Below are positions 1 through 64,000 of a stretch of 64,000 bases of DNA, piece by piece; within the stretch, counting starts at the first letter, position 1, and the number at the start of each line of letters is the position of its first letter. This DNA is from Gemmatimonadota bacterium. Its GTDB lineage: Bacteria; Gemmatimonadota; Gemmatimonadetes; Gemmatimonadales; Gemmatimonadaceae. The stretch lies in NCBI GenBank assembly GCA_023249375.1, contig JAHFCT010000016.1, positions 1-64,000 of the forward strand. The letters run 5' to 3'. Made by a program: the position numbers and the translations under genes. The notes beneath the pieces are model-generated. The model was not told where the DNA came from and did no database searches. It saw only the letters and a program-made list of their open reading frames with translations.

Positions 1-2
1 CG

Positions 3-944
3 AAGTCGGTATGCGAGGCCTTGGTGCCTGTCATCCGCGCTTCGTCGAAACCGGTCGTGGTGGCGCTGATGGGCGAGAATCTGATTCGCCGCGCCAGTGA
101 ACTGCTGCGCGGCGCACGTATTCCCGATTATCGGTTCCCCGAGCGCGCCGCGAGCGCGCTGGCAACACTCGTCCGGCGGGCCGCTCACCTTGCCGCGCCG
201 TCGCCAGAACCGGTGCGATTCAACGACGTGCGCCCCGCCGACGCGCACGCCGTTCTCGAGAACGCCCCGGATGGATTTCTCGCGCAAGACGACGTCGCGC
301 GCGTGCTTGGCGCCTACGGCATCGACCTGCCGCGCATCGCGCTGGCGGCGACGCCGGACGACGCGGTGCACGTGGCGTCGCAGCTCGGATTCCCCGTCGC
401 CCTTAAAGTCGCGTCACCAGACATCCCGCACAAATCGGACGTTGGCGGTGTGCTGCTGGGACTGGGCGACGCGGAGGCCGTGCGGCAGGGCTTCACTACG
501 GTGCAGGCCAATGCGCGGCGTGCGCATCCGCTGGCGCGGCTCGACGGCGTGCATGTGCAGCGCATGCTGCCGGAAGGACAGGAAGTGATCGTCGGTGCCG
601 TGCAGGATCCGCAGTTTGGCGCGCTCGTGATGTTTGGCGCGGGCGGCACCGAGGTGGAAGGCGTGAAGGACGTCGCCTTTGCGCTTGCGCCCCTCCCGCG
701 CGCCGAAGCCGACGCGATGATCGACAGCACGTGGGCCGGCCGCAAGCTGCGCGGCCTCCGCAACGTGCCGCCGGCGGATCGCGCCGCCGCCATGGACGCG
801 CTGCTCCGCCTCGGACAGCTCGTGGCCGATCATCGCACGATCGCGGAGGTCGAGATCAATCCGCTGCGCGTGCGGCCCGACGGGCAGGGCGTCGTGGCGG
901 TCGACGTTCGGCTACGCGTCAGCGGCGCCGAGCGCAGCGTCTAG
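3..944 (+). CDS. ADP-forming acyl-CoA synthetase, ATP-grasp part (5' truncated by window edge)
   Basis: The frame is open from the window edge with no stop, so only the C-terminal ~314 residues are seen. The visible part begins at the end of a ligase-CoA domain and runs into an ATP-grasp domain of the acetyl-CoA synthetase (ADP-forming) beta type, with the typical stretches PVALKVASPDIPHKSDVGG and VIVGAVQDPQFG and the C-terminal EINPLRV. Enzymes of this family interconvert acyl-CoA, ADP and Pi with acid, CoA and ATP in the cytosol. A TTG near position 21 could be read as a start, but family alignment argues for a longer protein beginning upstream. Its stop shares the palindrome CTAG with the stop of the converging TonB receptor gene. 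Confidence 0.85.
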   Translation, partial: KSVCEALVPVIRASSKPVVVALMGENLIRRASELLRGARIPDYRFPERAASALATLVRRAAHLAAPSPEPVRFNDVRPADAHAVLENAPDGFLAQDDVARVLGAYGIDLPRIALAATPDDAVHVASQLGFPVALKVASPDIPHKSDVGGVLLGLGDAEAVRQGFTTVQANARRAHPLARLDGVHVQRMLPEGQEVIVGAVQDPQFGALVMFGAGGTEVEGVKDVAFALAPLPRAEADAMIDSTWAGRKLRGLRNVPPADRAAAMDALLRLGQLVADHRTIAEVEINPLRVRPDGQGVVAVDVRLRVSGAERSV

Positions 945-3445
945 AAGCGCGAGAGCCGCAGTCCGGTGGTGATGGTGCGACCCGGCACGATCGTCGCATT
1001 GTCCGGTTCGCCGCGCTGGAAGTTCAGCAGGTTCTCGCCCGTCATGACCAGCGAGATACCGCGGCCGAACTCACGCGACATCGAGGTCCGCAGCCGCGTG
1101 TTGCCGCCGTAGTTTCGCCAGTAGCCGCGCAGATCCGCGCCGTACAGCGGCACCGCCGCGCGGTCAAAGCCGACATATGCCGTGGCGAGCGAGAGCCGGT
1201 CGTACTCGATCCAGTCGAACGCGCGGGCGACGCCAACTTGCGCCGTCCACTGCGCGCCCGTCCACGAAACCGTCGCGCTGAGCGTGCGCGCGGGCACGCC
1301 GAGCGTGCGGTCGCCCGCGCGCAGGTCGCCCGTGTATCCCGCGGCGAGCGATCGCACGCGGCTGTCCACGGTCGCGTACGCCAGCGATCCGCTCAAGCGT
1401 CCATGCCGCAGCGTCCCCTGCACTTCCCATCCCTGATTGTCGATCGAACCGACGTTCTGGTACTGCAGCGCGAGTCCGCCGCCCGGCACCCCGTCCGCCG
1501 CGGTCGTGCTGTCGGGAATGACAACCTGCTGAATGAGCCCGCTGGCGCGCTGGTCGAACCGCGTGATCTGAAGCGTTGCGACCTTCCCGAGCATGATGTC
1601 CAGCCCACCCTCGACGCCCGACTGCTCCTCCGGCGCCAGATCGCGCACCACCGACTGCGCGCGGAATCCGCCGGCGAGCGTCTCGCGCGCCGCCGTGCGC
1701 GGGGCACGCATGCCGCGTCCAAAGGCGCCGCGCACCTTGACCGTCACGCCGCCGGCCTCGTGCACCCATGCGCCGCCTAGCATCGGCAGCGCATGTGCGC
1801 GCGCGTTCGTCACGTAGCCGCTGTTGCGCTCCAACCGCAGCCCCGCCGACAGGAACCACGCGCCCTGCACCGCCACATCCAGCTGCGTCGTGAAGCCGGC
1901 ATCACTGAACCAGTCCGTCGACTCAGAAAGCACGGGCGCAGCCACTGGACCCTGCGCGTAGGCAAAGCCGCGCATCGCGCTCTCGCCGCGCCGCATCGCA
2001 TGCCCCAGCCGGATCTCTGGCGTCTCCTGCCGCATCGCTGAATGTTCGGCGGCGAACGTCAGCGTCGCGCCAAGCGCCTCCGGACGGCCAAAGCGCGCCA
2101 CGCTGCTCACTCGCAGCGTCGACCGGTCTGCGGCGCCGCTGGCCGCGCGCAATGCCGAATCGGCACTCGAGGGAAATGGCGTGAAATCATTGGCCACGTT
2201 CGAAAGCGCGTACCCGTCAGAGCCGGCCACGAGCGTGTGCGTCCAACGATCGCTCGGCGCGAACTTCAGCGTCGCGCCCAGCGTGTACTCCTGCAGCCCT
2301 TGCGAGCGCGCCTCGAAGGCCGCCGGGCTCAGCGTACGGCCGCTTGCCGTCGCTGCTTCGATGAGCAGCGGGTTCGTCGTCGACCCGACGTTGCCGGTGA
2401 CAAACCGCGCCGTGCCGGTGAAGACGGTGCGCGCCCCAATCAGCCGCGTACCCGCGCTCGCCTGCACGCTCTGACTTGATGCACCCGTGTAGTACGCGCC
2501 AAGCGATGACACCCCGAGCCCCAGCTGAGCCGTGCGAAGTCCCGAGCCCAGGCCGACGGAAATGCGGTGGTCCTGCGCCAGCACCGCCGACGACGTGAAA
2601 TCACTCGACGAGTACCCGGCGTTCGCCCGGATTCGCGCCCGCGGCGCACCGGCATCCACGCCGTCGTGCCGCGTCACGATGTTGAGCACGCCGCTGATCG
2701 CGTCCGCCCCGTACAGCGCCGCGCCCTGCGGTCCGCGAATCACCTCGATGCGATCCACGCTCTCGGGATCGAACTGCGTCATGAGCAGCGGGTTCGCCAC
2801 CGCGATGCCGTCGACATACATCTTCGGATACGACGCACCAAACGAACTCGCGCCGCGAATGCTCCCGTATCGCGCGATGAGCGAGGCCGGCGACTGCTCC
2901 CACGCCCACATCCCCGGCACCGATGTCGCCAGCGCCGACGCGAGATCATGAACACCCGCTTCGCGCGCATCGCGTCCATCGATGATCGCCAGCGCCACGG
3001 GCAGCGCGCGCTGCATGCCGCCATCGGCGGTGCCGGTCACCACCACGCGGTCGAGCGCCGCCGTGCCAACGGCACGCGGCGCCGGCGAGGGCTCAAGACC
3101 GCGCGCGTCGCGCACCGGCGCGAGCACAATCTGGTTGCCGCCAGACACCACGGGTGCCACCGCCACGTCGCGCAGCAGCGCACCAAGCACGGTCTCGACG
3201 CTCGCCGAATCAAACGTCGCGCGCACCGACCGGTCGAGCGGCAGCAACTCGGCGCTGTACGAGATGCGCACGTGCGCCACGACCATTACGCGATCCAGCG
3301 CATCACGCAGCGAGACATCGCGCAGCTGCAGGCTCACGCGCCGCTCAAGCGGCGCCGCCTGCGCCGAGAGCGGCGCCGCCGTCACCAGCGGCGCCAGCAC
3401 GCACGTGGCCCACAGCGCGCGCCGCAGGAGCCGGACGGCGCTCAT
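941..3445 (-). CDS. TonB-dependent outer-membrane receptor with N-terminal STN domain
   Basis: 834 residues. A signal peptide of about 28 residues ends at SAQA; residues ~35-110 form a secretin/TonB short N-terminal (STN) domain, as in FecA-type transducers, and residues ~135-250 are the plug (RVVVTGTADGG, PKMYVDGIAVANP, DRIEVIRGPQGAALYGADAISGVLNIVT). The rest is a beta-barrel ending in Phe. It starts inside the stop of the FecR-like gene (4-bp overlap), so the two are co-transcribed. The STN domain normally passes the substrate-bound signal to a FecR anti-sigma factor, which then frees an ECF sigma factor; all three parts are present here. The substrate is not evident, and no siderophore or vitamin genes lie next to it. 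Confidence 0.9.
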   Translation of the reverse strand: MSAVRLLRRALWATCVLAPLVTAAPLSAQAAPLERRVSLQLRDVSLRDALDRVMVVAHVRISYSAELLPLDRSVRATFDSASVETVLGALLRDVAVAPVVSGGNQIVLAPVRDARGLEPSPAPRAVGTAALDRVVVTGTADGGMQRALPVALAIIDGRDAREAGVHDLASALATSVPGMWAWEQSPASLIARYGSIRGASSFGASYPKMYVDGIAVANPLLMTQFDPESVDRIEVIRGPQGAALYGADAISGVLNIVTRHDGVDAGAPRARIRANAGYSSSDFTSSAVLAQDHRISVGLGSGLRTAQLGLGVSSLGAYYTGASSQSVQASAGTRLIGARTVFTGTARFVTGNVGSTTNPLLIEAATASGRTLSPAAFEARSQGLQEYTLGATLKFAPSDRWTHTLVAGSDGYALSNVANDFTPFPSSADSALRAASGAADRSTLRVSSVARFGRPEALGATLTFAAEHSAMRQETPEIRLGHAMRRGESAMRGFAYAQGPVAAPVLSESTDWFSDAGFTTQLDVAVQGAWFLSAGLRLERNSGYVTNARAHALPMLGGAWVHEAGGVTVKVRGAFGRGMRAPRTAARETLAGGFRAQSVVRDLAPEEQSGVEGGLDIMLGKVATLQITRFDQRASGLIQQVVIPDSTTAADGVPGGGLALQYQNVGSIDNQGWEVQGTLRHGRLSGSLAYATVDSRVRSLAAGYTGDLRAGDRTLGVPARTLSATVSWTGAQWTAQVGVARAFDWIEYDRLSLATAYVGFDRAAVPLYGADLRGYWRNYGGNTRLRTSMSREFGRGISLVMTGENLLNFQRGEPDNATIVPGRTITTGLRLSRF

Positions 3446-4500
3446 CTGTGCGGACGAGCCGTCAGCGACGCCGGACGCAGCGTCACGGTGTCACCACGCA
3501 CGTCGTACGAGGCGCCGAGTGCCAGCGCAATCACGTTGAAGACCTGCTGCCGCGAGTCGTGATTGAACGAAGCGGTCAGGTGCCGCGCCGCCAGCGACGA
3601 ATCGGCGACGATCAGCTCCACGCCAAACCAGCGGCGCAGATCGGAGCGCACGCGAGTGAGCGGCGTCTCGCGAAAGACCAGCCGCCCTCGCGTCCACGCC
3701 ACGTCATCTTCGCTGGCCGCCGCACGCCGCACCACCAGCGTGCCTGCCTGCGGAAGCGTCGCGAGGTCGCCCGCCGCGAGCACCGCCGTCGCGCCGCCCG
3801 CGCGCTGGACGCGTACCGAGCCCTCGCGCACGGACACTTCGACGCCTTCCATGCTGTCGCCGCGCACGGTGAACACCGTCCCGATGTCCGTGATCACCGC
3901 CTCGCCCGCCCGCACCGTGAACGGATGCGCCGCATCATGACGCACCGCGAATTGCGCCGTGCCGCGCAGCCGCACCTCGCGGCGCCCCGTCGAGTAGCCT
4001 CGCGCAATGCTCAGTTCGCTCGACGGGCCGAGAATCACGCGCGTTCCATCCGTCAGTCGCGTCGAGTCAATCTGCCCCGTCGCCGTCGATACCACCCGCG
4101 CCGCATCCGTCGTGCCGTCCTTCCGCATTTGCACGATGCCCACCGTGATGATCAGTACCGCCGCGGCGGCGACCGCCCACGGCAGATACACTCTCCGGGC
4201 GGAACGCGCGGCTGCGAGCAGCGGTATCACTGGCATCGACGGCACGGCCGGCGCACGCATGCGCTCGTGCACGCGCCGCAGCGCCGATTCCACATCAACG
4301 CCTTCGCCAGGCTCCTGCCCCAGACGCGCCGATGCCGACGCCAACCACTCGAAGGCACGGCCCTCTTCCGGATGCTCGGACAGCCACGCCCCGACCACCG
4401 CGGATTCATCCGCGGGGCTCTCGCCGGCGAGATGCCGCGCGATCGCGTCCCACGCGGGCATACCGGCGGGACGCTCAGGGGAAGGCTGGGATTCGGTCAT
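3442..4500 (-). CDS. FecR-family anti-sigma factor
   Basis: 352 residues. A cytoplasmic N-terminal region (~1-95) is followed by one membrane helix (about 103-122, YLPWAVAAAAVLIITVGIV), a periplasmic FecR domain (DGTRVILGPSSELSIARGY, VRLRGTAQFAVRH, VEVSVREGSVRV) and a C-terminal STN-like/DUF4974-type segment (LRRWFGVELIVADSSLA). By family knowledge it holds the ECF sigma factor encoded divergently 65 bp away and responds to the TonB receptor encoded just downstream. The ATG at 4500 lies beside the divergent promoter region. Confidence 0.9.
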   Translation of the reverse strand: MTESQPSPERPAGMPAWDAIARHLAGESPADESAVVGAWLSEHPEEGRAFEWLASASARLGQEPGEGVDVESALRRVHERMRAPAVPSMPVIPLLAAARSARRVYLPWAVAAAAVLIITVGIVQMRKDGTTDAARVVSTATGQIDSTRLTDGTRVILGPSSELSIARGYSTGRREVRLRGTAQFAVRHDAAHPFTVRAGEAVITDIGTVFTVRGDSMEGVEVSVREGSVRVQRAGGATAVLAAGDLATLPQAGTLVVRRAAASEDDVAWTRGRLVFRETPLTRVRSDLRRWFGVELIVADSSLAARHLTASFNHDSRQQVFNVIALALGASYDVRGDTVTLRPASLTARPHR

Positions 4501-4565
4501 GACATCAGAAGGACACGCGAACCGCAGGATACCCTAATCGCTCCCCGACCTCAATACAATTGGGT
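4501..4565. promoter_or_regulatory. Divergent promoter region between fecR-like and ECF sigma genes
   Basis: This 65-bp gap separates the two start codons. TACAAT at 4555-4560 is a good -10 match for the sigma gene; no clear -35 TTGACA is visible 16-18 bp upstream. Autoregulation by the ECF factor is plausible from the arrangement but is not shown by the sequence. Confidence 0.4.
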
Positions 4566-5108
4566 ATGGACGACCGCGAACTGCTCCAGCGAATCCGGCG
4601 GGGCGAAGAACAGGCATTTGATGTCCTGTTCCGCCAGTACTACGCCGCGCTGGTGGGCTTCACGGAGTCACTGCTTCGCAGCCGCGCGGTGGCCGAGGAG
4701 ATCGTGCAGGACGTCATGCTCGAAGTCTGGCGGCGTCGCGAAACGCTCGAGATCGACCTGACCTGGCGCTCGTATCTGTTTCGTGCCGCGCGCAACCGCG
4801 CGCTCAACGACCTGCGGCACGCCCGCGTCGCGCAGAACGCCGAGCCCTACGTGCGCGGCCCCGAATCGGTGGAGGCGTCGTCGCCCGCCGAACTCGACGC
4901 GCGCGAACTCGACCGCGAGTTCCGCCGCGTCCTCGCGTCGCTCCCCGACCCCGTGCGTGACGTCTTTCAGATGAGCCGCCGCGACGGACTCACGTATAAC
5001 GAAATCGCCAGCGCCCTTGGCGTTTCCGTCAAGACCGTCGAAGCGCGCATGGCGCGCGCCCTCAAGGAGCTGCGCGAACAGCTGGCTGACTGGCTCCCGA
5101 GCCGCTGA
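4566..5108 (+). CDS. ECF RNA polymerase sigma-70 factor (FecI-like)
   Basis: 180 residues. Region 2 (FDVLFRQYYAALVGFTESLL, AEEIVQDVMLEVWRRR) and region 4 (LPDPVRDVFQMSRRDGLTYNEIASALGVS, then VKTVEARMARALKEL) are both clear. It resembles the Bacteroidetes-expansion ECF group that pairs with FecR and TonB receptors, and it is transcribed divergently from exactly such a pair. I prefer the ATG at 4566 to the upstream TTG at 4560. A TACAAT hexamer at 4555-4560 ends 5 nt before this ATG, so the mRNA leader may be very short. Confidence 0.93.
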   Translation: MDDRELLQRIRRGEEQAFDVLFRQYYAALVGFTESLLRSRAVAEEIVQDVMLEVWRRRETLEIDLTWRSYLFRAARNRALNDLRHARVAQNAEPYVRGPESVEASSPAELDARELDREFRRVLASLPDPVRDVFQMSRRDGLTYNEIASALGVSVKTVEARMARALKELREQLADWLPSR

Positions 5109-5239
5109 CGCTCGCAGCCGCACGTCTAGAAGCCGATCGATAGGGTGTCGGCGCGCTCGCGTGTCTCGTGGACGTGGAGCCGATAAATGGTCGAATTGGT
5201 CGGCCAGCACGACTCGGCATTTTTCGGAGGAACCTGGTG

Positions 5240-6190
5240 ATGAACCTGCGCATTCACTCGCTCGCAATTGTCGGCGTGGCCGTCGCCGTCGCCGCCTGCG
5301 GCGACCCGACCGCCGCCAACGAGCGCGCGTTGCTGGCACGGACCAGCCTCGCCTCGGCGTTCACGACCGTGCCGGTGGGCTACACCTCGGCGCAGACCAC
5401 GTACAACGCCGACGGGGCAGAAGGCACCGGCCCGATGTTCCCGGGCGCGCCCATGGATGGCATGGGCCGTCCGCCGCACGAAGGAATGGGTGGGGGCATG
5501 GGTCCGATGATTGGCGGAGGCCTCGGCCCCGACTTCCTCGGCGGCGGCATGGGACTCGGCCACGACTTTGGGCACGGCCGCCACGGTGAGCCCGCGGTCG
5601 CCAACAGCGCGTGCACGTACGATGCAACGGCCAAGCGCGCCACATGCACGCCCGTCACGGAGCACGGCCTGACGGTGACGCGTTCGGTGGCCTGGTTTGA
5701 CGCGTCGGGCGCCGTGCAGTCGGCGTTCGACAGTCTCAAGACCAACACGATCAACACACAGGTGACGGTGAGCGGCACGATGACGCGGCGCGACAGCGCC
5801 ACCACGACCATCAGCAACTCCAGCGACCGCACGATCGGCGGTCTCGCGCAGGGTAGCTCGACGCACACCGTGAACGGCACCGCGGCCGGCAAGGAGACAA
5901 CGGCTGGCAAGGATGGCAGCGGCGCCTTCACGCTGACGCGCGTCGCCGCTGACACGGTGCGCGGCATTATCGTCCCGGTGGCGGACACCGGACGAACGTA
6001 TCCGACGGCGGGCACCGTAATTCGCGTGATGAACGTGACCGTCGTCCGGACGAGCGGCACCACCAACGCGGCGCGCCGCGAAGTCATCACCTACGACGGC
6101 ACGGCGACGGCCAAGATGGTCATCACGCAGGATGGCACGACGAAGACGTGCACGCTTCCGCTTCCAATGGGGCGGCCGACCTGTTCGTAA
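5240..6190 (+). CDS. Gly/Met/His-rich putative lipoprotein
   Basis: 316 residues, family not recognised. The ATG at 5240 was chosen because CGGAGG lies at 5225-5230 with a 9-nt spacer and because it begins a signal peptide with a lipobox (VAAC, Cys20). Residues ~65-120 are a low-complexity segment rich in Gly, Met, His and Pro (PMDGMGRPPHEGMGGGMGPM, then MGLGHDFGHGRHGE). The remainder is Thr/Ser-rich with repeated TVSGTMT-like beta strands and two Cys pairs (CTYDATAKRATC; CTLPLPMGRPTC). It is likely anchored in the envelope and exposed to periplasm or surface. A strong terminator follows. The Met/His tract could bind metal, but this is only a guess from composition. Confidence 0.75.
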   Translation: MNLRIHSLAIVGVAVAVAACGDPTAANERALLARTSLASAFTTVPVGYTSAQTTYNADGAEGTGPMFPGAPMDGMGRPPHEGMGGGMGPMIGGGLGPDFLGGGMGLGHDFGHGRHGEPAVANSACTYDATAKRATCTPVTEHGLTVTRSVAWFDASGAVQSAFDSLKTNTINTQVTVSGTMTRRDSATTTISNSSDRTIGGLAQGSSTHTVNGTAAGKETTAGKDGSGAFTLTRVAADTVRGIIVPVADTGRTYPTAGTVIRVMNVTVVRTSGTTNAARREVITYDGTATAKMVITQDGTTKTCTLPLPMGRPTCS

Positions 6191-6222
6191 GCCGGATGGA
6201 GTGCGGGGAGACCGGCTGGCAG

Positions 6223-6255
6223 CTGCCCGTCAAGGTGACGGGCAGTTTGCTTTTT
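6223..6255 (+). terminator. Rho-independent terminator after the Gly/Met-rich lipoprotein gene
   Basis: Perfect 10-bp stem CTGCCCGTCA / TGACGGGCAG with a 3-nt AGG loop, followed by TTTGCTTTTT. Confidence 0.9.
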
Positions 6256-6312
6256 GGGGAGACGCGTCACCCGTTAGCTTTCGCGCGTCGAACCACTCCA
6301 ACCTGCATTGCG

Positions 6313-6597
6313 ATGCCCACGAAGCTGAAGCGCGGCTACACCGATCCCGCCACCCAGGAATGGGTGCCCGCTACCGAAGTCATCCGCGAGATCGAAGGAA
6401 TGATCGTGCGCCTCACGGTGCACGGGATCTTCCTGAAGGAGAAGGGCCGCCGCCTTGAAGTGGGACCGCTCGACTACGAAGCTCTCTATCGCGATGCGGT
6501 GCAGCGCGACAAGGGGCTCTCTCCCATCAAGCCGCGCAAAGGGCGTTCGACCGCCACGGTGTCGCGTGGACTGCTGGCCACCGAGCGCGGGCGCTAG
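6313..6597 (+). CDS. Small protein of unknown function (94 aa)
   Basis: Starts at ATG 6313. Basic N-terminus (PTKLKRGYTDPATQEWVPAT), an amphipathic central part (EVIREIEGMIVRLTVHGIF) and a Lys/Arg-rich tail; no signal peptide or membrane segment. Codon use matches the neighbours. I do not recognise a family. It stands alone between the terminator of the lipoprotein gene and a converging gene, so context gives no function. TAGCTT at 6275-6280 could be its -10 element. Confidence 0.65.
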   Translation: MPTKLKRGYTDPATQEWVPATEVIREIEGMIVRLTVHGIFLKEKGRRLEVGPLDYEALYRDAVQRDKGLSPIKPRKGRSTATVSRGLLATERGR

Positions 6598-6603
6598 GCA
6601 CCG

Positions 6604-7320
6604 CTACGGCAGGTGGTGGTAGACGCGCTGCGCCGGCTGGCCGAGCGTCGATTCAACCGTCAATCCGTCGGCGGCGTACGCGTTGTCGTAGAGGCGTTGG
6701 GCGAGCATGCCATCGTTCAGCGGTCCGTATTCGTGACAGTACCCGGCGGTTTCGGCCACGCGCAGCCGCATCGCCAGAGATTCCACCTCGCGAAAGCATG
6801 CCGCGCGCGCCATGCGTTCGGCATGCAGCGCGCCCGGCAGGATGCGCCCTTCGCGCAGCGCGGCGTGCCCCAGCTCGAGCACGTCCTGGCGGAATGCCGA
6901 CGTCACGGCGAACGCCGCCAGGAGATGCCGCCAGAGCGTGGCGAAGTTCGAATCAACGAAGTGCGTCCACGCGGCGATGTGCACACGCGTTCCATCGCGA
7001 TACGGCAGCTGGCGACGAACGGCATCCACCTGGTGCCATCCCGCCATCGTATGCTCGGCGACCAACTCGGCTTCCTCAGCAAGCTGGAGGCGCGGGAGCA
7101 CCTGGTGCGGCGTGGCGCAGCGTTCGTAGCTCGCGAGTTCGGATTCCAGTACGACAAGCACCCGGTCGTGCGCGACGACCGCGGTGGCGAGCGCACGGGT
7201 GAGCCAGGGGATGTCGGCACCGCTCCGCGGCGCAGGCACACTGATGAAGGCGCGGTTCGCGGGCTGTTCCGGCGGGGGGACGGGGGCGAATCTGGCGGGC
7301 TCGCTGAGATGCAAAGACAT
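6604..7320 (-). CDS. Unrecognised 238-aa cytosolic protein (weak resemblance to cyclodipeptide synthases)
   Basis: The start at 7320 (MSLHLSEPARF) is preferred because the only good -10 (TATACT on the minus strand, 7390-7395) would place transcription start near 7383; an in-frame ATG at 7383 would add 21 basic residues. There is no signal peptide. An N-terminal Rossmann-like strand pattern (NRAFISVPAPRSG, RVLVVLES) is followed by a long helical part (RVHIAAWTHFVDSNF, AFRQDVLELGHAAL) and a His/Tyr-rich end (AGYCHEYGPL, QRVYHHLP). Order and spacing faintly recall tRNA-dependent cyclodipeptide synthases such as AlbC, but the catalytic motifs are not clearly conserved, so function stays open. It is divergent to the helical-repeat gene and shares its operator-like repeat. 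Confidence 0.7.
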   Translation of the reverse strand: MSLHLSEPARFAPVPPPEQPANRAFISVPAPRSGADIPWLTRALATAVVAHDRVLVVLESELASYERCATPHQVLPRLQLAEEAELVAEHTMAGWHQVDAVRRQLPYRDGTRVHIAAWTHFVDSNFATLWRHLLAAFAVTSAFRQDVLELGHAALREGRILPGALHAERMARAACFREVESLAMRLRVAETAGYCHEYGPLNDGMLAQRLYDNAYAADGLTVESTLGQPAQRVYHHLP

Positions 7321-7383
7321 CGGCGACAGGGTTGGGGCCACTTCGGGAAGAGACGCCGGTTTCCGCCGGCGTGGCGCGCGCAC

Positions 7384-7554
7384 CCAGTCAGTATAGCGGA
7401 TTGGCAGAAAAATGCTATTACGTCACGTAACGTTAACTAGAGACCTTGCGAAAACGCATCTGCCGTTACATGGTATAATATGTTGACTGGGTTCCGCGCG
7501 ACGCGGCGCAGGCCCGGGACCGCATGGTCGTTCTCTCCGTTTTCCGCCACCGAC
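7384..7554. promoter_or_regulatory. Divergent promoter region with an ACGTCACGTAAC operator-like element
   Basis: On the plus strand TATAAT sits at 7474-7479, directly before an ATG at 7480; on the minus strand TATACT sits at 7395-7390. Between them, ACGTCACGTAAC (7420-7431) leads into AACGTT and GTTAAC palindromes (to 7437) and forms TTACG-N3-CGTAA (7418-7430). The same 12-mer, with one change, occurs twice before the araC-like gene at 8930. No strong -35 is visible for either promoter, as expected of activator-dependent promoters. Confidence 0.5.
7420..7437. repeat. Operator-like repeat copy 1 (ACGTCACGTAAC)
   Basis: The 12-mer differs at one base from the two copies at 8898-8909 and 8918-8929. 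It lies 43 bp upstream of the plus-strand -10 and about 25 bp upstream of the minus-strand -10, so it could serve either promoter. Confidence 0.55.
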
Positions 7555-8688
7555 ATGAGCGTTGGGTTAGTCGATCGCTACGGTTCCTCGCTGATCTGCG
7601 ACGTGTTGACGGCGTACCGTCGGGATCTGGAGCGGACGCCCGACGTCCTGACGTTCGGCGCGGACGACGCCCGGTGGCTGCGCTTCGGCGTGCGGGTCGA
7701 ACAATGGGCAGCCGACGCCCAGCCCGCCCGGTGGCGCAAGGGCGCCGTTCCCCTGCGTCCCGCGCCGCGTCCTGGACAACTCCTGCGCATCACCGAGCAG
7801 ATGGAGGCCGCCGGCGCCATCACGCTCGCCTATGCCACCCTCGCTGCCGCCCGCCGCGTCTGGGACACTGCTGAGCCGCAGAGCGCCGCGCAGGCGATTT
7901 TCCGCCAGGCGCGCATTCTCCGAACGGCAGGTGCGACGCAAGCCGCCGAGAACTGCTTCACCTACCTCTATGGATTCGCGACTCGCCATCGCCTCGCGGA
8001 GCTGCGCGGGCGGGCGCTCGTCGGACGCGGGATTCTTCGCATGATCGGCGGTGATCGCCGCGCCGCTCTCAAATGGTACGGCCGTGCGCGCGTGGCCTCG
8101 GGCCACCATCCGGTGGTCGTCGGCGTCTCCTACCACGGCGAGATGGCGCTCGCCCTCGGGGCCGGCGACGATAGCGGCGCGTTGATCGCGGGCTACAAGG
8201 CGCTGGCCACTCGGGCGCTCCCCGGGTGGGACGAGGCGGGCGTCTTGATCAATCTCGCCGGCATCACGCTGCGTGCCGGCGAAGCGCACACTGCGTTGCA
8301 ACTCGTCGGACGTGCCGCTCGGCGATCGCGACAGCCGCGCATGCGCATGGGCACCTTCGCGAAGGGCGCGCTCGCCGCCGCTGCGCTCGGCCGGCGCGCC
8401 ATCGTCGAGCGCTTCGCTGCTCGTCTTGTGGCCACCGCGGCCGCGGTCAATCTGCCGTATGAAGAACTCGAGGCGCGCAGCGAGGTCGCCGAGGCGTTTG
8501 CCCGCATCGGCGACGTCGCCAAGGCACGCCGGTGGGCACGCGCCATCCAGCGCGATGCGACCCGCGAGGACTTCGTTTCGATTGTCGCCCGCTGCGAGCG
8601 CCTGCTCGAGAGCGGGGTGCCCGACGCTGAACCCGGTGTGCTCAGCGCACCGGCGCGGCGTGTCGTCGCACAGCTGCAGGAGGCCTGA
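7555..8688 (+). CDS. TPR-like helical-repeat protein (377 aa), function unknown
   Basis: An in-frame ATG at 7480 abuts a consensus TATAAT, so translation more likely begins at ATG 7555 downstream of the transcription start; that choice gives 377 residues. From about residue 95 on the protein is a series of ~35-40-residue helix pairs (FRQARILRTAGATQAAENCF, GRGILRMIGGDRRAALKWYG, EAGVLINLAGITLRAGEAHT, RSEVAEAFARIGDVAKARRW), typical of tetratricopeptide-type repeats. No membrane segment and no DNA-binding motif. It is flanked by a lipopeptide gene and an AraC-type regulator, so a role as a sensor or adaptor is possible but unproven. Confidence 0.75.
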   Translation: MSVGLVDRYGSSLICDVLTAYRRDLERTPDVLTFGADDARWLRFGVRVEQWAADAQPARWRKGAVPLRPAPRPGQLLRITEQMEAAGAITLAYATLAAARRVWDTAEPQSAAQAIFRQARILRTAGATQAAENCFTYLYGFATRHRLAELRGRALVGRGILRMIGGDRRAALKWYGRARVASGHHPVVVGVSYHGEMALALGAGDDSGALIAGYKALATRALPGWDEAGVLINLAGITLRAGEAHTALQLVGRAARRSRQPRMRMGTFAKGALAAAALGRRAIVERFAARLVATAAAVNLPYEELEARSEVAEAFARIGDVAKARRWARAIQRDATREDFVSIVARCERLLESGVPDAEPGVLSAPARRVVAQLQEA

Positions 8689-8702
8689 CGGATGCCGCTT
8701 CT

Positions 8703-8834
8703 TCAGTTCCACGGGAACGTATCGTGGTGGACCTTCGAGGCCGAATCGGGCGCGGTGGGAAGCTTGCTGCAGGCGGCCGCGGTCCCCAGCAGGGCAACGG
8801 CAAGAATGAGGCGGACGATGAACTGGCGGGACAC
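8703..8834 (-). CDS. 43-aa lipoprotein-like mini-protein
   Basis: Read on the minus strand, the GTG at 8834 is preceded by GGAG with an ideal 7-nt spacer. The product has a compact signal peptide (MSRQFIVRLILAVALLGTAAAC) with lipobox ending at Cys22, then only 21 more residues ending HHDTFPWN before TGA. It converges on the helical-repeat gene (14-bp gap) and is divergent to the AraC-type gene, sharing its operator repeats. Composition of the signal peptide and the good ribosome site argue for a real gene. It could be a small lipoprotein or the precursor of a secreted peptide signal; no family is recognised. Confidence 0.6.
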   Translation of the reverse strand: MSRQFIVRLILAVALLGTAAACSKLPTAPDSASKVHHDTFPWN

Positions 8835-8894
8835 GGGCACGCTCCACGAGGAAGGGGTTCGGCGAAAGGGTATGCCTGCCGGCGCCGGTCGACT

Positions 8895-8932
8895 AACACG
8901 CCACGTAACTTTTTGTTACGCCACGTAACGTG
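8895..8932. promoter_or_regulatory. Two direct operator-like repeats before the araC-type gene
   Basis: ACGCCACGTAAC occurs at 8898-8909 and 8918-8929, exactly 20 bp apart (two DNA turns, same face). Superposed are an inverted repeat CGTAAC-TTTTT-GTTACG (8904-8920) and a palindrome CACGT-A-ACGTG (8922-8932) that runs into the GTG start at 8930. Tandem same-face sites are typical of AraC-family operators, and the position allows autoregulation and control of the divergent mini-lipoprotein. Confidence 0.6.
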
Positions 8933-9745
8933 AATCGCGAAATCACCCTAATTCACCTGCTCGGCCGCGATGCGCGGCCGCCTGCCTGGCTGCTGAACGG
9001 CATTCCGACGGGAAGCGCCGTGCACTGCCTCACGACCGTGGCGGACGCCCACGACGCCCTCTGGCGCGGCGAGATCCGTACGCTCGTCTGCGAAATGGAG
9101 GATGGCGCGGGCCGCAGCACGGAGTCGCTGCTTGAAGCGGCCGCGCAGGACTTCCCCTCGGTGTCGACCGTTGCCCTCGTCACGCGAGGCGCGGCAGCGA
9201 CGGATGCCCTGCTCCGCATCGCGCGCACCGGTGTGCACGCGCTGTTCTTTGACGAAGACCGTCGCTCCCCGATCTTCGTGCGCCGCGCACTGCTCGAAGC
9301 GAGGGAGCGCTGTCGGCAGGCCATTTTGTGGGACAGGATTGGCGCAGACACCCCCGACCGCGTCCGCCCGCTCGTCGTCTTCGGCCTCAAGAACGCCACG
9401 CGGTCCATGAGCGTGGACGACGCGGCCGGTGCCCTCGGCCTGCATCGCAAGACCCTGCACGATCGCTGCACGCAGGCCGGCACGCTGCCGCCGCAGCAGA
9501 TACTCGGCTGGTGCCGAATGCTCGCCGCCGCCGTGCTCCTCGAGGATCGCGGACGACCCGTCGATCACATCGCGCTCGAACTCCAGTTCCCGAGCGGCGC
9601 CGCGTTTCGCAACATGCTGAAGCGCTATACCGGGCTCAACCCGCAGCAGCTCCGGAAGCGCGGGACGATCAGCGAGATGAGCCGGCTGTTCGCCCGAGCG
9701 GTGGCTCCGGCGTCGCTGCGGCACGCCGACAGCAAGGCTGGCTGA
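8930..9745 (+). CDS. AraC-type helix-turn-helix regulator with receiver-like N-terminal half
   Basis: 271 residues from GTG 8930. Residues ~1-130 have a Rossmann/receiver-like strand-helix pattern (IRTLVCEMED, VSTVALVTRG, TGVHALFFDEDR) but no clear phosphoacceptor aspartate. Residues ~150-250 hold the two AraC-family HTH motifs (SVDDAAGALGLHRKTLHDRC and VDHIALELQFPSGAAFRNML) and the family ending KRYTGLNPQQLRKR. Its 5' region carries two same-face direct repeats also found before the divergent genes at 7.4 kb, so it is the obvious candidate regulator of the island. An inducer is not evident. Confidence 0.85.
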   Translation: MNREITLIHLLGRDARPPAWLLNGIPTGSAVHCLTTVADAHDALWRGEIRTLVCEMEDGAGRSTESLLEAAAQDFPSVSTVALVTRGAAATDALLRIARTGVHALFFDEDRRSPIFVRRALLEARERCRQAILWDRIGADTPDRVRPLVVFGLKNATRSMSVDDAAGALGLHRKTLHDRCTQAGTLPPQQILGWCRMLAAAVLLEDRGRPVDHIALELQFPSGAAFRNMLKRYTGLNPQQLRKRGTISEMSRLFARAVAPASLRHADSKAG

Positions 9746-9811
9746 TCCGCTGGGCCGCTTGTTCCCAGGAGCGAGGTCCCGTAGCTTTCGGTTCCCGCCC
9801 GACGGCGGTGC

Positions 9812-9885
<74 letters not shown>

Positions 9886-9987
9886 TCCCCTCCCCTCCCC
9901 GCAGCCCGAGCGCCTTCGCTCGCCCGCGGCCCAGCCCAACCCCGTGCTCCCCCGTCCCCTCGGGAGCCGTTCCCCGCACGACGCCAC

Positions 9988-11247
9988 GTGGACATCGCCG
10001 AACTTCGGCGCGCCCCGCTGCCCGAACTGCTTGCCCTCAGTGAGTCGCTGGGCATAGCGGAACCAGCCGCGCTGGGCCGCCCCGACCTCATCTTCCGCAT
10101 CGAACACGCCCTGCTCGCGCGCGGCGACACGCTGCTCGCCGAAGGCGTGCTCGAGACGGTGAAGGAGGGTCACGGTTTCCTGCGCAGTGCGGACAACAGC
10201 TATCTCGCCGGCGCGGCCGACGTGTACGTCTCGCAAACGCAGATTCGCCGGTTCGGCGTGCGCACGGGCGACACGCTGCGCGGCCGAGTGCGGCCGCCGA
10301 AGCCGTGGGAGAAGTTTCTTGCGCTCCTGCAGGTGGACAGCATCAACGGCCGCGCGCCAGAGGCGGCGCAGGGGCGCATTCCCTTTGACAACCTGCGGCC
10401 GGCGTACCCAAAGCAGCGGCTGCGACTCGAACGCGGAAACGGCGATCTCGCGATGCGCCTCGTCGACATCATGACGCCGCTGGGCAAGGGCCAGCGCGGG
10501 CTGATCGTGGCAGCGCCTCGCGCCGGCAAGACCATTCTGCTGCAGAAGATGGCGCTGGCCATCTCGGAGAATCACCCCGAGGTGACGCTGATCGTGCTCC
10601 TGATCGACGAGCGACCGGAAGAGGTGACCGATTTCATCGCGTCGGTTCCTGGCGCCGAGGTGGTGGCGAGCACGTTCGACGAACTCGCCTCACGACACGT
10701 ACAAGTGGCGGAGATGACCATCGAGCGCGCCAAGCGGTTGGTGGAGGATGGACGCGATGTGGTGATCCTGCTCGACTCGATCACGCGGCTCGCCCGCGCG
10801 CACAACACCGTGATCCCGATGTCCGGCAAGCTGCTCTCGGGCGGCGTGGACGCGAAGGCGCTGGAACGGCCCAAGAAGTTCTTCGGCGCGGCGCGTTCCA
10901 TCGACGGTGGCGGCACGCTGACCATTGTGGCGACGGCGCTCGTGGGCACGGGCTCGCGCATGGACGAAGTGATCTTCGAGGAATTCAAGGGCACCGGCAA
11001 CATGGAGCTGGTGCTCGACCGCGAAATCGCGAATCGCCGGATATTCCCTGCGATCGACATCCCCAAGTCCGGCACGCGCAAGGAAGAGCTCCTCCTGACG
11101 CCGGAAGAAAAGAACCGCATCTTCATCATCAGGCACTTCCTCGGCGACATGCCGCCCGAAGAGCAGGTGCTCTTCCTCGCCAAGCGGATGGAGCGGACAA
11201 AGTCGAATGCGGAGTTCTTCCGCAGGATGGCTGAGGGCGATGTATGA
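9988..11247 (+). CDS. rho: Transcription termination factor Rho
   Basis: 419 residues from GTG 9988. N-terminal Rho helical domain (~1-45), cold-shock-like RNA-binding domain (~50-125: GFLRSADNSYLAGAADVYVS, QIRRFGVRTGD), then the RecA-type ATPase with Walker A (APRAGKT), Walker B (DVVILLDSITRLARA) and the R/Q-loop region (SGKLLSGGVDAKALERPKKF). It is a hexameric RNA-dependent helicase that ends transcription. The basic linker insert between helical and RNA-binding domains seen in many high-GC bacteria is absent, giving a compact E. coli-size protein. Stands alone after tRNA-Arg. Confidence 0.97.
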   Translation: MDIAELRRAPLPELLALSESLGIAEPAALGRPDLIFRIEHALLARGDTLLAEGVLETVKEGHGFLRSADNSYLAGAADVYVSQTQIRRFGVRTGDTLRGRVRPPKPWEKFLALLQVDSINGRAPEAAQGRIPFDNLRPAYPKQRLRLERGNGDLAMRLVDIMTPLGKGQRGLIVAAPRAGKTILLQKMALAISENHPEVTLIVLLIDERPEEVTDFIASVPGAEVVASTFDELASRHVQVAEMTIERAKRLVEDGRDVVILLDSITRLARAHNTVIPMSGKLLSGGVDAKALERPKKFFGAARSIDGGGTLTIVATALVGTGSRMDEVIFEEFKGTGNMELVLDREIANRRIFPAIDIPKSGTRKEELLLTPEEKNRIFIIRHFLGDMPPEEQVLFLAKRMERTKSNAEFFRRMAEGDV

Positions 11248-11300
11248 TCACGCATCACGGATTTCGATCGGGGATCACGATTCAGGATTGCGATGAACCA
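11248..11300. repeat. GTGATCCG-type intergenic repeat, copy 1
   Basis: Short degenerate arrays of GATCACG/CGTGATC words fill the gap after rho (ATCACGGATTTCGATCGGGG and onward). The same word family recurs in the intergenic gaps at 13.43, 55.3 and 62.5 kb. Confidence 0.45.
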
Positions 11301-11374
11301 TCCAGCGTCGACGTACTCGTGGCACGGTCCGGCGCGCGTCCGGGCTGCACGACGGCTTGCTGGTGGGCTGCGCC

Positions 11375-11878
11375 GTGAACACGGTTCCGGGGCGCATTCT
11401 CGCGATCGACCTGGGTGACCGCCGGGTTGGGCTGGCAATGAGCGATCCGACGCGGCTCATTGCGCAGCCGGCCGGCTTCATCGAGCGCCGCGCGGGAAAG
11501 CGGCCGCCGCTGACCGCGCTGCTCGCCAAGGCGTCCGAGGTGGGAGCCACAGCGTTCCTCGTCGGGCTGCCGCTCGACGAGGCTGGCAACGACACGCCGC
11601 GCGCCCTGGAGGCGCGGCGCCTCGCCGAGGAACTCGAGACGCGAACGGGGCATCCGGCGCGACTGCTCGACGAACGCTTCACGACCTCCGCGGCGCTTCG
11701 CGCCGTGCGCGCGATGGACGGTTCGACGCGCGGCCGTCGTGGGGATGTAGACGCGCTGGCCGCCACCGTGCTGCTGGAGCAGGCGCTGGCGCACGGCGCG
11801 CGGCTGTGGGCTGACGAGACGACGGAGCACGGCAGTCAGGCGGCGGATGACGGCGGCTCGACGACCGATGACGCGTAG
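11375..11878 (+). CDS. ruvX: RuvX/YqgF-type RNase H-fold nuclease (putative pre-16S rRNA nuclease)
   Basis: 167 residues from GTG 11375. The RNase H-like fold shows the first catalytic Asp in RILAIDLGDRRVGLAMSD, the LVGLPLDEAGN strand, LLDERFTTSAAL, and a final Asp in GRRGDVDALAATVLLE. The family resolves Holliday-like structures in vitro and matures 16S rRNA 5' ends in E. coli. Overlaps the start of mltG by 11 bp, a common gene pair. A TTG at 11357 is possible, but the GTG fits the family length. Confidence 0.9.
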   Translation: MNTVPGRILAIDLGDRRVGLAMSDPTRLIAQPAGFIERRAGKRPPLTALLAKASEVGATAFLVGLPLDEAGNDTPRALEARRLAEELETRTGHPARLLDERFTTSAALRAVRAMDGSTRGRRGDVDALAATVLLEQALAHGARLWADETTEHGSQAADDGGSTTDDA

Positions 11879-12959
11879 CACCGTGCGCGCACTGAGCGTT
11901 GCGCTCGTGTTGCTGGCAGCGGCCTGCGGCACGTCGAAGGGACCGATGCAGAAGGTCACCATTCCCAAAGGCGTGAGCTTCCGCGTCGCCGCCGAGTCAC
12001 TCGCCGCGCACGGCCTCGTGCGCAACGTGCGGGTCTTCGGCATCTATGCCAAGCTGCGCGGTCGCGACCGTTCGATGCGCTACGGCACGTACGTGCTGGC
12101 GCGCGGCACGAGCTGGAACGAACTCCTCGACGATCTGCGCCGCGGCAAGGGCATCGTGCACACGGTCACGATTCCCGAGGGGTACGATCTTTCGCAGATC
12201 GTGCCGCTGCTGGCCGAGGCGCTGGATGTGTCGCGCGACTCACTGGAGGCCGCGGTGCGCGATACGTCGCTGCTGCGCGAACTGGACGTTCCGACGCCGA
12301 ATCTCGAGGGCTACATCTTTCCGGACACGTACACTTTTCCGGACAAGATCACGGCTCATGAGGCAGTGACCGCGATGGTGCGCCGGTTCCAGTCGCTCTG
12401 GCGTCCCGAGTGGGACGCGGCCCTCGACAGCCTGAAGCTCAGCCGGCATGACGCGGTGACGCTGGCGTCGATTGTGGAGCGCGAGGTGCGCCGGCGTGAG
12501 GAAGCGCCGGTGGTCGCGGCCGTGTATCTCAACCGGTTGCGACTGCACATTCCGCTGCAGGCAGATCCCACCGTGACGTATGCGCTGGGCAAGCGGCCGG
12601 GGCGCGTCTACTTCAAGGATCTGCGCGTCCACTCCGCGTACAACACGTACCGCGTGCTCGGACTGCCGCCCGGTCCCATCGGTTCGCCTGGCCTGAGCAG
12701 CCTCAGCGCGACGGTGCATCCGGCCAAGGTGCCGTACCGGTTCTTCGTTGCGCATCCCGACGGCCATCACGAGTTCCGCACGACGTACAGCGAACACCTC
12801 GCGGCCATTCGCATGGTGCGCGCCGCCGCTGGTCAAGATTCGGTGACGCGCGAGACCAACGCCATCCGCGCCGCGCGCGACTCGGCGGCGCGCGCCGTGG
12901 GAGCGCCGATTGAGTCACTCGCACCGATCACCGCACCGAAGAAGAAGCGCAAGCCGTAG
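11868..12959 (+). CDS. mltG: Endolytic murein transglycosylase MltG
   Basis: 363 residues from ATG 11868. A short hydrophobic N-terminus ends in LLAAAC, which reads as a lipobox (Cys20) rather than the usual single membrane anchor. A LysM-like region (VTIPKGVSFRVAAESLAAHG) precedes the YceG catalytic domain with the conserved Glu in LASIVEREVRRREEAPVVAA and downstream YNTYRVLGLPPGPIGSPGL. MltG cleaves nascent peptidoglycan strands and so sets glycan length. A charged C-terminal tail (APKKKRKP) is unusual. It overlaps ruvX. Confidence 0.93.
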   Translation: MTRSTVRALSVALVLLAAACGTSKGPMQKVTIPKGVSFRVAAESLAAHGLVRNVRVFGIYAKLRGRDRSMRYGTYVLARGTSWNELLDDLRRGKGIVHTVTIPEGYDLSQIVPLLAEALDVSRDSLEAAVRDTSLLRELDVPTPNLEGYIFPDTYTFPDKITAHEAVTAMVRRFQSLWRPEWDAALDSLKLSRHDAVTLASIVEREVRRREEAPVVAAVYLNRLRLHIPLQADPTVTYALGKRPGRVYFKDLRVHSAYNTYRVLGLPPGPIGSPGLSSLSATVHPAKVPYRFFVAHPDGHHEFRTTYSEHLAAIRMVRAAAGQDSVTRETNAIRAARDSAARAVGAPIESLAPITAPKKKRKP

Positions 12960-12972
12960 GCGCGGTGTGCCG

Positions 12973-13344
12973 CTACGGGCGTCCGTCGTCGAGGTCGCCG
13001 CGCAACACCACGGCCTCTCGCAGGTAGGCGTGGCGAGCGGCCGTCGCCGCTTCGCCGACATCGACGTGCAGCAGCACGCGTATGCAGCGCGGCAGCGCTC
13101 CACGCACGGGAAGTTCGGCGGCACAGAGCATTGGCACGTGCCGCCACCCCATGTCACGCGCCGCCTGCGCCGGATACGCGCTCGTCAGGTCGAAGGTGCA
13201 GGTGAAGAACGCGCTCAGCACTTGAGACTCATGCAACGCGTTGCGTTCGAGGAGCGTGCGCAGGAGTTCCTGCGTGGCGTCGACAAGCAGCGCCGGCTCG
13301 TCAGCGGCGACGGTGGTGGCGCCCCGCAGGGCTCTGAGCGGCAT
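12973..13344 (-). CDS. aroH: Chorismate mutase, AroH type
   Basis: 123 residues, the usual size of monofunctional AroH enzymes. The conserved pattern is plain: RALRGATTVAADEPALLVDA, FFTCTFDLTSAYPAQAAR, VPMLCAAELPVRGALPRCIR, then VLLHVD. It converts chorismate to prephenate for Phe and Tyr synthesis. The ATG at 13344 places RGATTV at the family position; an in-frame ATG at 13422 would add 26 unrelated residues. Converges on mltG; no other aromatic amino acid genes are adjacent. Confidence 0.93.
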   Translation of the reverse strand: MPLRALRGATTVAADEPALLVDATQELLRTLLERNALHESQVLSAFFTCTFDLTSAYPAQAARDMGWRHVPMLCAAELPVRGALPRCIRVLLHVDVGEAATAARHAYLREAVVLRGDLDDGRP

Positions 13345-13429
13345 CTTGTAATGGTGCGCGGAGGCGACGGCGGGGGCAAGCGCGACAACGTGTTGCCGAT
13401 ATCGTGGATCCGCGTCCGACATCGCCAGC

Positions 13430-13475
13430 GGTGATCTGTCTCCGTGATCCGTGGTCTGTCATCGTCGCCTCGCCG
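13430..13475. repeat. GTGATCCG-type intergenic repeat, copy 2
   Basis: GTGATCTGTCTCCGTGATCC followed by GTGGTCTGTC repeats the word family seen near 11.25, 55.3 and 62.5 kb, within the divergent gap between aroH and the methyltransferase gene. Confidence 0.4.
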
Positions 13476-13492
13476 CCAGTAGCTTCTGCCCC

Positions 13493-14665
13493 ATGTCCTC
13501 ATCTGTGGCTGTTGTCTCCTCGCGCGGCGCAAAGCGGCTGGCGTCGGGACATCCGTGGATCTTCCGCAGCGACCTCGCGGAAGCACCGGGCGTTCCGGCG
13601 GGCCCGGTGCGCATCGCCGATCCGCGCGGACAGCCGTTGGGATGGGCCTGGTGGAGCCCGACGTCGGAGATCGTGCTGCGCCGTGTCGAACGCCGCAGCG
13701 ACGCGGTGATCGACCGTGCGTGGTGGCGTGCTGCGCTTGCGCACGCCATCGCGCGGCGCGCATCGCTCGCGAGCGTCACCAACGCCTGCCGTCTGGTGCA
13801 CGGGGAGGGCGACGGGCTTCCGGCGCTGGTCGTGGACCGTTACGACCGCTGGCTGGTGGTGCAACTCCTGTCGGCGGCACTCGAGGCGCAGCGCGCGGTG
13901 ATCGTGGACGTGCTGCAGGAACTCACGGGCGCCGCCGGCATTCTCGCGCGCAATGATGCGCCGGTGCGCGCCCGCGAAGGGCTGCCCAAGAGCGTGGAAG
14001 TTCTCGCCGGTGGAGTACCCGAGGAGGTTGAAGTCGATGAACACGGCGTCACGTACCTGGCGGCGCCATGGACGGGGCAGAAGACCGGCGCGTTTCTGGA
14101 CCAGCGTGAAAACCGCGTGATGCTTCGCACCCACGCCCGCGGCCGCGCGCTCGACGTCTTCAGTTATCACGGCAGCTTTGCGCTGCATCTCGCGAGGGGC
14201 GCGGAGTCGGTCGTCGCGGTCGATGCGTCGGCGAGCGCGCTCGAACGGGCCCGCGCCAACGCCGCGCGCAACCGCATTGACACGCTGACGTGCGTCGAGG
14301 CGGATGCGTTTGACTACCTGCGCGACGCCGCGGCGCGGGGGGAGCGTTTTGACGTCATCGCGCTCGACCCGCCGGCGCTGGCGAAGAACCGCGGATCGAT
14401 TGCCGGTGCGCTGCGCGGCTACAAGGAACTCAACCTGCGCGCGATGCGGCTGCTGGCGCCGGGCGGCATGCTGTTTACGGCAAGCTGCAGCTACCACGTG
14501 ACGAAGCCGATGTTTCTCGACGTCGTGCACGACGCGGCAGCCGACAGCCAGCGTCCGATGATCCTGCGCGCGCTCACCGGCCAGCCGCTCGATCATCCCG
14601 AGCTGCTGACGATTCCCGAGACGGGGTACCTAAAGGGCTTGCTACTGGAGAACGGCGAGGCATAG
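13493..14665 (+). CDS. SAM-dependent rRNA cytosine-C5 methyltransferase, RlmI-like
   Basis: 390 residues from ATG 13493. An N-terminal PUA-like domain (KRLASGHPWIFRSDL) is followed by an EEHEE-like linker (TGQKTGAFLDQRENR) and a Rossmann methyltransferase with motif I ALDVFSYHGSFALHLARG, motif II VVAVDASASALERA, and the catalytic DPPALAKNRGSIAG and ASCSYHV region containing the Cys used by m5C enzymes. E. coli RlmI methylates C1962 of 23S rRNA. TAGCTT at 13480-13485 ends 7 nt before the ATG. The exact target is inferred from family. Confidence 0.9.
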   Translation: MSSSVAVVSSRGAKRLASGHPWIFRSDLAEAPGVPAGPVRIADPRGQPLGWAWWSPTSEIVLRRVERRSDAVIDRAWWRAALAHAIARRASLASVTNACRLVHGEGDGLPALVVDRYDRWLVVQLLSAALEAQRAVIVDVLQELTGAAGILARNDAPVRAREGLPKSVEVLAGGVPEEVEVDEHGVTYLAAPWTGQKTGAFLDQRENRVMLRTHARGRALDVFSYHGSFALHLARGAESVVAVDASASALERARANAARNRIDTLTCVEADAFDYLRDAAARGERFDVIALDPPALAKNRGSIAGALRGYKELNLRAMRLLAPGGMLFTASCSYHVTKPMFLDVVHDAAADSQRPMILRALTGQPLDHPELLTIPETGYLKGLLLENGEA

Positions 14666-14683
14666 GGCGCGGCGCTCCGTCCG

Positions 14684-15481
14684 TTACCCACGCTTCCTGC
14701 TCACCGCACGCTGGCAGCTAGGGCAGAAATAGGTGCTTCGCCCTGCCTGGCTGATGCGCGATACGTCGGCGCGGCAGCGCCGACAGGTCTCGCCTTCGCG
14801 ATCGTAGACGCGGAACGGTCGTTCGCGCGTGCCATCACGGTAACGCCCCTGCCGGGCGAAACCGTCGGCGATGGCTGCCTTGATGCCGCGCACGAGGTCG
14901 CGCCGCTGCGCCTCGGAGAGTGAGCGCGCGGGCTGCGCCGGATGGATGCGTGAGCGCCAGAGCGCTTCGGCAGCATAGATGTTTCCAAGGCCGGCGACGA
15001 CGCGCTGGTCGAGCAGGACCGTCTTGATGGGACCGGATCGCCGGGCGAGCGCCGCGCCGAGCAGGTCGACCGTGAGCGCATCGGGCTCCGGGCCGAGCGC
15101 GAGCACCGGCGGACGTCCAGGCGCGTGGTAGGTGGCGGCACAGAGGGCGCGCGAGTCGACGAGGCAGAGCCTGCTGCCGTCGGTGCACGTGAGGACGATG
15201 CGCGCGAAGCGCGGCAGCGGCTGCGTGCTGTCGCCAACCTCCCAGTCGCCGTTCATGCGGAAGTGCACGGCGAGAATCGCGCCGTCGTCGAGGACGAGGT
15301 GCTGGTGCTTGGCATGGCGATTGACACGCACCACGCACCGGCCGGCGAGCCGCCGCGCGTCGCGCGCCGGGAGCGCGCGGCGTTGCGACGCATGAAGTGT
15401 GGTCACGGTGGCAATCGTGCGGCCGAGCAGCGCCTTGCGCGCGATGGCCGCAGCAAATTCGACCTCGGGGAGTTCGGGCAT
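14684..15481 (-). CDS. mutM: Formamidopyrimidine-DNA glycosylase family protein (Fpg/Nei)
   Basis: 265 residues from ATG 15481, which gives the required N-terminal PELPEVE with catalytic Pro2 and Glu3; longer readings from 15550 would block this. Also seen: basic RHAKHQHLVL around the phosphate-binding Lys, the H2TH motif GLGNIYAAEALWRSRIHP and a C-terminal four-Cys zinc finger (CRRC...CPSC). It removes oxidised purines or pyrimidines in base-excision repair. Fpg and Nei/NEIL specificities are hard to separate by eye, so the symbol is tentative. Confidence 0.9.
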   Translation of the reverse strand: MPELPEVEFAAAIARKALLGRTIATVTTLHASQRRALPARDARRLAGRCVVRVNRHAKHQHLVLDDGAILAVHFRMNGDWEVGDSTQPLPRFARIVLTCTDGSRLCLVDSRALCAATYHAPGRPPVLALGPEPDALTVDLLGAALARRSGPIKTVLLDQRVVAGLGNIYAAEALWRSRIHPAQPARSLSEAQRRDLVRGIKAAIADGFARQGRYRDGTRERPFRVYDREGETCRRCRADVSRISQAGRSTYFCPSCQRAVSRKRG

Positions 15482-15622
15482 GGGGGCAGACGGAAGACGG
15501 AAAGCCAGTCGCGGAAGGCGGCAGCACGAGGATTGAACACATGAACGCACAATCTCGTCCGCGCAAGGAATTGCTTTGTGCGCGCGGAATTTTACCTTGT
15601 GGACAGGCCTTTAACCCCATCC

Positions 15623-16411
15623 ATGTCCACGCACCGCCCCCGTTCGCTTCGCCACGAGTACGAACTGTATGTCGAGCGCGAGATCGAGGACTACAAGAAC
15701 TCGGTCAGCCGAACGAGCCTCATGTCGCTGGCCGACGAGGCCGTTCGACGCCTCGGCAGCAGTGCGCAGATGGGGATGACGGAACTGCTGCTGGCGGCCG
15801 AAGTGGATAAGGTGATCCACGGCCGGCTTCGGCTGCCGTCATACGACACGTGGCGCAGGCGGCTTCAACGGAACGCGTCGGAGCTTCAGCGTCCCGAACA
15901 CTGGGGCCTGCGCGGCGACACGCCACTCAAGGCCGCGATTCCGTCGCTTCCCGGCTCCGGCTCGGTGCTGGTGACCGGGGCGCGCGTCGAGGGATCGGCG
16001 CTGTATCTCGCAGCAAATGGCTGCGATGTCACGGCCGTGGAACCCGAGCGCGCCGTGGTCGAGCGCATGATGGAAGCAGCCCGTACGGCCGGTCTCGATG
16101 AGAAAGTGCGCGGCATGGTCTCTGACCTGCACACGTGCCTGCACGGCTGGACGCCTGACGATCCGCTGACCGCCGTCGTGTGCACTCCGGCGGCGTTCTC
16201 CGGTTTATCCGCGGAGGAGCGCGCGCGTGTTATCGAAGTGCTCAAGAGTGTGACCAGCGATGGCGGCGTGCATCTGGTCGAGACCATCATCGCCGGCTCA
16301 TCGATGATCGACGAAGACGAGCTTCGCGAGCAGTACCATGGCTGGCACATTTCGATCGTCCCGGACAAGGGCGAGTCTAAGACATTCGTCGCTCGAAAAG
16401 CCGTCGCGTAA
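15623..16411 (+). CDS. Methyltransferase-like protein of unknown target
   Basis: 262 residues from ATG 15623. An N-terminal charged helical region (RHEYELYVEREIEDYKNSVS, ADEAVRRLG) precedes a class I methyltransferase-like fold at ~110-250: SGSVLVTGARVEGSALYLAA, CDVTAVEPERAVVERMM, and GGVHLVETIIAG. The glycine-rich motif I is degenerate (GARVEGSA instead of GxGxG), so SAM binding is plausible but uncertain. Divergent from mutM across 141 bp. A hairpin and a strong terminator follow. Confidence 0.75.
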   Translation: MSTHRPRSLRHEYELYVEREIEDYKNSVSRTSLMSLADEAVRRLGSSAQMGMTELLLAAEVDKVIHGRLRLPSYDTWRRRLQRNASELQRPEHWGLRGDTPLKAAIPSLPGSGSVLVTGARVEGSALYLAANGCDVTAVEPERAVVERMMEAARTAGLDEKVRGMVSDLHTCLHGWTPDDPLTAVVCTPAAFSGLSAEERARVIEVLKSVTSDGGVHLVETIIAGSSMIDEDELREQYHGWHISIVPDKGESKTFVARKAVA

Positions 16412-16416
16412 CGTAT

Positions 16417-16446
16417 TGACACGAGTAGCGAAATTTCGTCGTGTCA
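16417..16446. other. Long inverted repeat just after the methyltransferase-like gene
   Basis: TGACACGA / TCGTGTCA 8-bp arms enclose a CGAAATTTCG palindrome. It sits 10 bp upstream of a classical terminator; it could stabilise the mRNA end or be a protein site. Confidence 0.5.
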
Positions 16447-16455
16447 GAACGAAAC

Positions 16456-16486
16456 AACCGCCTCCTTTGGGGGCGGTTATTTATTC
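16456..16486 (+). terminator. Rho-independent terminator
   Basis: AACCGCCTCC-TTTG-GGGGCGGTT stem of about 10 bp (one G-T pair) followed by ATTTATT. Ends the methyltransferase-like unit and separates it from the mini-gene downstream. Confidence 0.85.
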
Positions 16487-16628
16487 CATAACTACTTGTT
16501 ATTGAATGATTTACTTATTCATGGAAACTGGCATCGCTCGTGCAACGTCCAATCAATAGTACTTCTATTAGAAAGGACGAGCCCTGCCGCTCATCGGCAG
16601 CGTCACCCCCCGAAGCAGGAATGCAGTC

Positions 16629-16790
16629 ATGGAACAGATTCGCCAGGCGGAGATCAACGAGCAAGAGCCACTCGGCATCATCATCTCGCGCGGGCCGCGC
16701 GCCGAGGACACGCCGCGTTTGTCCGCATATATCTGGGGACCGGTCCCGGTGCCGGAACCCGTGGAACATCCCAAGCCCGTTGCGGCGTAG
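16629..16790 (+). CDS. 53-aa Pro-rich mini-protein (possible peptide precursor)
   Basis: ATG 16629 follows AGGA at 16617-16620 with an 8-nt spacer. The product has a charged N-terminal half (MEQIRQAEINEQEPLGIIIS) and a Pro/Val-rich end (SAYIWGPVPVPEPVEHPKPV AA). It occupies its own transcription unit: a terminator lies before it (16456-16486) and another after it (16955-16986), in an otherwise empty, AT-richer stretch. No family is recognised. The leader-plus-core look resembles peptide precursors, but no maturation enzyme is adjacent. Confidence 0.5.
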   Translation: MEQIRQAEINEQEPLGIIISRGPRAEDTPRLSAYIWGPVPVPEPVEHPKPVAA

Positions 16791-17141
16791 TCGCGAGACT
16801 CCGCACGGCATCGGCGTTGGACAACCGCGAAGGGCGAGCGCTCGAGACCACCACGACGAATGAAGGACGCAAGAGTCCGCGAGGTTCGCGGTTGGACTGA
16901 TCGGTGTCGCGAGACCGCAACCGGAATGGCAAGAAGATCTTGAACGAACCATATGCGCCTCGCGAATCATGCGTGGCGCTTTGCTTATCGGTCCAGGGGT
17001 TTCTGGCGGAGGCGACCTCGCGATCGGGGTTGGAGTCGGTCGGATGATCGATCGCCAGCCACTTGCTCGATCGGCGAAGCGCGGCAACGAACCGCGCCTT
17101 CAATGCAGCATAAGCACCACAATTCGGCATGACCAGAAACG
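16791..17141. other. Intergenic stretch without a convincing gene
   Basis: Apart from the terminator at 16955-16986, I see only short ORFs without ribosome sites. It probably holds the 3' UTR of the 53-aa mini-gene and spacer DNA up to the opposite-strand terminator at 17142. Confidence 0.5.
16955..16986 (+). terminator. Rho-independent terminator after the 53-aa mini-gene
   Basis: GCGCC-T-CGC / GCG-T-GGCGC imperfect stem with a 7-nt loop, followed by TTTGCTT. The 165 bp between the mini-gene stop and this hairpin hold no convincing ORF. Confidence 0.6.
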
Positions 17142-17175
17142 CACAGGGGAGCCGGCAGATGCCAGCTCCCCTGTG
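17142..17175 (-). terminator. Rho-independent terminator of the mini-histone gene
   Basis: On the minus strand, CACAGGGGAGC and GCTCCCCTGTG form a perfect 11-bp stem with a 12-nt loop, followed by CGTTTCT, 21 bp after the mini-histone stop. Confidence 0.85.
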
Positions 17176-17196
17176 TGCTCCGAAGAGCGAAGCGAA

Positions 17197-17271
17197 CTAC
17201 TTCTTCTTCGCGGCCTTCTTCGCCGGCTTCTTTGCAGCCTTTTTCTTCGCAGCCTTCTTCTTGGCAGCCAT
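17197..17271 (-). CDS. 24-aa Lys/Ala-rich histone H1-like mini-protein
   Basis: The ATG at 17271 is preceded by AGGAG with an 8-nt spacer. The whole product consists of Lys, Ala, one Pro and the initiator Met in AAKKK/KKAAK repeats, like a single turn of a histone H1 or AlgP-type tail. A strong terminator follows 21 bp later. Such peptides bind DNA or RNA by charge. The tail of the NYN/LOTUS protein at 25.6 kb ends in a similar Lys/Ala motif (PAAKKASAA). Too short for standard gene finders, but ribosome site and terminator make it convincing. Confidence 0.7.
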   Translation of the reverse strand: MAAKKKAAKKKAAKKPAKKAAKKK

Positions 17272-17769
17272 TGTACTAGCTCCTGTAAGGAGGGTCTTTC
17301 CCTGGCGATTCCCCGGTGAATCGCTGGGTTTCTCCGCCGCGTTACCACGACGGAAACTTGTTCACGGCCCCGAAGGGCGCGTTGCTAAGCGTTCGATCGT
17401 TCCTTCAAAAAAGCGCGCGCGACATCGATCACATCACATCAATAGACCAGTCGCGCTTCAAACTTGCATACACGATTGTATAAAGCTCGAAATCGCGCAA
17501 GTACCAACGCCACAATTTCTTTTTCGGGTTTCTCGACGATATCGACACGTCATCGCGGCACGTTCCGTCCTCGCGCGGCGCTGCGGCATGCGATCGTGCG
17601 TCGCGCGCGCTGCCGGCGCATGCCACTGGTCCATCGACGATTCTCCTCTGAGAATGTCACTCACGCCGCGTGCGCTCATCATCGGCGCGCGGTCGCGGCC
17701 GCAGGGCGATTGCGATTCGCGAGCACGCGGCCAACTTTAATCCATGCCGTTTCCGGAGAGGGTGCCCGA
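17272..17769. promoter_or_regulatory. Divergent upstream region between mini-histone and formate dehydrogenase genes
   Basis: About 500 bp without a credible gene. TTGTATAAA at 17476-17484 gives a plus-strand extended -10 (TATAAA), and its complement gives TACAAT for the minus strand, so both genes may start here. The fdh leader would then be near 280 nt and the mini-histone leader near 190 nt. No known riboswitch was recognised in either. Confidence 0.4.
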
Positions 17770-20724
17770 GTGCCAACGCTGAAGATCAACGGCGAGTCCG
17801 TGCACGCCGCCGAGGGTGCGACGATCCTCGACGCGGCACGTGCGGCGGACATCGACATTCCGACCCTCTGCTGGTATCCGCGCCTGACGACGGCCGGTAA
17901 TTGCCGTGTGTGTCTCGTTTCCGTGGATGGTTCCGCCAAGCTGCTGCCGGCGTGCGCGACGGCCGCCGCCGAGGGAATGGTGGTCACGACGGAATCGGAC
18001 GCGGCGATTGCGAATCGCCGCGCCGTGCTCTCGATGCTGCTCGAGCGCTATCCGGTGGAGCAGGTCCCCGAGGAGGGCGCGCGCAACGAGTTCGAACAGC
18101 TGGTGCGCCGGTACGATGTGCCGCTCGAACGGCGCAGCACGCTGCCGCTCCGCACGGGCGATAGCCGTGCCGGTGATCCGATCATCCGGCACGACATGAG
18201 CACGTGCGTACTGTGCACGCGCTGTGTGCGCGCCTGCGAAGACATTCAGGTGGTGGGTGTGCTCGAAGTCGCGGAGCGCGGACCGTACGCGCAGATCATC
18301 GTCGGCGCCGACGGCAATCCGGAGCACGCAGGCTGCACCTGGTGCGGCGAATGCGTGCGTGTGTGCCCGACGGGGGCAATCCACGACATTCTTCCGCTGG
18401 CGAAGTTCAAAGCCGAATCGATGGCATTGCCCCAGCGCGTGGTGCGCTCCGTCTGCCCGTATTGTGGTGTGGGATGCCAGCTCGACCTGCATGTGCGAGG
18501 CGAGGACCTCGAACGGGTGGTGAGTCCGTGGATCGAGGAGCCGACGGCGAACGAAGGCTCCACGTGCGTGAAGGGACGGTTTGGCACCGACTTCGTGCTG
18601 CATCGCGACCGGCTGACGATGCCGCTCATCAGAAAGGGCTGGCAGCGCGACGCGCAGGGGACGTGGACGTTCGACGCCACGCGTGATGGCGCGGCCGAGT
18701 GGCCGCACCGCGGCGGACCGTGGGAGAGCATTCGCGCTGAAGGGCCGAGCCGCAAGCGGCGGCCGCAGTCGAACCCGCTGCGCACGCTGCCGACGGGCAT
18801 GGGGTCGCTGGGCGATCCGCGCGACCGCGTCGCAACGCCGCACGAGTGGTATGCGCCGTTTCGCGAAGCGACGTGGGACGAGGCGATGGAGCTGACGGCG
18901 CAGCAGTTGGCGCGCCTGCGCGACAGCCACGGCCCGGACGCAGTGGCCACATTCAGCTCGGCCAAGTGCTCGAACGAGGAGAACTACCTGTTGCAGAAGA
19001 TCTTCCGCGCGGCGATCGGCACGAACAACGTCGACCACTGCACGCGGCTGTGCCATTCGTCATCGGTGGCGGCGATGCAGCGGGCACTGAGCACGACGGC
19101 CGCCTCGGGTTCGATGCGCGAGGTGGAGAAGGCGTCGGACGTGATCTTCGTGCTCGGCGCGAACACGACCGAGAGCCATCCGGTGTTTGGCGCGGCGATC
19201 AAGCGCGCCGTGAAGCGCGGCGCGACGCTGCTGGTGGCTGACCCGCGCCGCACGGAACTGGCCGCACGCTCCGCGGTGCACCTGCAGGTGATGCCGGGCA
19301 CGGACGTGGCGCTGCTCAACGCGATGCTGCACCACGTGCTCGAGCAGGGGCTTGAGAACACGCAGTTTATCGCGACGCGCACGCATGGCTTTGCGGCCGT
19401 GCGCGACGCGGTGGCGCCATATACGCCGGAGGCGGCGGAGGCGATCACGGGCGTGGACGCGGCGCTCATCCGTCGTGCCGCCGAGGCGTATGCGCGCGGG
19501 CCGAACTCGTCGACGTTGTGGGCGATGGGGCTGTCGCAGCATCACACCGGCACCGACATCGTGACGTCGCTGCTGAACCTGATGCTCGCGTGCGGCATGA
19601 TTGGACGCTGGGGCGCGGCGATGATCGCGATCCGCGGGCAGAACAACGTGCAGGGCGCCAGCGACATGGGGGCGATCCCGTTCGCGTACACCGACTATAT
19701 GCGCGTGGACGATCCCGAGGTGCGCGACTTTTTTGCGACGGCGTGGGGCATCGAGCCATCGCGGCTGTCGCTGACCGTGGGGCGCAAGGTCACGCAGATA
19801 GTCGGCGCGGACTCGCCGGTGCGCGGCATGTACATCATGGGCGAGAACCCGATCATCTCGGATCCCGACGTGTCGCATGCGGAGGAGTGGTTCCGCCGAC
19901 TGGAGTTCCTGGCGGTGCAGGACCTGTTCCTGACGGAGACCGCACGTTATGCCGACGTCGTGCTGCCGGGCGCGTCGTTCGCCGAGAAGACGGGGACGTT
20001 CGTGAACACGGAGCGCCGCATTCAGCTGTCGGAGAAGGCGATCCGGCCGCCGGGCGAAGCGCGGGAGGACCTCGCGATCCTCATCGACTTGAGCGAGCGC
20101 CTGGGACTGGCCGCGCCGTATGCGGACGCAGCGGACGTGATGACGGAGATTGCACACGTGACGCCGACGCTGCGCGGCGTGACGCACGCGCGGCTGCTCA
20201 CGCATCGAGAGGGGCTGCAATATCCCGTGACCGACGAGAAGCATCTGGGGACCGATTTCCTGTTCGCCGACGAGTTCCCGACGACGGACGGACGCGCGAC
20301 GATGGTGCCGGTGGAGTACCTGCCGCCCGCGGAGATGCCGGACGCGGAGTATCCGTATTTCCTCAACACCGGGCGCCAGATCTATCACTGGCACACGGGG
20401 ACGATGACGCGGCGTTCCACCGCGCTCGATGCGCGCGAGAGCGGTCCGACGATTGAGCTTCACCCGGCGGATGCGGCGGAACTGGGCGTGCAGGACGGCG
20501 ACGAAGTACTGGTGGCGTCGCGCCGGGCGCAGATTCGGATCGCCGTGCGGCTGAGCCCACGCATGGCGCGTCATCAGGTGTTCCTTCCGATGCATTACCG
20601 CGAGGCGGCGGCGAACCTGCTCACGAATCCGGCGCTGGATCCGGTGGCGCACATTCCGGAGTTCAAGGTGTGCGCCGTTCGCATCGAGCCGGCGGCAGTC
20701 GGCGCGCCGGTCGGAGGAGACTGA
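17770..20724 (+). CDS. fdhA: Formate dehydrogenase alpha subunit, NuoG-like N-terminus, Cys type
   Basis: 984 residues from GTG 17770 (GGAGAGGG ends 7 nt upstream). N-terminal 2Fe-2S domain with C34-x10-C45-x2-C48-x13-C62, then a His-Cys3 4Fe-4S motif (HDMSTCVLCTRCVRAC), a two-cluster ferredoxin region (CTWCGECVRVCPTGAI) and the molybdopterin part starting CPYCGVGCQLDLHV. The active-site residue is Cys428 in DHCTRLCHSSSV, not selenocysteine. Oxidises formate to CO2. A ~55-residue insert at ~305-362 between the 4Fe-4S and catalytic regions is unusual. No beta or gamma subunit and no fdhD are adjacent; the next gene is an SDR 1 bp away. Confidence 0.9.
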   Translation: MPTLKINGESVHAAEGATILDAARAADIDIPTLCWYPRLTTAGNCRVCLVSVDGSAKLLPACATAAAEGMVVTTESDAAIANRRAVLSMLLERYPVEQVPEEGARNEFEQLVRRYDVPLERRSTLPLRTGDSRAGDPIIRHDMSTCVLCTRCVRACEDIQVVGVLEVAERGPYAQIIVGADGNPEHAGCTWCGECVRVCPTGAIHDILPLAKFKAESMALPQRVVRSVCPYCGVGCQLDLHVRGEDLERVVSPWIEEPTANEGSTCVKGRFGTDFVLHRDRLTMPLIRKGWQRDAQGTWTFDATRDGAAEWPHRGGPWESIRAEGPSRKRRPQSNPLRTLPTGMGSLGDPRDRVATPHEWYAPFREATWDEAMELTAQQLARLRDSHGPDAVATFSSAKCSNEENYLLQKIFRAAIGTNNVDHCTRLCHSSSVAAMQRALSTTAASGSMREVEKASDVIFVLGANTTESHPVFGAAIKRAVKRGATLLVADPRRTELAARSAVHLQVMPGTDVALLNAMLHHVLEQGLENTQFIATRTHGFAAVRDAVAPYTPEAAEAITGVDAALIRRAAEAYARGPNSSTLWAMGLSQHHTGTDIVTSLLNLMLACGMIGRWGAAMIAIRGQNNVQGASDMGAIPFAYTDYMRVDDPEVRDFFATAWGIEPSRLSLTVGRKVTQIVGADSPVRGMYIMGENPIISDPDVSHAEEWFRRLEFLAVQDLFLTETARYADVVLPGASFAEKTGTFVNTERRIQLSEKAIRPPGEAREDLAILIDLSERLGLAAPYADAADVMTEIAHVTPTLRGVTHARLLTHREGLQYPVTDEKHLGTDFLFADEFPTTDGRATMVPVEYLPPAEMPDAEYPYFLNTGRQIYHWHTGTMTRRSTALDARESGPTIELHPADAAELGVQDGDEVLVASRRAQIRIAVRLSPRMARHQVFLPMHYREAAANLLTNPALDPVAHIPEFKVCAVRIEPAAVGAPVGGD

Positions 20725-20725
20725 C

Positions 20726-21517
20726 ATGGAACTGGGATTGCGCGGCAAGGTGGCGTTGGTGGGCGGCGCATCATCCGGACTGGGACGCGCAATCGCCGAG
20801 GAACTGGCGACTGAGGGGTGCGACGTTGCGATCGTGGCGCGGGGGCAGGAGCGCCTGCAGGAAGTGGCGGATGATCTGGTGCGGCGATTTGGCGTGCGGG
20901 TGATCGCGATTCCGGCGGATTTGGCGAAGGCCGGCGCTCCCGCAGAATGCGTGCGCCTGGCGGAGGCGGCCCTTGAGCGCGTGGACATTCTGGTGGCCAA
21001 TGCCGGCGGCCCGCCGGCGACGAATGTCGTTGATGCGACGACGGCGCAGTTCGAGGCGGCGCTGCGGCTCAACCTGCTGGCGTCGATCGAGCTCGCGCAG
21101 GCGGCGCTGCCGGGCATGCGTGCGCGCCGCTGGGGGCGTGTGATTTTTCTGACGTCGTTCGCGGCAAAGCAGCCGCAGCCCGACCTGCTGCTGTCGAACA
21201 CGGCGCGCGCGGGGCTGCTCGGCTTTGCGAAGACGATGGCCAACGAGGTGGCGCAATACGGCGTGCTCGTGAACACACTGTTGACCGGTCACTTCGACAC
21301 GGCGCGCGCGGGCGAACTGGCGCGCATGCGGGCGGCGCGCGAGGGCAAGAGCGTGGATGAGCTGCTGGCGCGCCGCGCCGCGCACGTGCCGCTTGGGCGC
21401 GTCGGCGCGCCGCGTGAGATGGCGGCGCTGGTGGCGTTTCTCGCATCGGAGCGCGCGAGCTTCGTGACGGGCACGGCGATTCAGGTGGATGGCGGGCAGA
21501 CAGCGGGACTGCTGTAG
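20726..21517 (+). CDS. Short-chain dehydrogenase/reductase family protein with altered active site
   Basis: 263 residues. Rossmann start VALVGGASSGLGRAIAEELA, NAG motif (ILVANAGGPPA), catalytic-region Ser in VIFLTSFAAKQPQP and C-terminal ASFVTGTAIQVDGGQT are all typical of classical FabG-like SDRs. The YxxxK signature is replaced by SNTAR (residues ~155-159), as in a recognised group of SDRs with uncertain activity. It follows fdhA by 1 bp with a GGAGGAG site, so it is probably co-transcribed. Substrate unknown. Confidence 0.85.
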   Translation: MELGLRGKVALVGGASSGLGRAIAEELATEGCDVAIVARGQERLQEVADDLVRRFGVRVIAIPADLAKAGAPAECVRLAEAALERVDILVANAGGPPATNVVDATTAQFEAALRLNLLASIELAQAALPGMRARRWGRVIFLTSFAAKQPQPDLLLSNTARAGLLGFAKTMANEVAQYGVLVNTLLTGHFDTARAGELARMRAAREGKSVDELLARRAAHVPLGRVGAPREMAALVAFLASERASFVTGTAIQVDGGQTAGLL

Positions 21518-21519
21518 CG

Positions 21520-21533
21520 ACGCAGGCCTGCGT
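21520..21533. other. Perfect 14-bp palindrome after the SDR gene
   Basis: ACGCAGGCCTGCGT immediately follows the SDR stop. Without a T-tract it is more likely an mRNA end structure or protein site than a terminator. The following 217 bp to tdh hold no gene. Confidence 0.4.
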
Positions 21534-21750
21534 GCCGCCACGCGCAAAACCCTCACAGGTGCACGGGGAAGTTCCTGATGCGCTTTCACGTGCAGCGGAT
21601 ATTCAGCGAAGCGCGTGCGTGCGGCGTTGCCCTTCCCTGCGGCACCGCTGCGGGCGACGTTTAATCGTTCGGCAGTGACAAGCTCGTCCGGTGCACGATG
21701 ACGTGTGATGTCGTGCCGGTGATGACCACCAGTTATCGGAGTTTCCGCGC

Positions 21751-22776
21751 GTGAAAGCGCTCGTCAAGGAATCCCCAGCGGCGGGATTCGTGCTGAAGGA
21801 CGTCCCGGTTCCCACGATCCGCGACAACGAAGTGCTCATCAAGGTCTCTCGTGCCGGCGTGTGCGGCACGGACGTTCACATTCACGAGTGGGATGACTGG
21901 GCGCGCAACCGCTGCAAGCCGCCGTTCACGGTGGGCCACGAGTTTGCGGGCACGGTGGTGGAGGTCGGCAAGCTCGTGCAGGATGTGCACATCAACGACC
22001 GCGTGACGGCCGAAGGGCATATCGTCTGCGGTCGCTGCCATCTGTGCCGCACGGGCAACTCGCATGTCTGCCCCAACACGAGGATCATCGGCGTCGACCG
22101 TGACGGCTGCTTCGCGGAGTACATCGCGATGCCCGCCGGCAACGTCTGGCATCTCGACGACAACATTCCGTTCGAAATCGGCGGCATTCACGATCCGATG
22201 GGCAATGCGTTTCACACGGCGCTGACGGCCGACATTCCGGGGAACACGGTGCTGGTCACCGGATGCGGGCCGATCGGCATCTTCGCGGTGGGCATCTGCG
22301 TGGCGGCGGGGGCAAGCCACGTGATTGCGAGCGACGTGAATCCGCGGCGACTGGAACTGGCGAAAGGCATGGGCGCTCATGACGCAGTGCATCCCGATCA
22401 GGTGGCTGAGGCAGTGCGCAAAGCCACCGACGGATTGGGCGTGGACGTGGTGCTTGAGATGGCGGGCGTCCCCGCCGCGGTGCACCAAGCCTTCAAGGAA
22501 GTGCGTGTGGGCGGCCGCGTGCAGATGCTCGGCATTCCGGCGAAGCCGATGGAGATGAACCTCGCCACGGAGATCATCTTCAAGGGCGTGACGGTGTACG
22601 GCGTGGTAGGGCGGCGAATGTACGACACCTGGATCCAGATGACGCAGTTCCTGCGCTCCGGCAAGTTCGATCCGACGCCGGTGATCACGCACCGCTTTCC
22701 GCTCGAGCAGCACGCCGAGGCGATTGGCGTGATCAAGAGCGGCGAGGCGGGCAAGGTGGTCTTCGAGATCGGGTGA
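21751..22776 (+). CDS. tdh: L-threonine 3-dehydrogenase
   Basis: 341 residues from GTG 21751, the usual family length. Zinc medium-chain dehydrogenase with catalytic Cys/His (GVCGTDVHIHEWDDWA, VGHEFAGTVV), the structural zinc loop (CGRCHLCRTGNSHVC) and NAD-binding VLVTGCGPIGIFAVGICVA. It oxidises L-threonine to 2-amino-3-ketobutyrate with NAD+. The kbl gene follows by 7 bp, which completes conversion to glycine and acetyl-CoA, so the assignment over other polyol dehydrogenases is firm. Confidence 0.96.
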   Translation: MKALVKESPAAGFVLKDVPVPTIRDNEVLIKVSRAGVCGTDVHIHEWDDWARNRCKPPFTVGHEFAGTVVEVGKLVQDVHINDRVTAEGHIVCGRCHLCRTGNSHVCPNTRIIGVDRDGCFAEYIAMPAGNVWHLDDNIPFEIGGIHDPMGNAFHTALTADIPGNTVLVTGCGPIGIFAVGICVAAGASHVIASDVNPRRLELAKGMGAHDAVHPDQVAEAVRKATDGLGVDVVLEMAGVPAAVHQAFKEVRVGGRVQMLGIPAKPMEMNLATEIIFKGVTVYGVVGRRMYDTWIQMTQFLRSGKFDPTPVITHRFPLEQHAEAIGVIKSGEAGKVVFEIG

Positions 22777-22783
22777 ACACAAA

Positions 22784-23992
22784 ATGGCACTGAACACCGA
22801 ATTCAACGCGTCGCTCGACGGCGCCATTGCACAACTCAAGACCGACGGCGTGTACAAGCGGCTCAACTATCTCGAGTCGCCGCAGGCGGCGCGCGTGCGG
22901 ATGGAAGGACGCGGCGAGGTGCTGATCCTCTCCTCGAACAACTACCTGGGGCTGAGCGCGGAACCGTCGGTGGTGCAGGCTGGCCACGAGGGATTGCGCA
23001 ACTACGGCGCGGGCACGGGGAGCGTGCGCTTCATCTGCGGCACGTTCACCATCCACCGCGACCTCGAGCAGGCGCTGGCGCGCTTTGTCGGCACGCCGGC
23101 GGCGATGTCCTTCGTGAGCTGCTGGAACGCCAACGAGGGACTGACCGCGACCATCGCCGAGGAGGGCGATTTCGTGGTGAGCGACGCGCTCAATCATGCG
23201 TCGATCATCGACTCGGTGCGGCTGGCGAAGGCGATCACGAAGTGCACGACGGCGGTGTACAAGCACGGTGATCTCGACGACCTGCGTGAGAAGCTCGCGG
23301 CCAATACGGGCGCGCGGCGGCGCATCATCTGGACGGACGGCGTCTTCTCGATGGAAGGCAGCATCGCGAAGCTGCCGGAGATCCTGCAGATCGCGCGCGA
23401 CACCAACTCCATCGTCGTCATGGACGATTCGCACTCGACGGGCGTGCTGGGCGCCACGGGACGCGGGACGGCCGAGCATTATGGCGTGGTAGGTGAAGTG
23501 GATGTGATCACGTCGACGCTGGGCAAGGCGCTGGGCGGTGCGGCGGGAGGTTTTGTGGCGGGGAGCGCGTCGCTGTGCGACATGCTGACACAGCGGTCGC
23601 GGCCGCAGCTCTTCTCCAACGCGCTGCCGCCGACGGTGGCGGCCAGTGCGCTGGCGTCGGTGCAGTTTCTCGAAGCGCATCCGGAGCGGGTGCAGTCGCT
23701 GCGTGACAACTCGGCGTACTTCAGGCAGGCGATCATCGAGGCGGGATTCACGCCGCTGCCCGGTGACACGCCGATCATCCCGATCATCATTGGCGAGACG
23801 GCGCACGCTATCCGGATGAGCGAGATGCTGCTCGACGAGGGCATCTTCATCACCGGCTTCGGATTCCCGGTGGTGCCGCAGGGGACGGCGCGGCTGCGGT
23901 GTCAAATTTCGGCATCGCACACGAAGGACGATCTCGACTATGCGGTGCGGGCCATCAGCAGCGTGGCGCGCCGGGTGGGGCTGGCGAAGTAG
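22784..23992 (+). CDS. kbl: Glycine C-acetyltransferase (2-amino-3-ketobutyrate CoA ligase)
   Basis: 402 residues. PLP alpha-oxoamine synthase fold with LILSSNNYLGLSAEPSV, the Asp/His cofactor motif VVMDDSHSTGVLGATGRGT and the PLP lysine in STLGKALGGAAGG. Cleaves 2-amino-3-ketobutyrate with CoA to glycine and acetyl-CoA, working on the unstable product of Tdh encoded just upstream. A GC-rich hairpin (CCCGGGT-N5-ACCCGGG, 23998-24016) follows the stop. Confidence 0.96.
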   Translation: MALNTEFNASLDGAIAQLKTDGVYKRLNYLESPQAARVRMEGRGEVLILSSNNYLGLSAEPSVVQAGHEGLRNYGAGTGSVRFICGTFTIHRDLEQALARFVGTPAAMSFVSCWNANEGLTATIAEEGDFVVSDALNHASIIDSVRLAKAITKCTTAVYKHGDLDDLREKLAANTGARRRIIWTDGVFSMEGSIAKLPEILQIARDTNSIVVMDDSHSTGVLGATGRGTAEHYGVVGEVDVITSTLGKALGGAAGGFVAGSASLCDMLTQRSRPQLFSNALPPTVAASALASVQFLEAHPERVQSLRDNSAYFRQAIIEAGFTPLPGDTPIIPIIIGETAHAIRMSEMLLDEGIFITGFGFPVVPQGTARLRCQISASHTKDDLDYAVRAISSVARRVGLAK

Positions 23993-24130
23993 CGGGTCCC
24001 GGGTTCGTGACCCGGGGGCGGGACGCATCGTCTTCATCCGGTACCTCTGGCTGCCCCGGTCACCGTGCGGCAATTTGTGTCGCGTCGGTGCGCGGGTGAG
24101 CTGGCGATCCTCCTATTCGAGGGGTCTAGC

Positions 24131-24793
24131 ATGCGTACGATCTCACGCCTTGGCCGCGCGCTCACGCTGGCGGCGATTCTCCCAGCCGCCGCCGCGGCGC
24201 AGCAGGCTGGCGCGCCGATGGACAACTCGTGGTTCTGGGGCGTGGGGGGCGGCCGCATGTCGTTCCCCACGTACTTCCACCGCATCGACGCGCCGATGGT
24301 TTCGGCCGACTGGTTGATCACGCGGCAGCGCTGGGCGCTCGACCTGTACGGGTCGCAGGCGTACTTCACCGACTCCTCAACCGTGGCGGACCCGAACTCG
24401 TCAGGGCTGCGCAAGGCACTGATGACCGATTTGCGGCGCGTCGGCTTCCAGGGCATTGTCTTCCTGCCCAACTGGACGTGGTTCCGGCCGTATGTCGGTC
24501 TTGGCTACTCGTTCAATTTCGTGAAGGCGGCCGCGCCGATTGGGACTTTCTTCAACAGCGCCGCGGCGCGCGACTCCGCGGAAAAGCGGGTGAACGATGC
24601 GCGCGCCCAGGGTAAGGCGACGTACAGCGCGGGCTTCATGATTACGTGGCGCAAGTTTGCGCCGTATGCGCAGTACACGATGATGCCCACCAAGGGCACC
24701 GGCTCCTGGCTCATCAACGGCGACGGCCAGAGTTCCTTCTGGGAAGCCGGCGTGCGCTACAACTTCGGGACGTCGATCGACAAGCTGAGATAG
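24131..24793 (+). CDS. Putative outer-membrane beta-barrel protein
   Basis: 220 residues. Signal peptide ends AAAAAQQ. The rest alternates aromatic and small residues in ~10-residue strands (WFWGVGGGRMSFP, WALDLYGSQAYF, WFRPYVGLGYSFNF, YSAGFMITWRKFAPYAQYTM) and ends with a YNFG strand near the C-terminus, as in OmpA/OmpW-like small barrels. No family is assigned. A strong terminator follows at 24827. Confidence 0.75.
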   Translation: MRTISRLGRALTLAAILPAAAAAQQAGAPMDNSWFWGVGGGRMSFPTYFHRIDAPMVSADWLITRQRWALDLYGSQAYFTDSSTVADPNSSGLRKALMTDLRRVGFQGIVFLPNWTWFRPYVGLGYSFNFVKAAAPIGTFFNSAAARDSAEKRVNDARAQGKATYSAGFMITWRKFAPYAQYTMMPTKGTGSWLINGDGQSSFWEAGVRYNFGTSIDKLR

Positions 24794-24826
24794 CGATCGG
24801 CCGGCGGATGATCGCAGACTGATGCC

Positions 24827-24860
24827 GAAGGGCGGACTCCGAACGGAGCCCGCCCTTCTT
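24827..24860. terminator. Strong hairpin terminator (bidirectional position)
   Basis: GAAGGGCGG-A-CTCC-GAAC-GGAG-C-CCGCCCTTC stem followed by TTG, between the barrel gene and the converging glycosylase gene. Confidence 0.85.
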
Positions 24861-24933
24861 GCATCGCCGCATTGACGCGCGGGGTCACACAGACAGCGGC
24901 CGGTCCTGCTGATGCGTCACCGGTCGGCGACGG

Positions 24934-25545
24934 TCAGCCGTCGGGGCACAGGAGAAAGCGCAGCGGCCAGTCCCGCGCTTTGCTGATGCCAATGCGCGGT
25001 GTGACCAGCACGCGGGCATCATCGACCGGCACGCCCTCGAGAATGCGCAGCGGCGATCCGCGCAGAAGATCGGCACCGTGATGCGTGGGGCCGTCGATTC
25101 CAAAGGCGACGCAGAGCTTTCCCGGTCCGTCAGCGAGCGCGTGTTCTGAGAGCGCGCGCGCGGCGACGTGGCGTCCGCGCCGCGCGTAGCGCGTCCGGCT
25201 CGCTTCGCGCCGGTGATGCATCGCGTCGAGCCCCGTCAGCGGACGCACGCCGCGAATAAGCACTGCACTCGGCATGCCCTCGGCGCGTGTGACGGCGTTC
25301 ACGCACCAGTACATGCCGTAGATGAAGTAGACGTACGCGGTGCCCGGCTTGCCGTACAATCCCGCCGTGCGCGCGGTGCGGCCCGCCGCCGCGTGACAGG
25401 CGGGGTCGTGCTCGCCGAGGTAGGCCTCGGTCTCCGAGATGATACCGCGGCACGTCACGCCGTCGCGCGTGCATTCCAGGATGCGTCCAATGAGATCGCG
25501 CGCGACGATTTCTGTCTCCCGATCATAGAACTGGCGCGCGAGCAC
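24934..25545 (-). CDS. 3-methyladenine DNA glycosylase, AAG/MPG family
   Basis: About 203 residues from GTG 25545. The frame is open to 25617, but a perfect terminator hairpin (25558-25586) lies in that extension, so an early start is unlikely. Family landmarks: ARDLIGRILECTRDGVTCRG, IISETEAYLGEHDPACHA with the catalytic Glu, GKPGTAYVYFIYGMYWCVN, VLIRGVRPLTGLD and DGPGKLCVAFGID. Flips out and removes alkylated purines in base-excision repair. It sits directly downstream of the NYN/LOTUS gene on the same strand. Confidence 0.92.
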   Translation of the reverse strand: MLARQFYDRETEIVARDLIGRILECTRDGVTCRGIISETEAYLGEHDPACHAAAGRTARTAGLYGKPGTAYVYFIYGMYWCVNAVTRAEGMPSAVLIRGVRPLTGLDAMHHRREASRTRYARRGRHVAARALSEHALADGPGKLCVAFGIDGPTHHGADLLRGSPLRILEGVPVDDARVLVTPRIGISKARDWPLRFLLCPDG

Positions 25546-25557
25546 GCGCAACGCAAG

Positions 25558-25586
25558 ACGCCGCGTCCCCGAGGGGGACGCGGCGT
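25558..25586 (-). terminator. Perfect 13-bp hairpin terminator after the NYN/LOTUS gene
   Basis: ACGCCGCGTCCCC and GGGGACGCGGCGT are perfectly complementary around a 3-nt loop, read on the minus strand 33 bp after the NYN stop and followed by CTTGCGTTG. The T-tract is weak, so read-through into the glycosylase gene is possible. Confidence 0.7.
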
Positions 25587-25619
25587 CCTGGTCACGAAGA
25601 ACGCGAACGCGCCGCACGG

Positions 25620-27437
25620 CTACGCGGCCGAGGCCTTCTTGGCAGCCGGCTTGCGACCGCGCCGGGCTTTCGGTGCGGAGGCAGCCTTCGGAGCGGCGCT
25701 GCCGGCCTTTGGCTCAGCGTGCGTGGGCGCTGCGACGGCCTTGACCGGCTTGCGGCCGCGACCGCCCTTCTTCGCCGAAGCCGTCGCCAGCGCCGCACTC
25801 GGCGCGGGAGCAGCGGGCGCGGCAACGGGAGCCGGTGTGTCGTCGACAACACCCAGCAGCAGCAGCGAGGGCGGCAGCTTGGCGCCGCGGCCGCCCTTGC
25901 TGGGCAGCCCGCGGCCAGCGCCGACACCGCGAGGAGCAGGCGCAGCGACGGGCGCCGGGGGCGCTTCGGCTTTGGCCTGCGCTTCGGCGGCGTGGAGCTG
26001 ATCGGCGACGCTGACCGTGCCCTCGACGCGCGACACTTCAAACGAATCGCCGCGTCGCCGCACGTCGACCGCGCCCGCGTCGTGCGTGTCTCGCAGGATG
26101 CGCGTGAAGTTGCGCTCGCTCAGCGACTCGCTGTCGCGGCCGAGCAGTTCGCGCGCCTTGACGCGCACGGCCTCGGCCAACGCCGACGCGTCGCCCTTGG
26201 CGAGTGCCTCGACGGCGCGCTTGACGAGCGAGAATGCCTCGTCGCGCGTGAGGCGCACACCGGCGACGCCGATGGTTGCGTCGACGACCGGCGCCGCAGG
26301 ACGACGTTCGTGACGCGGATGGTGCGGTGCGGCGGCAGGCGCGGTTGCGAGCGGCGCGGCATGCGGGGTCGCGTGAGGTGCAGAGACCGGCTTTGCCGCG
26401 GGAGCGGCAGCAGCGGACGGCGCGGCAGCGGATGGGGCGGCAGCGGCCGGCGATTCGCCGATGGCTTCCGGCCGCGGCTCAGCACCGCGCTCTCGGCCAC
26501 GGCCGCGACCACCGCGACGTCCACGACGACCGCGCGACTCGTCTTCATCACGCGGCGCGCTGGCGGCGGCAGCGGGGGCATCGGCCGGCTTCGGAGCATC
26601 CTTGCGGCCCGCAATGGGCAGCGAGACTTCGAGCTGACCGTTCTCGAGCTTGGTGACGTGGATGAGCCCCTTGTGCGAGGCCTCCTGGCAGAAGCGCGAG
26701 AACTTCGACATGCCGAGGTTCTTTTCGTCGAACGTCGGGTCGACTTCCTGCATGACCTGCTTGAGGCGGTCGGAACGCATGACGTCGCCGTTCTTCGACA
26801 TGCGGGAGATCGCTTCGGTGACCAGCTCCCACGGATCCCACTTCTGCGCCGTCGCTTCGTCGCCCGTCTTCACGAGGCCGGCGAGCGCGTTGTAGCTGTA
26901 GTACTCGTCGCAGTTCTGGACGAGCAAGTCGCTGGAGGACTCGCGAATGCCGACGCCGATGACGTATTTGCCGTATTCCTTGAGCTTCAGCACGAGCGAC
27001 GAAAAATCCGAATCGCCCGAGAGCAGGATGTACGTGCCGATTTCCGGACGCGTGAAGATGAGCTCCATCGCATCCACGGCGAGTCGGATGTCGGTGGCGT
27101 TCTTCTTGGACGAGCCGTACGCCGGGGCGAAGATCAGGTCGATGGACGACTCAGACAGCGGCACGATGTACTGCGGATACCGGCGCCAGTCGGCGTAAGC
27201 GCGCTGGACGGCGACCTTGCCGCTGATGATCTCGGATGAGAGCAGGTTGCGCAGTTCCGTTTGGAGATCGGAGCGAATGCCCATCGTGACGTTGTCGAAA
27301 TCGATGAGCAGGGCGGCGTTGGGCGCGGCGTGCGGGGTGGTAAGGCCGGCAGCCGCGTGGGCAGCCGCTTGCGGTCCGCGGTGAAGCGGAGCGACGGGGG
27401 CGCGGAGCGTGGTGCTCCGCAGGTGACGATTGTTCAT
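25620..27437 (-). CDS. NYN-domain/LOTUS-like RNA-associated protein with AT-hook-like tail
   Basis: 605 residues. Residues ~41-185 form a NYN (LabA/DUF88) PIN-like domain with acidic residues in LIDFDN (D46, D48), NATDIRL (D116) and SGDSDF (D142, D144). Residues ~201-274 (DPWELVTEAISRMSKNG ... VMQEVDPTF ... FSRFCQEASHKG) match an OST-HTH/LOTUS domain, and ~396-471 form a second weaker one. Between them is an Arg/Gly-rich patch (~301-318) and a long Ala/Pro linker; the end has GGRGRKP and RRGRKP AT-hook-like motifs and a Lys/Ala tail. This order resembles MARF1-type RNA regulators. A role in RNA cleavage or silencing is inferred; bacterial functions are largely unknown. Confidence 0.88.
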   Translation of the reverse strand: MNNRHLRSTTLRAPVAPLHRGPQAAAHAAAGLTTPHAAPNAALLIDFDNVTMGIRSDLQTELRNLLSSEIISGKVAVQRAYADWRRYPQYIVPLSESSIDLIFAPAYGSSKKNATDIRLAVDAMELIFTRPEIGTYILLSGDSDFSSLVLKLKEYGKYVIGVGIRESSSDLLVQNCDEYYSYNALAGLVKTGDEATAQKWDPWELVTEAISRMSKNGDVMRSDRLKQVMQEVDPTFDEKNLGMSKFSRFCQEASHKGLIHVTKLENGQLEVSLPIAGRKDAPKPADAPAAAASAPRDEDESRGRRGRRGGRGRGRERGAEPRPEAIGESPAAAAPSAAAPSAAAAPAAKPVSAPHATPHAAPLATAPAAAPHHPRHERRPAAPVVDATIGVAGVRLTRDEAFSLVKRAVEALAKGDASALAEAVRVKARELLGRDSESLSERNFTRILRDTHDAGAVDVRRRGDSFEVSRVEGTVSVADQLHAAEAQAKAEAPPAPVAAPAPRGVGAGRGLPSKGGRGAKLPPSLLLLGVVDDTPAPVAAPAAPAPSAALATASAKKGGRGRKPVKAVAAPTHAEPKAGSAAPKAASAPKARRGRKPAAKKASAA

Positions 27438-27818
27438 GCCTTCTCGCGTTGGCCGGGCACAGTGGCCCGGGGGCAGGCGCGCCGGCGCCGTCCTGAGAGG
27501 GACGAGGCGCGACGGCTACCCGTGGTTGGTGTATCTCACGGTGTCTTGACGGGAGCGCCCGAAGGGGCGGCTGGCCGAAAAGCACCGGTTGCGGAAGGGG
27601 CCGCGAGCACGCTCACACACTCTGTCGGCGGTGCCGAGAGACGCGGGCGGCGCGGACGCTGGGTGGCCCCGGAGGTCACGGGCGAAGCCGATGATCACCC
27701 GATCATCGGCAACGTCCGGGACTTCTGAGCAAGGAATGTAACGGGTCACGGGGGTTCGCGGCACCCGTCCTGACGAGCCTGTGGCCGCAAACCCGCGCCG
27801 GTAGCAAGTTTCGGGGGC
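27438..27818. other. 381-bp divergent intergenic region with a 9-bp inverted repeat
   Basis: Separates the NYN/LOTUS gene from the kinase operon. CCGATGATC-ACCC-GATCATCGG (27688-27709) is a perfect 9-bp inverted repeat, a possible operator. No RNA gene or convincing ORF was recognised; an open frame ending at 27728 lacks a start with a ribosome site. Confidence 0.5.
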
Positions 27819-29072
27819 GTGTCTAAACGAAACTCACTTGGTTCTGACCCCGTACCCGAGATCGTGCCACTCGGTTTCCGCGCGCGGCTCTTCGTCATCT
27901 TGGCGCTGTTCGCCCTTGTCCCGTCGATCGTGCTGACGGTGGCGTGGGGCGGCGCGACCAGCCGCGTGCTGCCGCGCATGAGCGGAGCCGCGGCGTGGGA
28001 TAGTGTTGCGGCCTCTGGAACACGCGCGATTCAACTGACGCGATCCGCGCCGGGATCAGCGGAGGCGAAGGCGGCGCTCGCGCGCCACGAGCAGGAGTTG
28101 ACGAGTTCGGTCACGCAGGCGCGGCGTTTTGCGTACCTCGCTCGGCAGACGGGACCGGCGCTGCTTGCACTCGGGTTGATTCTGCTGGCGTTTTTGACCT
28201 ACCTCGCTTCACGGATCGCGGGGCACCTCAGCAGGCAGCTGAGCCGTCCGCTCGATGAACTGGTGGGCTGGACGGAGCGGATTGCGCGCGGCGAGCCATT
28301 GCCTGACGCCGCGGGGTCTCGAGGCGCTCCGGAGTTTCGCGTGCTGCGCGACCGGATGCGCACGATGGCCGACGATCTCGAGCGCGGACGCGAGGCGGCG
28401 ATTGCCGCGGAGCGGCTCGAGGCGTTTCGCGAGTCGGCGCGACAGGTGGCGCACGAACTCAAGAATCCGCTCACCCCGATACGCTTTGCGATTGCGCGGC
28501 TGCGGCGCGACGCAACGCCGGACATGACAGGCGCGCTCGACGTGCTCTCGACGGAGAGCGAACGGCTGGAAGCGATGGCGCGGAGCTTCAGTCAATTCGG
28601 ACGCCTGCCCGAAGGGCCAACGGCGGCGCTTGACCTCGGCGACATCGTACGCGACGCGGCGCGCGCCACGGTGCCGGAGGCGATGGCGCTGACGGTCGAA
28701 ACCGAAGCGCGCCTGCCGCTCGTACAGGGACAGCATGACGCGTTGCACCGCGCGTTCGCGAACGTGCTGATTAATGCGGTGGAAGCGGGCGCGAGCGACG
28801 GACGCTTGGACGTGCGTGTGGGCCGCGACGGCGGAATGGTGGTGGTGGCGGTGCGCGATCACGGGTGCGGGATCGCCTCCGACCGACTCCCGCGCATTTG
28901 GGATCCATACGTCACGGACAAGACGGCGGGGACGGGACTCGGTCTCGCGATCGTAAAGCAGACGGTGATGGCACACGGTGGACGGGTGGCGGCGAGCAGC
29001 GCGCCCGGCGAGGGCACCGAGATCCGGTTGTCCTTTCCCGCCACGCACGAGCATGGAGATTCGCAGCGATGA
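27819..29072 (+). CDS. Membrane sensor histidine kinase, NtrY-like
   Basis: 417 residues from GTG 27819 (a GTG at 27864 is also possible). Two membrane helices (~22-43 and ~107-130) flank a periplasmic loop of about 65 residues, then HAMP (LSRPLDELVGWTERIARG), a HisKA-like helix with His212 in ARQVAHELKNPLTPIRFA and the ATPase domain (NVLINAVEAG, VRDHGCGI, GTGLGLAIVKQTVMAHGG). The ELKNPLTPI box is typical of NtrY kinases. It overlaps the first of three small membrane protein genes by 4 bp, and an NtrC-family regulator gene ends the block. The signal is unknown. Confidence 0.92.
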   Translation: MSKRNSLGSDPVPEIVPLGFRARLFVILALFALVPSIVLTVAWGGATSRVLPRMSGAAAWDSVAASGTRAIQLTRSAPGSAEAKAALARHEQELTSSVTQARRFAYLARQTGPALLALGLILLAFLTYLASRIAGHLSRQLSRPLDELVGWTERIARGEPLPDAAGSRGAPEFRVLRDRMRTMADDLERGREAAIAAERLEAFRESARQVAHELKNPLTPIRFAIARLRRDATPDMTGALDVLSTESERLEAMARSFSQFGRLPEGPTAALDLGDIVRDAARATVPEAMALTVETEARLPLVQGQHDALHRAFANVLINAVEAGASDGRLDVRVGRDGGMVVVAVRDHGCGIASDRLPRIWDPYVTDKTAGTGLGLAIVKQTVMAHGGRVAASSAPGEGTEIRLSFPATHEHGDSQR

Positions 29073-29347
29073 TGCAGCCGGGGGAAACGATGGTGGTGCT
29101 GGGAGCGCTGGCGGTGATCGGTGTGGTCGCGTACCCGCTGGCGGTTGCCTGGGCACGCAAGATCGAGAGCGAGGCCAAGCGCGCTGAGCTGCCGGGCGGC
29201 GCGGATCGCATCGCGCGCATGGAAACCGTGCTCGAGGCGATGTCGATTGAAGTGGAACGCATTTCCGAAGGACAGCGATTTGTCACCAAGCTGATTGCCG
29301 AGCGACCAGAGGGCGCGCAGCTGCCGCCCGGAGGAGCATCCCGATGA
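29069..29347 (+). CDS. Small membrane protein, paralogue 1 of 3
   Basis: 92 residues. One N-terminal membrane helix (TMVVLGALAVIGVVAYPLAV), a basic stop-transfer stretch, then a helical coiled-coil-like segment RIARMETVLEAMSIEVERIS followed by EGQRFVTKLIAER. Its ATG overlaps the kinase stop (ATGA) and its stop overlaps the next paralogue the same way, so translational coupling is likely. The helical segment is nearly the same in all three proteins. Family unknown; the position suggests a partner of the kinase or regulator. Confidence 0.85.
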   Translation: MMQPGETMVVLGALAVIGVVAYPLAVAWARKIESEAKRAELPGGADRIARMETVLEAMSIEVERISEGQRFVTKLIAERPEGAQLPPGGASR

Positions 29348-29625
29348 ACGGCCCAGAAGTGCTGGTTCCCATCGCGTTCTTCGCGATGGTGGTCACCATT
29401 GTCCTCGGCGTGCCGCTGGTACGTGCGCGCATTCGCGAGCGGGAGCGGCATTCGTTGCCGAGCGCCGGCGATCCGCACGCTGACGAGCGGCTGGCGCGGA
29501 TCGAAGCCGCGGTGGAGTCGATTGCGATTGAGGTGGAGCGGATTTCGGAAGCGCAGCGGTTTACGACGAAGCTGCTGTCGGAGCGGTCGAGTGCGTCGCA
29601 GGCGCCGCCGGCGGAGGGACGATGA
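29344..29625 (+). CDS. Small membrane protein, paralogue 2 of 3
   Basis: 93 residues; ATG overlaps the previous stop by 4 bp and is preceded by GGAGGAG. A membrane helix (VLVPIAFFAMVVTIVLGVPL) then an Arg/Glu-rich linker and the shared segment RLARIEAAVESIAIEVERIS, EAQRFTTKLLSER. Tail is Ser/Pro-rich. Clearly duplicated from its neighbours. Confidence 0.85.
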   Translation: MNGPEVLVPIAFFAMVVTIVLGVPLVRARIRERERHSLPSAGDPHADERLARIEAAVESIAIEVERISEAQRFTTKLLSERSSASQAPPAEGR

Positions 29626-29957
29626 TCATCCACGCGGGCGTGCTGCTCGCCGCGCCGATGGCCAATACACCAGTCGTTCTGCAGGCCGGTAGCGAGGACG
29701 TTGCGATCGTCGCCATCATCTTCGGCACGGGATCGATGATCCTGGTCCCGCTCGTCCGTGCGTGGGCGCGGCGGCTCGAGAACCGCGGCGCGCCGACGGC
29801 GCTTCCGCTTCGCGACATCGAGGATCGACTGGATCGCATCGAGCGGGCGGTGGAGTCGATCGCGGTTGAAGTGGAGCGTGTGTCGGAGGGACAGCGCTTT
29901 GTGACGAAGCTGCTCGCCGAGAAGGCGCCCGCGCAGATTCCTCCATCCGACCGGTGA
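29622..29957 (+). CDS. Small membrane protein, paralogue 3 of 3
   Basis: 111 residues, the longest copy, with an extra N-terminal hydrophobic stretch (MIIHAGVLLAAPMANT) before the membrane helix (VAIVAIIFGTGSMILVPLV). The shared helical segment is RLDRIERAVESIAVEVERVS, EGQRFVTKLLAEK. Overlaps the previous gene by 4 bp and lies 7 bp before the regulator gene. Confidence 0.85.
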   Translation: MIIHAGVLLAAPMANTPVVLQAGSEDVAIVAIIFGTGSMILVPLVRAWARRLENRGAPTALPLRDIEDRLDRIERAVESIAVEVERVSEGQRFVTKLLAEKAPAQIPPSDR

Positions 29958-29964
29958 TGTCGCG

Positions 29965-31338
29965 ATGCCTTCCGTCCTGATTATCGACGACGAGCCCAAC
30001 ATCCGGCGGATGGTGGGCGCGCTGCTCGAAGCCGAGGGCTTTGAGGTGCGCGATGCGGCGGACGGCCAGGTCGGGCTCGCGCGCGCGCTCGAGTGGGAGC
30101 CGGATCTCGTGCTGCTCGATCTGATGATGCCGGGCGCGATGGATGGCATGGGCACACTCGAGAAACTGCGCGAGCGCTTTCCCGAGCTGCCGGTGGTGAT
30201 GATGAGCGGGCGTGCCGGCCTGGCCGACGCGGTGAAGGCGACGCGGCTGGGCGCGGTGAACTTTCTCGAGAAGCCGCTGACGCCCGAGGGCGTGCTGTTG
30301 GCGCTGGCCGGCGCGCTCGAACTGCGCATGGCGCGGCGCGAACGCACGGCGCTGCGCGTGGACCTGGGCTTGCACGGCGAACTCGTGGGCGACAGCATGG
30401 CGCTGCGCACGGTGCGCGAGCTGATTTCGCGCGTGGCGCCCACCGACGCGCGTGTGCTGATCACGGGCGAATCGGGAACGGGCAAGGAACTCGTCGCCGC
30501 CGCAATCCACGCCGAGAGTCCGCGGCGCGAGAAGCCCTTTGTGCGCGTGAACTGCGCCGCGATTCCGCGCGACCTCGTGGAGAGCGAGATGTTCGGGCAC
30601 GAGCGCGGCTCATTCACGGGCGCCACCGAGCGGCGCCTCGGACGCTTTGAGTTGGCGCACACGGGGACGCTCTTTCTCGACGAAGTCGGCGACCTCGGGC
30701 CCGAGGCGCAGTCGAAGCTGCTGCGCGCCATTGAAGCGCGTGAGATCGAGCGCGTGGGCGGCGGCCGTTCCATCAAGGTGGACGTGCGCATTCTGGCGGC
30801 CACCAACCGCGATCTCGAGCGTGCCGTGCGCGAGGGGCAGTTCCGCGAAGACCTGTTCTTCCGGCTGAACGTGATTCCCTTCCCCATTCCGCCGCTGCGA
30901 GAGCGCCCGGACGACGTGCCGCCGCTCGTGCGCCATTTCGCCGCGCTGCAGCGCCGCCGCTCGGCGCAGCCGGTGCCGGTGTGGACCGCTGAGGCCGTGA
31001 GCGCGCTTGCCCGCTATCGCTGGCCCGGCAATGTGCGCGAACTGGCGAACATCGTGGAGCGCCTGGGCATCCTGTACGCCGGCCGGCCGATCGGCGAGCA
31101 GGAAGTGCAAGGCGTGCTTCCGCTCGTGCCGTTGTCCTCGCCGGCGCTTCCCGATCTCGTGCAGCCGGAACTGACGCTGAGCGATGCGCTCGACGAGTAC
31201 GAGAAGCTGCTCATCACGCGTGCGTTGTCGGCGGCGAGCGGCGTAGTGGCCGATGCGGCACGGCGTCTGCGCACGGATCGCCCCAACCTCTACCGTCGTA
31301 TGCGGCGCCTCGGGCTTCAGCCCGACGGCGGCGAGTGA
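29965..31338 (+). CDS. Sigma54-type response regulator, NtrX/NtrC-like
   Basis: 457 residues. Receiver domain with D8/D9 and phosphoacceptor D52 (LVLLDLMMPG), AAA+ domain with Walker A GESGTGKELV, the sigma54 loop as GSFTGA (canonical GAFTGA), Walker B TLFLDEVGDL and an arginine-finger region, then a Fis-type HTH (VVADAARRLRTDRPNLYRRM). It activates sigma54 promoters or, as reported for some NtrX proteins, acts on sigma70 promoters. The Ala-to-Ser change in the loop is tolerated in some family members. Partner of the kinase at the head of the operon. Confidence 0.93.
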   Translation: MPSVLIIDDEPNIRRMVGALLEAEGFEVRDAADGQVGLARALEWEPDLVLLDLMMPGAMDGMGTLEKLRERFPELPVVMMSGRAGLADAVKATRLGAVNFLEKPLTPEGVLLALAGALELRMARRERTALRVDLGLHGELVGDSMALRTVRELISRVAPTDARVLITGESGTGKELVAAAIHAESPRREKPFVRVNCAAIPRDLVESEMFGHERGSFTGATERRLGRFELAHTGTLFLDEVGDLGPEAQSKLLRAIEAREIERVGGGRSIKVDVRILAATNRDLERAVREGQFREDLFFRLNVIPFPIPPLRERPDDVPPLVRHFAALQRRRSAQPVPVWTAEAVSALARYRWPGNVRELANIVERLGILYAGRPIGEQEVQGVLPLVPLSSPALPDLVQPELTLSDALDEYEKLLITRALSAASGVVADAARRLRTDRPNLYRRMRRLGLQPDGGE

Positions 31339-31497
31339 CGAATCGACACGTCGCGTGACCTCTTCCTGCGACTTCGGCGTTGCCCAGACGCGCGGCACAC
31401 GCGGCAAGTGCCTGTGCCAGCGGCTGTTGTCTGCCGGCGACGCCTGCGGCACGCACCCTGCTCCATGGTGGGTATCTCCAGTTCACGAGGACACACG

Positions 31498-33207
31498 ATG
31501 AGACGCAGGCATCCAGTATTGGTGCTCGCGATGGGCCTGCTGGCGTTGGCGCCGGCCGCGCGCGCTCAGCAGCGCGACGCGACGGGACGTGAGGCGGCGA
31601 CCGCCGCGGTCGCCAAGTACAACGCTGATCCGACGATGCGCGTGACCGGCGTGCTCGACGTTGCCGCCGATCGTACCATCGAGGGCGATGTGGCGGTGCT
31701 CAACGGGCCAGTGCGCATCGCGGGGCGGATCAGTGGCACGCTGGTGGCGATCAACGCCGACGTGCAGCTCGCCGCCGGCGCATCGGTGGGCGGGCTGATC
31801 GTGGTGGGCGGCACGATCAGCGGGCGGGAAGGCGCCACGGTGCGCGGCGACGTGCTGCAGCAGGCAGAGCTGCTGCGCTACCATTTCGCCGAGCAGCGCC
31901 TGGTGGCCGACGCCGAGCCATCGTATGACGAGGCGTGGTGGAAGCGGCGGCCCCGCCGGCGGCCAGTGCCATCGGATGACCGTTCGTGGCGCGACCTGAC
32001 GTTCACCAGCGCGCACACCTACAATCGCGTCGAGGGGCTGCCGATTCTCGCGGGCCCGCGCATCCATCAAGTAACGGACTGGGGGCGCTTCACGCTCGAC
32101 GCATTCGGCATCGTGCGCACTGCCGGACCGATGGCGTGGAACCGCGGCACACTCGGGCACGACGTGACGAGCGAGCTGCAGCTCGGAAAGAAACTGGGGC
32201 TCGGCGTGGGCGGCCGGACGTTTGACGTGGTCGACGCGGTGGAAGCCTGGCAGATGGGCGACGCCGAGGCCGGGCTCGCCGCGTTCGCGCTGCACCGCGA
32301 CCTTCGCGACTACTACCGGCGCCACGGCGGGCTGGGCTTCGTGAAGCTGCACGCCGGCGTCGACGCCGATCTCACGTTCTCGCTCGGCGACGAGCGCTGG
32401 GAGAATGCACGTGAGCGCGATCCGATTTCGATTCTGCGCGGCGAGGAGGCGTGGCGGCCGAATCCGGCAATGGACGAGGGGACGATGCACCTGGCGACGA
32501 CGAAGTTGCGGGTGGACACGCGGCGGCGCGAGAACTCGCTGTGGGGCGGCTGGTATCTGGACGCCGAGATTGAGCGGGGCTCGGGCACGCTGGCGCGAGA
32601 CCCGGGACTGTTGTCGGTGCTGATGGCGCCGGAAGAGGTGCAATACACGCGCGGCTTCCTGGATGCGCGTCGCTACACGCGGCTGGCGCCCGACGCGTCG
32701 CTGAATCTTCGCTTCGTCACTGGCGGCTGGATGTCGGGCGACCGGCTGCCGTTGGAGCGGCGCCTCTCGGTGGGCGGTCCCGGCACGCTGCCTGGCTACG
32801 ATTTTCGCCGCGCGTGGCGCGTGAACCCAGACGTACTCACGTGCGGCGGCACGGCGCTGCGCGGCGCGCCGGCGCTGTGCGACCGCGTGATGCTGTTTCA
32901 GGCGGAGTTCCGCGGCGACTTCCATCTGAGCTGGGTGCGCAACGATGCGCGTGACGACTGGTGGCGGCCTGGGTTCAACCGTCACGCGGCGTGGGTGATC
33001 TTTGCCGACGCGGGGCGCGGCTGGAACGTGGGCGCTCCCGGAGCGGAGTCGACGTACGCGAAGGACGATCTTCCGCCGCTGTCGACGTTTCGCGGGGACA
33101 TCGGCGCCGGACTCGATTTTGGTTCGTTCGGCATCTATTTCGCAAAGGCGACCACCACCGCCAGCGAACCGATGAACGTGGTGGTGCGCGTGCAGCACCG
33201 CTTCTGA
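31498..33207 (+). CDS. Beta-helix (bactofilin-like) plus Omp85-type barrel fusion protein
   Basis: 569 residues from ATG 31498. Signal peptide to ARAQQ. Residues ~45-125 are hexapeptide-like beta-helix repeats (TIEGDVAVLNGPVRIAGRIS, GTLVAINADVQLAAGASVGG, GTISGREGATVRGDV) resembling bactofilin/polymer-forming proteins. From ~165 on the protein looks like a BamA/TamA (Omp85, surface antigen) barrel with the hallmark VGGPGTLPGYDFR and a C-terminal VVRVQHRF. No POTRA domains are visible; the beta-helix takes their place. Overlaps the DUF4390-like gene by 1 bp. Likely an outer-membrane assembly or transport protein; the substrate is unknown. Confidence 0.85.
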   Translation: MRRRHPVLVLAMGLLALAPAARAQQRDATGREAATAAVAKYNADPTMRVTGVLDVAADRTIEGDVAVLNGPVRIAGRISGTLVAINADVQLAAGASVGGLIVVGGTISGREGATVRGDVLQQAELLRYHFAEQRLVADAEPSYDEAWWKRRPRRRPVPSDDRSWRDLTFTSAHTYNRVEGLPILAGPRIHQVTDWGRFTLDAFGIVRTAGPMAWNRGTLGHDVTSELQLGKKLGLGVGGRTFDVVDAVEAWQMGDAEAGLAAFALHRDLRDYYRRHGGLGFVKLHAGVDADLTFSLGDERWENARERDPISILRGEEAWRPNPAMDEGTMHLATTKLRVDTRRRENSLWGGWYLDAEIERGSGTLARDPGLLSVLMAPEEVQYTRGFLDARRYTRLAPDASLNLRFVTGGWMSGDRLPLERRLSVGGPGTLPGYDFRRAWRVNPDVLTCGGTALRGAPALCDRVMLFQAEFRGDFHLSWVRNDARDDWWRPGFNRHAAWVIFADAGRGWNVGAPGAESTYAKDDLPPLSTFRGDIGAGLDFGSFGIYFAKATTTASEPMNVVVRVQHRF

Positions 33208-33878
33208 TGCCCCGCCGCCTGCTTCGTTCGCTGCTGCTCGTCGTCGTGCTGCTGGGCACGACGGCGGCGCGCGCGACGGCGCAGGGCAAGCCGACGCTGT
33301 CGATCGTGGCGCCGGCCGCTGACCAGGCGGCGCACACCGGGCCGGTGGTCGTGGCGTCGCACATGCTCACCGGACGCAAGCTGCAGGAGCTGCTCGCCAG
33401 CGGCTTTCCGGCTCGGCTGCACTTCACGGTGGAACTGTGGAGCGTGGGCGGATGGCTGAATGATCTCGAGCGGGTCACCGAGTGGGACGTGGTGGTGCGG
33501 TGGCTCGCGGTGGAGCATGCGTACGAGGTGACGCAGCTCGTGGCGGATCAACCGTTTTCGCTTGGACGGTTCGCACAACTGAACGACGCGGCGGCGGCCG
33601 TGGCTCGGCCGGTGCGTGCGCCCATCGCCGCTTTTGCCACCGGACGGCGATTCTACTATCAGGCGACGCTGAGCGTCGAGACGCTGTCGCTCACGGATCT
33701 CGACGAAGTGGAACGCTGGCTGCGCGGCGAACTGCAACCGGCGGTGCGCGGCCAGCGGAATCCCGGCACGGTGCTTGGGCGCGGACTCAAGACGGTCGCG
33801 ACGCGGCTGATGGGCGGCGAACGGCGCGAATACGTCGAGCGGACCAGCGTCTTTGAAGTGACCGACGGCAAGAAGTAG
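33207..33878 (+). CDS. DUF4390-like exported protein
   Basis: 223 residues. Signal peptide to ARATAQ. Body pattern ASHMLTGRKLQELLASGFPA, LHFTVELWSVGGWLNDL, TEWDVVVRWLAVEHAYEV and RRFYYQATLSVETLSL fits DUF4390. In Betaproteobacteria DUF4390 genes sit next to ntrY/ntrX, which supports calling the upstream kinase and regulator NtrY/NtrX-like. The start overlaps the Omp85-fusion stop (TGATG), so translation is coupled. Molecular function unknown. Confidence 0.75.
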   Translation: MPRRLLRSLLLVVVLLGTTAARATAQGKPTLSIVAPAADQAAHTGPVVVASHMLTGRKLQELLASGFPARLHFTVELWSVGGWLNDLERVTEWDVVVRWLAVEHAYEVTQLVADQPFSLGRFAQLNDAAAAVARPVRAPIAAFATGRRFYYQATLSVETLSLTDLDEVERWLRGELQPAVRGQRNPGTVLGRGLKTVATRLMGGERREYVERTSVFEVTDGKK

Positions 33879-33895
33879 CCGACGCCGGCGGGCTG

Positions 33896-34486
33896 CTACC
33901 TCGCGTCGACCGTCACGCGCCGCACGTCGACCGTGCGCTCGACCTCGTGCAGCATGGCCGCACCGTAGAACATCCTGATGTACTTGCTCTGCGCGGGCGT
34001 GAGCTTGCGCACCGCCCACGAGAGATGCACGAAGTGCGGCTCGACGGGGTTGTGCAGCAGCCGCATGCCGATTTCACCCGGCAGGCGGTTGGCCTTGCGG
34101 GTGTTGCAGGAGCTGCACGCGGTCACGACGTTGGTCCACGTGTTGTCGCCGCCGCGCGAGAGCGGGATGACGTGGTCGCGGGTGAGCGATTCGCGCGGCT
34201 TGAGCAGCGCGGACACGCGGCCGCAGTACTGGCAGCGATAGTGGTCGCGCGCAAACAGGAACGTGTTGGTCACGTGCCGACGGAAGCGCCGCGGCACATG
34301 CACGTACTTGGTCAGCCGGATGACCACCGGGTGCGGGAACCGCTGGTTGGCCGAGCGCACCGAGCGCTCGCCGTCCGCCTCAACAATCTCCGCCTTGCCA
34401 TCGATGACAAGCCGCAACGCCCGGCGCAAAGGCACGAGCGTCAGCGGTTCAAACGACGAGTTGAGCGCGAGGCAGCCGACGAGCAC
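33896..34486 (-). CDS. HNH endonuclease family protein
   Basis: 196 residues. HNH fold with CQYC, LTRDHVIPLSRGGDNTWTNV and ACSSCNTRKANR, i.e. two CxxC zinc knuckles around the His-Asn core. An N-terminal part (VLVGCLALNSSFEPLTLVPL-type start, ALRLVIDGKAEIVEAD) is typical of a widespread chromosomal HNH family found outside restriction loci. Function is unknown; it converges on the DUF4390-like gene and is not flanked by a methylase or phage genes. Confidence 0.9.
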   Translation of the reverse strand: MLVGCLALNSSFEPLTLVPLRRALRLVIDGKAEIVEADGERSVRSANQRFPHPVVIRLTKYVHVPRRFRRHVTNTFLFARDHYRCQYCGRVSALLKPRESLTRDHVIPLSRGGDNTWTNVVTACSSCNTRKANRLPGEIGMRLLHNPVEPHFVHLSWAVRKLTPAQSKYIRMFYGAAMLHEVERTVDVRRVTVDAR

Positions 34487-34530
34487 TTACTCCTCCGAAC
34501 GAGCGAGCGTGATGCGCGGCGGCTGCATGG

Positions 34531-35490
34531 TCATCTACTCGCAGCCGCGGGAACGGGAACCGGTGTCAGCCAGCCGTGCACGTCGGGCAGCCTGCCATAC
34601 ACGGTACCGAGGTACCGTTCCTGGATGGCCTTGGTGATCGGACCGCGGTGCCCTTCGCCAATCGTAATACGATCGATCGTCCGAATGGGGGTCAGCTCGG
34701 CGGCAGTGCCGCAGAAGAAGACTTCATCGGCGACGTAGAGCATTTCGCGCGGAATCGGCGACTCGCGCACCTCGATGCCGAGGTCGCTGGCAATCTGGAT
34801 CACCGAGCGGCGCGTGATGCCCTGCAGGATGCTGGCGCCGATGGTCGAGGTGTAGAGCACGCCCTCGCGCACGAGGAAGAGGTTCTCCCCGCTGCCCTCG
34901 GACACCTGGCCGTGCACGTCGAGCATGATGCCCTCGACGTAATCGTCGACCTTGGCTTCCATCTTGGTCAGCTGCCCGCTCAGATAATTGCCGCCAGCCT
35001 TGGCCATCGCCGGCAGCGTGCTTCCCGCGGAGCGGCGCCAGCTGGAGATGCGCACGTCGACGCCGCGCTCAAGCGCTTCGTCGCCAAGATAGCGTCCCCA
35101 GATCCAGCAGATGATGAACGTCTCGACCGGCGCGTTGCCGGGGTGCACGCCCATCTGCTGTCCCGTGCGGGCGACGAGCGGACGGATGTAGCACTCTTTC
35201 AGATTGTTCGCCGCAATGGTGTCGACGACGGCCTCACAGAGTTCGTCGAGCGAATACTTGAGATCCATGCGGTAGATCTTGGCCGAGTCCTGCAGGCGCC
35301 GCATATGCTCACGCAGGCGGAAGACGGCGCCGCCCGACGGGGTCTCGTAGCAGCGGATGCCCTCGAAGACCGACGAGCCATAGTGCACCACGTGGGACAT
35401 CACGTGGATGTTGGCATCCTGGAAATCAACAAGCGCGCCATCACGCCAGATCTTCTGGGTAGCGCCGCTCGGGTTTGGCTGGTGAGACAT
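34531..35490 (-). CDS. ilvE: Branched-chain amino acid aminotransferase
   Basis: 319 residues from ATG 35490 (AGAGGAA just upstream). PLP fold type IV with KIWRDGALVDFQDANIHVMS, YGSSVFEGIRCYET, the PLP lysine in AMAKAGGNYLSG and the signature EGSGENLFLVREGVLYT. Final transamination of Leu, Ile and Val synthesis. Monocistronic; ends 44 bp from the HNH start. Confidence 0.95.
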   Translation of the reverse strand: MSHQPNPSGATQKIWRDGALVDFQDANIHVMSHVVHYGSSVFEGIRCYETPSGGAVFRLREHMRRLQDSAKIYRMDLKYSLDELCEAVVDTIAANNLKECYIRPLVARTGQQMGVHPGNAPVETFIICWIWGRYLGDEALERGVDVRISSWRRSAGSTLPAMAKAGGNYLSGQLTKMEAKVDDYVEGIMLDVHGQVSEGSGENLFLVREGVLYTSTIGASILQGITRRSVIQIASDLGIEVRESPIPREMLYVADEVFFCGTAAELTPIRTIDRITIGEGHRGPITKAIQERYLGTVYGRLPDVHGWLTPVPVPAAASR

Positions 35491-35574
35491 GATTCCTCTG
35501 CTGTCGAAGAGTGCAACAGGGTGCGGCAGAGAGGGACAGCGTGCCACTAACCTGCTCAGGGGCCGATGCGAATT

Positions 35575-36930
35575 CTAAACGACGGGGTTGGCACGGCGCC
35601 AGCGCCCCAGCGCATCGGCCACGTTCTGCACGCGCGAACCGAGTGACGGATCCTCGTTGAGCATAACGCCGTCTCGCACCAGCAACCGTCCGGCAACTAC
35701 CGTGCGCCGGGCAGGGATTCCCCCTGCATGCAGGATCGCGGCGGCGACGTCGTGCACCGGTCTGGCCGCTGGTGAGAGGTCAAACGCCGCAAGATCCGCC
35801 CGATATCCCTCGGCGAGCACCCCGATGCGATCGCCGAGTCCCAGCGCGCGTGCGCCGCCGCGGGTGGCCAACTCGAGCACCTGCGATGCCGGCAGCGCAT
35901 CGACGCGGCGCGTGCGGGCCCGCTGTTGCAGCGAAGCCAAGCGACCCTCGCCGAGGATGTCCATGCGATTATTGCTCGCCATCGAGTCGGATCCAAGCCC
36001 GACGTCGAGGCCCGCACCGAGCAGGTCGAGGAGCGGCGCCGTGCCGTGCGCGAGCTTCGCGTTGCTCGCGGGGCAGTGCGCGATGCCGCAGCGATGGAGC
36101 GCCATCTCGGCGATGTCGGGCGCGTCGGCGCGCACGGCGTGAATGAGCAGCGGCCGTGCGGCAAGCACGCCACAGCGCGCGAGGAGCGCAATAGGCGAAC
36201 GGGCGCGCGGCTCGACGTCGATGCCGCGCGATTGGAGGAAGTCGGCGAAGGGTCCCTGCGCGCGTTCGACGAGCAGCGTCTCGTCCTCGCCCTCGGCGAT
36301 GTGCACGGCGATGGGAAGTCCTTCGGCGATCGCGTATGCAGCGACGGACTCAAACAGCGCGTCACTGACGCTGTATGGCGCATGCGGCGAGACACCAACA
36401 CGCACGAGAGGCGTCTCGTGCAACCGCATCGCGTCGACTTTCCCCCTGAGGTCGGCCAGTGAGGCGGCCGCTTCCGCCGGATCGGGGCCAAACACCTCAC
36501 GAAACGCGATGCCGCGCGCGCCGAGCTCGCGCATCGCATCGAACGGGGCGGATGAATCGCCGGTGTCGGCGAACGTCGTGATGCCGGCGCGCAGTCCTTC
36601 GGCGACGCCGGCGCGCGCGCTGTCGAGCAGGGCCGCAGCATCGAGCACATGGTGCCGAGCGCGCGTAAGCGTGCGCACCCAGTCGAAGAACGGCAAGTCC
36701 TCGAGAAAGCCGCGCATCACGGTGAGTTCGAGATGCGTATGCGCGTTGACGAGCCCGGGCATCAGCACCGCATCGCCGAGATCGTCGTCGCTGCCACCGA
36801 GTGGCGCTTCTGCGCGCGGCCCCACCCAGGCGATGCGATCGTCGTCGACGATCACCGTGCCGTGTTCGAAGGGCGGCGCGGCGATGGGGAGCACCCAGCG
36901 CGCGTGGTAGCGCGTGCGCGCGGCGCTCAC
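35575..36930 (-). CDS. Amidohydrolase of the MTA/SAH or aminofutalosine deaminase group
   Basis: 451 residues. GTG 36930 overlaps the PBP stop (GTGA), so I take it over longer frames reaching 37083. Metal-site motifs: HTHLEL, HIAEGEDE, LLIHAVRADAPDI, HCPASNAKLAHG and GLGSDSMASNN. The general layout is that of chlorohydrolase-like nucleoside deaminases (MtaD, SsnA, aminofutalosine deaminase). DLPFFDWVRTL and the HIAEGEDETLL-PFADFLQSRG pattern fit aminofutalosine deaminase somewhat better, but no other menaquinone genes are present here. Substrate therefore open. Confidence 0.8.
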   Translation of the reverse strand: MSAARTRYHARWVLPIAAPPFEHGTVIVDDDRIAWVGPRAEAPLGGSDDDLGDAVLMPGLVNAHTHLELTVMRGFLEDLPFFDWVRTLTRARHHVLDAAALLDSARAGVAEGLRAGITTFADTGDSSAPFDAMRELGARGIAFREVFGPDPAEAAASLADLRGKVDAMRLHETPLVRVGVSPHAPYSVSDALFESVAAYAIAEGLPIAVHIAEGEDETLLVERAQGPFADFLQSRGIDVEPRARSPIALLARCGVLAARPLLIHAVRADAPDIAEMALHRCGIAHCPASNAKLAHGTAPLLDLLGAGLDVGLGSDSMASNNRMDILGEGRLASLQQRARTRRVDALPASQVLELATRGGARALGLGDRIGVLAEGYRADLAAFDLSPAARPVHDVAAAILHAGGIPARRTVVAGRLLVRDGVMLNEDPSLGSRVQNVADALGRWRRANPVV

Positions 36931-39056
36931 GGTTTCTTGGGCGGAGCGCCGGGCGGCGTCGGGTGCGGCGGCCTCTTGTCGGGCACGGGCGCCGGACGCG
37001 CGCCGAGCGCGCGCGGCGGGCACTCGGCGATCGGCTCGGTCCCGGGGATGAACCATTCGAAGTACGCGTCCTCGGCCGGACATCCCGGATTCGCGAGCAG
37101 TCCCGTGAGGTCATCGACCTGGCGCGACACGAGTGATGAAGGACGCGGCCAGTCGGGCGGCGACGGCTTGCGCTGGTACGCCTCAATCATGAATTGCGCC
37201 CACGCCGGCGCGGCGAGGCGCCCGCCCTGCGCGTTGGGCATGATTTTCTGCGGCTTGTCGAAGCCCATCCAGACACCGGCGACGAGATCGGCGGTGTACC
37301 CGATGAACCAGACGTCGGTGTAATCGTTGGTCGTTCCCGTCTTGCCGCCCGCCGGGAGATTGAAGCCCGTGTTGGCGACCGCGCCGGCGGCGCTGCCGCG
37401 GCGGAGCACGTCCTTCATCATGTCGACCATCAGCCACGATTCTTCGGGCGTGAGCACCTGCTCACGCGAGATCTCGGGCTTCCAGAGCACCTTGCCCTGT
37501 GCGTCTTCGACGCGAAGGATGCCGACCGGGGCAACGCGCCAGCCGAGGTTGGCGAAGGTCGAGTAGGCAGCGACCATCTGCAGCGGAACCACGTCGGCCG
37601 AGCCGATGTGGATGGACGGATATTCGGGAATGGCCGTCGTGAGACCGAATTTGCGCGCCATATCGACGACGCTTTGCTCTCCGAGTTCCATTCCGAGCCG
37701 AATGGCCGGCATGTTGCGCGACTGATACAGAGCGCGCCGCATGATCATCGGTCCTTCGAACTTCAGGTCGTAGTTGCGCGGCTGCCACGTATCGCCGGCG
37801 ATCTGCGGCAGTTCCACGGGCGCGTCGTCGAGCACATACGCGGGCGAGCGTCCGCTCTGGATGGCGGTGGCGTACACGATGGGCTTGAACGTCGAGCCCG
37901 GCTGCCGCAGGGCCTGCGTGGCCCGATTGAATTTGGAATCATCGTAGTCGCGGCCGCCCACCATGGCGCGCACGGCGCCGCTGCGCGGATCGAGCACGAT
38001 GAACGCGCCCTGCAGGTACGGTGTGACGGTGCCGGGAGCAGGTTCATCGGCGCCGGCAGAGGCGAGGAACTGCTCGAACGTGCGATGCGGGAACGCGCCC
38101 GCTGACCCGCCCTCGATGGCCTTGAGCTGTCGTTCGAGCGAGCGCTCGGCGGCGCCCTGCAGCTCAAGATCGAGCGTGGTGTAGACGCGCAGCCCTTCCT
38201 GGTAGATGCGCTCGCCGAACTTGGCTTCGAGCTGCTGGCGCACCCATTCGACGTAGTACGGCGCGACGTCACCTGAGGCGCCGTGAGCGAGCCGCATCGG
38301 ATAGGCCTTGGCGAGCGACGCGTCGGCGTCGCTGATGGCCCCTTCACGGCGCATGAGCTCGAGGATGGTGTTGCGGCGCTGGATGGCGCGCTCGGGGAAC
38401 CGTCGGGGATCGTAGCGTCCAGGCGCCTTGGGCAGCGCGGCGAGCGTGGCCGCCTCGGCGAGGTTCACGTCGCGCACCGGCTTGCCGAAGTAGCGTTGGC
38501 TGGCCGTTTCCACGCCGTAGGCGCCGCTGCCCAGATAGATCTGGTTGAGGTACAGCTCGAGAATGTGATCCTTGCTGTACTTGCTTTCGATTTCGCGCGC
38601 CACGCGCGCTTCGCGCAGCTTGCGCAGCAGCGTCTTCTCGCGCGACAATTTTTCGGGGAAGACGTTGCGCGCGAGCTGCATGGTGATGGTGGAGAATCCT
38701 TGCGAGAAGCCGCCGCGCATCACGTTGGCAATGCCGGCGCGGAAGACGCCGACGAGGTCGATACCGTTGTGCTGATAGAAGCGGCGGTCTTCGGTGATGA
38801 TGAACGCGGTGCGCAGCACGCGCGGGATCTGCCCGATGGGGACGAGCGTGCGCCGTTCCATGCCCAACTCGGCGACAAAGCGGCCGTCCGCCGCAAAGAG
38901 CTTGGACGTCTGCCGCGGCCGGTACTTGTCGAGCGCACTGATGCTCGGGCACTCGTTGCCGCGGCAGACGAGGAGCCAGCCGAGGGTGACAAACCCGACG
39001 GCGAACGTGGCGAGGAAGGCGCTGGCGATGAGCGCATACCGAAGCGGTTTCTTCAT
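36927..39056 (-). CDS. mrcA: Class A penicillin-binding protein (PBP1A-like)
   Basis: 709 residues from ATG 39056. Short cytoplasmic start, one membrane helix (~8-30), GT51 transglycosylase domain ([47 protein letters not shown]) and transpeptidase domain with STFK ([10 protein letters not shown]), SRN ([10 protein letters not shown]) and KTGT ([10 protein letters not shown]). Polymerises and cross-links peptidoglycan. The upstream frame to 39194 is made of repeat DNA and is not coding. Co-transcribed with the amidohydrolase by a 4-bp overlap. C-terminal tail is Pro-rich. Confidence 0.95.
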
Positions 39057-39074
39057 CAACGGAAAATCTACTAT

Positions 39075-39172
39075 CGGGTGCAGGGGATGGGGCACAGTGG
39101 GGTGCAGGGGAAGAGGCACGGTGGGATGCCGGGGTTTCGGAGGGGATGGGATGCCGGGGTTCGGAGGGGAGT
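39075..39172. repeat. Intergenic GTGCAGGGGA / GGGATGCCGGGG tandem repeats
   Basis: Between the PBP and epimerase genes are two copies of GGGTGCAGGGGA and two of GGGATGCCGGGG followed by TTCGGAGGGG. GGTGCAGGGGAAGAGGCA here matches, inverted, the repeat at 59.43 kb (consensus GGTGCAGGGGAAGRGGCA). Not coding and not CRISPR-like. Confidence 0.7.
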
Positions 39173-39236
39173 TGATTACACGCGTGCGGGGCACGCCCTT
39201 CTTCCCTCCCCCGCCCTCAGCCTTAGCTTCTCAGGC

Positions 39237-40289
39237 ATGTCTCGACTTCTCGTCACCGGTTCGTCCGGTCTCATTGGTTCCGAAATGGTGGCCCACTTCG
39301 CCGCGCTGGGGTGGGATGTGCACGGCGTGGACAGCAATCAGCGCGCCGTGTTTTTCGGCCCGGGCGGTGACACGCGCTGGATGCAGCAGCGGCTGGTGGA
39401 TCGCTGGAAGAACTTCCGGCACCACGAGCTCGACATGCGCGACCGCGCGGGAATCGACGCGCTCGTGGGCGAACTCAAGCCCGATGCCATCGTGCACTCG
39501 GCGGCACAGCCGAGCCACGACCGCGCGGCGGCGATTCCGTTTGACGACTTCGACACGAACGCCGTCGGCACGCTGAACCTGCTGCAGGCGGCGCGCACGC
39601 ACTGTCTCGACGCGCCCTTCGTGCATTTCAGCACGAACAAGGTCTACGGCGATGCACCCAACGAACTGCGCCTGAACGAACTCGAAACGCGCTGGGACTA
39701 CGCCGACCCGGAATTTGTGCACGGCATCCCGGAACACTTCCGCATCGACCAGTCGACGCACTCGATATTCGGCGCGTCCAAGGTGGCGGCCGACGTGCTG
39801 GTACAGGAGTATGGCCGGTACTTCGGCATGAAGTCGTGCGCGCTGCGCGGCGGCTGCCTGACGGGGCCGAGTCACTCGGGCGTCGAGCTGCACGGCTTTC
39901 TCAGTTACCTCGTGAAGGTGAACGTCGAGGGCGGGCTGTATCGCGTCTACGGTTACAAGGGCAAGCAGGTGCGCGACAACATCCACTCGCGCGACGTGGC
40001 GAAGTTTGCCGAGGCGTTCATTGCGGCGCCGCGCGTGGGCGAGGTGTACAACCTTGGCGGCGGCAAGGGGAATGCCTGCTCGATTCTCGAAGCGTTCGCG
40101 ATGGTGGCCGAGCGCACGGGCAAGGCGATGCGGTACGAATACGACGAAAAGAACCGCATCGGCGACCACATCTGCTACTACAGCGACCTGCGCAAGATGA
40201 TGGCGCACTATCCCGGCTGGTCGATCACCGTGCCGCTGGCGACGATTTTCGACGAGATCGTCGAGGCGTGGCAGCAGCGCCTGAAGTGA
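39237..40289 (+). CDS. NAD-dependent epimerase/dehydratase, CDP-paratose epimerase-like
   Basis: 350 residues from ATG 39237. Extended SDR with NAD-binding [43 protein letters not shown], and the [35 protein letters not shown] and [13 protein letters not shown] segments of the CDP-paratose-2-epimerase group. The catalytic YxxxK is FGASK: Tyr is replaced by Phe. The close family frequently shows this change, so activity may be altered rather than lost. It overlaps a glycosyltransferase gene, which implies sugar-nucleotide or glycan work. TAGCTT ends 7 nt before the ATG. Confidence 0.88.
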
Positions 40290-41521
40290 CGGACTCGGAG
40301 GCGCGGACGCCGCTGCCGCAGGATGCGCTGCCGCAGGATGCGCTGCCGCGCATCCTGCTCGTCACCGATGCCGACCTGTCGCCGGGGAGCCGCGGCGCGG
40401 GGCGCACCTTGGTGAACCTGTTCTCGCGCTATCCGGCGGATCGCATGCTGGCGGTGGGCGGCGGCGCCGTCGTGCCCATCACGATGGAGGGCGGCCAACG
40501 TGTGCTCGCCGCGGCGCACGGAATCCCGGGGCGCGTGGCCAAGGCGCTGCGACGCTGGGTGGGCCACGTCGATGCTGCGTGGGTGGGTGTGCGCCCGCTT
40601 CCGGGGCGCGCCGCGATCCGCGCGTTCAGCCCTCAGCTTGTGGTGGCCGTGCCAACCAATGCCGTGGGCGTGGCGATCGCCGAGCGATGCAAGCCGTTCG
40701 CGCCGGTGGTCACGTATCTGATGGACGACTGGCTCGCATTTGAGCCGGGCATTCCGATTGCATTCGACACGCAGCAGCGCGGCCGGCAGCTGCTGCGCGA
40801 TTCCGCGGCATGGCTCGCGATCTCGCCGTACCTGCTATTGTCGATGCGCCAGTTTGCCGCGGCCGAACGGCCAGCGCACGTGGTGCACAACCCGGTGCCG
40901 CTTGGCGGCACCGAACCATCGGCGCTCGCGGCGCCGCGGACTGGACGTTTTCGCATCGCATACGCCGGGTCGGTGTGGCCAATGCACTGGGACGCGGTGG
41001 CCGCAGTGGCGCAGAGCGTGGCGCGCCTGCGCGCGGCGGGCGCCGATGTTGAGTTTGTGCTCTTCACCGACCGGTTCTTCTGGGGCCGCCACGAGGCTGA
41101 CTGGCGCCGGTGGGGTGTGGTGGACGGCGGGCTCGTTCCGTACGCGGCGCTCGGCGAAGCGCTCGGCGGCTGCGATATGCTGCTCGTGGCTTCGTCGTTC
41201 GAGGCATCGCAAGCGCATATGTCGCGTTCGTCGATTCAGACCAAGGTGACGGATTACATGGCGGCGGGGCGTCCGATCCTTGCGTGCGGGCCGCGGTACG
41301 CCGCCTCCAACGTGTTCCTGCGCGAGCACGAGTGCGCGTATTTCGCCGAGGATGTGCCGCCCGACGCCATTGACGCCGTGGTGCGCGCGTGCCTCGCGTC
41401 GCGCGCCGAGGGCCCGGCGATGGCGCGCCGCGCGTGGGACGTTGTGCGGCGCGAGCATGAAATGGGCGTCGTGACGAGCCGGCTGTACGCTTTCCTCGCC
41501 GACGTGGCGCGTCGCGCCTGA
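40286..41521 (+). CDS. Glycosyltransferase (GT-B fold, GT4-like)
   Basis: 411 residues from GTG 40286, overlapping the epimerase stop (GTGA). The start region contains a 15-bp tandem repeat coding PQDAL twice. Landmarks: [74 protein letters not shown], then [18 protein letters not shown] with the usual donor-binding layout. Donor and acceptor are unknown; with the epimerase it probably acts on a surface or metabolite glycan. Confidence 0.85.
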
Positions 41522-41548
41522 GCGAGTGGCGGGGGTATATTTTTCGGA

Positions 41549-42808
41549 ATGAGCGATTTCCTCTCTGAGTTGACTTGGCGCGGCCTGCTGTACCAGCAGA
41601 CCGAGGGCGCTGACGCGCACTTTGCGGCGGGACCGGTGACCGCGTACTGCGGGTTCGACCCGACCGCGTCGTCGTTGCACGTGGGCAACCTTGTGCCGAT
41701 CATGGGCCTCGTGCATTTGCAGCGCGCGGGGCATCGCCCCATTGCGCTCGTCGGCGGCGGCACGGGCATGATCGGCGACCCGAGCGGCAAGGCGTCGGAG
41801 CGGCAACTGCTCACGCTGGACGCGATTGACGCGAACGTCGCGGGGCTGCGCGAGCAGCTCGGCCGGTTCCTGGATTTCTCGGGTGATACCGGTGCGCGGC
41901 TGGTGGACAACGGCGAGTGGCTGCGGACGCTGCGCGCCGTCGAGTTCATGCGCGATGTCGGCAAGCACTTCTCCGTGAACGTGATGATGCAGAAGGAATC
42001 GGTGAAGGCGCGTCTCGAGGGCGGAATCTCGTACACCGAGTTCTCGTACATGCTGCTGCAAGCGTACGACTTCCTCGAGCTGAACCGGCGCTACGGTGTC
42101 ACGGCGCAGATTGGCGGCAGCGACCAGTGGGGCAACATCACGGCCGGCACCGAGCTGATTCGCCGCACGCTGCAGCGCGAGGCGCACGGCGTCACGCTGC
42201 CGCTCGTGACGACGTCGAGCGGGACGAAGTTCGGCAAGACGGAATCTGGGGCGGTCTGGCTCGACGCCGCGCGCACGTCGCCGTACCAGTTCTACCAGTT
42301 CTGGGTGAACGTGGACGACGCCGACGCGGTGAAGTTCCTTCGCATGTTCACGCTGGTCGGCCAGGACGAGATGAACGCGCTCGCGGCCTCGCTCGCCGCG
42401 GCGCCGCATGAACGCGCCGCGCAGCGGCGCCTCGCCACCGAGGTCACCGCCCTCGTCCACGGACGCGACGCGGCAGCGCTCGCCGAGCGCGTGTCGAAGG
42501 TGATCTTCGACAAGCGCGTCGATGCCCGCGATCTCTCGGCGGACGTCTTCCTCACACTGACGAACGAGATCCCCTGCGCGCGCTTCCCCGGCGCGGGGGC
42601 CATCAATGTGCTCGACGCGCTCGAGCGCGCCTTCGCGCTGTCGCGCACGGCCGCGCGCAAGCTCCTGCAGCAGGGGGCCGTGAGCGTGAATGGCGAGAAA
42701 CTCGGCGCCGAGATGCTGGAGATCGACGCGGCGGGCGCGGTGCACGAACGGTGGTTCCTGCTTCGCAAGGGCGCGCGCGACATCGCGGTGCTGGAGATGG
42801 AGCGCTAG
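41549..42808 (+). CDS. tyrS: Tyrosyl-tRNA synthetase
   Basis: 419 residues. Class I synthetase with HVGN (HIGH equivalent) in TASSLHVGNLVPIMGL, GGGTGMIGDPSGK, QIGGSDQWGNITAG, KFGKTE (KMSKS equivalent), and a C-terminal S4 domain (ARKLLQQGAVSVNGEKL). Charges tRNA-Tyr. TATATT at 41536-41541 ends 7 nt before the ATG, so the leader is very short and no T-box is present. Confidence 0.97.
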   Translation: MSDFLSELTWRGLLYQQTEGADAHFAAGPVTAYCGFDPTASSLHVGNLVPIMGLVHLQRAGHRPIALVGGGTGMIGDPSGKASERQLLTLDAIDANVAGLREQLGRFLDFSGDTGARLVDNGEWLRTLRAVEFMRDVGKHFSVNVMMQKESVKARLEGGISYTEFSYMLLQAYDFLELNRRYGVTAQIGGSDQWGNITAGTELIRRTLQREAHGVTLPLVTTSSGTKFGKTESGAVWLDAARTSPYQFYQFWVNVDDADAVKFLRMFTLVGQDEMNALAASLAAAPHERAAQRRLATEVTALVHGRDAAALAERVSKVIFDKRVDARDLSADVFLTLTNEIPCARFPGAGAINVLDALERAFALSRTAARKLLQQGAVSVNGEKLGAEMLEIDAAGAVHERWFLLRKGARDIAVLEMER

Positions 42809-42836
42809 GGATCGGGGTTTCGGCGCGCGCGCCGCG

Positions 42837-43550
42837 TTACTTGCCGAGCAACGCGCGCCGGTCCTTCACGGGGAGGTACTTGGCCCCTTCGCGCATCGTG
42901 AGCCCCGACACATCGGCGCGGTGCGCGCGCAGGAAGGCGGCGACCGGCGCGGGGTTCTTCTTGCTCACGGCGCGCAGCACCCAACCAATCGCCTTGCGAA
43001 TGAAGAACTCCTGTTCGCCGAGCATCGGCGCGGCGAGCACCGCAAAAGCGCTGAATGGCGCCTCGCCGCGGACAACGGGCGGCATCAGTGAGAGCAGCGC
43101 GGCACGGCGAATCCAGAAATCGTCGTCCGTCGCCCAGCGCGGCAGCACCGCACGCACGCCCTCGTCGCGGACGAGCATCGGGGCCAGCACCTTCGTGGAG
43201 ATCCAATCGACGTAGGCCCAGGTGCGCGAATCCCGCAGCAGGCGCTCGAGCAGCGGCAGGTCGTGTGCGTCAAGCACCGACTCGCGCTGCTCTAGCAGCG
43301 CAATGGCAACCGATCGCAGCTCGTGAATGCGCGTGCGCCATAGCGCCGAAACGACGGCGCGGAGCGGCTCGTCGCCCGCTTCGCGGATACGGCCGGCGAG
43401 CGCCTTGCCCACCCGGCGGATCGCCGGCTGGTCGGCGCCGAGGAACTCGAGGTCGCTCTTGAGATACGCCTTGGCGCCCGCCGCACGCTTGGCCGACGCC
43501 TTGCGCGCGAGCTCGTCGCGCACTTCACGCACCACCGCCGCGACATTCAT
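42837..43550 (-). CDS. DNA alkylation repair protein, AlkD-like
   Basis: 237 residues of HEAT-like helical repeats: YLKSDLEFLGADQPAIRRVG, ALWRTRIHELRSVAIALLEQ, YVDWISTKVLAPML, DFWIRRAALLSLMPPV and FFIRKAIGWVLRAVSKKNP. This is the AlkD fold, which excises bulky or cationic alkylpurines without base flipping. It overlaps the upstream aminotransferase gene by 4 bp and converges on tyrS. Confidence 0.92.
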   Translation of the reverse strand: MNVAAVVREVRDELARKASAKRAAGAKAYLKSDLEFLGADQPAIRRVGKALAGRIREAGDEPLRAVVSALWRTRIHELRSVAIALLEQRESVLDAHDLPLLERLLRDSRTWAYVDWISTKVLAPMLVRDEGVRAVLPRWATDDDFWIRRAALLSLMPPVVRGEAPFSAFAVLAAPMLGEQEFFIRKAIGWVLRAVSKKNPAPVAAFLRAHRADVSGLTMREGAKYLPVKDRRALLGK

Positions 43551-44701
43551 CGCGGCTCCACCGCCGCAAGCGCGACGTCGAGTTCCGCCGTGGTGTTGTA
43601 CAGGCTCGGCGAGAGGCGAATCCCTCCCTCGCGCACCGTGTGTGACACGCCGGCCGCGGTGAGTCGCGCGCTGGCCGCGGCCAGATCGTCCACCGCAATC
43701 GACATCAGGCCCGCACGCCGCAGCGGATCAGCGGGCGTGATGAGCCGCACGCCAGGGCGCCCCTCGCACCACGCCACGACGTGGTCGGCGAGCGACCGCA
43801 CGTGGGCTTCGACGTTGGCCGGCCCAAGTTCGAGAAACAGGCTCAGCGACGCGGCCATCGCCTTGAGATCGTGCATCGGCGCGGTGAAGACCTCGAACTT
43901 CCGCGCGTCCGGATAGAATGCGTAGTCGTAGTCGAGGAAGCGCGTGAAGTCGGCCGATGCGGGCATCGACAGCCAGCCGACGGCCGGCGGATCGAGTGCC
44001 TCGACGAGCTCGCGGCGGACATACGCGAAGCCGGTCCCCCACGGGGAGAGCAGCCACTTCTGCGCGCCGTTCGCCAGAATGTCGATCTGGCACGCCTTCA
44101 CGTCGATCGTCGAGGGGCCAAGGCCCTGGATGGCATCGACCACGAACCAGATGCCGCGCGCGCGGCACTCCGCGCCAAGCCGCACAAGATCGAGCTTGGC
44201 GCCGGTGGCAAATGACACCCAGCTCACCGTGAGGCAGCGCACGTTGGGACGGTCGAGCGCCGCGATGAGTGCATCTTCGTCGGGCAAGCGATGCTTCATC
44301 GGCACGAGCTCGAGGAAGACGCCCTTCGCCTTTTCGAGCCCCATCCACGGATAGATGTTCGCGGGAAACTCGCCGGCCGACGAGATCACGACGTCGCCCG
44401 CCTTGAACGGCAACGCCCGCGCCGCAAGGTTCACACCCATCGAGGTGTTGGTCGTGATCGCCATCTCCTCGGGCGACGCGTTGAGCAGGCGCGCCGAGAG
44501 CTCGCGCGAGCGCACCACCCCGTCCCAGAAGTAGTCGAAGCCGACGCGCCAGAGCTCGGCGCGATTGAGATTCGCCTCGGCTTGCGCGTCGCGCGCGCGC
44601 TGCGGGAGCGGCCCCGTGGCGGCGTGATCGAGATAGATGCGCTCACCGCGCGCGGCCCACGGGAATTCCCGCGCGCGAAGGGCGTCGACGTCGTAGGTCA
44701 T
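43547..44701 (-). CDS. Class V aminotransferase (cysteine desulfurase-like fold)
   Basis: 384 residues from ATG 44701. PLP fold type I with IYLDHAATGPLPQRA, EMAITTNTSMGVNLAARAL, the cofactor Asp in FVVDAIQGLGPSTID and the PLP lysine in ILANGAQKWLLSPWGTGFAY. A mobile Cys loop typical of true desulfurases is not evident, so it may be an isopenicillin-epimerase-like or selenocysteine-lyase-like enzyme. Co-oriented with lipid acyltransferase and AlkD-like genes. Substrate unknown. Confidence 0.85.
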   Translation of the reverse strand: MTYDVDALRAREFPWAARGERIYLDHAATGPLPQRARDAQAEANLNRAELWRVGFDYFWDGVVRSRELSARLLNASPEEMAITTNTSMGVNLAARALPFKAGDVVISSAGEFPANIYPWMGLEKAKGVFLELVPMKHRLPDEDALIAALDRPNVRCLTVSWVSFATGAKLDLVRLGAECRARGIWFVVDAIQGLGPSTIDVKACQIDILANGAQKWLLSPWGTGFAYVRRELVEALDPPAVGWLSMPASADFTRFLDYDYAFYPDARKFEVFTAPMHDLKAMAASLSLFLELGPANVEAHVRSLADHVVAWCEGRPGVRLITPADPLRRAGLMSIAVDDLAAASARLTAAGVSHTVREGGIRLSPSLYNTTAELDVALAAVEPR

Positions 44702-44720
44702 GACAGGGCTCGTTGCGCGC

Positions 44721-45635
44721 TCACGGTTCGCGCAGTTCGGGTGGAGTGTCTTCGGGCTGCCGCTTCCAGCGGCGGTGCGCCCAGAGGTACTGGCCGGGGT
44801 AGCGGCGCACCCACTTCTCGAGCACGGCGGTGAAGCGCGCCGTGGTGGCTTCCACGTCGGCCTCAAGATCGCCGGTGTGCGTGACGTCCACTTCTTCCAG
44901 ATGCAAGATGAACTTTCCGTTCGGCTGGCGCGCGGCGCAGACGTACACGAGCGGCGCATCGAAGCGCAGCGCGAAGACCGACGGGCCGCGCGGCGTGCGC
45001 GCCGGCCGGCCGAAGAACGGCACGTGCGTCGCTGCGGCGAGGCCCGCCTGATCGGCGAGCAGGCCGATGGCGTATCCCTCCTTGAGCAGGCGCGGCAGTT
45101 TGCGCACGGCTTCGTCATCGTAGACAACCGCCATGCCGAGGCGACGCCGTGTGCGATTCACGAACCCGTCGGCCAACGGATTCAGCAGCCGCTTGGCGAC
45201 GGCGGCCACCGGAACGCCGATGGCGGAGAGATACGCGCCCGAAAGTTCCCAGTTGCCGAGATGTCCCGCGACCAGCACGAACCCATGCCCGCGCGCGCGG
45301 CCCCGTTCGATGATCTCCCAGCCATCGATGCGTTCGAACAGGCCGCGAAGCGACTCGGGGCCGAGGCGCGACATGAGGATCGACTCGATGGCGACGCGCC
45401 CCAAGTGCTGATAGCACGCCCGCGCAATTGCCACGCGCTCGGCGTCAGTGCGCTCCGGAAAGCAGGCGGCAAGATGCCGCGTCACGACGCCGCGGCGAAT
45501 GCCGAGCGGCCAATACCCCAGCGCACCAAGGCGCGCGCCGATCCAACCGGCGCGCCGGATGCCAAGCGGCCCGAGCGCCGTTGCGACGATGCGCAGCAGC
45601 GCGTACTCGAGCCAGTGTTTCCACGTGATCTTCAC
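44721..45635 (-). CDS. Lipid A acyltransferase-like protein (LpxL/HtrB family)
   Basis: 304 residues. Membrane-proximal N-terminus (LEYALLRIVATALGPLGIRR), the catalytic HX4E motif in VAGHLGNWELSGAY, LLADQAGLAAATHVPFFGRP and the C-terminal VRRYPGQYLWAHRRWK. The family adds secondary acyl chains to lipid A or related glycolipids at the inner membrane. Its start overlaps the glycosyltransferase stop by 4 bp, placing it in a glycolipid synthesis and export operon with an MsbA-like exporter. Confidence 0.93.
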   Translation of the reverse strand: MKITWKHWLEYALLRIVATALGPLGIRRAGWIGARLGALGYWPLGIRRGVVTRHLAACFPERTDAERVAIARACYQHLGRVAIESILMSRLGPESLRGLFERIDGWEIIERGRARGHGFVLVAGHLGNWELSGAYLSAIGVPVAAVAKRLLNPLADGFVNRTRRRLGMAVVYDDEAVRKLPRLLKEGYAIGLLADQAGLAAATHVPFFGRPARTPRGPSVFALRFDAPLVYVCAARQPNGKFILHLEEVDVTHTGDLEADVEATTARFTAVLEKWVRRYPGQYLWAHRRWKRQPEDTPPELREP

Positions 45636-46822
45636 GAGGCGGGCTCCGCGGTGCCGGCGCGCTGGCGATCCACGCAGTGCGCGGCAAACTCGAGCGTGTC
45701 GCGCACGACGCGCTCCCAGTTGAATCGTTGCAGCGCCGCTTCGCGCGCGGCCGCGCCCAGTCGCCGGCGTTGTCCCTCGTCGGCGAGCAGCACACGAATG
45801 GCGTCCGCCACGCGATCGTCGTCGGCCGGCGGCACGACCAGTCCCGTGTCGCCGTCGAGCACTGCCGATCGCACGCCGCCCGAATCGCCGGCCACCGACG
45901 GCACGCCGCTCGCCGCGGCCTCAACAAACGAGATGCCAAATCCCTCGACGTTGATCGGCGGCACGAGTCGTGACAGACCCACGTACACGGCGGCGCCAGC
46001 GTACACCGCGGGCAGCTCGTCGTCGCGCATTGGCCCGGCGAAGGCGACTCGTTCGCAAACGCCGAGCGAGCGCGCGAGTTCGCGCAGGCGCGGTTCGTCG
46101 GGCCCTTCGCCGACGATCACATAGCGCAGATTCGGAAACTCCCCGGCGAGACGAGCGATGGCCCGCAGCGCGACGTCCTGGCCCTTGTGCGGCACGAGGC
46201 GCGCGACGGTCAGCAGGTACGGATCGACGCCGAGTCCGAGCTTCGCGCGAATCTCGCCGGTGGCGTGACCGGGCCCGAACTGCAGCGGGTCGGTGCCGAG
46301 CGGAAAATCCGCGACCGGAGGAAGCGGACTCACACCAGCTTCACGCATCACGTCGCGGGCGAGTTCGCCGGTCCACGCCGAGTTGGCGACGATGCCCGCT
46401 GCATCGCCGAGGATGCGCCGCGCGGTGAGGCGCTTGAGGCCCCGCGGCATCTTCTCGCGTTCGCGCAGGAGGTCTCCGCCGTTCACGTACACGAGGTACG
46501 GGACGCCCGTGCGTTTCCACGCCCACCACGCAGCGTAGCCGCACGGCCGAATGTTGCCGCAGTGTACGATGCCATAGCCGCCGACCCGCGTGCGCAGCCA
46601 GTGTGCCCAGCGCAGCTGGTTCGTGACGCGTCCCGCCTGCCGGAAGTTGAAGGGCTGACGATTGACCGTGACGGGTTCCGCGGCATCGGCCGCCGCCGCG
46701 TCAACGGCCGAGACCGTGGAGACGAGCGTATCGGGAGGAAAGCGACGGCACAACTCGACGTGCCGGCGCGCCATGCCGCCCATGTCGGGTGCGTAGTCCT
46801 GTGTGATGAAAAGGTGTCGCAT
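45632..46822 (-). CDS. Glycosyltransferase family 4 protein
   Basis: 396 residues from ATG 46822. N-terminal FITQDYAPDMGGMARRHVEL, and the GT4 donor-site block YLLTVARLVPHKGQDVALRA, EGPDEPRLRELA, FAGPMRDDELPAVYAGAAVY, then EGFGISFVEAAASGVPSVAG with the E-x7-E motif. Start and stop each overlap a neighbour. Probably adds a sugar to a lipid-linked glycan. Confidence 0.93.
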   Translation of the reverse strand: MRHLFITQDYAPDMGGMARRHVELCRRFPPDTLVSTVSAVDAAAADAAEPVTVNRQPFNFRQAGRVTNQLRWAHWLRTRVGGYGIVHCGNIRPCGYAAWWAWKRTGVPYLVYVNGGDLLREREKMPRGLKRLTARRILGDAAGIVANSAWTGELARDVMREAGVSPLPPVADFPLGTDPLQFGPGHATGEIRAKLGLGVDPYLLTVARLVPHKGQDVALRAIARLAGEFPNLRYVIVGEGPDEPRLRELARSLGVCERVAFAGPMRDDELPAVYAGAAVYVGLSRLVPPINVEGFGISFVEAAASGVPSVAGDSGGVRSAVLDGDTGLVVPPADDDRVADAIRVLLADEGQRRRLGAAAREAALQRFNWERVVRDTLEFAAHCVDRQRAGTAEPAS

Positions 46823-47904
46823 CAAGCGCTCCACCGCGTGCGGTCGCGCGCGGCCTCGGTCACCTGCAGCCAGCCGTCGGCTCCCGCATCGACGGGCCAG
46901 CGCGCCGCCGCCCGCAGCGCGGCAGGACGCATTCCCTCCGACTGCCCGGAGCGCGCCAGCGAGGCCGCCACCACCGAGGCCCATTCCGCCTCATCGCCCT
47001 TGTGGCGCAGCACGCCGGACACGCCGTCCTCTACAAAACGCGCCGCCAACGGAGATCGCTCACCGAGCACCGGCACGCCGTGCGCCAGCGCATCGAGCAT
47101 GGCAAAGACCGCGTCATCGGCCGAGGCGATGACCCACGCGAGGTCAGCGGTGGCGAGGACGTCGCCACGCGGCGCACCGGTGGCGCGCCACTCTATGCGA
47201 TCCGCCACGCCCAGCGCGGCCGCTTCGATGCGCACGGCGTCGGCGTCATCGCGCGGCGAGAAGACCGTGGCCCGAAGCGCCGGCATGCGCGGCGCGAGCA
47301 GCGCGAGCGCGCGCAGCGCCACCAGCGATTCGCGCCGACGGTCGGCGCCGGCGAAGATGGCAAGTCGCGGCGCGCTCGAGCCGGCGATGGCGCCGACCGC
47401 GGCCGAAGGCCGGGGCGTGGCGGCCGCCACGCCCGCCGGCGCGACGTGCGCAGCCAGTGCGCCGCGGGGGGGCGCCATGCCGCGCACGTCATCGGCGTGC
47501 GCAAAGACGAATCCGGTCGCGGCAAGTCGCATTGCCAGCCGACCATCGCGGCCGATGCTGAGCCGCTCGCCCGACGGCGTGCGACGCACGACGGCGCCGC
47601 GACCGGCCAAACGCACCGCCGCCGCCGCGGTCAGATGCTCGTGCTCCGTGTGCACGAAGAGCACCTCGCTGAGCCGGCGCGCCACGACCGCGCGTAGTCG
47701 CCAGCCGGCGCGCAGCCATCCGCGCGCCGCGGACAGTCCGATGACGTCCTGGCCGGCGGCCGCCAGACACTGCTCGGCTTCGCTCCCCGAGGGCACGACG
47801 AAGCACGTTTCGTAGCCGCGCATTGCAAGCAGCGACGCGGCATCGGAGAAGGCGCGGGTCGTTCCCGACCACGTCGCGCCGTGAACGACAAAGCAAGCGC
47901 GCAC
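46822..47904 (-). CDS. Glycosyltransferase-like protein (GT-B)
   Basis: 360 residues. N-terminal FVVHGATWSGTTRAFSDAAS and YETCFVVPSG, then a GT4-like C-domain with FAGADRRRESLVALRALALL, DLAWVIASADDAVFAMLDAL and AHGVPVLGERSPLAARFVED. Sequence is more divergent than its neighbour and the E-x7-E motif is weakened to D-x7. Its stop overlaps the next start by 1 bp (TGATG), and it follows the ABC exporter by 3 bp. Confidence 0.8.
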   Translation of the reverse strand: MRACFVVHGATWSGTTRAFSDAASLLAMRGYETCFVVPSGSEAEQCLAAAGQDVIGLSAARGWLRAGWRLRAVVARRLSEVLFVHTEHEHLTAAAAVRLAGRGAVVRRTPSGERLSIGRDGRLAMRLAATGFVFAHADDVRGMAPPRGALAAHVAPAGVAAATPRPSAAVGAIAGSSAPRLAIFAGADRRRESLVALRALALLAPRMPALRATVFSPRDDADAVRIEAAALGVADRIEWRATGAPRGDVLATADLAWVIASADDAVFAMLDALAHGVPVLGERSPLAARFVEDGVSGVLRHKGDEAEWASVVAASLARSGQSEGMRPAALRAAARWPVDAGADGWLQVTEAARDRTRWSA

Positions 47905-47907
47905 GGG

Positions 47908-49725
47908 CTATCCGCTGGCGGGGGCGTCGTGGAACTGCAGCGCGTGCAAGCGCGCGTACACGCCGCCGAGCGACAGCAACTCGGCGTGCGTGCCCCGCTC
48001 GACAATGCGTCCGCGGTCAAGCACGAGGATGAGCGACGCGTGCTGCACGGTCGACAACCGGTGCGCGATCACGAAGACCGTGCGCCCGGCGAGCAGGCGA
48101 TCGATCGCTTCCTGCACCAGCCGTTCGCTCTCGGTGTCGAGCGCCGACGTGGCCTCGTCGAGAATCAGCACCGGCGGATCGACGAGCAGCGCGCGCGCGA
48201 TGGCAATGCGCTGGCGCTGGCCGCCCGACAGCCGCGTGCCGCGCTCGCCGAGCACCGTGTCGTAGCCCTCTGGGAGTTCGCTGATGAACCCGTGGGCGTT
48301 GGCGGCGCGCGCCGCCGCCTCCACCTGTGCCGCGGTGTACCGGTCGCCGTTGCCGTACGCGATGTTGGCGCGCACCGAGTCGTTGAAGAGCACCGTGTCC
48401 TGGCTCACGATGCCGGTGAGCGCGCGCAGCGAGGCGAGCGTGATCTCGCGCGTGTCCACGCCATCGAGGGCAATGCGGCCGGCGGTCGGTTCGATGAATC
48501 GCGGAATGAGATCCACCAGCGTGCTCTTCCCCGCCCCGCTGGCGCCGACCAGCGCAATGACGTCGCCGCGTTTGGCGGTGAAGCTCACGTCGCGCAGCAC
48601 CGGCTCACCGCCATAGCTGAACTCGACCTTCTCAAAGGCCAGCTCGAAGTTGAACGCCGACACGGCGCGCGTGCCGCCGTCGGCCTGTTCTTCGGTGGGA
48701 TGATCAAGCACTTCGAACAACCGCTCCGCGGCGGCGAGCGACTGCGTGGCCACGGCCGGCATCTGCGAGAGCTGCTTGAGCGGCGGCAGCAGCGACATCA
48801 GCGCGCCGAGGAACGTGACGAGGCCCGAACCGGTGAGCGTCTGTTCCTGCAGCACTTCGCGCGCGCCAAACCACAGAAGCGCCACGGCCACCACGGTGCC
48901 GACGATCTCGGCGAGCGGCTGCGACATCAGCGTCAGACGGCTCATGCGCACCATGCCGCGCGCGTAGCGGTTGGACGCGTCGGAGAAGCGCGCGCCTTCG
49001 TACGATTCCGCGCGGAACGACTTCACGAGCCGAATACCGCTGATTGTCTCCTGCACCACGCTGGTCATCTCGCCGTACTCGGCGGCGAGGCGGCGGTGGC
49101 CCTTGCGCAGTTTCCGCAGCAGCGGCTGAAAGGTGACGATGATCAGCGGGGCGACGACGAGTGAAAGCAGCGCGAGCTTGGGAGACAGGGAGAAGAGCAG
49201 CACGACCGTGAGGACGATCTGCGTGCTTGCATTGAGCGAGCGCGTCACCACCTCGGCGAGCAGCTGCCGTGTGGACTGTGTGTCCTGAAAGACGCGCGAG
49301 AGCAGCTGTCCCGTCTTATGCGTGGTGAAGAAGCGCAGCGGCAGCCGTTCGAGATGCGTGTAGAGGGCGTTGCGAAGGTCGCGCGTCACGCGCTCCTGCA
49401 GCCCCGCTCCGGTCTGCCCCGCGAGCCAGGCAAACAGGTTCTTCAGCAGCATCGTGCTGAGGATGACGAGGATGACGATGCGGAGCGCCGACATCGCCTC
49501 CCGCCCCTCGAGCAGCCACGCGCCCATTCCCTTGAGCAGGCGCGACATCTGTGAGCCCGTGCCGGCGTCGAACGGCTCCTTGTTGAAGAGCGTGTTGAGG
49601 AACGGCACGAAGAGCGCATACGAAAACGCGCTGAGCGCGTTGGCCATCGCGCTCAGCAACAGCGTCGTCACGACGCGGCCGTAGTACGGGCGCAGGAACT
49701 GTTGGAGACGGCGGTAGGGACCCAT
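47908..49725 (-). CDS. msbA: MsbA-like ABC exporter (fused membrane and ATPase domains)
   Basis: 605 residues from ATG 49725. Six-helix membrane domain (~15-320) and an ATPase with Walker A VGASGAGKSTLVDLIPRF, signature LSGGQRQRIAIARALL, Walker B VLILDEATSALD and a switch His in IAHRLSTVQHA. Homodimeric lipid-flippase type; the neighbours (acyltransferase, two glycosyltransferases) make a lipid A-core or other glycolipid the likely cargo. Start overlaps the porX stop by 1 bp. The symbol follows family resemblance only. Confidence 0.9.
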   Translation of the reverse strand: MGPYRRLQQFLRPYYGRVVTTLLLSAMANALSAFSYALFVPFLNTLFNKEPFDAGTGSQMSRLLKGMGAWLLEGREAMSALRIVILVILSTMLLKNLFAWLAGQTGAGLQERVTRDLRNALYTHLERLPLRFFTTHKTGQLLSRVFQDTQSTRQLLAEVVTRSLNASTQIVLTVVLLFSLSPKLALLSLVVAPLIIVTFQPLLRKLRKGHRRLAAEYGEMTSVVQETISGIRLVKSFRAESYEGARFSDASNRYARGMVRMSRLTLMSQPLAEIVGTVVAVALLWFGAREVLQEQTLTGSGLVTFLGALMSLLPPLKQLSQMPAVATQSLAAAERLFEVLDHPTEEQADGGTRAVSAFNFELAFEKVEFSYGGEPVLRDVSFTAKRGDVIALVGASGAGKSTLVDLIPRFIEPTAGRIALDGVDTREITLASLRALTGIVSQDTVLFNDSVRANIAYGNGDRYTAAQVEAAARAANAHGFISELPEGYDTVLGERGTRLSGGQRQRIAIARALLVDPPVLILDEATSALDTESERLVQEAIDRLLAGRTVFVIAHRLSTVQHASLILVLDRGRIVERGTHAELLSLGGVYARLHALQFHDAPASG

Positions 49726-51287
49726 CAGCGGCGGGGCGTGAGAAGGGCGAGCGGAAGGATGACCTCTTCCGGGGAGACCCCGCCGTGAAGGAACGACCCG
49801 CGGTACCGTTGCTGGTACTCGCGCAGCTTGGTCGGATACACAAAGAAACAGTCGCCGGTGGCGAGCACCGTGTTTACGCGCGGCGGCTGCGGCGGCAGCC
49901 GCAGCTGCGCGGCGTCGGCAAAAACGAGCGCCTGATCGGGACGCTCGGCGCGCAGGTCCTCGCCCATCTTGTACCGCAGATTGGGCGTGGCGTCTTTCTT
50001 GGCGAAGACCGTCGCCGGCGTGTTGCAGTGGATGGAGCCGTGGTCGCTCGTCAGCAACACGGGAAGTCCGCGCCGAGCGGCTTCGCGAAGGACGTTCCAC
50101 AGGGCGGAACGCCGGAACCACTGTTCGGTGAGCTGCCGCAGCGCCGCCTCGTCGCGCGCCACCTCGTAGAGGATGGCCGACTCGGAGCGTCCGTGCGTGA
50201 GGAGGTCCACAAAGTTGAAGACGAACGCGCTGACGCCCTCCTGGGCAATGGCGCTCGGTATGTGGCGGTCGAGTTCGTCGGAGTCGAACGCCGACGTGAT
50301 CTTGTGGTATCGCACCGGCGTCTCGCCGCGCAGCGCGCGCAGCTGCTCCACCAGCAGATCGCGCTCGTGCTGGTTGAGCGACTCGTCGTCGCCGTCGCCC
50401 CACCACGCGGGAAACCGCTCGGCGATCTCGGCCGGAAAAAGGCCGCTGAAGAGCGCGTTGCGCGCGTACGGCGTGGCCGTCGGCAGCAGCGAGAAGTAGT
50501 GCGCGGTGTCGATTTCGAAGGCCTGCGCGACGATCGGCTCGAGCGCCTTCCACTGGTCGAGACGCAGGCAGTCTACGACGATGAAGACCACCGCCTTGTG
50601 ATCGGCGAGCACCGGCAAGAGAAACTCGCCCACCACGTCGACCGAGAGCGGCGGCCGGTCGCCGTCGAGGTCGTGGATCCAGCGCGAATAGCCGTCGCCG
50701 ACGAACGCCGCAAAGTCGCGATGCATGGCCGGGAAGAGCGCGCGCAGCGACGTGTTGAGCCCCAGCTCGCCGGCCGCGGTGAGCTCGACGTCCCACTGCA
50801 CGAGTTCGGCGTAGCGCTCGGTCCACCCGCGCCAGTCGAGGTCCTTGAGACGGACGGCTTCGAGTTCGCGGAAGCGTTCGACGAACCGGCGCGCAATCGC
50901 CTGGCTGCGGATACGCGGCCCCTCAAGGATGCGCGTGACGATGCTCAGCACCTGACGCGGCGACACCGGCTTCACCAGGTACTCGGTGACGTCCTGGCCC
51001 AGCGCGTCGCGCAGCGTGCTGTCCTCTTCGCTCTTGGTCACCATGACCACGGGCATGGACGGCACCAGTTCCCGCGCCTCGCGGACCATGGCCACGCCGC
51101 GCATCCCGGGCATCTGCTCGTCGAGCAGCAGGATGTCGAACGCGTGCTGGCGCAGCAGTTCCAGGGCGTCCGTCGCGTTCCGCGCCATCTCGACGCGGTA
51201 GCCCTTCTCGGACAGGAACAGCCGGTGCGACTCGAGGAGTTCGGCCTCGTCGTCCACCCAGAGCACGGATTTTGACTGCGGCGCCAT
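49725..51287 (-). CDS. porX: PorX-type response regulator with PglZ phosphodiesterase domain
   Basis: 520 residues, as in characterised PorX. Receiver 1-125 with D12/D13, phosphoacceptor D56 (ILLLDEQMPG) and the switch Lys in YLVKPVSP; a helical linker; then an alkaline-phosphatase-like PglZ domain (~215-520) with metal ligands and nucleophile region VFIVVDCLRLDQW, SLLPTATPYARNALFSGLFP, LTSDHGSIH and HGGVSPEEVILPL. In Bacteroidota PorX with kinase PorY controls type IX secretion and hydrolyses oligonucleotides. No porY or gld/spr genes are in view. It heads the exporter/glycosyltransferase run; TAGCTT lies 9 nt before its ATG. Confidence 0.93.
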   Translation of the reverse strand: MAPQSKSVLWVDDEAELLESHRLFLSEKGYRVEMARNATDALELLRQHAFDILLLDEQMPGMRGVAMVREARELVPSMPVVMVTKSEEDSTLRDALGQDVTEYLVKPVSPRQVLSIVTRILEGPRIRSQAIARRFVERFRELEAVRLKDLDWRGWTERYAELVQWDVELTAAGELGLNTSLRALFPAMHRDFAAFVGDGYSRWIHDLDGDRPPLSVDVVGEFLLPVLADHKAVVFIVVDCLRLDQWKALEPIVAQAFEIDTAHYFSLLPTATPYARNALFSGLFPAEIAERFPAWWGDGDDESLNQHERDLLVEQLRALRGETPVRYHKITSAFDSDELDRHIPSAIAQEGVSAFVFNFVDLLTHGRSESAILYEVARDEAALRQLTEQWFRRSALWNVLREAARRGLPVLLTSDHGSIHCNTPATVFAKKDATPNLRYKMGEDLRAERPDQALVFADAAQLRLPPQPPRVNTVLATGDCFFVYPTKLREYQQRYRGSFLHGGVSPEEVILPLALLTPRR

Positions 51288-51375
51288 ATCCTGCGAAAGC
51301 TAGTCCCCATGAATTGGCGTCGCCAACGCCAAGGTGCGCTGGCGAGGGACCGCTGGGTGGGTCAGATTCGTCGGG

Positions 51376-51771
51376 GTGACGGATGCCCTCCCCTCGTTTG
51401 CGCTCGCCGAACCCGTCTTTCCGCTGCGGGCGCTTGCCATCGCGACCTCCCGAGCGCCGCTCGGCGGGGTTCGCGAGTCCTTGATGGCGGCCTTGGTGGG
51501 CGCGCGGCTTGCCGCCGTGGCGCACGGCCCCGCCGCGTTACCCCTCGCGCTGCGCACCGAGCGCGCTGGGGCGGCGCGCCACTGGCTGGGGGCGCTGTCG
51601 TTGGCGGCGCCGGTGCGGGCGGCACTGACCCGGCTCATGGAGGCGACGATGCGCGACGAGCCGACCGCTCTTGGCGCCGCGCTCGGTAACGTGATCGAGG
51701 TCACGGCACCGCACCTCGATCGCAAGTCACGTTTGGAACTTGAGCGGCTGGTTCGAACCATTGGCGCCTGA
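51376..51771 (+). CDS. Unknown small helical protein (131 aa)
   Basis: From GTG 51376; Ala/Leu-rich helices (FPLRALAIATSRAPLGGVRE, SLMAALVGARLAAVAHGPAA, LTRLMEATMRDEPTALGAAL) and a charged end (DRKSRLELERLVRTIGA). No signal peptide; mean hydrophobicity is moderate, so it is probably cytosolic. Divergent from porX across 88 bp and 72 bp before the DnaB-C-like gene. No family recognised. Confidence 0.65.
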   Translation: MTDALPSFALAEPVFPLRALAIATSRAPLGGVRESLMAALVGARLAAVAHGPAALPLALRTERAGAARHWLGALSLAAPVRAALTRLMEATMRDEPTALGAALGNVIEVTAPHLDRKSRLELERLVRTIGA

Positions 51772-51843
51772 TCGGGTGCTTGTGGGCCACCGTGCCCCAT
51801 CCGTATGATTTGCAGATGACCCGTACCCGACGCTGGGGTCGGC

Positions 51844-52701
51844 GTGTCCAGGCCGACTGACATTTCCCCCCTCGCCCGAGTGATGCGCCGGGTGGACGCG
51901 GCCGCCGACGGCGACCGCGGACACGATGCGTATGCCACCGGCTATCCGAGCATCGACAAGTGGCTCGGCGGCGGCGTGCGCCGCGGCGATCTCGTAGTGC
52001 TTGGCGGCGACGTGCAGAGTGGCAAGAGCGCACTGTCGTTGGCCATGGCGCTGCGCATGGCGCGGATGGGCACGCCGGCGGTGTTCTTCACGAGCGAGAT
52101 GTCGCACGAACGCGTGATGGAGCGTGCGCTCGCCATGGAGGGTCGCGCCCGCGTGGACGATCTGCGCCGCGGGTCGCTCGACGACTTCACGCGGGCCGGC
52201 GTCGGCGCCGCCGCGGTGCGCTTTCGCGAGGCCGTGCCGAGCATCTCCGCGTTTCCGCCGGGCGGCGGCGTCGAGGCGCTGGCCGCTGACATTCGCCGCA
52301 CGCTTGACGCGCGCGTCATCATTGTGGACTCGCTGCAGGGCCTCGCCGGCAGCACACGGGCGCAGGAGGAGGAACTCTCCGCCGCGGTGCGCATTCTCAA
52401 GGCGCTCGCCATCGAGCTGGACATCGCGCTGGTCCTCACCTGCCAGCTGCCGCTGCTCCAGGTGGACCGCGCCGACCCGCGCCCGGTGCTCGACGATTTT
52501 GGCGTGCAGGGCTCGGTGAAGCAGCACGCGGATGTGGTCATGGCAATCTTCCGCGAGGAGATGTACCGCCCCGGCTACGGGGTGGAGGGAGCCACCGAGC
52601 TGCTGGTGCGGAAGAACCGCAACGGCAACGTGGGCTACGTGGACCTCTTTTTCTACAAGCAGTGGATGCGGTTTGAAGACATGCTTGATCCCGACCGATA
52701 G
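51844..52701 (+). CDS. DnaB C-domain-like RecA-fold ATPase without helicase N-domain
   Basis: 285 residues from GTG 51844. Begins YATGYPSIDKWLGGGVRRGD, then Walker A LGGDVQSGKSALSLAMA, FFTSEMSHERVMERALAME, Walker B-like VIIVDSLQGLAG and VLTCQLPLLQV, ending LLVRKNRNGNVGYVDLFFYK as in replicative DnaB. The N-terminal primase-interacting domain is absent and the core is short, so this is a stand-alone paralogue rather than the replicative helicase. It precedes the TPR/CsgG-like gene by 12 bp. Role unknown. Confidence 0.85.
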   Translation: MSRPTDISPLARVMRRVDAAADGDRGHDAYATGYPSIDKWLGGGVRRGDLVVLGGDVQSGKSALSLAMALRMARMGTPAVFFTSEMSHERVMERALAMEGRARVDDLRRGSLDDFTRAGVGAAAVRFREAVPSISAFPPGGGVEALAADIRRTLDARVIIVDSLQGLAGSTRAQEEELSAAVRILKALAIELDIALVLTCQLPLLQVDRADPRPVLDDFGVQGSVKQHADVVMAIFREEMYRPGYGVEGATELLVRKNRNGNVGYVDLFFYKQWMRFEDMLDPDR

Positions 52702-52713
52702 GAGGCCGGAGCA

Positions 52714-54078
52714 ATGCGATACCTGAGACTACTGACGCTGCCCGTGTTTGCCGGACTGACGCTCACCGCGTCGGCACAGCAGGCCCCCGACAAGGCGCTC
52801 GCGAAGCTCGAGCGCGCGCAGGCGGCGAACCCCAGCTCGGTCGCCGCGAACCGCGCCCTCGGCATCTACCTGTACAAGAAGCAGAACTTCCCGGCGGCCC
52901 GTCCACTGCTGGAACAGGCGCACAAGCTCGACCCCAAGGACGGGGTGAGCGCACTGTACGCCGGGCTGACCGCTGAGGCGCTGCAGGATTTCACGGCGGC
53001 GAAGGCGGCTTATAACTCGTACCTCCAAGTCGGCAAGACGCGCTCGGTGCGCAACGACGTGCGCGCCCGCTTGGTGTCGCTGTCGCGCACCGAAATGCAC
53101 GCGGCAGCAAAGTCCGCGATCGCCAACGAAACGCGCATCGCGCAGCAGACCGGCGATCCGCGCACCGTCGCGGTGATGCCGATGACGTTCAGCGGCACCG
53201 ACCAGACGCTGGCGCCGCTGTCGCGCGGCATGTCGGACCTGCTCATCAACGACCTGGCCCGTTCGCCCGACCTGCAGTTGCTCGAACGCGACCGTGTGCA
53301 GGCGATGATCGATGAGATCGCGCTGGGCCAGTCGGGCCGCGCCGACGCCGCCACCTCGGTGCGCGCCGGCAAGCTGGTGCAGGCGTCGCGTGTGGTGCAG
53401 GGCGCCATCCTGCAGACCGGAGGCCGCAACGTAACGGTCAACGCCGCGGTCGTCAGCGTCGCCACGTCGCAGCAACAGGGCAAGGACGTGCAGAGCAGCG
53501 ACGTGCTCGACCAGATCTTCGCCATTGAGAAGAGCCTCGCACTCGGTCTGTTCGACCAGCTCGGCGTGCGGCTTTCGGCGGCGGACCGCGCCGCCATCGA
53601 ACAGCGCCCGACGCGTTCGTTGCAGGCTTTCCTGGCGTACAGCAACGGCCTCGTGGCCGAAGACGAAGGACGCTACGGCGACGCCGTTCGGTTCTACGAG
53701 CAGGCGCGCACCATCGACCCGGGCTTCGGCGCGGCGCTGCAGAAGGCGCAGAGCGCGCGCACGGCGCAGCAGGGCGCGCAGATCACCGCAGCCAAGGTGG
53801 AATCAGGGCTGCAGACGTCCAGCGAAGGCGCCTCGGTGGGCGCCGCCGAGCGCGGCGTGGCCGCGTCGAACAGCGGCATCGCCTCGACACTCGCCAATGC
53901 CGTGGGTGACATCAATCCCTCGGCCGCCAACACCGTGAATACGAGCACGGGCGGAAGTTCGGGGCAAACGCAGCCGCAAACGCCACCGACCACGCGCGAT
54001 GCCACCTCGGAAAAGACGGGCACGGACCAGCCAGCCCAGAAGACCGGGCAGGTGACCATCGTCATCCGGAAGCCGTAG
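52714..54078 (+). CDS. Exported TPR plus CsgG/FlgO-like protein
   Basis: 454 residues. AGGAGG ends 8 nt before the ATG. Signal peptide to ASAQQ; TPR-like repeats at ~27-110 (NPSSVAANRALGIYLYKKQN, FPAARPLLEQAHKLDPKDGV); then a CsgG-type domain (~145-285: TVAVMPMTFSGTDQTLAPLS, LINDLARSPDLQLLERDRVQ, MIDEIALGQSGRAD, LVQASRVVQGAILQTGG). A further TPR (~305-340) and a Ser/Thr/Pro-rich tail follow. CsgG-domain proteins assemble at the outer membrane; a lipobox is absent, so it may be periplasmic. The next gene, 1 bp on, codes a beta-barrel protein. Confidence 0.85.
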   Translation: MRYLRLLTLPVFAGLTLTASAQQAPDKALAKLERAQAANPSSVAANRALGIYLYKKQNFPAARPLLEQAHKLDPKDGVSALYAGLTAEALQDFTAAKAAYNSYLQVGKTRSVRNDVRARLVSLSRTEMHAAAKSAIANETRIAQQTGDPRTVAVMPMTFSGTDQTLAPLSRGMSDLLINDLARSPDLQLLERDRVQAMIDEIALGQSGRADAATSVRAGKLVQASRVVQGAILQTGGRNVTVNAAVVSVATSQQQGKDVQSSDVLDQIFAIEKSLALGLFDQLGVRLSAADRAAIEQRPTRSLQAFLAYSNGLVAEDEGRYGDAVRFYEQARTIDPGFGAALQKAQSARTAQQGAQITAAKVESGLQTSSEGASVGAAERGVAASNSGIASTLANAVGDINPSAANTVNTSTGGSSGQTQPQTPPTTRDATSEKTGTDQPAQKTGQVTIVIRKP

Positions 54079-54079
54079 C

Positions 54080-55180
54080 ATGAGACTTTCTTCGAGGTTC
54101 CTCACCACCGCGCTGCTTGCCGCGAGCCCGATTGCGATCGGCGCGCAGGGACTGAGCGACGCGGCGCTCGCGACGATTCCGCAGTACGTGTCCATCAAGA
54201 TCGGGTCGGGCTCGGCAGCGAAGACGGTGTCGCAGTTCACCGTCCCGTTCGTGGCCGTGGTGCCGATTGGTTCGCGATTCAACATCGACGTAGCGACTGC
54301 ATTTGCCTCGTCGGACGTGAGCGTCAACGGCAAGAGTGCGAGTTCGATTACGGGGCTCACGGATACGCAGGTGCGCGCCAATCTCACGCTCGGCAATGAC
54401 GCCGTCGTCTTCACGGTCGGCGCGAATGTGCCGACCGGTCAGTACAAGATCGAAGAAGGCAAGGCGGACGCGGCCGGCCAGATCGGCAATGACTTCCTCA
54501 TCTTCCCGACGTCGTCATACGGCTCGGGACTGTCGACGACCGGCGGCATCGCGCTCGCCCGCAGCCTGGGCAACTGGAACATCGGCATCGCCGGCTCGTT
54601 CCGGAAATCGACCGAGTTCGACGCGTTCCAGGCCGTTACCGACACCGGCAAGGCGACGCTGACGTTCACGCCAGCCAATGAAGTGCGCGCGCGGCTTGGC
54701 GTGGACCGGTCGATCGGCAGCGGGCGCCTGACGCTGGGCGTCACGTACTCGTCGTTTGGCAACGACGTCATGGCCAATACATCGTACGCGACGGGTGACC
54801 GCTACATCGGGCAGGCGTCGGTGTATGTGCCCGTGGGGAGCACCGACCTGTACATCAGCAGCTGGGGTCTGTACCGCGCGAAGGGCCAGCAGTTTGGCGG
54901 CGTCGCCAACCCCGAGACCGTGCTGAATGCGGCCGTGTCGCTGGGATTCCACAGCGGCAACTTGCTGATCGAGCCGAGTCTCGAGGGTCGCAACTGGCAG
55001 GTGGACGGCGTGAAGGCCGGCCTGCTTGGCAACGGCGGCGTGCGGCTGCGCTGGGGAACTGGCACCTTCACGTTCATTCCGAGCGCCACGTATCAGGTTG
55101 GCAAGCTGTACTCGACGCTTGATGGCTCGTCGATTGACGTGACCGGCTGGCGGGCGAGTGTGACACTGCGCGTGCACTAG
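54080..55180 (+). CDS. Putative outer-membrane beta-barrel protein, partner of the CsgG-like gene
   Basis: 366 residues. Signal peptide to AIGAQG. The whole mature part consists of alternating amphipathic strands (VSQFTVPFVAVVPIGSRFNI, ARSLGNWNIGIAGSFRKSTE, GRLTLGVTYSSFGNDVM, YIGQASVYVPVGSTDLYISS) and ends WRASVTLRVH with aromatic girdle residues. One bp separates it from the CsgG-like gene, so the two are surely co-transcribed. Could be a porin or pore for a surface polymer; family not recognised. Confidence 0.75.
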   Translation: MRLSSRFLTTALLAASPIAIGAQGLSDAALATIPQYVSIKIGSGSAAKTVSQFTVPFVAVVPIGSRFNIDVATAFASSDVSVNGKSASSITGLTDTQVRANLTLGNDAVVFTVGANVPTGQYKIEEGKADAAGQIGNDFLIFPTSSYGSGLSTTGGIALARSLGNWNIGIAGSFRKSTEFDAFQAVTDTGKATLTFTPANEVRARLGVDRSIGSGRLTLGVTYSSFGNDVMANTSYATGDRYIGQASVYVPVGSTDLYISSWGLYRAKGQQFGGVANPETVLNAAVSLGFHSGNLLIEPSLEGRNWQVDGVKAGLLGNGGVRLRWGTGTFTFIPSATYQVGKLYSTLDGSSIDVTGWRASVTLRVH

Positions 55181-55373
55181 AGGAGAGGGTAGATCGTAGA
55201 TGGGAGATGGCAGATGCTGGGGAGGGGTTACGACGGCGGGGCGGCTTGCGGGCCGCCCCTGCCCGTTTTGCGGGGCCTTCCGGCGGGGTAGATTCAAACG
55301 CAGCCCATCGAAATCGTGATCCGCAATCCGGATCATTGATCGTGATCCGTTATCCCAATCCGCAATCGCCGTC
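55181..55373. repeat. Intergenic repeats: TAGATGGGAGATGGCAGATG and GTGATCCG copy 3
   Basis: A purine-rich tandem array (TAGATCGTAGATGGGAGATG, GGCAGATGC) lies at 55188-55215, and ATCGTGATCCGCAATCCGGA plus ATCGTGATCCGTTATCC at 55309-55372 belong to the family seen at 11.25, 13.43 and 62.5 kb. The second array ends at the yebC start. Confidence 0.55.
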
Positions 55374-56114
55374 ATGTCTGGTCACAGCAAGTGGAAGACC
55401 ATCAAGAACGCCAAGGGTGCCACCGACAAGAAGCGGGGCATCCTGTTCACGAAGCTCATTCGCGAGATCACCGTCTCGGCCAAGGCCGGCGGCGATCCCG
55501 ACGGCAACCCGCGGCTGCGCACGGCCATTGAGAACGCGCGGGCGCAGTCGATGCCCAAGGAGAACATCGAGCGCGCCATCCTGAAGGGAACGGGCGAGCT
55601 AGAGGGCGCAGAGTACGTGGACGTCGTCTACGAGGCCTACGGACCGGGCGGCGTGGCCTTGATGATCCAGGCGCTCACCGACAACGCCACGCGCACCGTG
55701 GCCGAGGTACGGGCCAAGCTGTCTCGCAATGGCGGCAACCTGGGCACCAGCAACTCGGTGGCGTTCATGTTCGACCGCAAGGGACAGATCTTCGTGGCGG
55801 CCGCCGGGCTGGACGAAGACGCGTCGATGGAGAAGGCGCTCGAGGCAGGCGCTGAAGACTTCTTGCGTGAGGACGAGACCTTTGTCATCACGACGGCGCC
55901 GGCCGATCTGCACGCGGTGAAGCTGGCGCTCTCGAAGACGGGGCTGAACGCCTCGCAGGCCGAGCTGGCGTGGATTCCCAAGAGCAACGTGGCGGTGGCC
56001 GGCGAGAACGCCGCCTCGCTGCTGAAACTCATCGAATCGCTCGAGGACCTCGACGACGTGCAGAAGGTGGACGCGAACTTCGAGATGGACGAATCGGAGA
56101 TGACCAGCGCGTGA
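55374..56114 (+). CDS. yebC: YebC/PmpR-family protein
   Basis: 246 residues with the family start MSGHSKWKTIKNAKGATDKK, RENIERAILKGTG-like segment (KENIERAILKGTGELEGAEY), YEAYGPGGVALMIQALTDN and GGNLGTSNSVAFMFDRKG. YebC proteins are described as transcription regulators (PmpR) and, more recently, as factors that help ribosomes at proline stretches. Located directly before ruvCAB, as in many bacteria; overlaps ruvC by 4 bp. Confidence 0.96.
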   Translation: MSGHSKWKTIKNAKGATDKKRGILFTKLIREITVSAKAGGDPDGNPRLRTAIENARAQSMPKENIERAILKGTGELEGAEYVDVVYEAYGPGGVALMIQALTDNATRTVAEVRAKLSRNGGNLGTSNSVAFMFDRKGQIFVAAAGLDEDASMEKALEAGAEDFLREDETFVITTAPADLHAVKLALSKTGLNASQAELAWIPKSNVAVAGENAASLLKLIESLEDLDDVQKVDANFEMDESEMTSA

Positions 56115-56620
56115 TCGTGCTCGGCATAGACCCCGGCACAGCGGTGACGGGCTACGGCGTCGTTCGCGCGCGCGGCATGCGCCAGGCGGGCGGCGCCGAG
56201 TTGCTTGAGTGCGGGGTCATTCGGACGAAGGCGGACCAGCCGCTCGCGGCGCGTCTCGCCGACATCTACGAAGGCGTGCGCGAGCTGCTCGCGCGCCATG
56301 CGCCGCAGGCGCTCGCGGTTGAGGACGTGTTCTACGCGCGGAACGTCCGCACGACGGTGGTGCTCGGACACGCGCGCGGCGTCGTGCTGCTGGCGGGGCA
56401 GCAGGCGCACATTGCCATTTACGAGTACCCGCCTGCTGAGATCAAGAAGACGGTGACTGGCAACGGCGCGGCGACCAAGGAACAGGTGCAGTTCATGGTG
56501 ACGAAACTCCTGCGGCTCAAGAGTGTGCCGCAGCCGGCCGACGCGTCGGACGGCGTCGCGGCCGCGCTGGCGTGCGTGATGCAGGCTGACGTCACCCGCT
56601 TGCTGGCGGCGGCCCGATGA
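56111..56620 (+). CDS. ruvC: Holliday junction resolvase RuvC
   Basis: 169 residues from GTG 56111 (GTGA overlap with yebC). Catalytic acids in LGIDPGTAVTGYGVVRA (Asp7), LAVEDVFYARN (Glu) and the C-terminal ADASDGVAAALACV pair; lysine/arginine patch KKTVTGNGAATKEQVQFMV. Cuts Holliday junctions with RuvAB. Confidence 0.97.
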   Translation: MIVLGIDPGTAVTGYGVVRARGMRQAGGAELLECGVIRTKADQPLAARLADIYEGVRELLARHAPQALAVEDVFYARNVRTTVVLGHARGVVLLAGQQAHIAIYEYPPAEIKKTVTGNGAATKEQVQFMVTKLLRLKSVPQPADASDGVAAALACVMQADVTRLLAAAR

Positions 56621-57219
56621 TCGCGCGCGTGGCCGGCACGCTGCTGTCGTTCGACATTGACCGCGTCGAGATCATGACGGCGGGCGGCGTGGCGTACGCC
56701 GTGCACATTCCGTTGTCGGTCGCCGAGTCGCTTCCCCGCCCTGGCGGCGCCGTGGACTTGTTCACGGCGCTGGTTGTGCGCGAGGACAGCTGGACCCTCT
56801 ATGGCTTTGCCACCGCCAACGAGCGCGCGCTTTTTCAGCGGCTGCTGGGAACGACCGGCGTTGGTCCGGCGCTCGCCATGAATCTCCTCTCCGCACTGGG
56901 CGGGGACCGGCTGGTGCGCGCCGTGCAGGACAACGATCTCGCCACGCTCACGCGGGTGCCGCGCGTCGGCAAGAAGCTCGCCGAACGGCTGGTGCTCGAA
57001 CTGCGCGACAAGCTCGCGTCGGCGGGAGATGCCTCGGCAGTGGGGCGCACGGCGGCGCCCACCGGTCCCGGGGCCGACGCGGTGCGCGCGTTGATGGCGC
57101 TTGGGTATCAGGCATCGGATGCCGAGAAGGCGGTCGCTGCTGTGCTTGCCGACGAGGGTTCGTCAGACACCGCTGATTTGATTCGCAAGTCGCTCGGGCG
57201 AATCTCCAAGCGCGGGTAG
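56617..57219 (+). CDS. ruvA: Holliday junction DNA helicase subunit RuvA
   Basis: 200 residues, ATGA overlap with ruvC. OB-fold domain I ([20 protein letters not shown]), tandem HhH domain II ([40 protein letters not shown]) and the small RuvB-contacting domain III ([20 protein letters not shown]). Confidence 0.97.
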
Positions 57220-57239
57220 CAGCTCGGCCGCGCGCGCCG

Positions 57240-57267
57240 TTTACACGCCCTCCCTCTCGCGTACATT
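57240..57267 (+). promoter_or_regulatory. Possible sigma70 promoter of ruvB
   Basis: TTTACA at 57240-57245 and TACATT at 57262-57267 are 16 bp apart. The start site would fall at or next to the ATG at 57273, giving an almost leaderless message. Confidence 0.4.
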
Positions 57268-57272
57268 CAGGC

Positions 57273-58304
57273 ATGTCCCGCCCCGAGATCACCACGCCCG
57301 AAGTGCTCACCGAGGAATCGGTGGTCGACCTATCGCTGCGTCCGCAGCGGTTGGCCGAGTTTATTGGGCAGGGGAAGGTGAAGGATGCGCTGCGCATTTA
57401 CATCGATGCGGCGCGCGAGCGAAAGGAACCGCTGGACCACGCGCTGTTCTTCGGTCCGCCGGGGCTGGGAAAGACGACGCTCGCCGAGTTGGTGGCGCGC
57501 GAACTGGGCGTGAACATCCGCACGACGAGCGGGCCGGCGCTCGAGAAGCCCGGCGACCTCGTGGGGACGCTGACGAACCTGCGCGAAGGCGACATCCTGT
57601 TCATCGACGAGATCCATCGTCTGCGGCCGATCATCGACGAGTTCCTCTATCCGGCGATGGAGGACTACAAGATCGACATCCGCCTGAGCGAGGGTCCCAA
57701 GGCGCAGACGATCACGATGCCCGTGGAGAAGTTCACGCTCATCGGCGCCACGACGCGCCTCGGCATGCTCACCGCGCCGCTGCGCGCGCGGTTCGGCATC
57801 GAGATGCGCCTGAACTATTATCCCGCCGACGAGCTCGAGCTGATTGTGCATCGCACCGCCGACGTGATGAAGGTGGAGATTGATGCCGCGGGCGCGCGCG
57901 AACTGGCGCGGCGGGCGCGCGGCACGCCGCGCGTGGCCAACCGGCTGCTGCGCCGCGTGCGCGACTACGCGCAGGTGCGGGCCGATGGCAAAGTCACCGA
58001 GGCGGTGGCGCGCGAAGCGCTCGAGATGCTCGACGTCGATCATTTTGGTCTCGACGAAATGGACGTGCGGCTGCTGCGCGCGATCATCGAGAAGTTCGAC
58101 GGCGGTCCCGTGGGCGTGCAGACGATCGCCGCCGCGGTGGGCGAGGACTCCGACACGATTGAGGAAGTGTACGAGCCGTTTCTCGTGCAGAACGGATTCC
58201 TGCAGCGCACGTCGCGCGGGCGCATGGCCACGGCGCTTGCGTACCGGCACTTCGGCATCACGCCGCCGTCGCAGAGCGGTGACGCGCAGACGTCGCTGCT
58301 GTAA
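57273..58304 (+). CDS. ruvB: Holliday junction branch-migration ATPase RuvB
   Basis: 343 residues. AAA+ motor with Walker [17 protein letters not shown], Walker [15 protein letters not shown], sensor 1 [19 protein letters not shown] and C-terminal winged helix ([35 protein letters not shown]). Drives branch migration with RuvA. It has its own possible promoter, TTTACA-16 bp-TACATT (57240-57267), 5 nt before the ATG. Confidence 0.97.
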
Positions 58305-58367
58305 CGGGGCGCGGATGCGCCGCACCAGCCTCAGCGTCACGACGCCCGAATCGCACTCGGCCATCGC

Positions 58368-59402
58368 ATGAAAGGCGATCGGACGAGCGACTACGATTTC
58401 GAGCTGCCCGAGGGGCGCATCGCGCAGGCGCCGGCCGAACGGCGCGACGCGTCGCGACTGATGATCGTGCATCGCGACACGGGCGTCATCGAGCACGCGC
58501 ACTTTGCCGATCTCGCGCCGCTCATCCCCGCCGGCGACGTGATGGTGCTCAACACCACGCGCGTCTTCCGCGCGCGCCTGCTTGGCGCGCGCAACTCGGG
58601 CGCTCCGGCCGAGATTTTCCTGCTGCGCCGGCACGGCGACGGACGATGGGAAGCGATGGTGCAGCCCGGCGGCAAGCTGAAGCCGGGACGCACCGTGCAT
58701 ATCGCGCCGGGATTCGACGCCGTCGTGGAGGAAGTCACCGAACGCCGCACGCGGCTGGTGCGCCTTGTGGTGGCTGGTGATGAGGCGGCGATGATCGAAG
58801 CGCACGGGCACGTGCCGCTGCCGCCGTACATCGCGCGCGCCGACGCCACGACCGATATCGAACGCTATCAGACCGTCTACGCGCGGCAATCGGGATCGGT
58901 GGCCGCGCCCACGGCCGGACTGCATTTCACTCCCGAGCTGCTGGCCGCGCTCGATGCGCGCGGCGTGCTGCGCGCCGACGTGCTGCTGCATGTCGGCGCC
59001 GGCACGTTCAAGCCCGTGGACGTGGAGTCGCTCGACGAGCACGTCATGCACGAGGAGTGGTACGATGTGCCGCGCGAGTCGGCGGATCGGCTGAACGCCC
59101 TGCGCACAGGCGGCGGCAAGGTGTGGTGCGTCGGCACTACGTCGCTGCGTACGCTCGAGAGCGTGGTGGACGGCGACGGGACGTTCCACGCCGGCGAGGG
59201 CGAGACGCGCATCTTCATTCACCCCCCGCGGCGCGTGCTCGGCGCCGACCGCCTGATCACGAACTTCCACCTGCCCCGCTCGACGCTGCTGATGCTCGTG
59301 TCGGCGTTCGCAGGCTACGACCTGGCGATGGAAGCGTATCGTGTGGCGATCAGTGAGGGGTATCGGTTCTACTCGTACGGGGATGCGATGGTTGTTATCT
59401 AG
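58368..59402 (+). CDS. queA: S-adenosylmethionine:tRNA ribosyltransferase-isomerase
   Basis: 344 residues. Family segments: YDFELPEGRIAQAPAERRDA, VMVLNTTRVFRARLLGAR, YQTVYARQSGSVAAPTAGLH, FHLPRSTLLMLVSAFAGYD and a C-terminal YRFYSYGDAMVV. Transfers the ribosyl part of SAM to preQ1 in tRNA to form epoxyqueuosine. The next gene, tgt, supplies the preceding base-exchange step. Confidence 0.97.
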   Translation: MKGDRTSDYDFELPEGRIAQAPAERRDASRLMIVHRDTGVIEHAHFADLAPLIPAGDVMVLNTTRVFRARLLGARNSGAPAEIFLLRRHGDGRWEAMVQPGGKLKPGRTVHIAPGFDAVVEEVTERRTRLVRLVVAGDEAAMIEAHGHVPLPPYIARADATTDIERYQTVYARQSGSVAAPTAGLHFTPELLAALDARGVLRADVLLHVGAGTFKPVDVESLDEHVMHEEWYDVPRESADRLNALRTGGGKVWCVGTTSLRTLESVVDGDGTFHAGEGETRIFIHPPRRVLGADRLITNFHLPRSTLLMLVSAFAGYDLAMEAYRVAISEGYRFYSYGDAMVVI

Positions 59403-59474
59403 GTGCAGCGGAAGGGGCGGGGTGCACTCTGCCCCTTCCCCTGCACCACACCCTGCCCCTTCCCCTGCACCAAG
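59403..59474. repeat. Intergenic TGCCCCTTCCCCTGCACCA direct and inverted repeat
   Basis: Two direct copies of GCCCCTTCCCCTGCACCA lie between queA and tgt and can pair with GGTGCAGCGGAAGGGGCGGG at the left end. The inverse of this unit is the repeat at 39.1 kb. Confidence 0.7.
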
Positions 59475-59487
59475 TAGTTTACAGCTC

Positions 59488-60627
59488 ATGTTCAAGTTCC
59501 AGATTCACGCCACCGAGGGCCGCGCGCGGTCGGCCACCTTCCACACGCCACGGGGCGCGGTGGAAACGCCGGTCTTCATGCCCGTCGGCACGCTCGCCAC
59601 CGTCAAGGCGCTGGACCCCGACGAACTGCGCGCCATGAACGCGCAGATGATCCTCGCGAACGCGTACCACTTGCACCTGCGTCCGGGTGATGAACTCGTG
59701 CAGCGGCTCGGCGGTGTGCATCGGTTCATGGCCTGGAACGGTCCAATGCTCACCGATTCGGGCGGCTTTCAGGTCTTCTCGCTCGCGTCGCTCAACAAGG
59801 TCGACGAGGACGGCGTGACGTTCCGCAGCCACATCGATGGCTCGTCTCGTCACTTCACCCCCGAAAGCGTGATGCGCATCGAGACGAACCTCGGCGCCGA
59901 CGTCATCATGCAGTTCGATCACGTGATCCCGGGACAGAGCGAGATGGCCGCGTCTCAGGACGCGAGCGAACGGTCCATTCGATGGCTCGCGCGCTGCCGC
60001 GCCGAGTTTGATCGCCTGCACGAGCCGTCCGAGGCACCGCGCCAGACGCTGTTTCCCATCGTACAAGGCGGCATTCATCCTTCGCTGCGGCAGGATGCCG
60101 CGCGCGCCATCGCTGGCATGCACGCGTGGGACGGCTTCGCCATCGGCGGGCTGTCCGTCGGCGAGGGCAAGGCTGACATGTACGCCATGCTCGACACCTG
60201 CGACGCGGCCATCCCTGCCGACCGGCCGCGCTACTTGATGGGCGTCGGCTATCCCGAGGATCTGCTCGAGGGCGTCGCCCGCGGCGTCGACCTCTTTGAC
60301 TGCGTGGCGCCCACGCGCATGGGACGCAACGCGGCCGCGCTCACCCCCGACGGTCGCGTGAACATGCGGCGCGCCGAGTTCCGGGAGGACGACCGGCCCG
60401 TGGTGGAAGGCTGCGCCTGCGGCTGCTGCCGGCGGTTCTCGCGCGCCTATATCCGGCACCTCATCCAGAGCGACGAAATGCTCGGCGCGCGCCTGTTGTC
60501 GCTGCACAATGTACATTTCCTGATCGCGCTGATGCGCGAGGCCCGCAGCCGGATCTTCGCGGGCGACTTTACGTCGTGGAGCCGCGAGTGGCTCGCACGA
60601 TACCATTCGCAACCGACCCGCTCATGA
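59488..60627 (+). CDS. tgt: tRNA-guanine transglycosylase
   Basis: 379 residues from ATG 59488. TIM barrel with MLTDSGGFQVFSLASLNKVD, VMQFDHVIPGQSE, the active-site Asp region LFDCVAPTRMGRN and the zinc site CACGCCRRFSRAYIRHL. Exchanges guanine 34 for preQ1 in tRNAs with GUN anticodons. With queA it covers two steps of queuosine synthesis. TAGTTT at 59475-59480 ends 7 nt before the ATG. Confidence 0.97.
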   Translation: MFKFQIHATEGRARSATFHTPRGAVETPVFMPVGTLATVKALDPDELRAMNAQMILANAYHLHLRPGDELVQRLGGVHRFMAWNGPMLTDSGGFQVFSLASLNKVDEDGVTFRSHIDGSSRHFTPESVMRIETNLGADVIMQFDHVIPGQSEMAASQDASERSIRWLARCRAEFDRLHEPSEAPRQTLFPIVQGGIHPSLRQDAARAIAGMHAWDGFAIGGLSVGEGKADMYAMLDTCDAAIPADRPRYLMGVGYPEDLLEGVARGVDLFDCVAPTRMGRNAAALTPDGRVNMRRAEFREDDRPVVEGCACGCCRRFSRAYIRHLIQSDEMLGARLLSLHNVHFLIALMREARSRIFAGDFTSWSREWLARYHSQPTRS

Positions 60628-60989
60628 CCGCCCTTCTTCCGATCTACGCGCAGGCCGCCGCCCCCGCCGCTGGCGGCAGTTCGCTCATGCCGTTCCTGTT
60701 CCAGCTCGGCGCCATCATGGCGATTTTCTACTTCCTGATGATCCGCCCGCAGCAGAAGCAGCGGAAGACGCTCGAGGCGGCCATCATGGCGCTCAAGAAG
60801 GGCGACGGCGTGGTCACCACCGGCGGCGTGGTGGGTGAAGTGGTGCACATCAAGGAGCAGATCGACGAGGGCAAGGCCAGCAAGGGGATGGACGACCTCG
60901 TGACCGTCCGCACGGGCGACGTGAAGATCGTCATTCAGCGCCGCGCGGTGTCGCAGGTGTTCACACCGGGCGGCGCGTCGGCCGCGTGA
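60624..60989 (+). CDS. yajC: Preprotein translocase accessory subunit YajC
   Basis: 121 residues, ATGA overlap with tgt. One membrane helix (LMPFLFQLGAIMAIFYFLMI) followed by RPQQKQRKTLEAAIMALKKG and GDGVVTTGGVVGEVVHI. Part of the SecDF-YajC complex, and often next to tgt; secD/secF are not adjacent here, where def follows instead. Confidence 0.95.
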   Translation: MTALLPIYAQAAAPAAGGSSLMPFLFQLGAIMAIFYFLMIRPQQKQRKTLEAAIMALKKGDGVVTTGGVVGEVVHIKEQIDEGKASKGMDDLVTVRTGDVKIVIQRRAVSQVFTPGGASAA

Positions 60990-61543
60990 GCGTACTCCCG
61001 ATCCGGGTGCTCGGCGACCCGGTGCTGCGTGAAGACACGCGGCCGGTAGCCGAAGTCACCGACGCCACTCGTCGGTTGATCGACGACATGTTCGAGACGA
61101 TGTATGCCGCCAACGGCATCGGCCTCGCCGCGCCGCAGGTGGGACGCACCGAACGCGTCTGCGTGGCGGACGTGGACGGCGCGGCGTACGCGCTGGTGAA
61201 TCCCGAAGTCGTGCATTCCGAGGGGCCGAAAGCCAAGGCCGAAGAAGGGTGCCTGTCGATCCCCGACATCTACGGCGATGTCGAGCGGCCGTCGCGCGTC
61301 ACCGTGCGCGCACTCGACCGTGACGGCGAGACGATCGAAGTCAACGCCGAGGGTTTGCTGGCCCGCTGCTTCCAGCACGAGATCGACCATCTGCACGGCA
61401 AGCTGTTCATCGATTATCTCAGCTTCCTCAAGCGGCGCTCGGCGCTGGCCAAATGGGAAGACGAAAAGGACCAGTACCCGGGCTTCATTCGAATCCTCAA
61501 GCCCGGCAAGTCGGCGAGCGAGCATCCTGAAGAGGAGCTCTAG
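60986..61543 (+). CDS. def: Peptide deformylase
   Basis: 185 residues from GTG 60986 (GTGA overlap with yajC). The three motifs are intact: GIGLAAPQVG, EGCLSIPDIYG and HEIDHLHGKL, with the metal ligands Cys and two His. Removes the formyl group from nascent proteins. Forms the classical pair with fmt, whose start shares a base with its stop (TAGTG). Confidence 0.97.
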   Translation: MSVLPIRVLGDPVLREDTRPVAEVTDATRRLIDDMFETMYAANGIGLAAPQVGRTERVCVADVDGAAYALVNPEVVHSEGPKAKAEEGCLSIPDIYGDVERPSRVTVRALDRDGETIEVNAEGLLARCFQHEIDHLHGKLFIDYLSFLKRRSALAKWEDEKDQYPGFIRILKPGKSASEHPEEEL

Positions 61544-62499
61544 TGCGCATCCTCTTTTGGGGGACACCCGAGTTCGCCACGCCGCCGCTGCGCGCCCTGA
61601 TTGGCGAGGGGTTTGATGTGGTGGGCGTGGTCACCCAGCCTGACCGGCCGCGCGGGCGATCACGCTCGCAGCTCGAGGCGTCGCCCGTAAAGCAGGTGGC
61701 GATGGAAGAGGGAGTTCCGGTGTTGCAACCCGAGCGGCCGCGCGGCCCGGACTTCGTGCACTCGATGCGAGACCTCGCCCCCGACCTGTCGGTGGTGGTG
61801 GCGTACGGCCATATCCTGCCGAAGGAAGTCATCGACTTGCCGCGGCTCGGCACGCTCAACATCCATGCATCGCTGCTGCCGCGATTGCGCGGCGCGGCCC
61901 CCATCGAGGCGGCCATCGCGCAGGGTTTTTCGGAAACCGGCGTGACGATCATGCGCATGGTGAGCGCGCTCGACGCGGGACCGGTGCTGCACGTGCTCAC
62001 GACGTCGATTGAGCCCGATGAGACCGGCGGCGAGCTGCGCCTGCGCCTCTCGGAGCTCGGCGCCACCGCGCTGATTGAGGCGCTGGCGCTGATGGAACTG
62101 GGCGAGGCCCGCGAGCAGCCTCAGGACGACGCACAGGCCACCTATGCGCACAAGCTCGCGCGTGAGAATGCGTTCGTGGACTGGACGCAGCCGGCCGAGA
62201 TCGTCGCGCGGCGCATGCGCGCGTACGACCCCAAACCCGGCGCTTGGGGCGTCTTGAGCAGCGCCGAGGTGCGTCTGTACGGCGCGCGCGCCATCGCCGA
62301 CCGCGCTGGCGTTGCGGGCGAGGTGCTTGAGGCCGGAGACATCGGACTCGTCGTCGCGTGCGGTGCGGGCGCCGTGGCCATTCGCGAGGTGCATCCGGCT
62401 GGCAAGCGGCGCATGGAGGCGCGCGAGTGGACGCAGGGACAGCGCGCCCTGACGGGGGCGCGATTCAGGACAGGGATCACGGATCTCGATAACGGATAG
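61543..62499 (+). CDS. fmt: Methionyl-tRNA formyltransferase
   Basis: 318 residues from GTG 61543. Formyltransferase domain with FWGTPEFATPPLRAL, PDLSVVVAYGHILPKEVID, TLNIHASLLPRLRGAAPIEA (catalytic Asn/His) and SALDAGPVL (catalytic Asp), then the C-terminal tRNA-binding OB-like domain (YDPKPGAWGVLSSAEVRLYG). Formylates initiator Met-tRNA. Confidence 0.97.
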   Translation: MRILFWGTPEFATPPLRALIGEGFDVVGVVTQPDRPRGRSRSQLEASPVKQVAMEEGVPVLQPERPRGPDFVHSMRDLAPDLSVVVAYGHILPKEVIDLPRLGTLNIHASLLPRLRGAAPIEAAIAQGFSETGVTIMRMVSALDAGPVLHVLTTSIEPDETGGELRLRLSELGATALIEALALMELGEAREQPQDDAQATYAHKLARENAFVDWTQPAEIVARRMRAYDPKPGAWGVLSSAEVRLYGARAIADRAGVAGEVLEAGDIGLVVACGAGAVAIREVHPAGKRRMEAREWTQGQRALTGARFRTGITDLDNG

Positions 62500-62619
62500 C
62501 GACTGCGGATCCGGAATACGATGGGGGCGCACGGCAAGCTGCCATGCGCCCCCAATCGCCATCGAACTCCGTGATCCGAATCCTAAATCGTGATCCGTGA
62601 TCCGTGTCCTCAATCGCCG
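62464..62619. repeat. GTGATCCG-type intergenic repeat, copy 4, with central hairpin
   Basis: Arrays of GGATCACGGATC-like words on the left (overlapping the end of fmt) and ATCGTGATCCGTGATCCGTG on the right flank a hairpin GGGGGCGCA ... TGCGCCCCC (62523-62553, with an inner GGCA/TGCC). The hairpin lies between converging genes and may end transcription of both. Confidence 0.6.
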
Positions 62620-64000
62620 TTACGGATTCTGCCCCGCCACTCGAGCCGGCGTCAGGACCATCGTGGACGCGCCCGCTGCCGGACTGTTGCCGACCTGGCC
62701 GAACGTGTTGTCACCCCAGCAATAGACCCTGGACGCTGCCGTCGCCGACTGTCCGGGAGTACCGGTGACACCGCAGGTCGTGAGTTCACCAACCGACAAA
62801 GTGCGGAACGTCAGCCCGCCCAGAACCGCTTGCGGTGTTGAGGTCGTCGTTTGCAGGCCGTTGCCGAGCTGGCCGGAGTCGTTGCGGCCCCAGCAATAGG
62901 CGTTGCCAGTCGCGTCCAGCCCGCAGGTGTGATACTTGCCGGCATAGAGTCGTGCGAAGGACACACCGCCAACCACCTTGCCAGCGACCGAATCGCGCGC
63001 GGCGTTTCCACTACCCGCCGTTGCGCGGCCGAGCTGGCCGTACGCATTCAAGCCCCAGCAGTATGCATCGCCCGCAGTGCCCGCCGCCGAGTTGGCCGCA
63101 ATCACCGCGCACGCGTGCTTGTCGCCGACGGCCAGCGACAGCGAATCGAACGACGCCAGCAGCAGCGCCGTGCCGACGGAACGCACCTTGATGTGGAGCG
63201 GGACGGAGGAGTTCTTGGGCGCCACGATGTTGTTGAGCGTCGACGAATCACCACGCTGGCCTTCGGTGCCATCGCCCCAGCACAGCGGTACCTGCGACGA
63301 GTCGGGCACCGCACCGACGCCTTCGCTCAGGTAACGGTGGAAGCCGCACGTGAAGCTCGTGCCGAGGCGAATCACCGAGAACGTTTTCTGGCTGTTCACC
63401 CACGGCCATGTCCCGTTGCCCGGCGAGGTGTACGGCGGGCCAGCGGATTCGTCGCCAAGCTGGCCGTGATCATTGTTGCCGGTGCAGTTCGAGATACCCG
63501 ACGTCTGAATGAGGCACGCGTGATCTTCCGCCACCAAGAAGTCAGTCAAGCCAAGTGCGGTGCCCGAGCCGCCGGCTGCATTGACGGAAGTCGCGATCGG
63601 GAGGCTGCTGGTCGCCAGCGAGCCCCATCCCTTGCCCCAGCAATAGACCTGATTCGACGGTGTGACGGCGCAGACGGAACTGCGGCTGCCGGTCACCGAC
63701 CGCGCGAAGAGCGTCTGCGCATCCGCCGTGGTGTCGAGTGCCAGCGCCACCGGAGTGGTGGGGGCATTCGTGGACTTATTGGTCCCACGGCCCAACTGGC
63801 CGACGTCATTGAGGCCCCAGCAGTAGATCTTCGAGCCGTTGGCGATGGCGCAGCTATGGAAGTTGCCCGTAACGACGTCCGACAACTGCACGGTCGCCGT
63901 CGCCGTGACCGTCACCTTCTCGGGCCGCGGCGCGGCGAGGCGCGATCGGAAGCTCTGGGCGCCGACGCGCGGACCAAGCGTCCACGTGACGCTGGCAAGG
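62620..64000 (-). CDS. RCC1-repeat surface protein with Big-like domain (N-terminus outside window)
   Basis: C-terminal ~460 residues; the frame stays open to the window edge on the minus strand. At the visible start, VTWTLGPRVGAQSFRSRLA and VTVTATATV look like the end of a bacterial Ig-like domain. Then follow about seven RCC1/ALTY-type units of ~50 residues, each with SCAI or TCGL, a YCWG turn and GQLG (IYCWGLNDVGQLGRGTN, AYCWGLNAYGQLG, AYCWGRNDSGQLGNG, VYCWGDNTFGQVGNS), forming a beta-propeller rich in conserved Cys pairs. Such proteins are probably secreted or cell-surface; ligand unknown. Confidence 0.88.
   Translation of the reverse strand, partial: LASVTWTLGPRVGAQSFRSRLAAPRPEKVTVTATATVQLSDVVTGNFHSCAIANGSKIYCWGLNDVGQLGRGTNKSTNAPTTPVALALDTTADAQTLFARSVTGSRSSVCAVTPSNQVYCWGKGWGSLATSSLPIATSVNAAGGSGTALGLTDFLVAEDHACLIQTSGISNCTGNNDHGQLGDESAGPPYTSPGNGTWPWVNSQKTFSVIRLGTSFTCGFHRYLSEGVGAVPDSSQVPLCWGDGTEGQRGDSSTLNNIVAPKNSSVPLHIKVRSVGTALLLASFDSLSLAVGDKHACAVIAANSAAGTAGDAYCWGLNAYGQLGRATAGSGNAARDSVAGKVVGGVSFARLYAGKYHTCGLDATGNAYCWGRNDSGQLGNGLQTTTSTPQAVLGGLTFRTLSVGELTTCGVTGTPGQSATAASRVYCWGDNTFGQVGNSPAAGASTMVLTPARVAGQNP

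Follow-up and report, generated by a model that had tools for sequence, protein, structure and literature searches.

We find that a gene in a window of 64,000 nucleotides from a Gemmatimonadota contig, the whole stretch of DNA analysed here, encodes a protein that, judged by its domains, is a member of the bacterial NYN/DUF88 plus OST-HTH (LK-nuclease) family, with an N-terminal NYN nuclease domain followed by two LOTUS/OST-HTH domains. The protein type itself has been known since 2010; what is new is its spread through 140 of 150 sampled Gemmatimonadota genomes, the adjacency of its gene to one for a methylpurine-DNA glycosylase (MPG), and the presence of a helix-hairpin-helix (HhH) domain in relatives from families f4-f7. 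As a single joint judgement, held with confidence a little above even, we propose that the gene is vertically inherited, occurs as a single copy and belongs to the core genome of the window organism's class, and that its product would act as a stand-alone NYN-LOTUS endonuclease in RNA decay or RNA quality control.

Table 1. Features of the NYN-LOTUS locus in window coordinates
Feature	Position	Strand	Residues	Basis or description
NYN-LOTUS CDS	25620..27437	minus	605 aa	ATG to TAG; order NYN, LOTUS1, RG-rich linker, LOTUS2, conserved short motif, basic K/A/P-rich tail
Conserved N-terminal motif PVAPLHRGPQA, before NYN domain	27366..27398	minus	14-24	conservation in Gemmatimonadaceae orthologues
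NYN (PIN-like) nuclease domain	26895..27317	minus	41-181	PF01936 E 9.8e-26
LOTUS/OST-HTH domain 1	26616..26837	minus	201-274	PF12872 sub-threshold; relatives over cut-off; pLDDT >90
RG-rich linker (RGRRGRRGGRGRGRER)	26487..26534	minus	302-317	arginine conservation
LOTUS/OST-HTH domain 2, diverged	26025..26252	minus	396-471	hhalign with LOTUS1 profile; relatives' PF12872 matches; winged-helix model
Conserved short motif PAPRGVG..RG....PPSLLLLGVV, disordered region	25845..25943	minus	499-531	orthologue conservation
Basic K/A/P-rich tail	25623..25787	minus	551-605	occupies place of HhH domain in class-level relatives
GRGRKP, AT-hook-like motif 1	25746..25763	minus	559-564	present in window protein
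RRGRKP, AT-hook-like motif 2	25647..25664	minus	592-597	present in window protein
MPG gene, directly downstream of NYN-LOTUS gene	24934..25617	minus		PF02245 E 3.6e-61

The open reading frame delimited by the first-pass annotation was recovered with exactly the same coordinates, on the minus strand, intact and complete (Table 1). It is the one NYN gene found in the source genome, a Gemmatimonadota genome of 3.8 Mb whose nearest relatives are Gemmatimonas/Gemmatimonadaceae metagenome-assembled genomes. Over 822 aligned bases, the window gene and that of relative L006 differ at 16, 2 and 62 first, second and third codon positions, respectively, and we therefore take the protein to be under purifying selection. 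Conservation begins ahead of the NYN domain: residues 16-24 of the N-terminal motif are mostly 80-100% conserved among Gemmatimonadaceae orthologues, with R20, G21, P22 and A24 invariant in 49. Two assemblies (L027 and L057) carry the LOTUS-2 part out of frame with the NYN part, by a sequencing frameshift or a real disruption.

The NYN domain scored 91.4 bits against a Pfam PF01936 cut-off of 24.2, giving the protein the N-terminal NYN/DUF88 domain that characterizes the bacterial LK-nuclease family. The catalytic acids earlier read as intact (D46, D48, D142 and D144) show no substitution in any of the 112 aligned sequences from the phylum, nor does D116, the fifth NYN acid. Among solved structures, the DUF88 protein VPA0982 (2qip) is the nearest in sequence; the 2010 description of the bacterial family likewise used it (PMC2848206). 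Against the NYN family TIGR00288, the protein fell below the curated cut-off (32.7 bits versus 178.45). AlphaFold, applied to the full-length protein, left the NYN domain unfolded (pLDDT mostly <50), probably because the alignment there was too uniform, and active-site geometry therefore cannot be quoted from the model.

For the two LOTUS-like domains of the first-pass annotation, a search with the OST-HTH profile PF12872 bore out the first, at sub-threshold strength (residues 209-266, E 9e-4, 19.4 bits versus a cut-off of 23.8), and gave no direct Pfam match for residues 396-471 in the window sequence by itself. Distant Gemmatimonadota orthologues exceed the cut-off at both places, with two matches per protein in G034 and G032 and whole-protein scores of up to 51 bits over two matched stretches, and the second domains of 24 of 37 relatives match PF12872 individually. 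A LOTUS-1 model built from the window's family detected the second domain of five relatives (L082, L089, L090, L097 and L098) at E 1e-10 to 1e-13; the LOTUS-2 model detected second domains in several of the same relatives, that of L090 at E 1e-11. Compared as phylum-wide profiles, the two domains match each other across their entire length (hhalign 99.4%, E 1.9e-21), a figure that is partly selected, as many rows of the LOTUS-2 profile were collected with the LOTUS-1 model. Because of this homology to distant orthologues, together with the profile-profile alignment, we assign both regions to OST-HTH, and the computations show that the two winged-helix domains arose by internal duplication.

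LOTUS has a general winged-helix fold. In the AlphaFold model the structural elements of both regions follow one another as in a winged helix, with pLDDT mostly >90, the order in LOTUS-1 being helix-helix-helix-strand-strand at pLDDT >90. By fold comparison, the solved structures nearest to the LOTUS domains are the DNA binders linker histone H1 and ORC/Cdc6, with Oskar LOTUS nearly tied. Fold searching was set aside as proof for LOTUS-2, which matches many winged helices at tied scores and is thus uninformative in this respect. Single-profile PDB searches with each of the two LOTUS alignments returned no LOTUS entry among their matches.

Proteins that join an NYN/DUF88 (LK-nuclease) domain to single or duplicated OST-HTH domains were described in bacteria in 2010 by Anantharaman, Zhang and Aravind, who predicted a stand-alone RNA-degrading enzyme (PMC2848206); the architecture is thus not new in bacteria. 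With that family the window protein shares the N-terminal NYN/DUF88 domain, the one or two OST-HTH domains after it, the stand-alone gene and the prediction of RNA nuclease activity. To it the window protein adds the RG-rich linker between the LOTUS domains, the PP.LL..GVV motif and the basic tail, while its class-level relatives add a C-terminal HhH domain; the conserved MPG neighbour is a further difference. The terms "hairpin", "HhH", "glycosylase" and "Gemmatimonas" are absent from the text of the 2010 description (PMC2848206), and the literature searched held no description of an HhH domain or MPG linkage for the NYN-OST-HTH family, although reports elsewhere are possible. Also comparable are NYN domain-containing proteins from proteobacterial plasmids (Caballeronia, Eleftheria), which are 33-36% identical over NYN and LOTUS1 and show a Pfam NYN match with a sub-threshold OST-HTH match; they differ in length (391 and 497 aa), in having no second OST-HTH or HhH match, and in having no adjoining MPG gene.

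The likeness to animal MARF1 pointed out in the first-pass annotation survives in outline, in that NYN, LOTUS and an RG-rich element are all present, but not as a specific resemblance. MARF1 has RRMs between NYN and LOTUS, whereas the window protein has no Pfam RRM match up to E 10; it has two LOTUS domains rather than the eight of MARF1. Its RG-rich stretch lies between LOTUS-1 and LOTUS-2, not C-terminal to both. Nearer in layout is Arabidopsis DNE1, a eukaryotic, DCP1-associated protein with NYN and two LOTUS domains that acts on mRNA as an RNA endonuclease (PMC10226599). The NYN domain of human MARF1 (Limkain b1) is itself an endoribonuclease that cuts single-stranded RNA (PMC6294520). Because MARF1 and DNE1 both act on RNA, RNA is by analogy the most likely substrate of the window protein as well.

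We suggest that the NYN acids would coordinate a divalent metal and make endonucleolytic cuts in nucleic acid, and that substrate binding would fall to the two LOTUS domains, the RG linker and the basic tail; the likeliest substrate is structured or G-rich single-stranded RNA. The protein would then play a role like that of MARF1 and DNE1 in eukaryotes without being an orthologue of either. LOTUS and G-rich RNA were reportedly the subject of work by Ding et al. in 2020. Binding of G-rich RNA by LOTUS, on which the first-pass annotation also drew, is a published lead that reaches us through papers citing it (PMC10226599). Action near DNA, on nascent transcripts, RNA:DNA hybrids or damaged nucleic acid, is also possible, because the gene has a conserved MPG neighbour and its relatives carry an HhH domain.

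The gene is typically present in one copy per genome; among the 150 genomes sampled, it is absent from family f8. The form of the C-terminus varies with lineage. Each of the 31 relatives sampled from the other families of the class, f4-f7 (among L123-L174), has a C-terminal HhH domain at or near its end, 15 of them matching Pfam HHH_5 (PF14520) at E <=0.01. A profile of this domain detects XPF endonuclease (E 8e-6) and then topoisomerase V, RuvA and DNA polymerase IV; some solved HhH proteins are, however, ribosomal (uS13). No HhH domain was detected in the window protein with Pfam, in its family (62 sequences) or in 19 sampled members of its order, where a basic tail stands instead, and the window protein thus lacks the C-terminal HhH domain of the XPF-like DNA-repair nuclease layout. 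It is possible that HhH represents the ancestral C-terminus.

The MPG open frame starts within a few bases of the NYN-LOTUS stop codon, and in 114 of the 115 genomes that have both genes on one contig MPG is the next gene downstream, on the same strand. In the sole exception, G124, a separate LOTUS-like segment precedes MPG by some 1.3 kb; in this single-contig genome the NYN part and the LOTUS-like part lie 0.6 Mb apart (C1:1765839-1766456 and 1126823-1127050), and the gene may have been split by rearrangement or misassembly. An NYN gene occurs without an MPG match in 18 genomes, and MPG without NYN in 2. MPG is the most persistent neighbour, since it is found at 11 of 11 compared loci, as against 5 for aroB (3-dehydroquinate synthase) and 7 for an AMP-ligase, both upstream. 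In distant families (L123, L124, L127, L128 and L132), aroB and an acyl-CoA-synthetase-like AMP-ligase, named by sequence inspection, precede the NYN gene. Because gene order around the locus is generally conserved too, the arrangement suggests, rather than establishes, a functional linkage between NYN and MPG.

Several of these observations run against RNA as the substrate: the solved structures nearest in fold to the LOTUS domains bind DNA, the kin of the relatives' HhH domain act on DNA, and the neighbouring gene encodes a DNA glycosylase. They would suit a nuclease that works with MPG on damaged or structured DNA, to which the LOTUS domains, the HhH domain of the relatives and an H1-like tail would bind, a reading that we regard as unlikely yet worth real weight. 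The constancy of the MPG neighbour and the array of DNA enzymes found by the HhH profile argue for it, as do the resemblance of the K/A/P-rich tail, by inspection, to H1 tails and the membership of NYN in the same fold superfamily as FEN/5'-nucleases. However, the NYN-LOTUS proteins that have been studied are RNases, the window protein itself has no HhH domain, and some solved HhH proteins are ribosomal; each of the two genes also occurs in some genomes that show no match to the other, and with aroB and the AMP-ligase fairly conserved as well, the gene order may be passive. Nor is an obvious repair step missing from the genome, because two Nfo-type AP endonucleases are present. The idea that the NYN-LOTUS protein is the genome's missing AP endonuclease was rejected on the same ground: no Xth was found, but the two Nfo genes are there. 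We put forward still more tentatively that NYN-LOTUS-LOTUS and MPG could form a conserved functional pair in Gemmatimonadota, in which a LOTUS-guided nuclease would act on alkylated or structured DNA or on RNA:DNA hybrids.

Within the RG-rich linker, R307, R308, R313, G314 and R315 are each conserved in at least 90% of 67 relatives, and R307, R308 and R315 are nearly invariant. The short motif that follows LOTUS-2 has the consensus PAPRG(M/V)G...PP.LL..GVV; its residues G504, G529 and V531 are invariant in 49 orthologues, and it is partly recognisable in L085 and L086. The tail is probably disordered, and its lysine/alanine/proline-rich composition is common within the order, although its sequence is not kept. 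Both GRGRKP and RRGRKP stand in the tail of the window protein where the first-pass annotation placed them, but their reading as AT-hooks does not extend to the orthologues: among 67 relatives just 6, nearly all of them close, have a motif of the RGRP/RGRKP/GRKP type in the tail, so that the AT-hook is ruled out as a defining feature and a K/A/P-rich basic tail is the more widely common character. Long low-complexity RG and K/A/P regions are typical of RNP-forming proteins, and the PP.LL..GVV motif resembles a protein-binding site, as would be expected if the protein bound RNA or acted as a scaffold and its NYN fold had a structural or regulatory part, with little activity as a nuclease. We consider this improbable, as the invariance of five acids in all 112 relatives would be unexpected in a dead enzyme. 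A role as an anti-phage defence or other conflict nuclease, to which the occurrence of OST-HTH domains in predicted conflict systems (TERNS3; PMC8195603) might point, is very unlikely, given that the locus matched no PADLOC model of a known defence system and that its conserved gene order and near-universal single copy in the phylum are the opposite of what patchy defence genes display.

The RNA endonuclease that we favour would belong with the NYN-LOTUS proteins whose silencing or degradation of mRNA has been studied in animals and plants; functional tests of the bacterial forms were not found in the literature searched. With a single-copy gene carried by 140 of 150 genomes, the role of a bacterial NYN-LOTUS protein can be tested cleanly by genetics, and the MPG neighbour and the HhH version point to a test with alkylation damage, which is absent from the proposals of the 2010 description. 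If the pairing with MPG is true, it would move a domain pair of RNA silencing into nucleic-acid repair.

Further features of the locus deserve mention. A perfect 14-bp hairpin (GACGCCGCGTCCCC...GGGGACGCGGCGTC) lies on the minus strand between the NYN and MPG genes, at about 25558-25588 of the window, and 8 of 38 MPG-bearing relatives have hairpins at this junction, whose stem is often ACGCCGC; the element could be a terminator or a processing site. Other neighbours in the window are a divergent histidine kinase and, further along, a sigma-54 response regulator, which among the distant loci examined are common only to the closest family. Between the kinase and the regulator lie three short tandem open reading frames (about 80-110 aa; window 29100-29957). 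The one scanned (29622-29957) had no Pfam match, and at least two of the three are alike, their tblastn matches coinciding at many loci.
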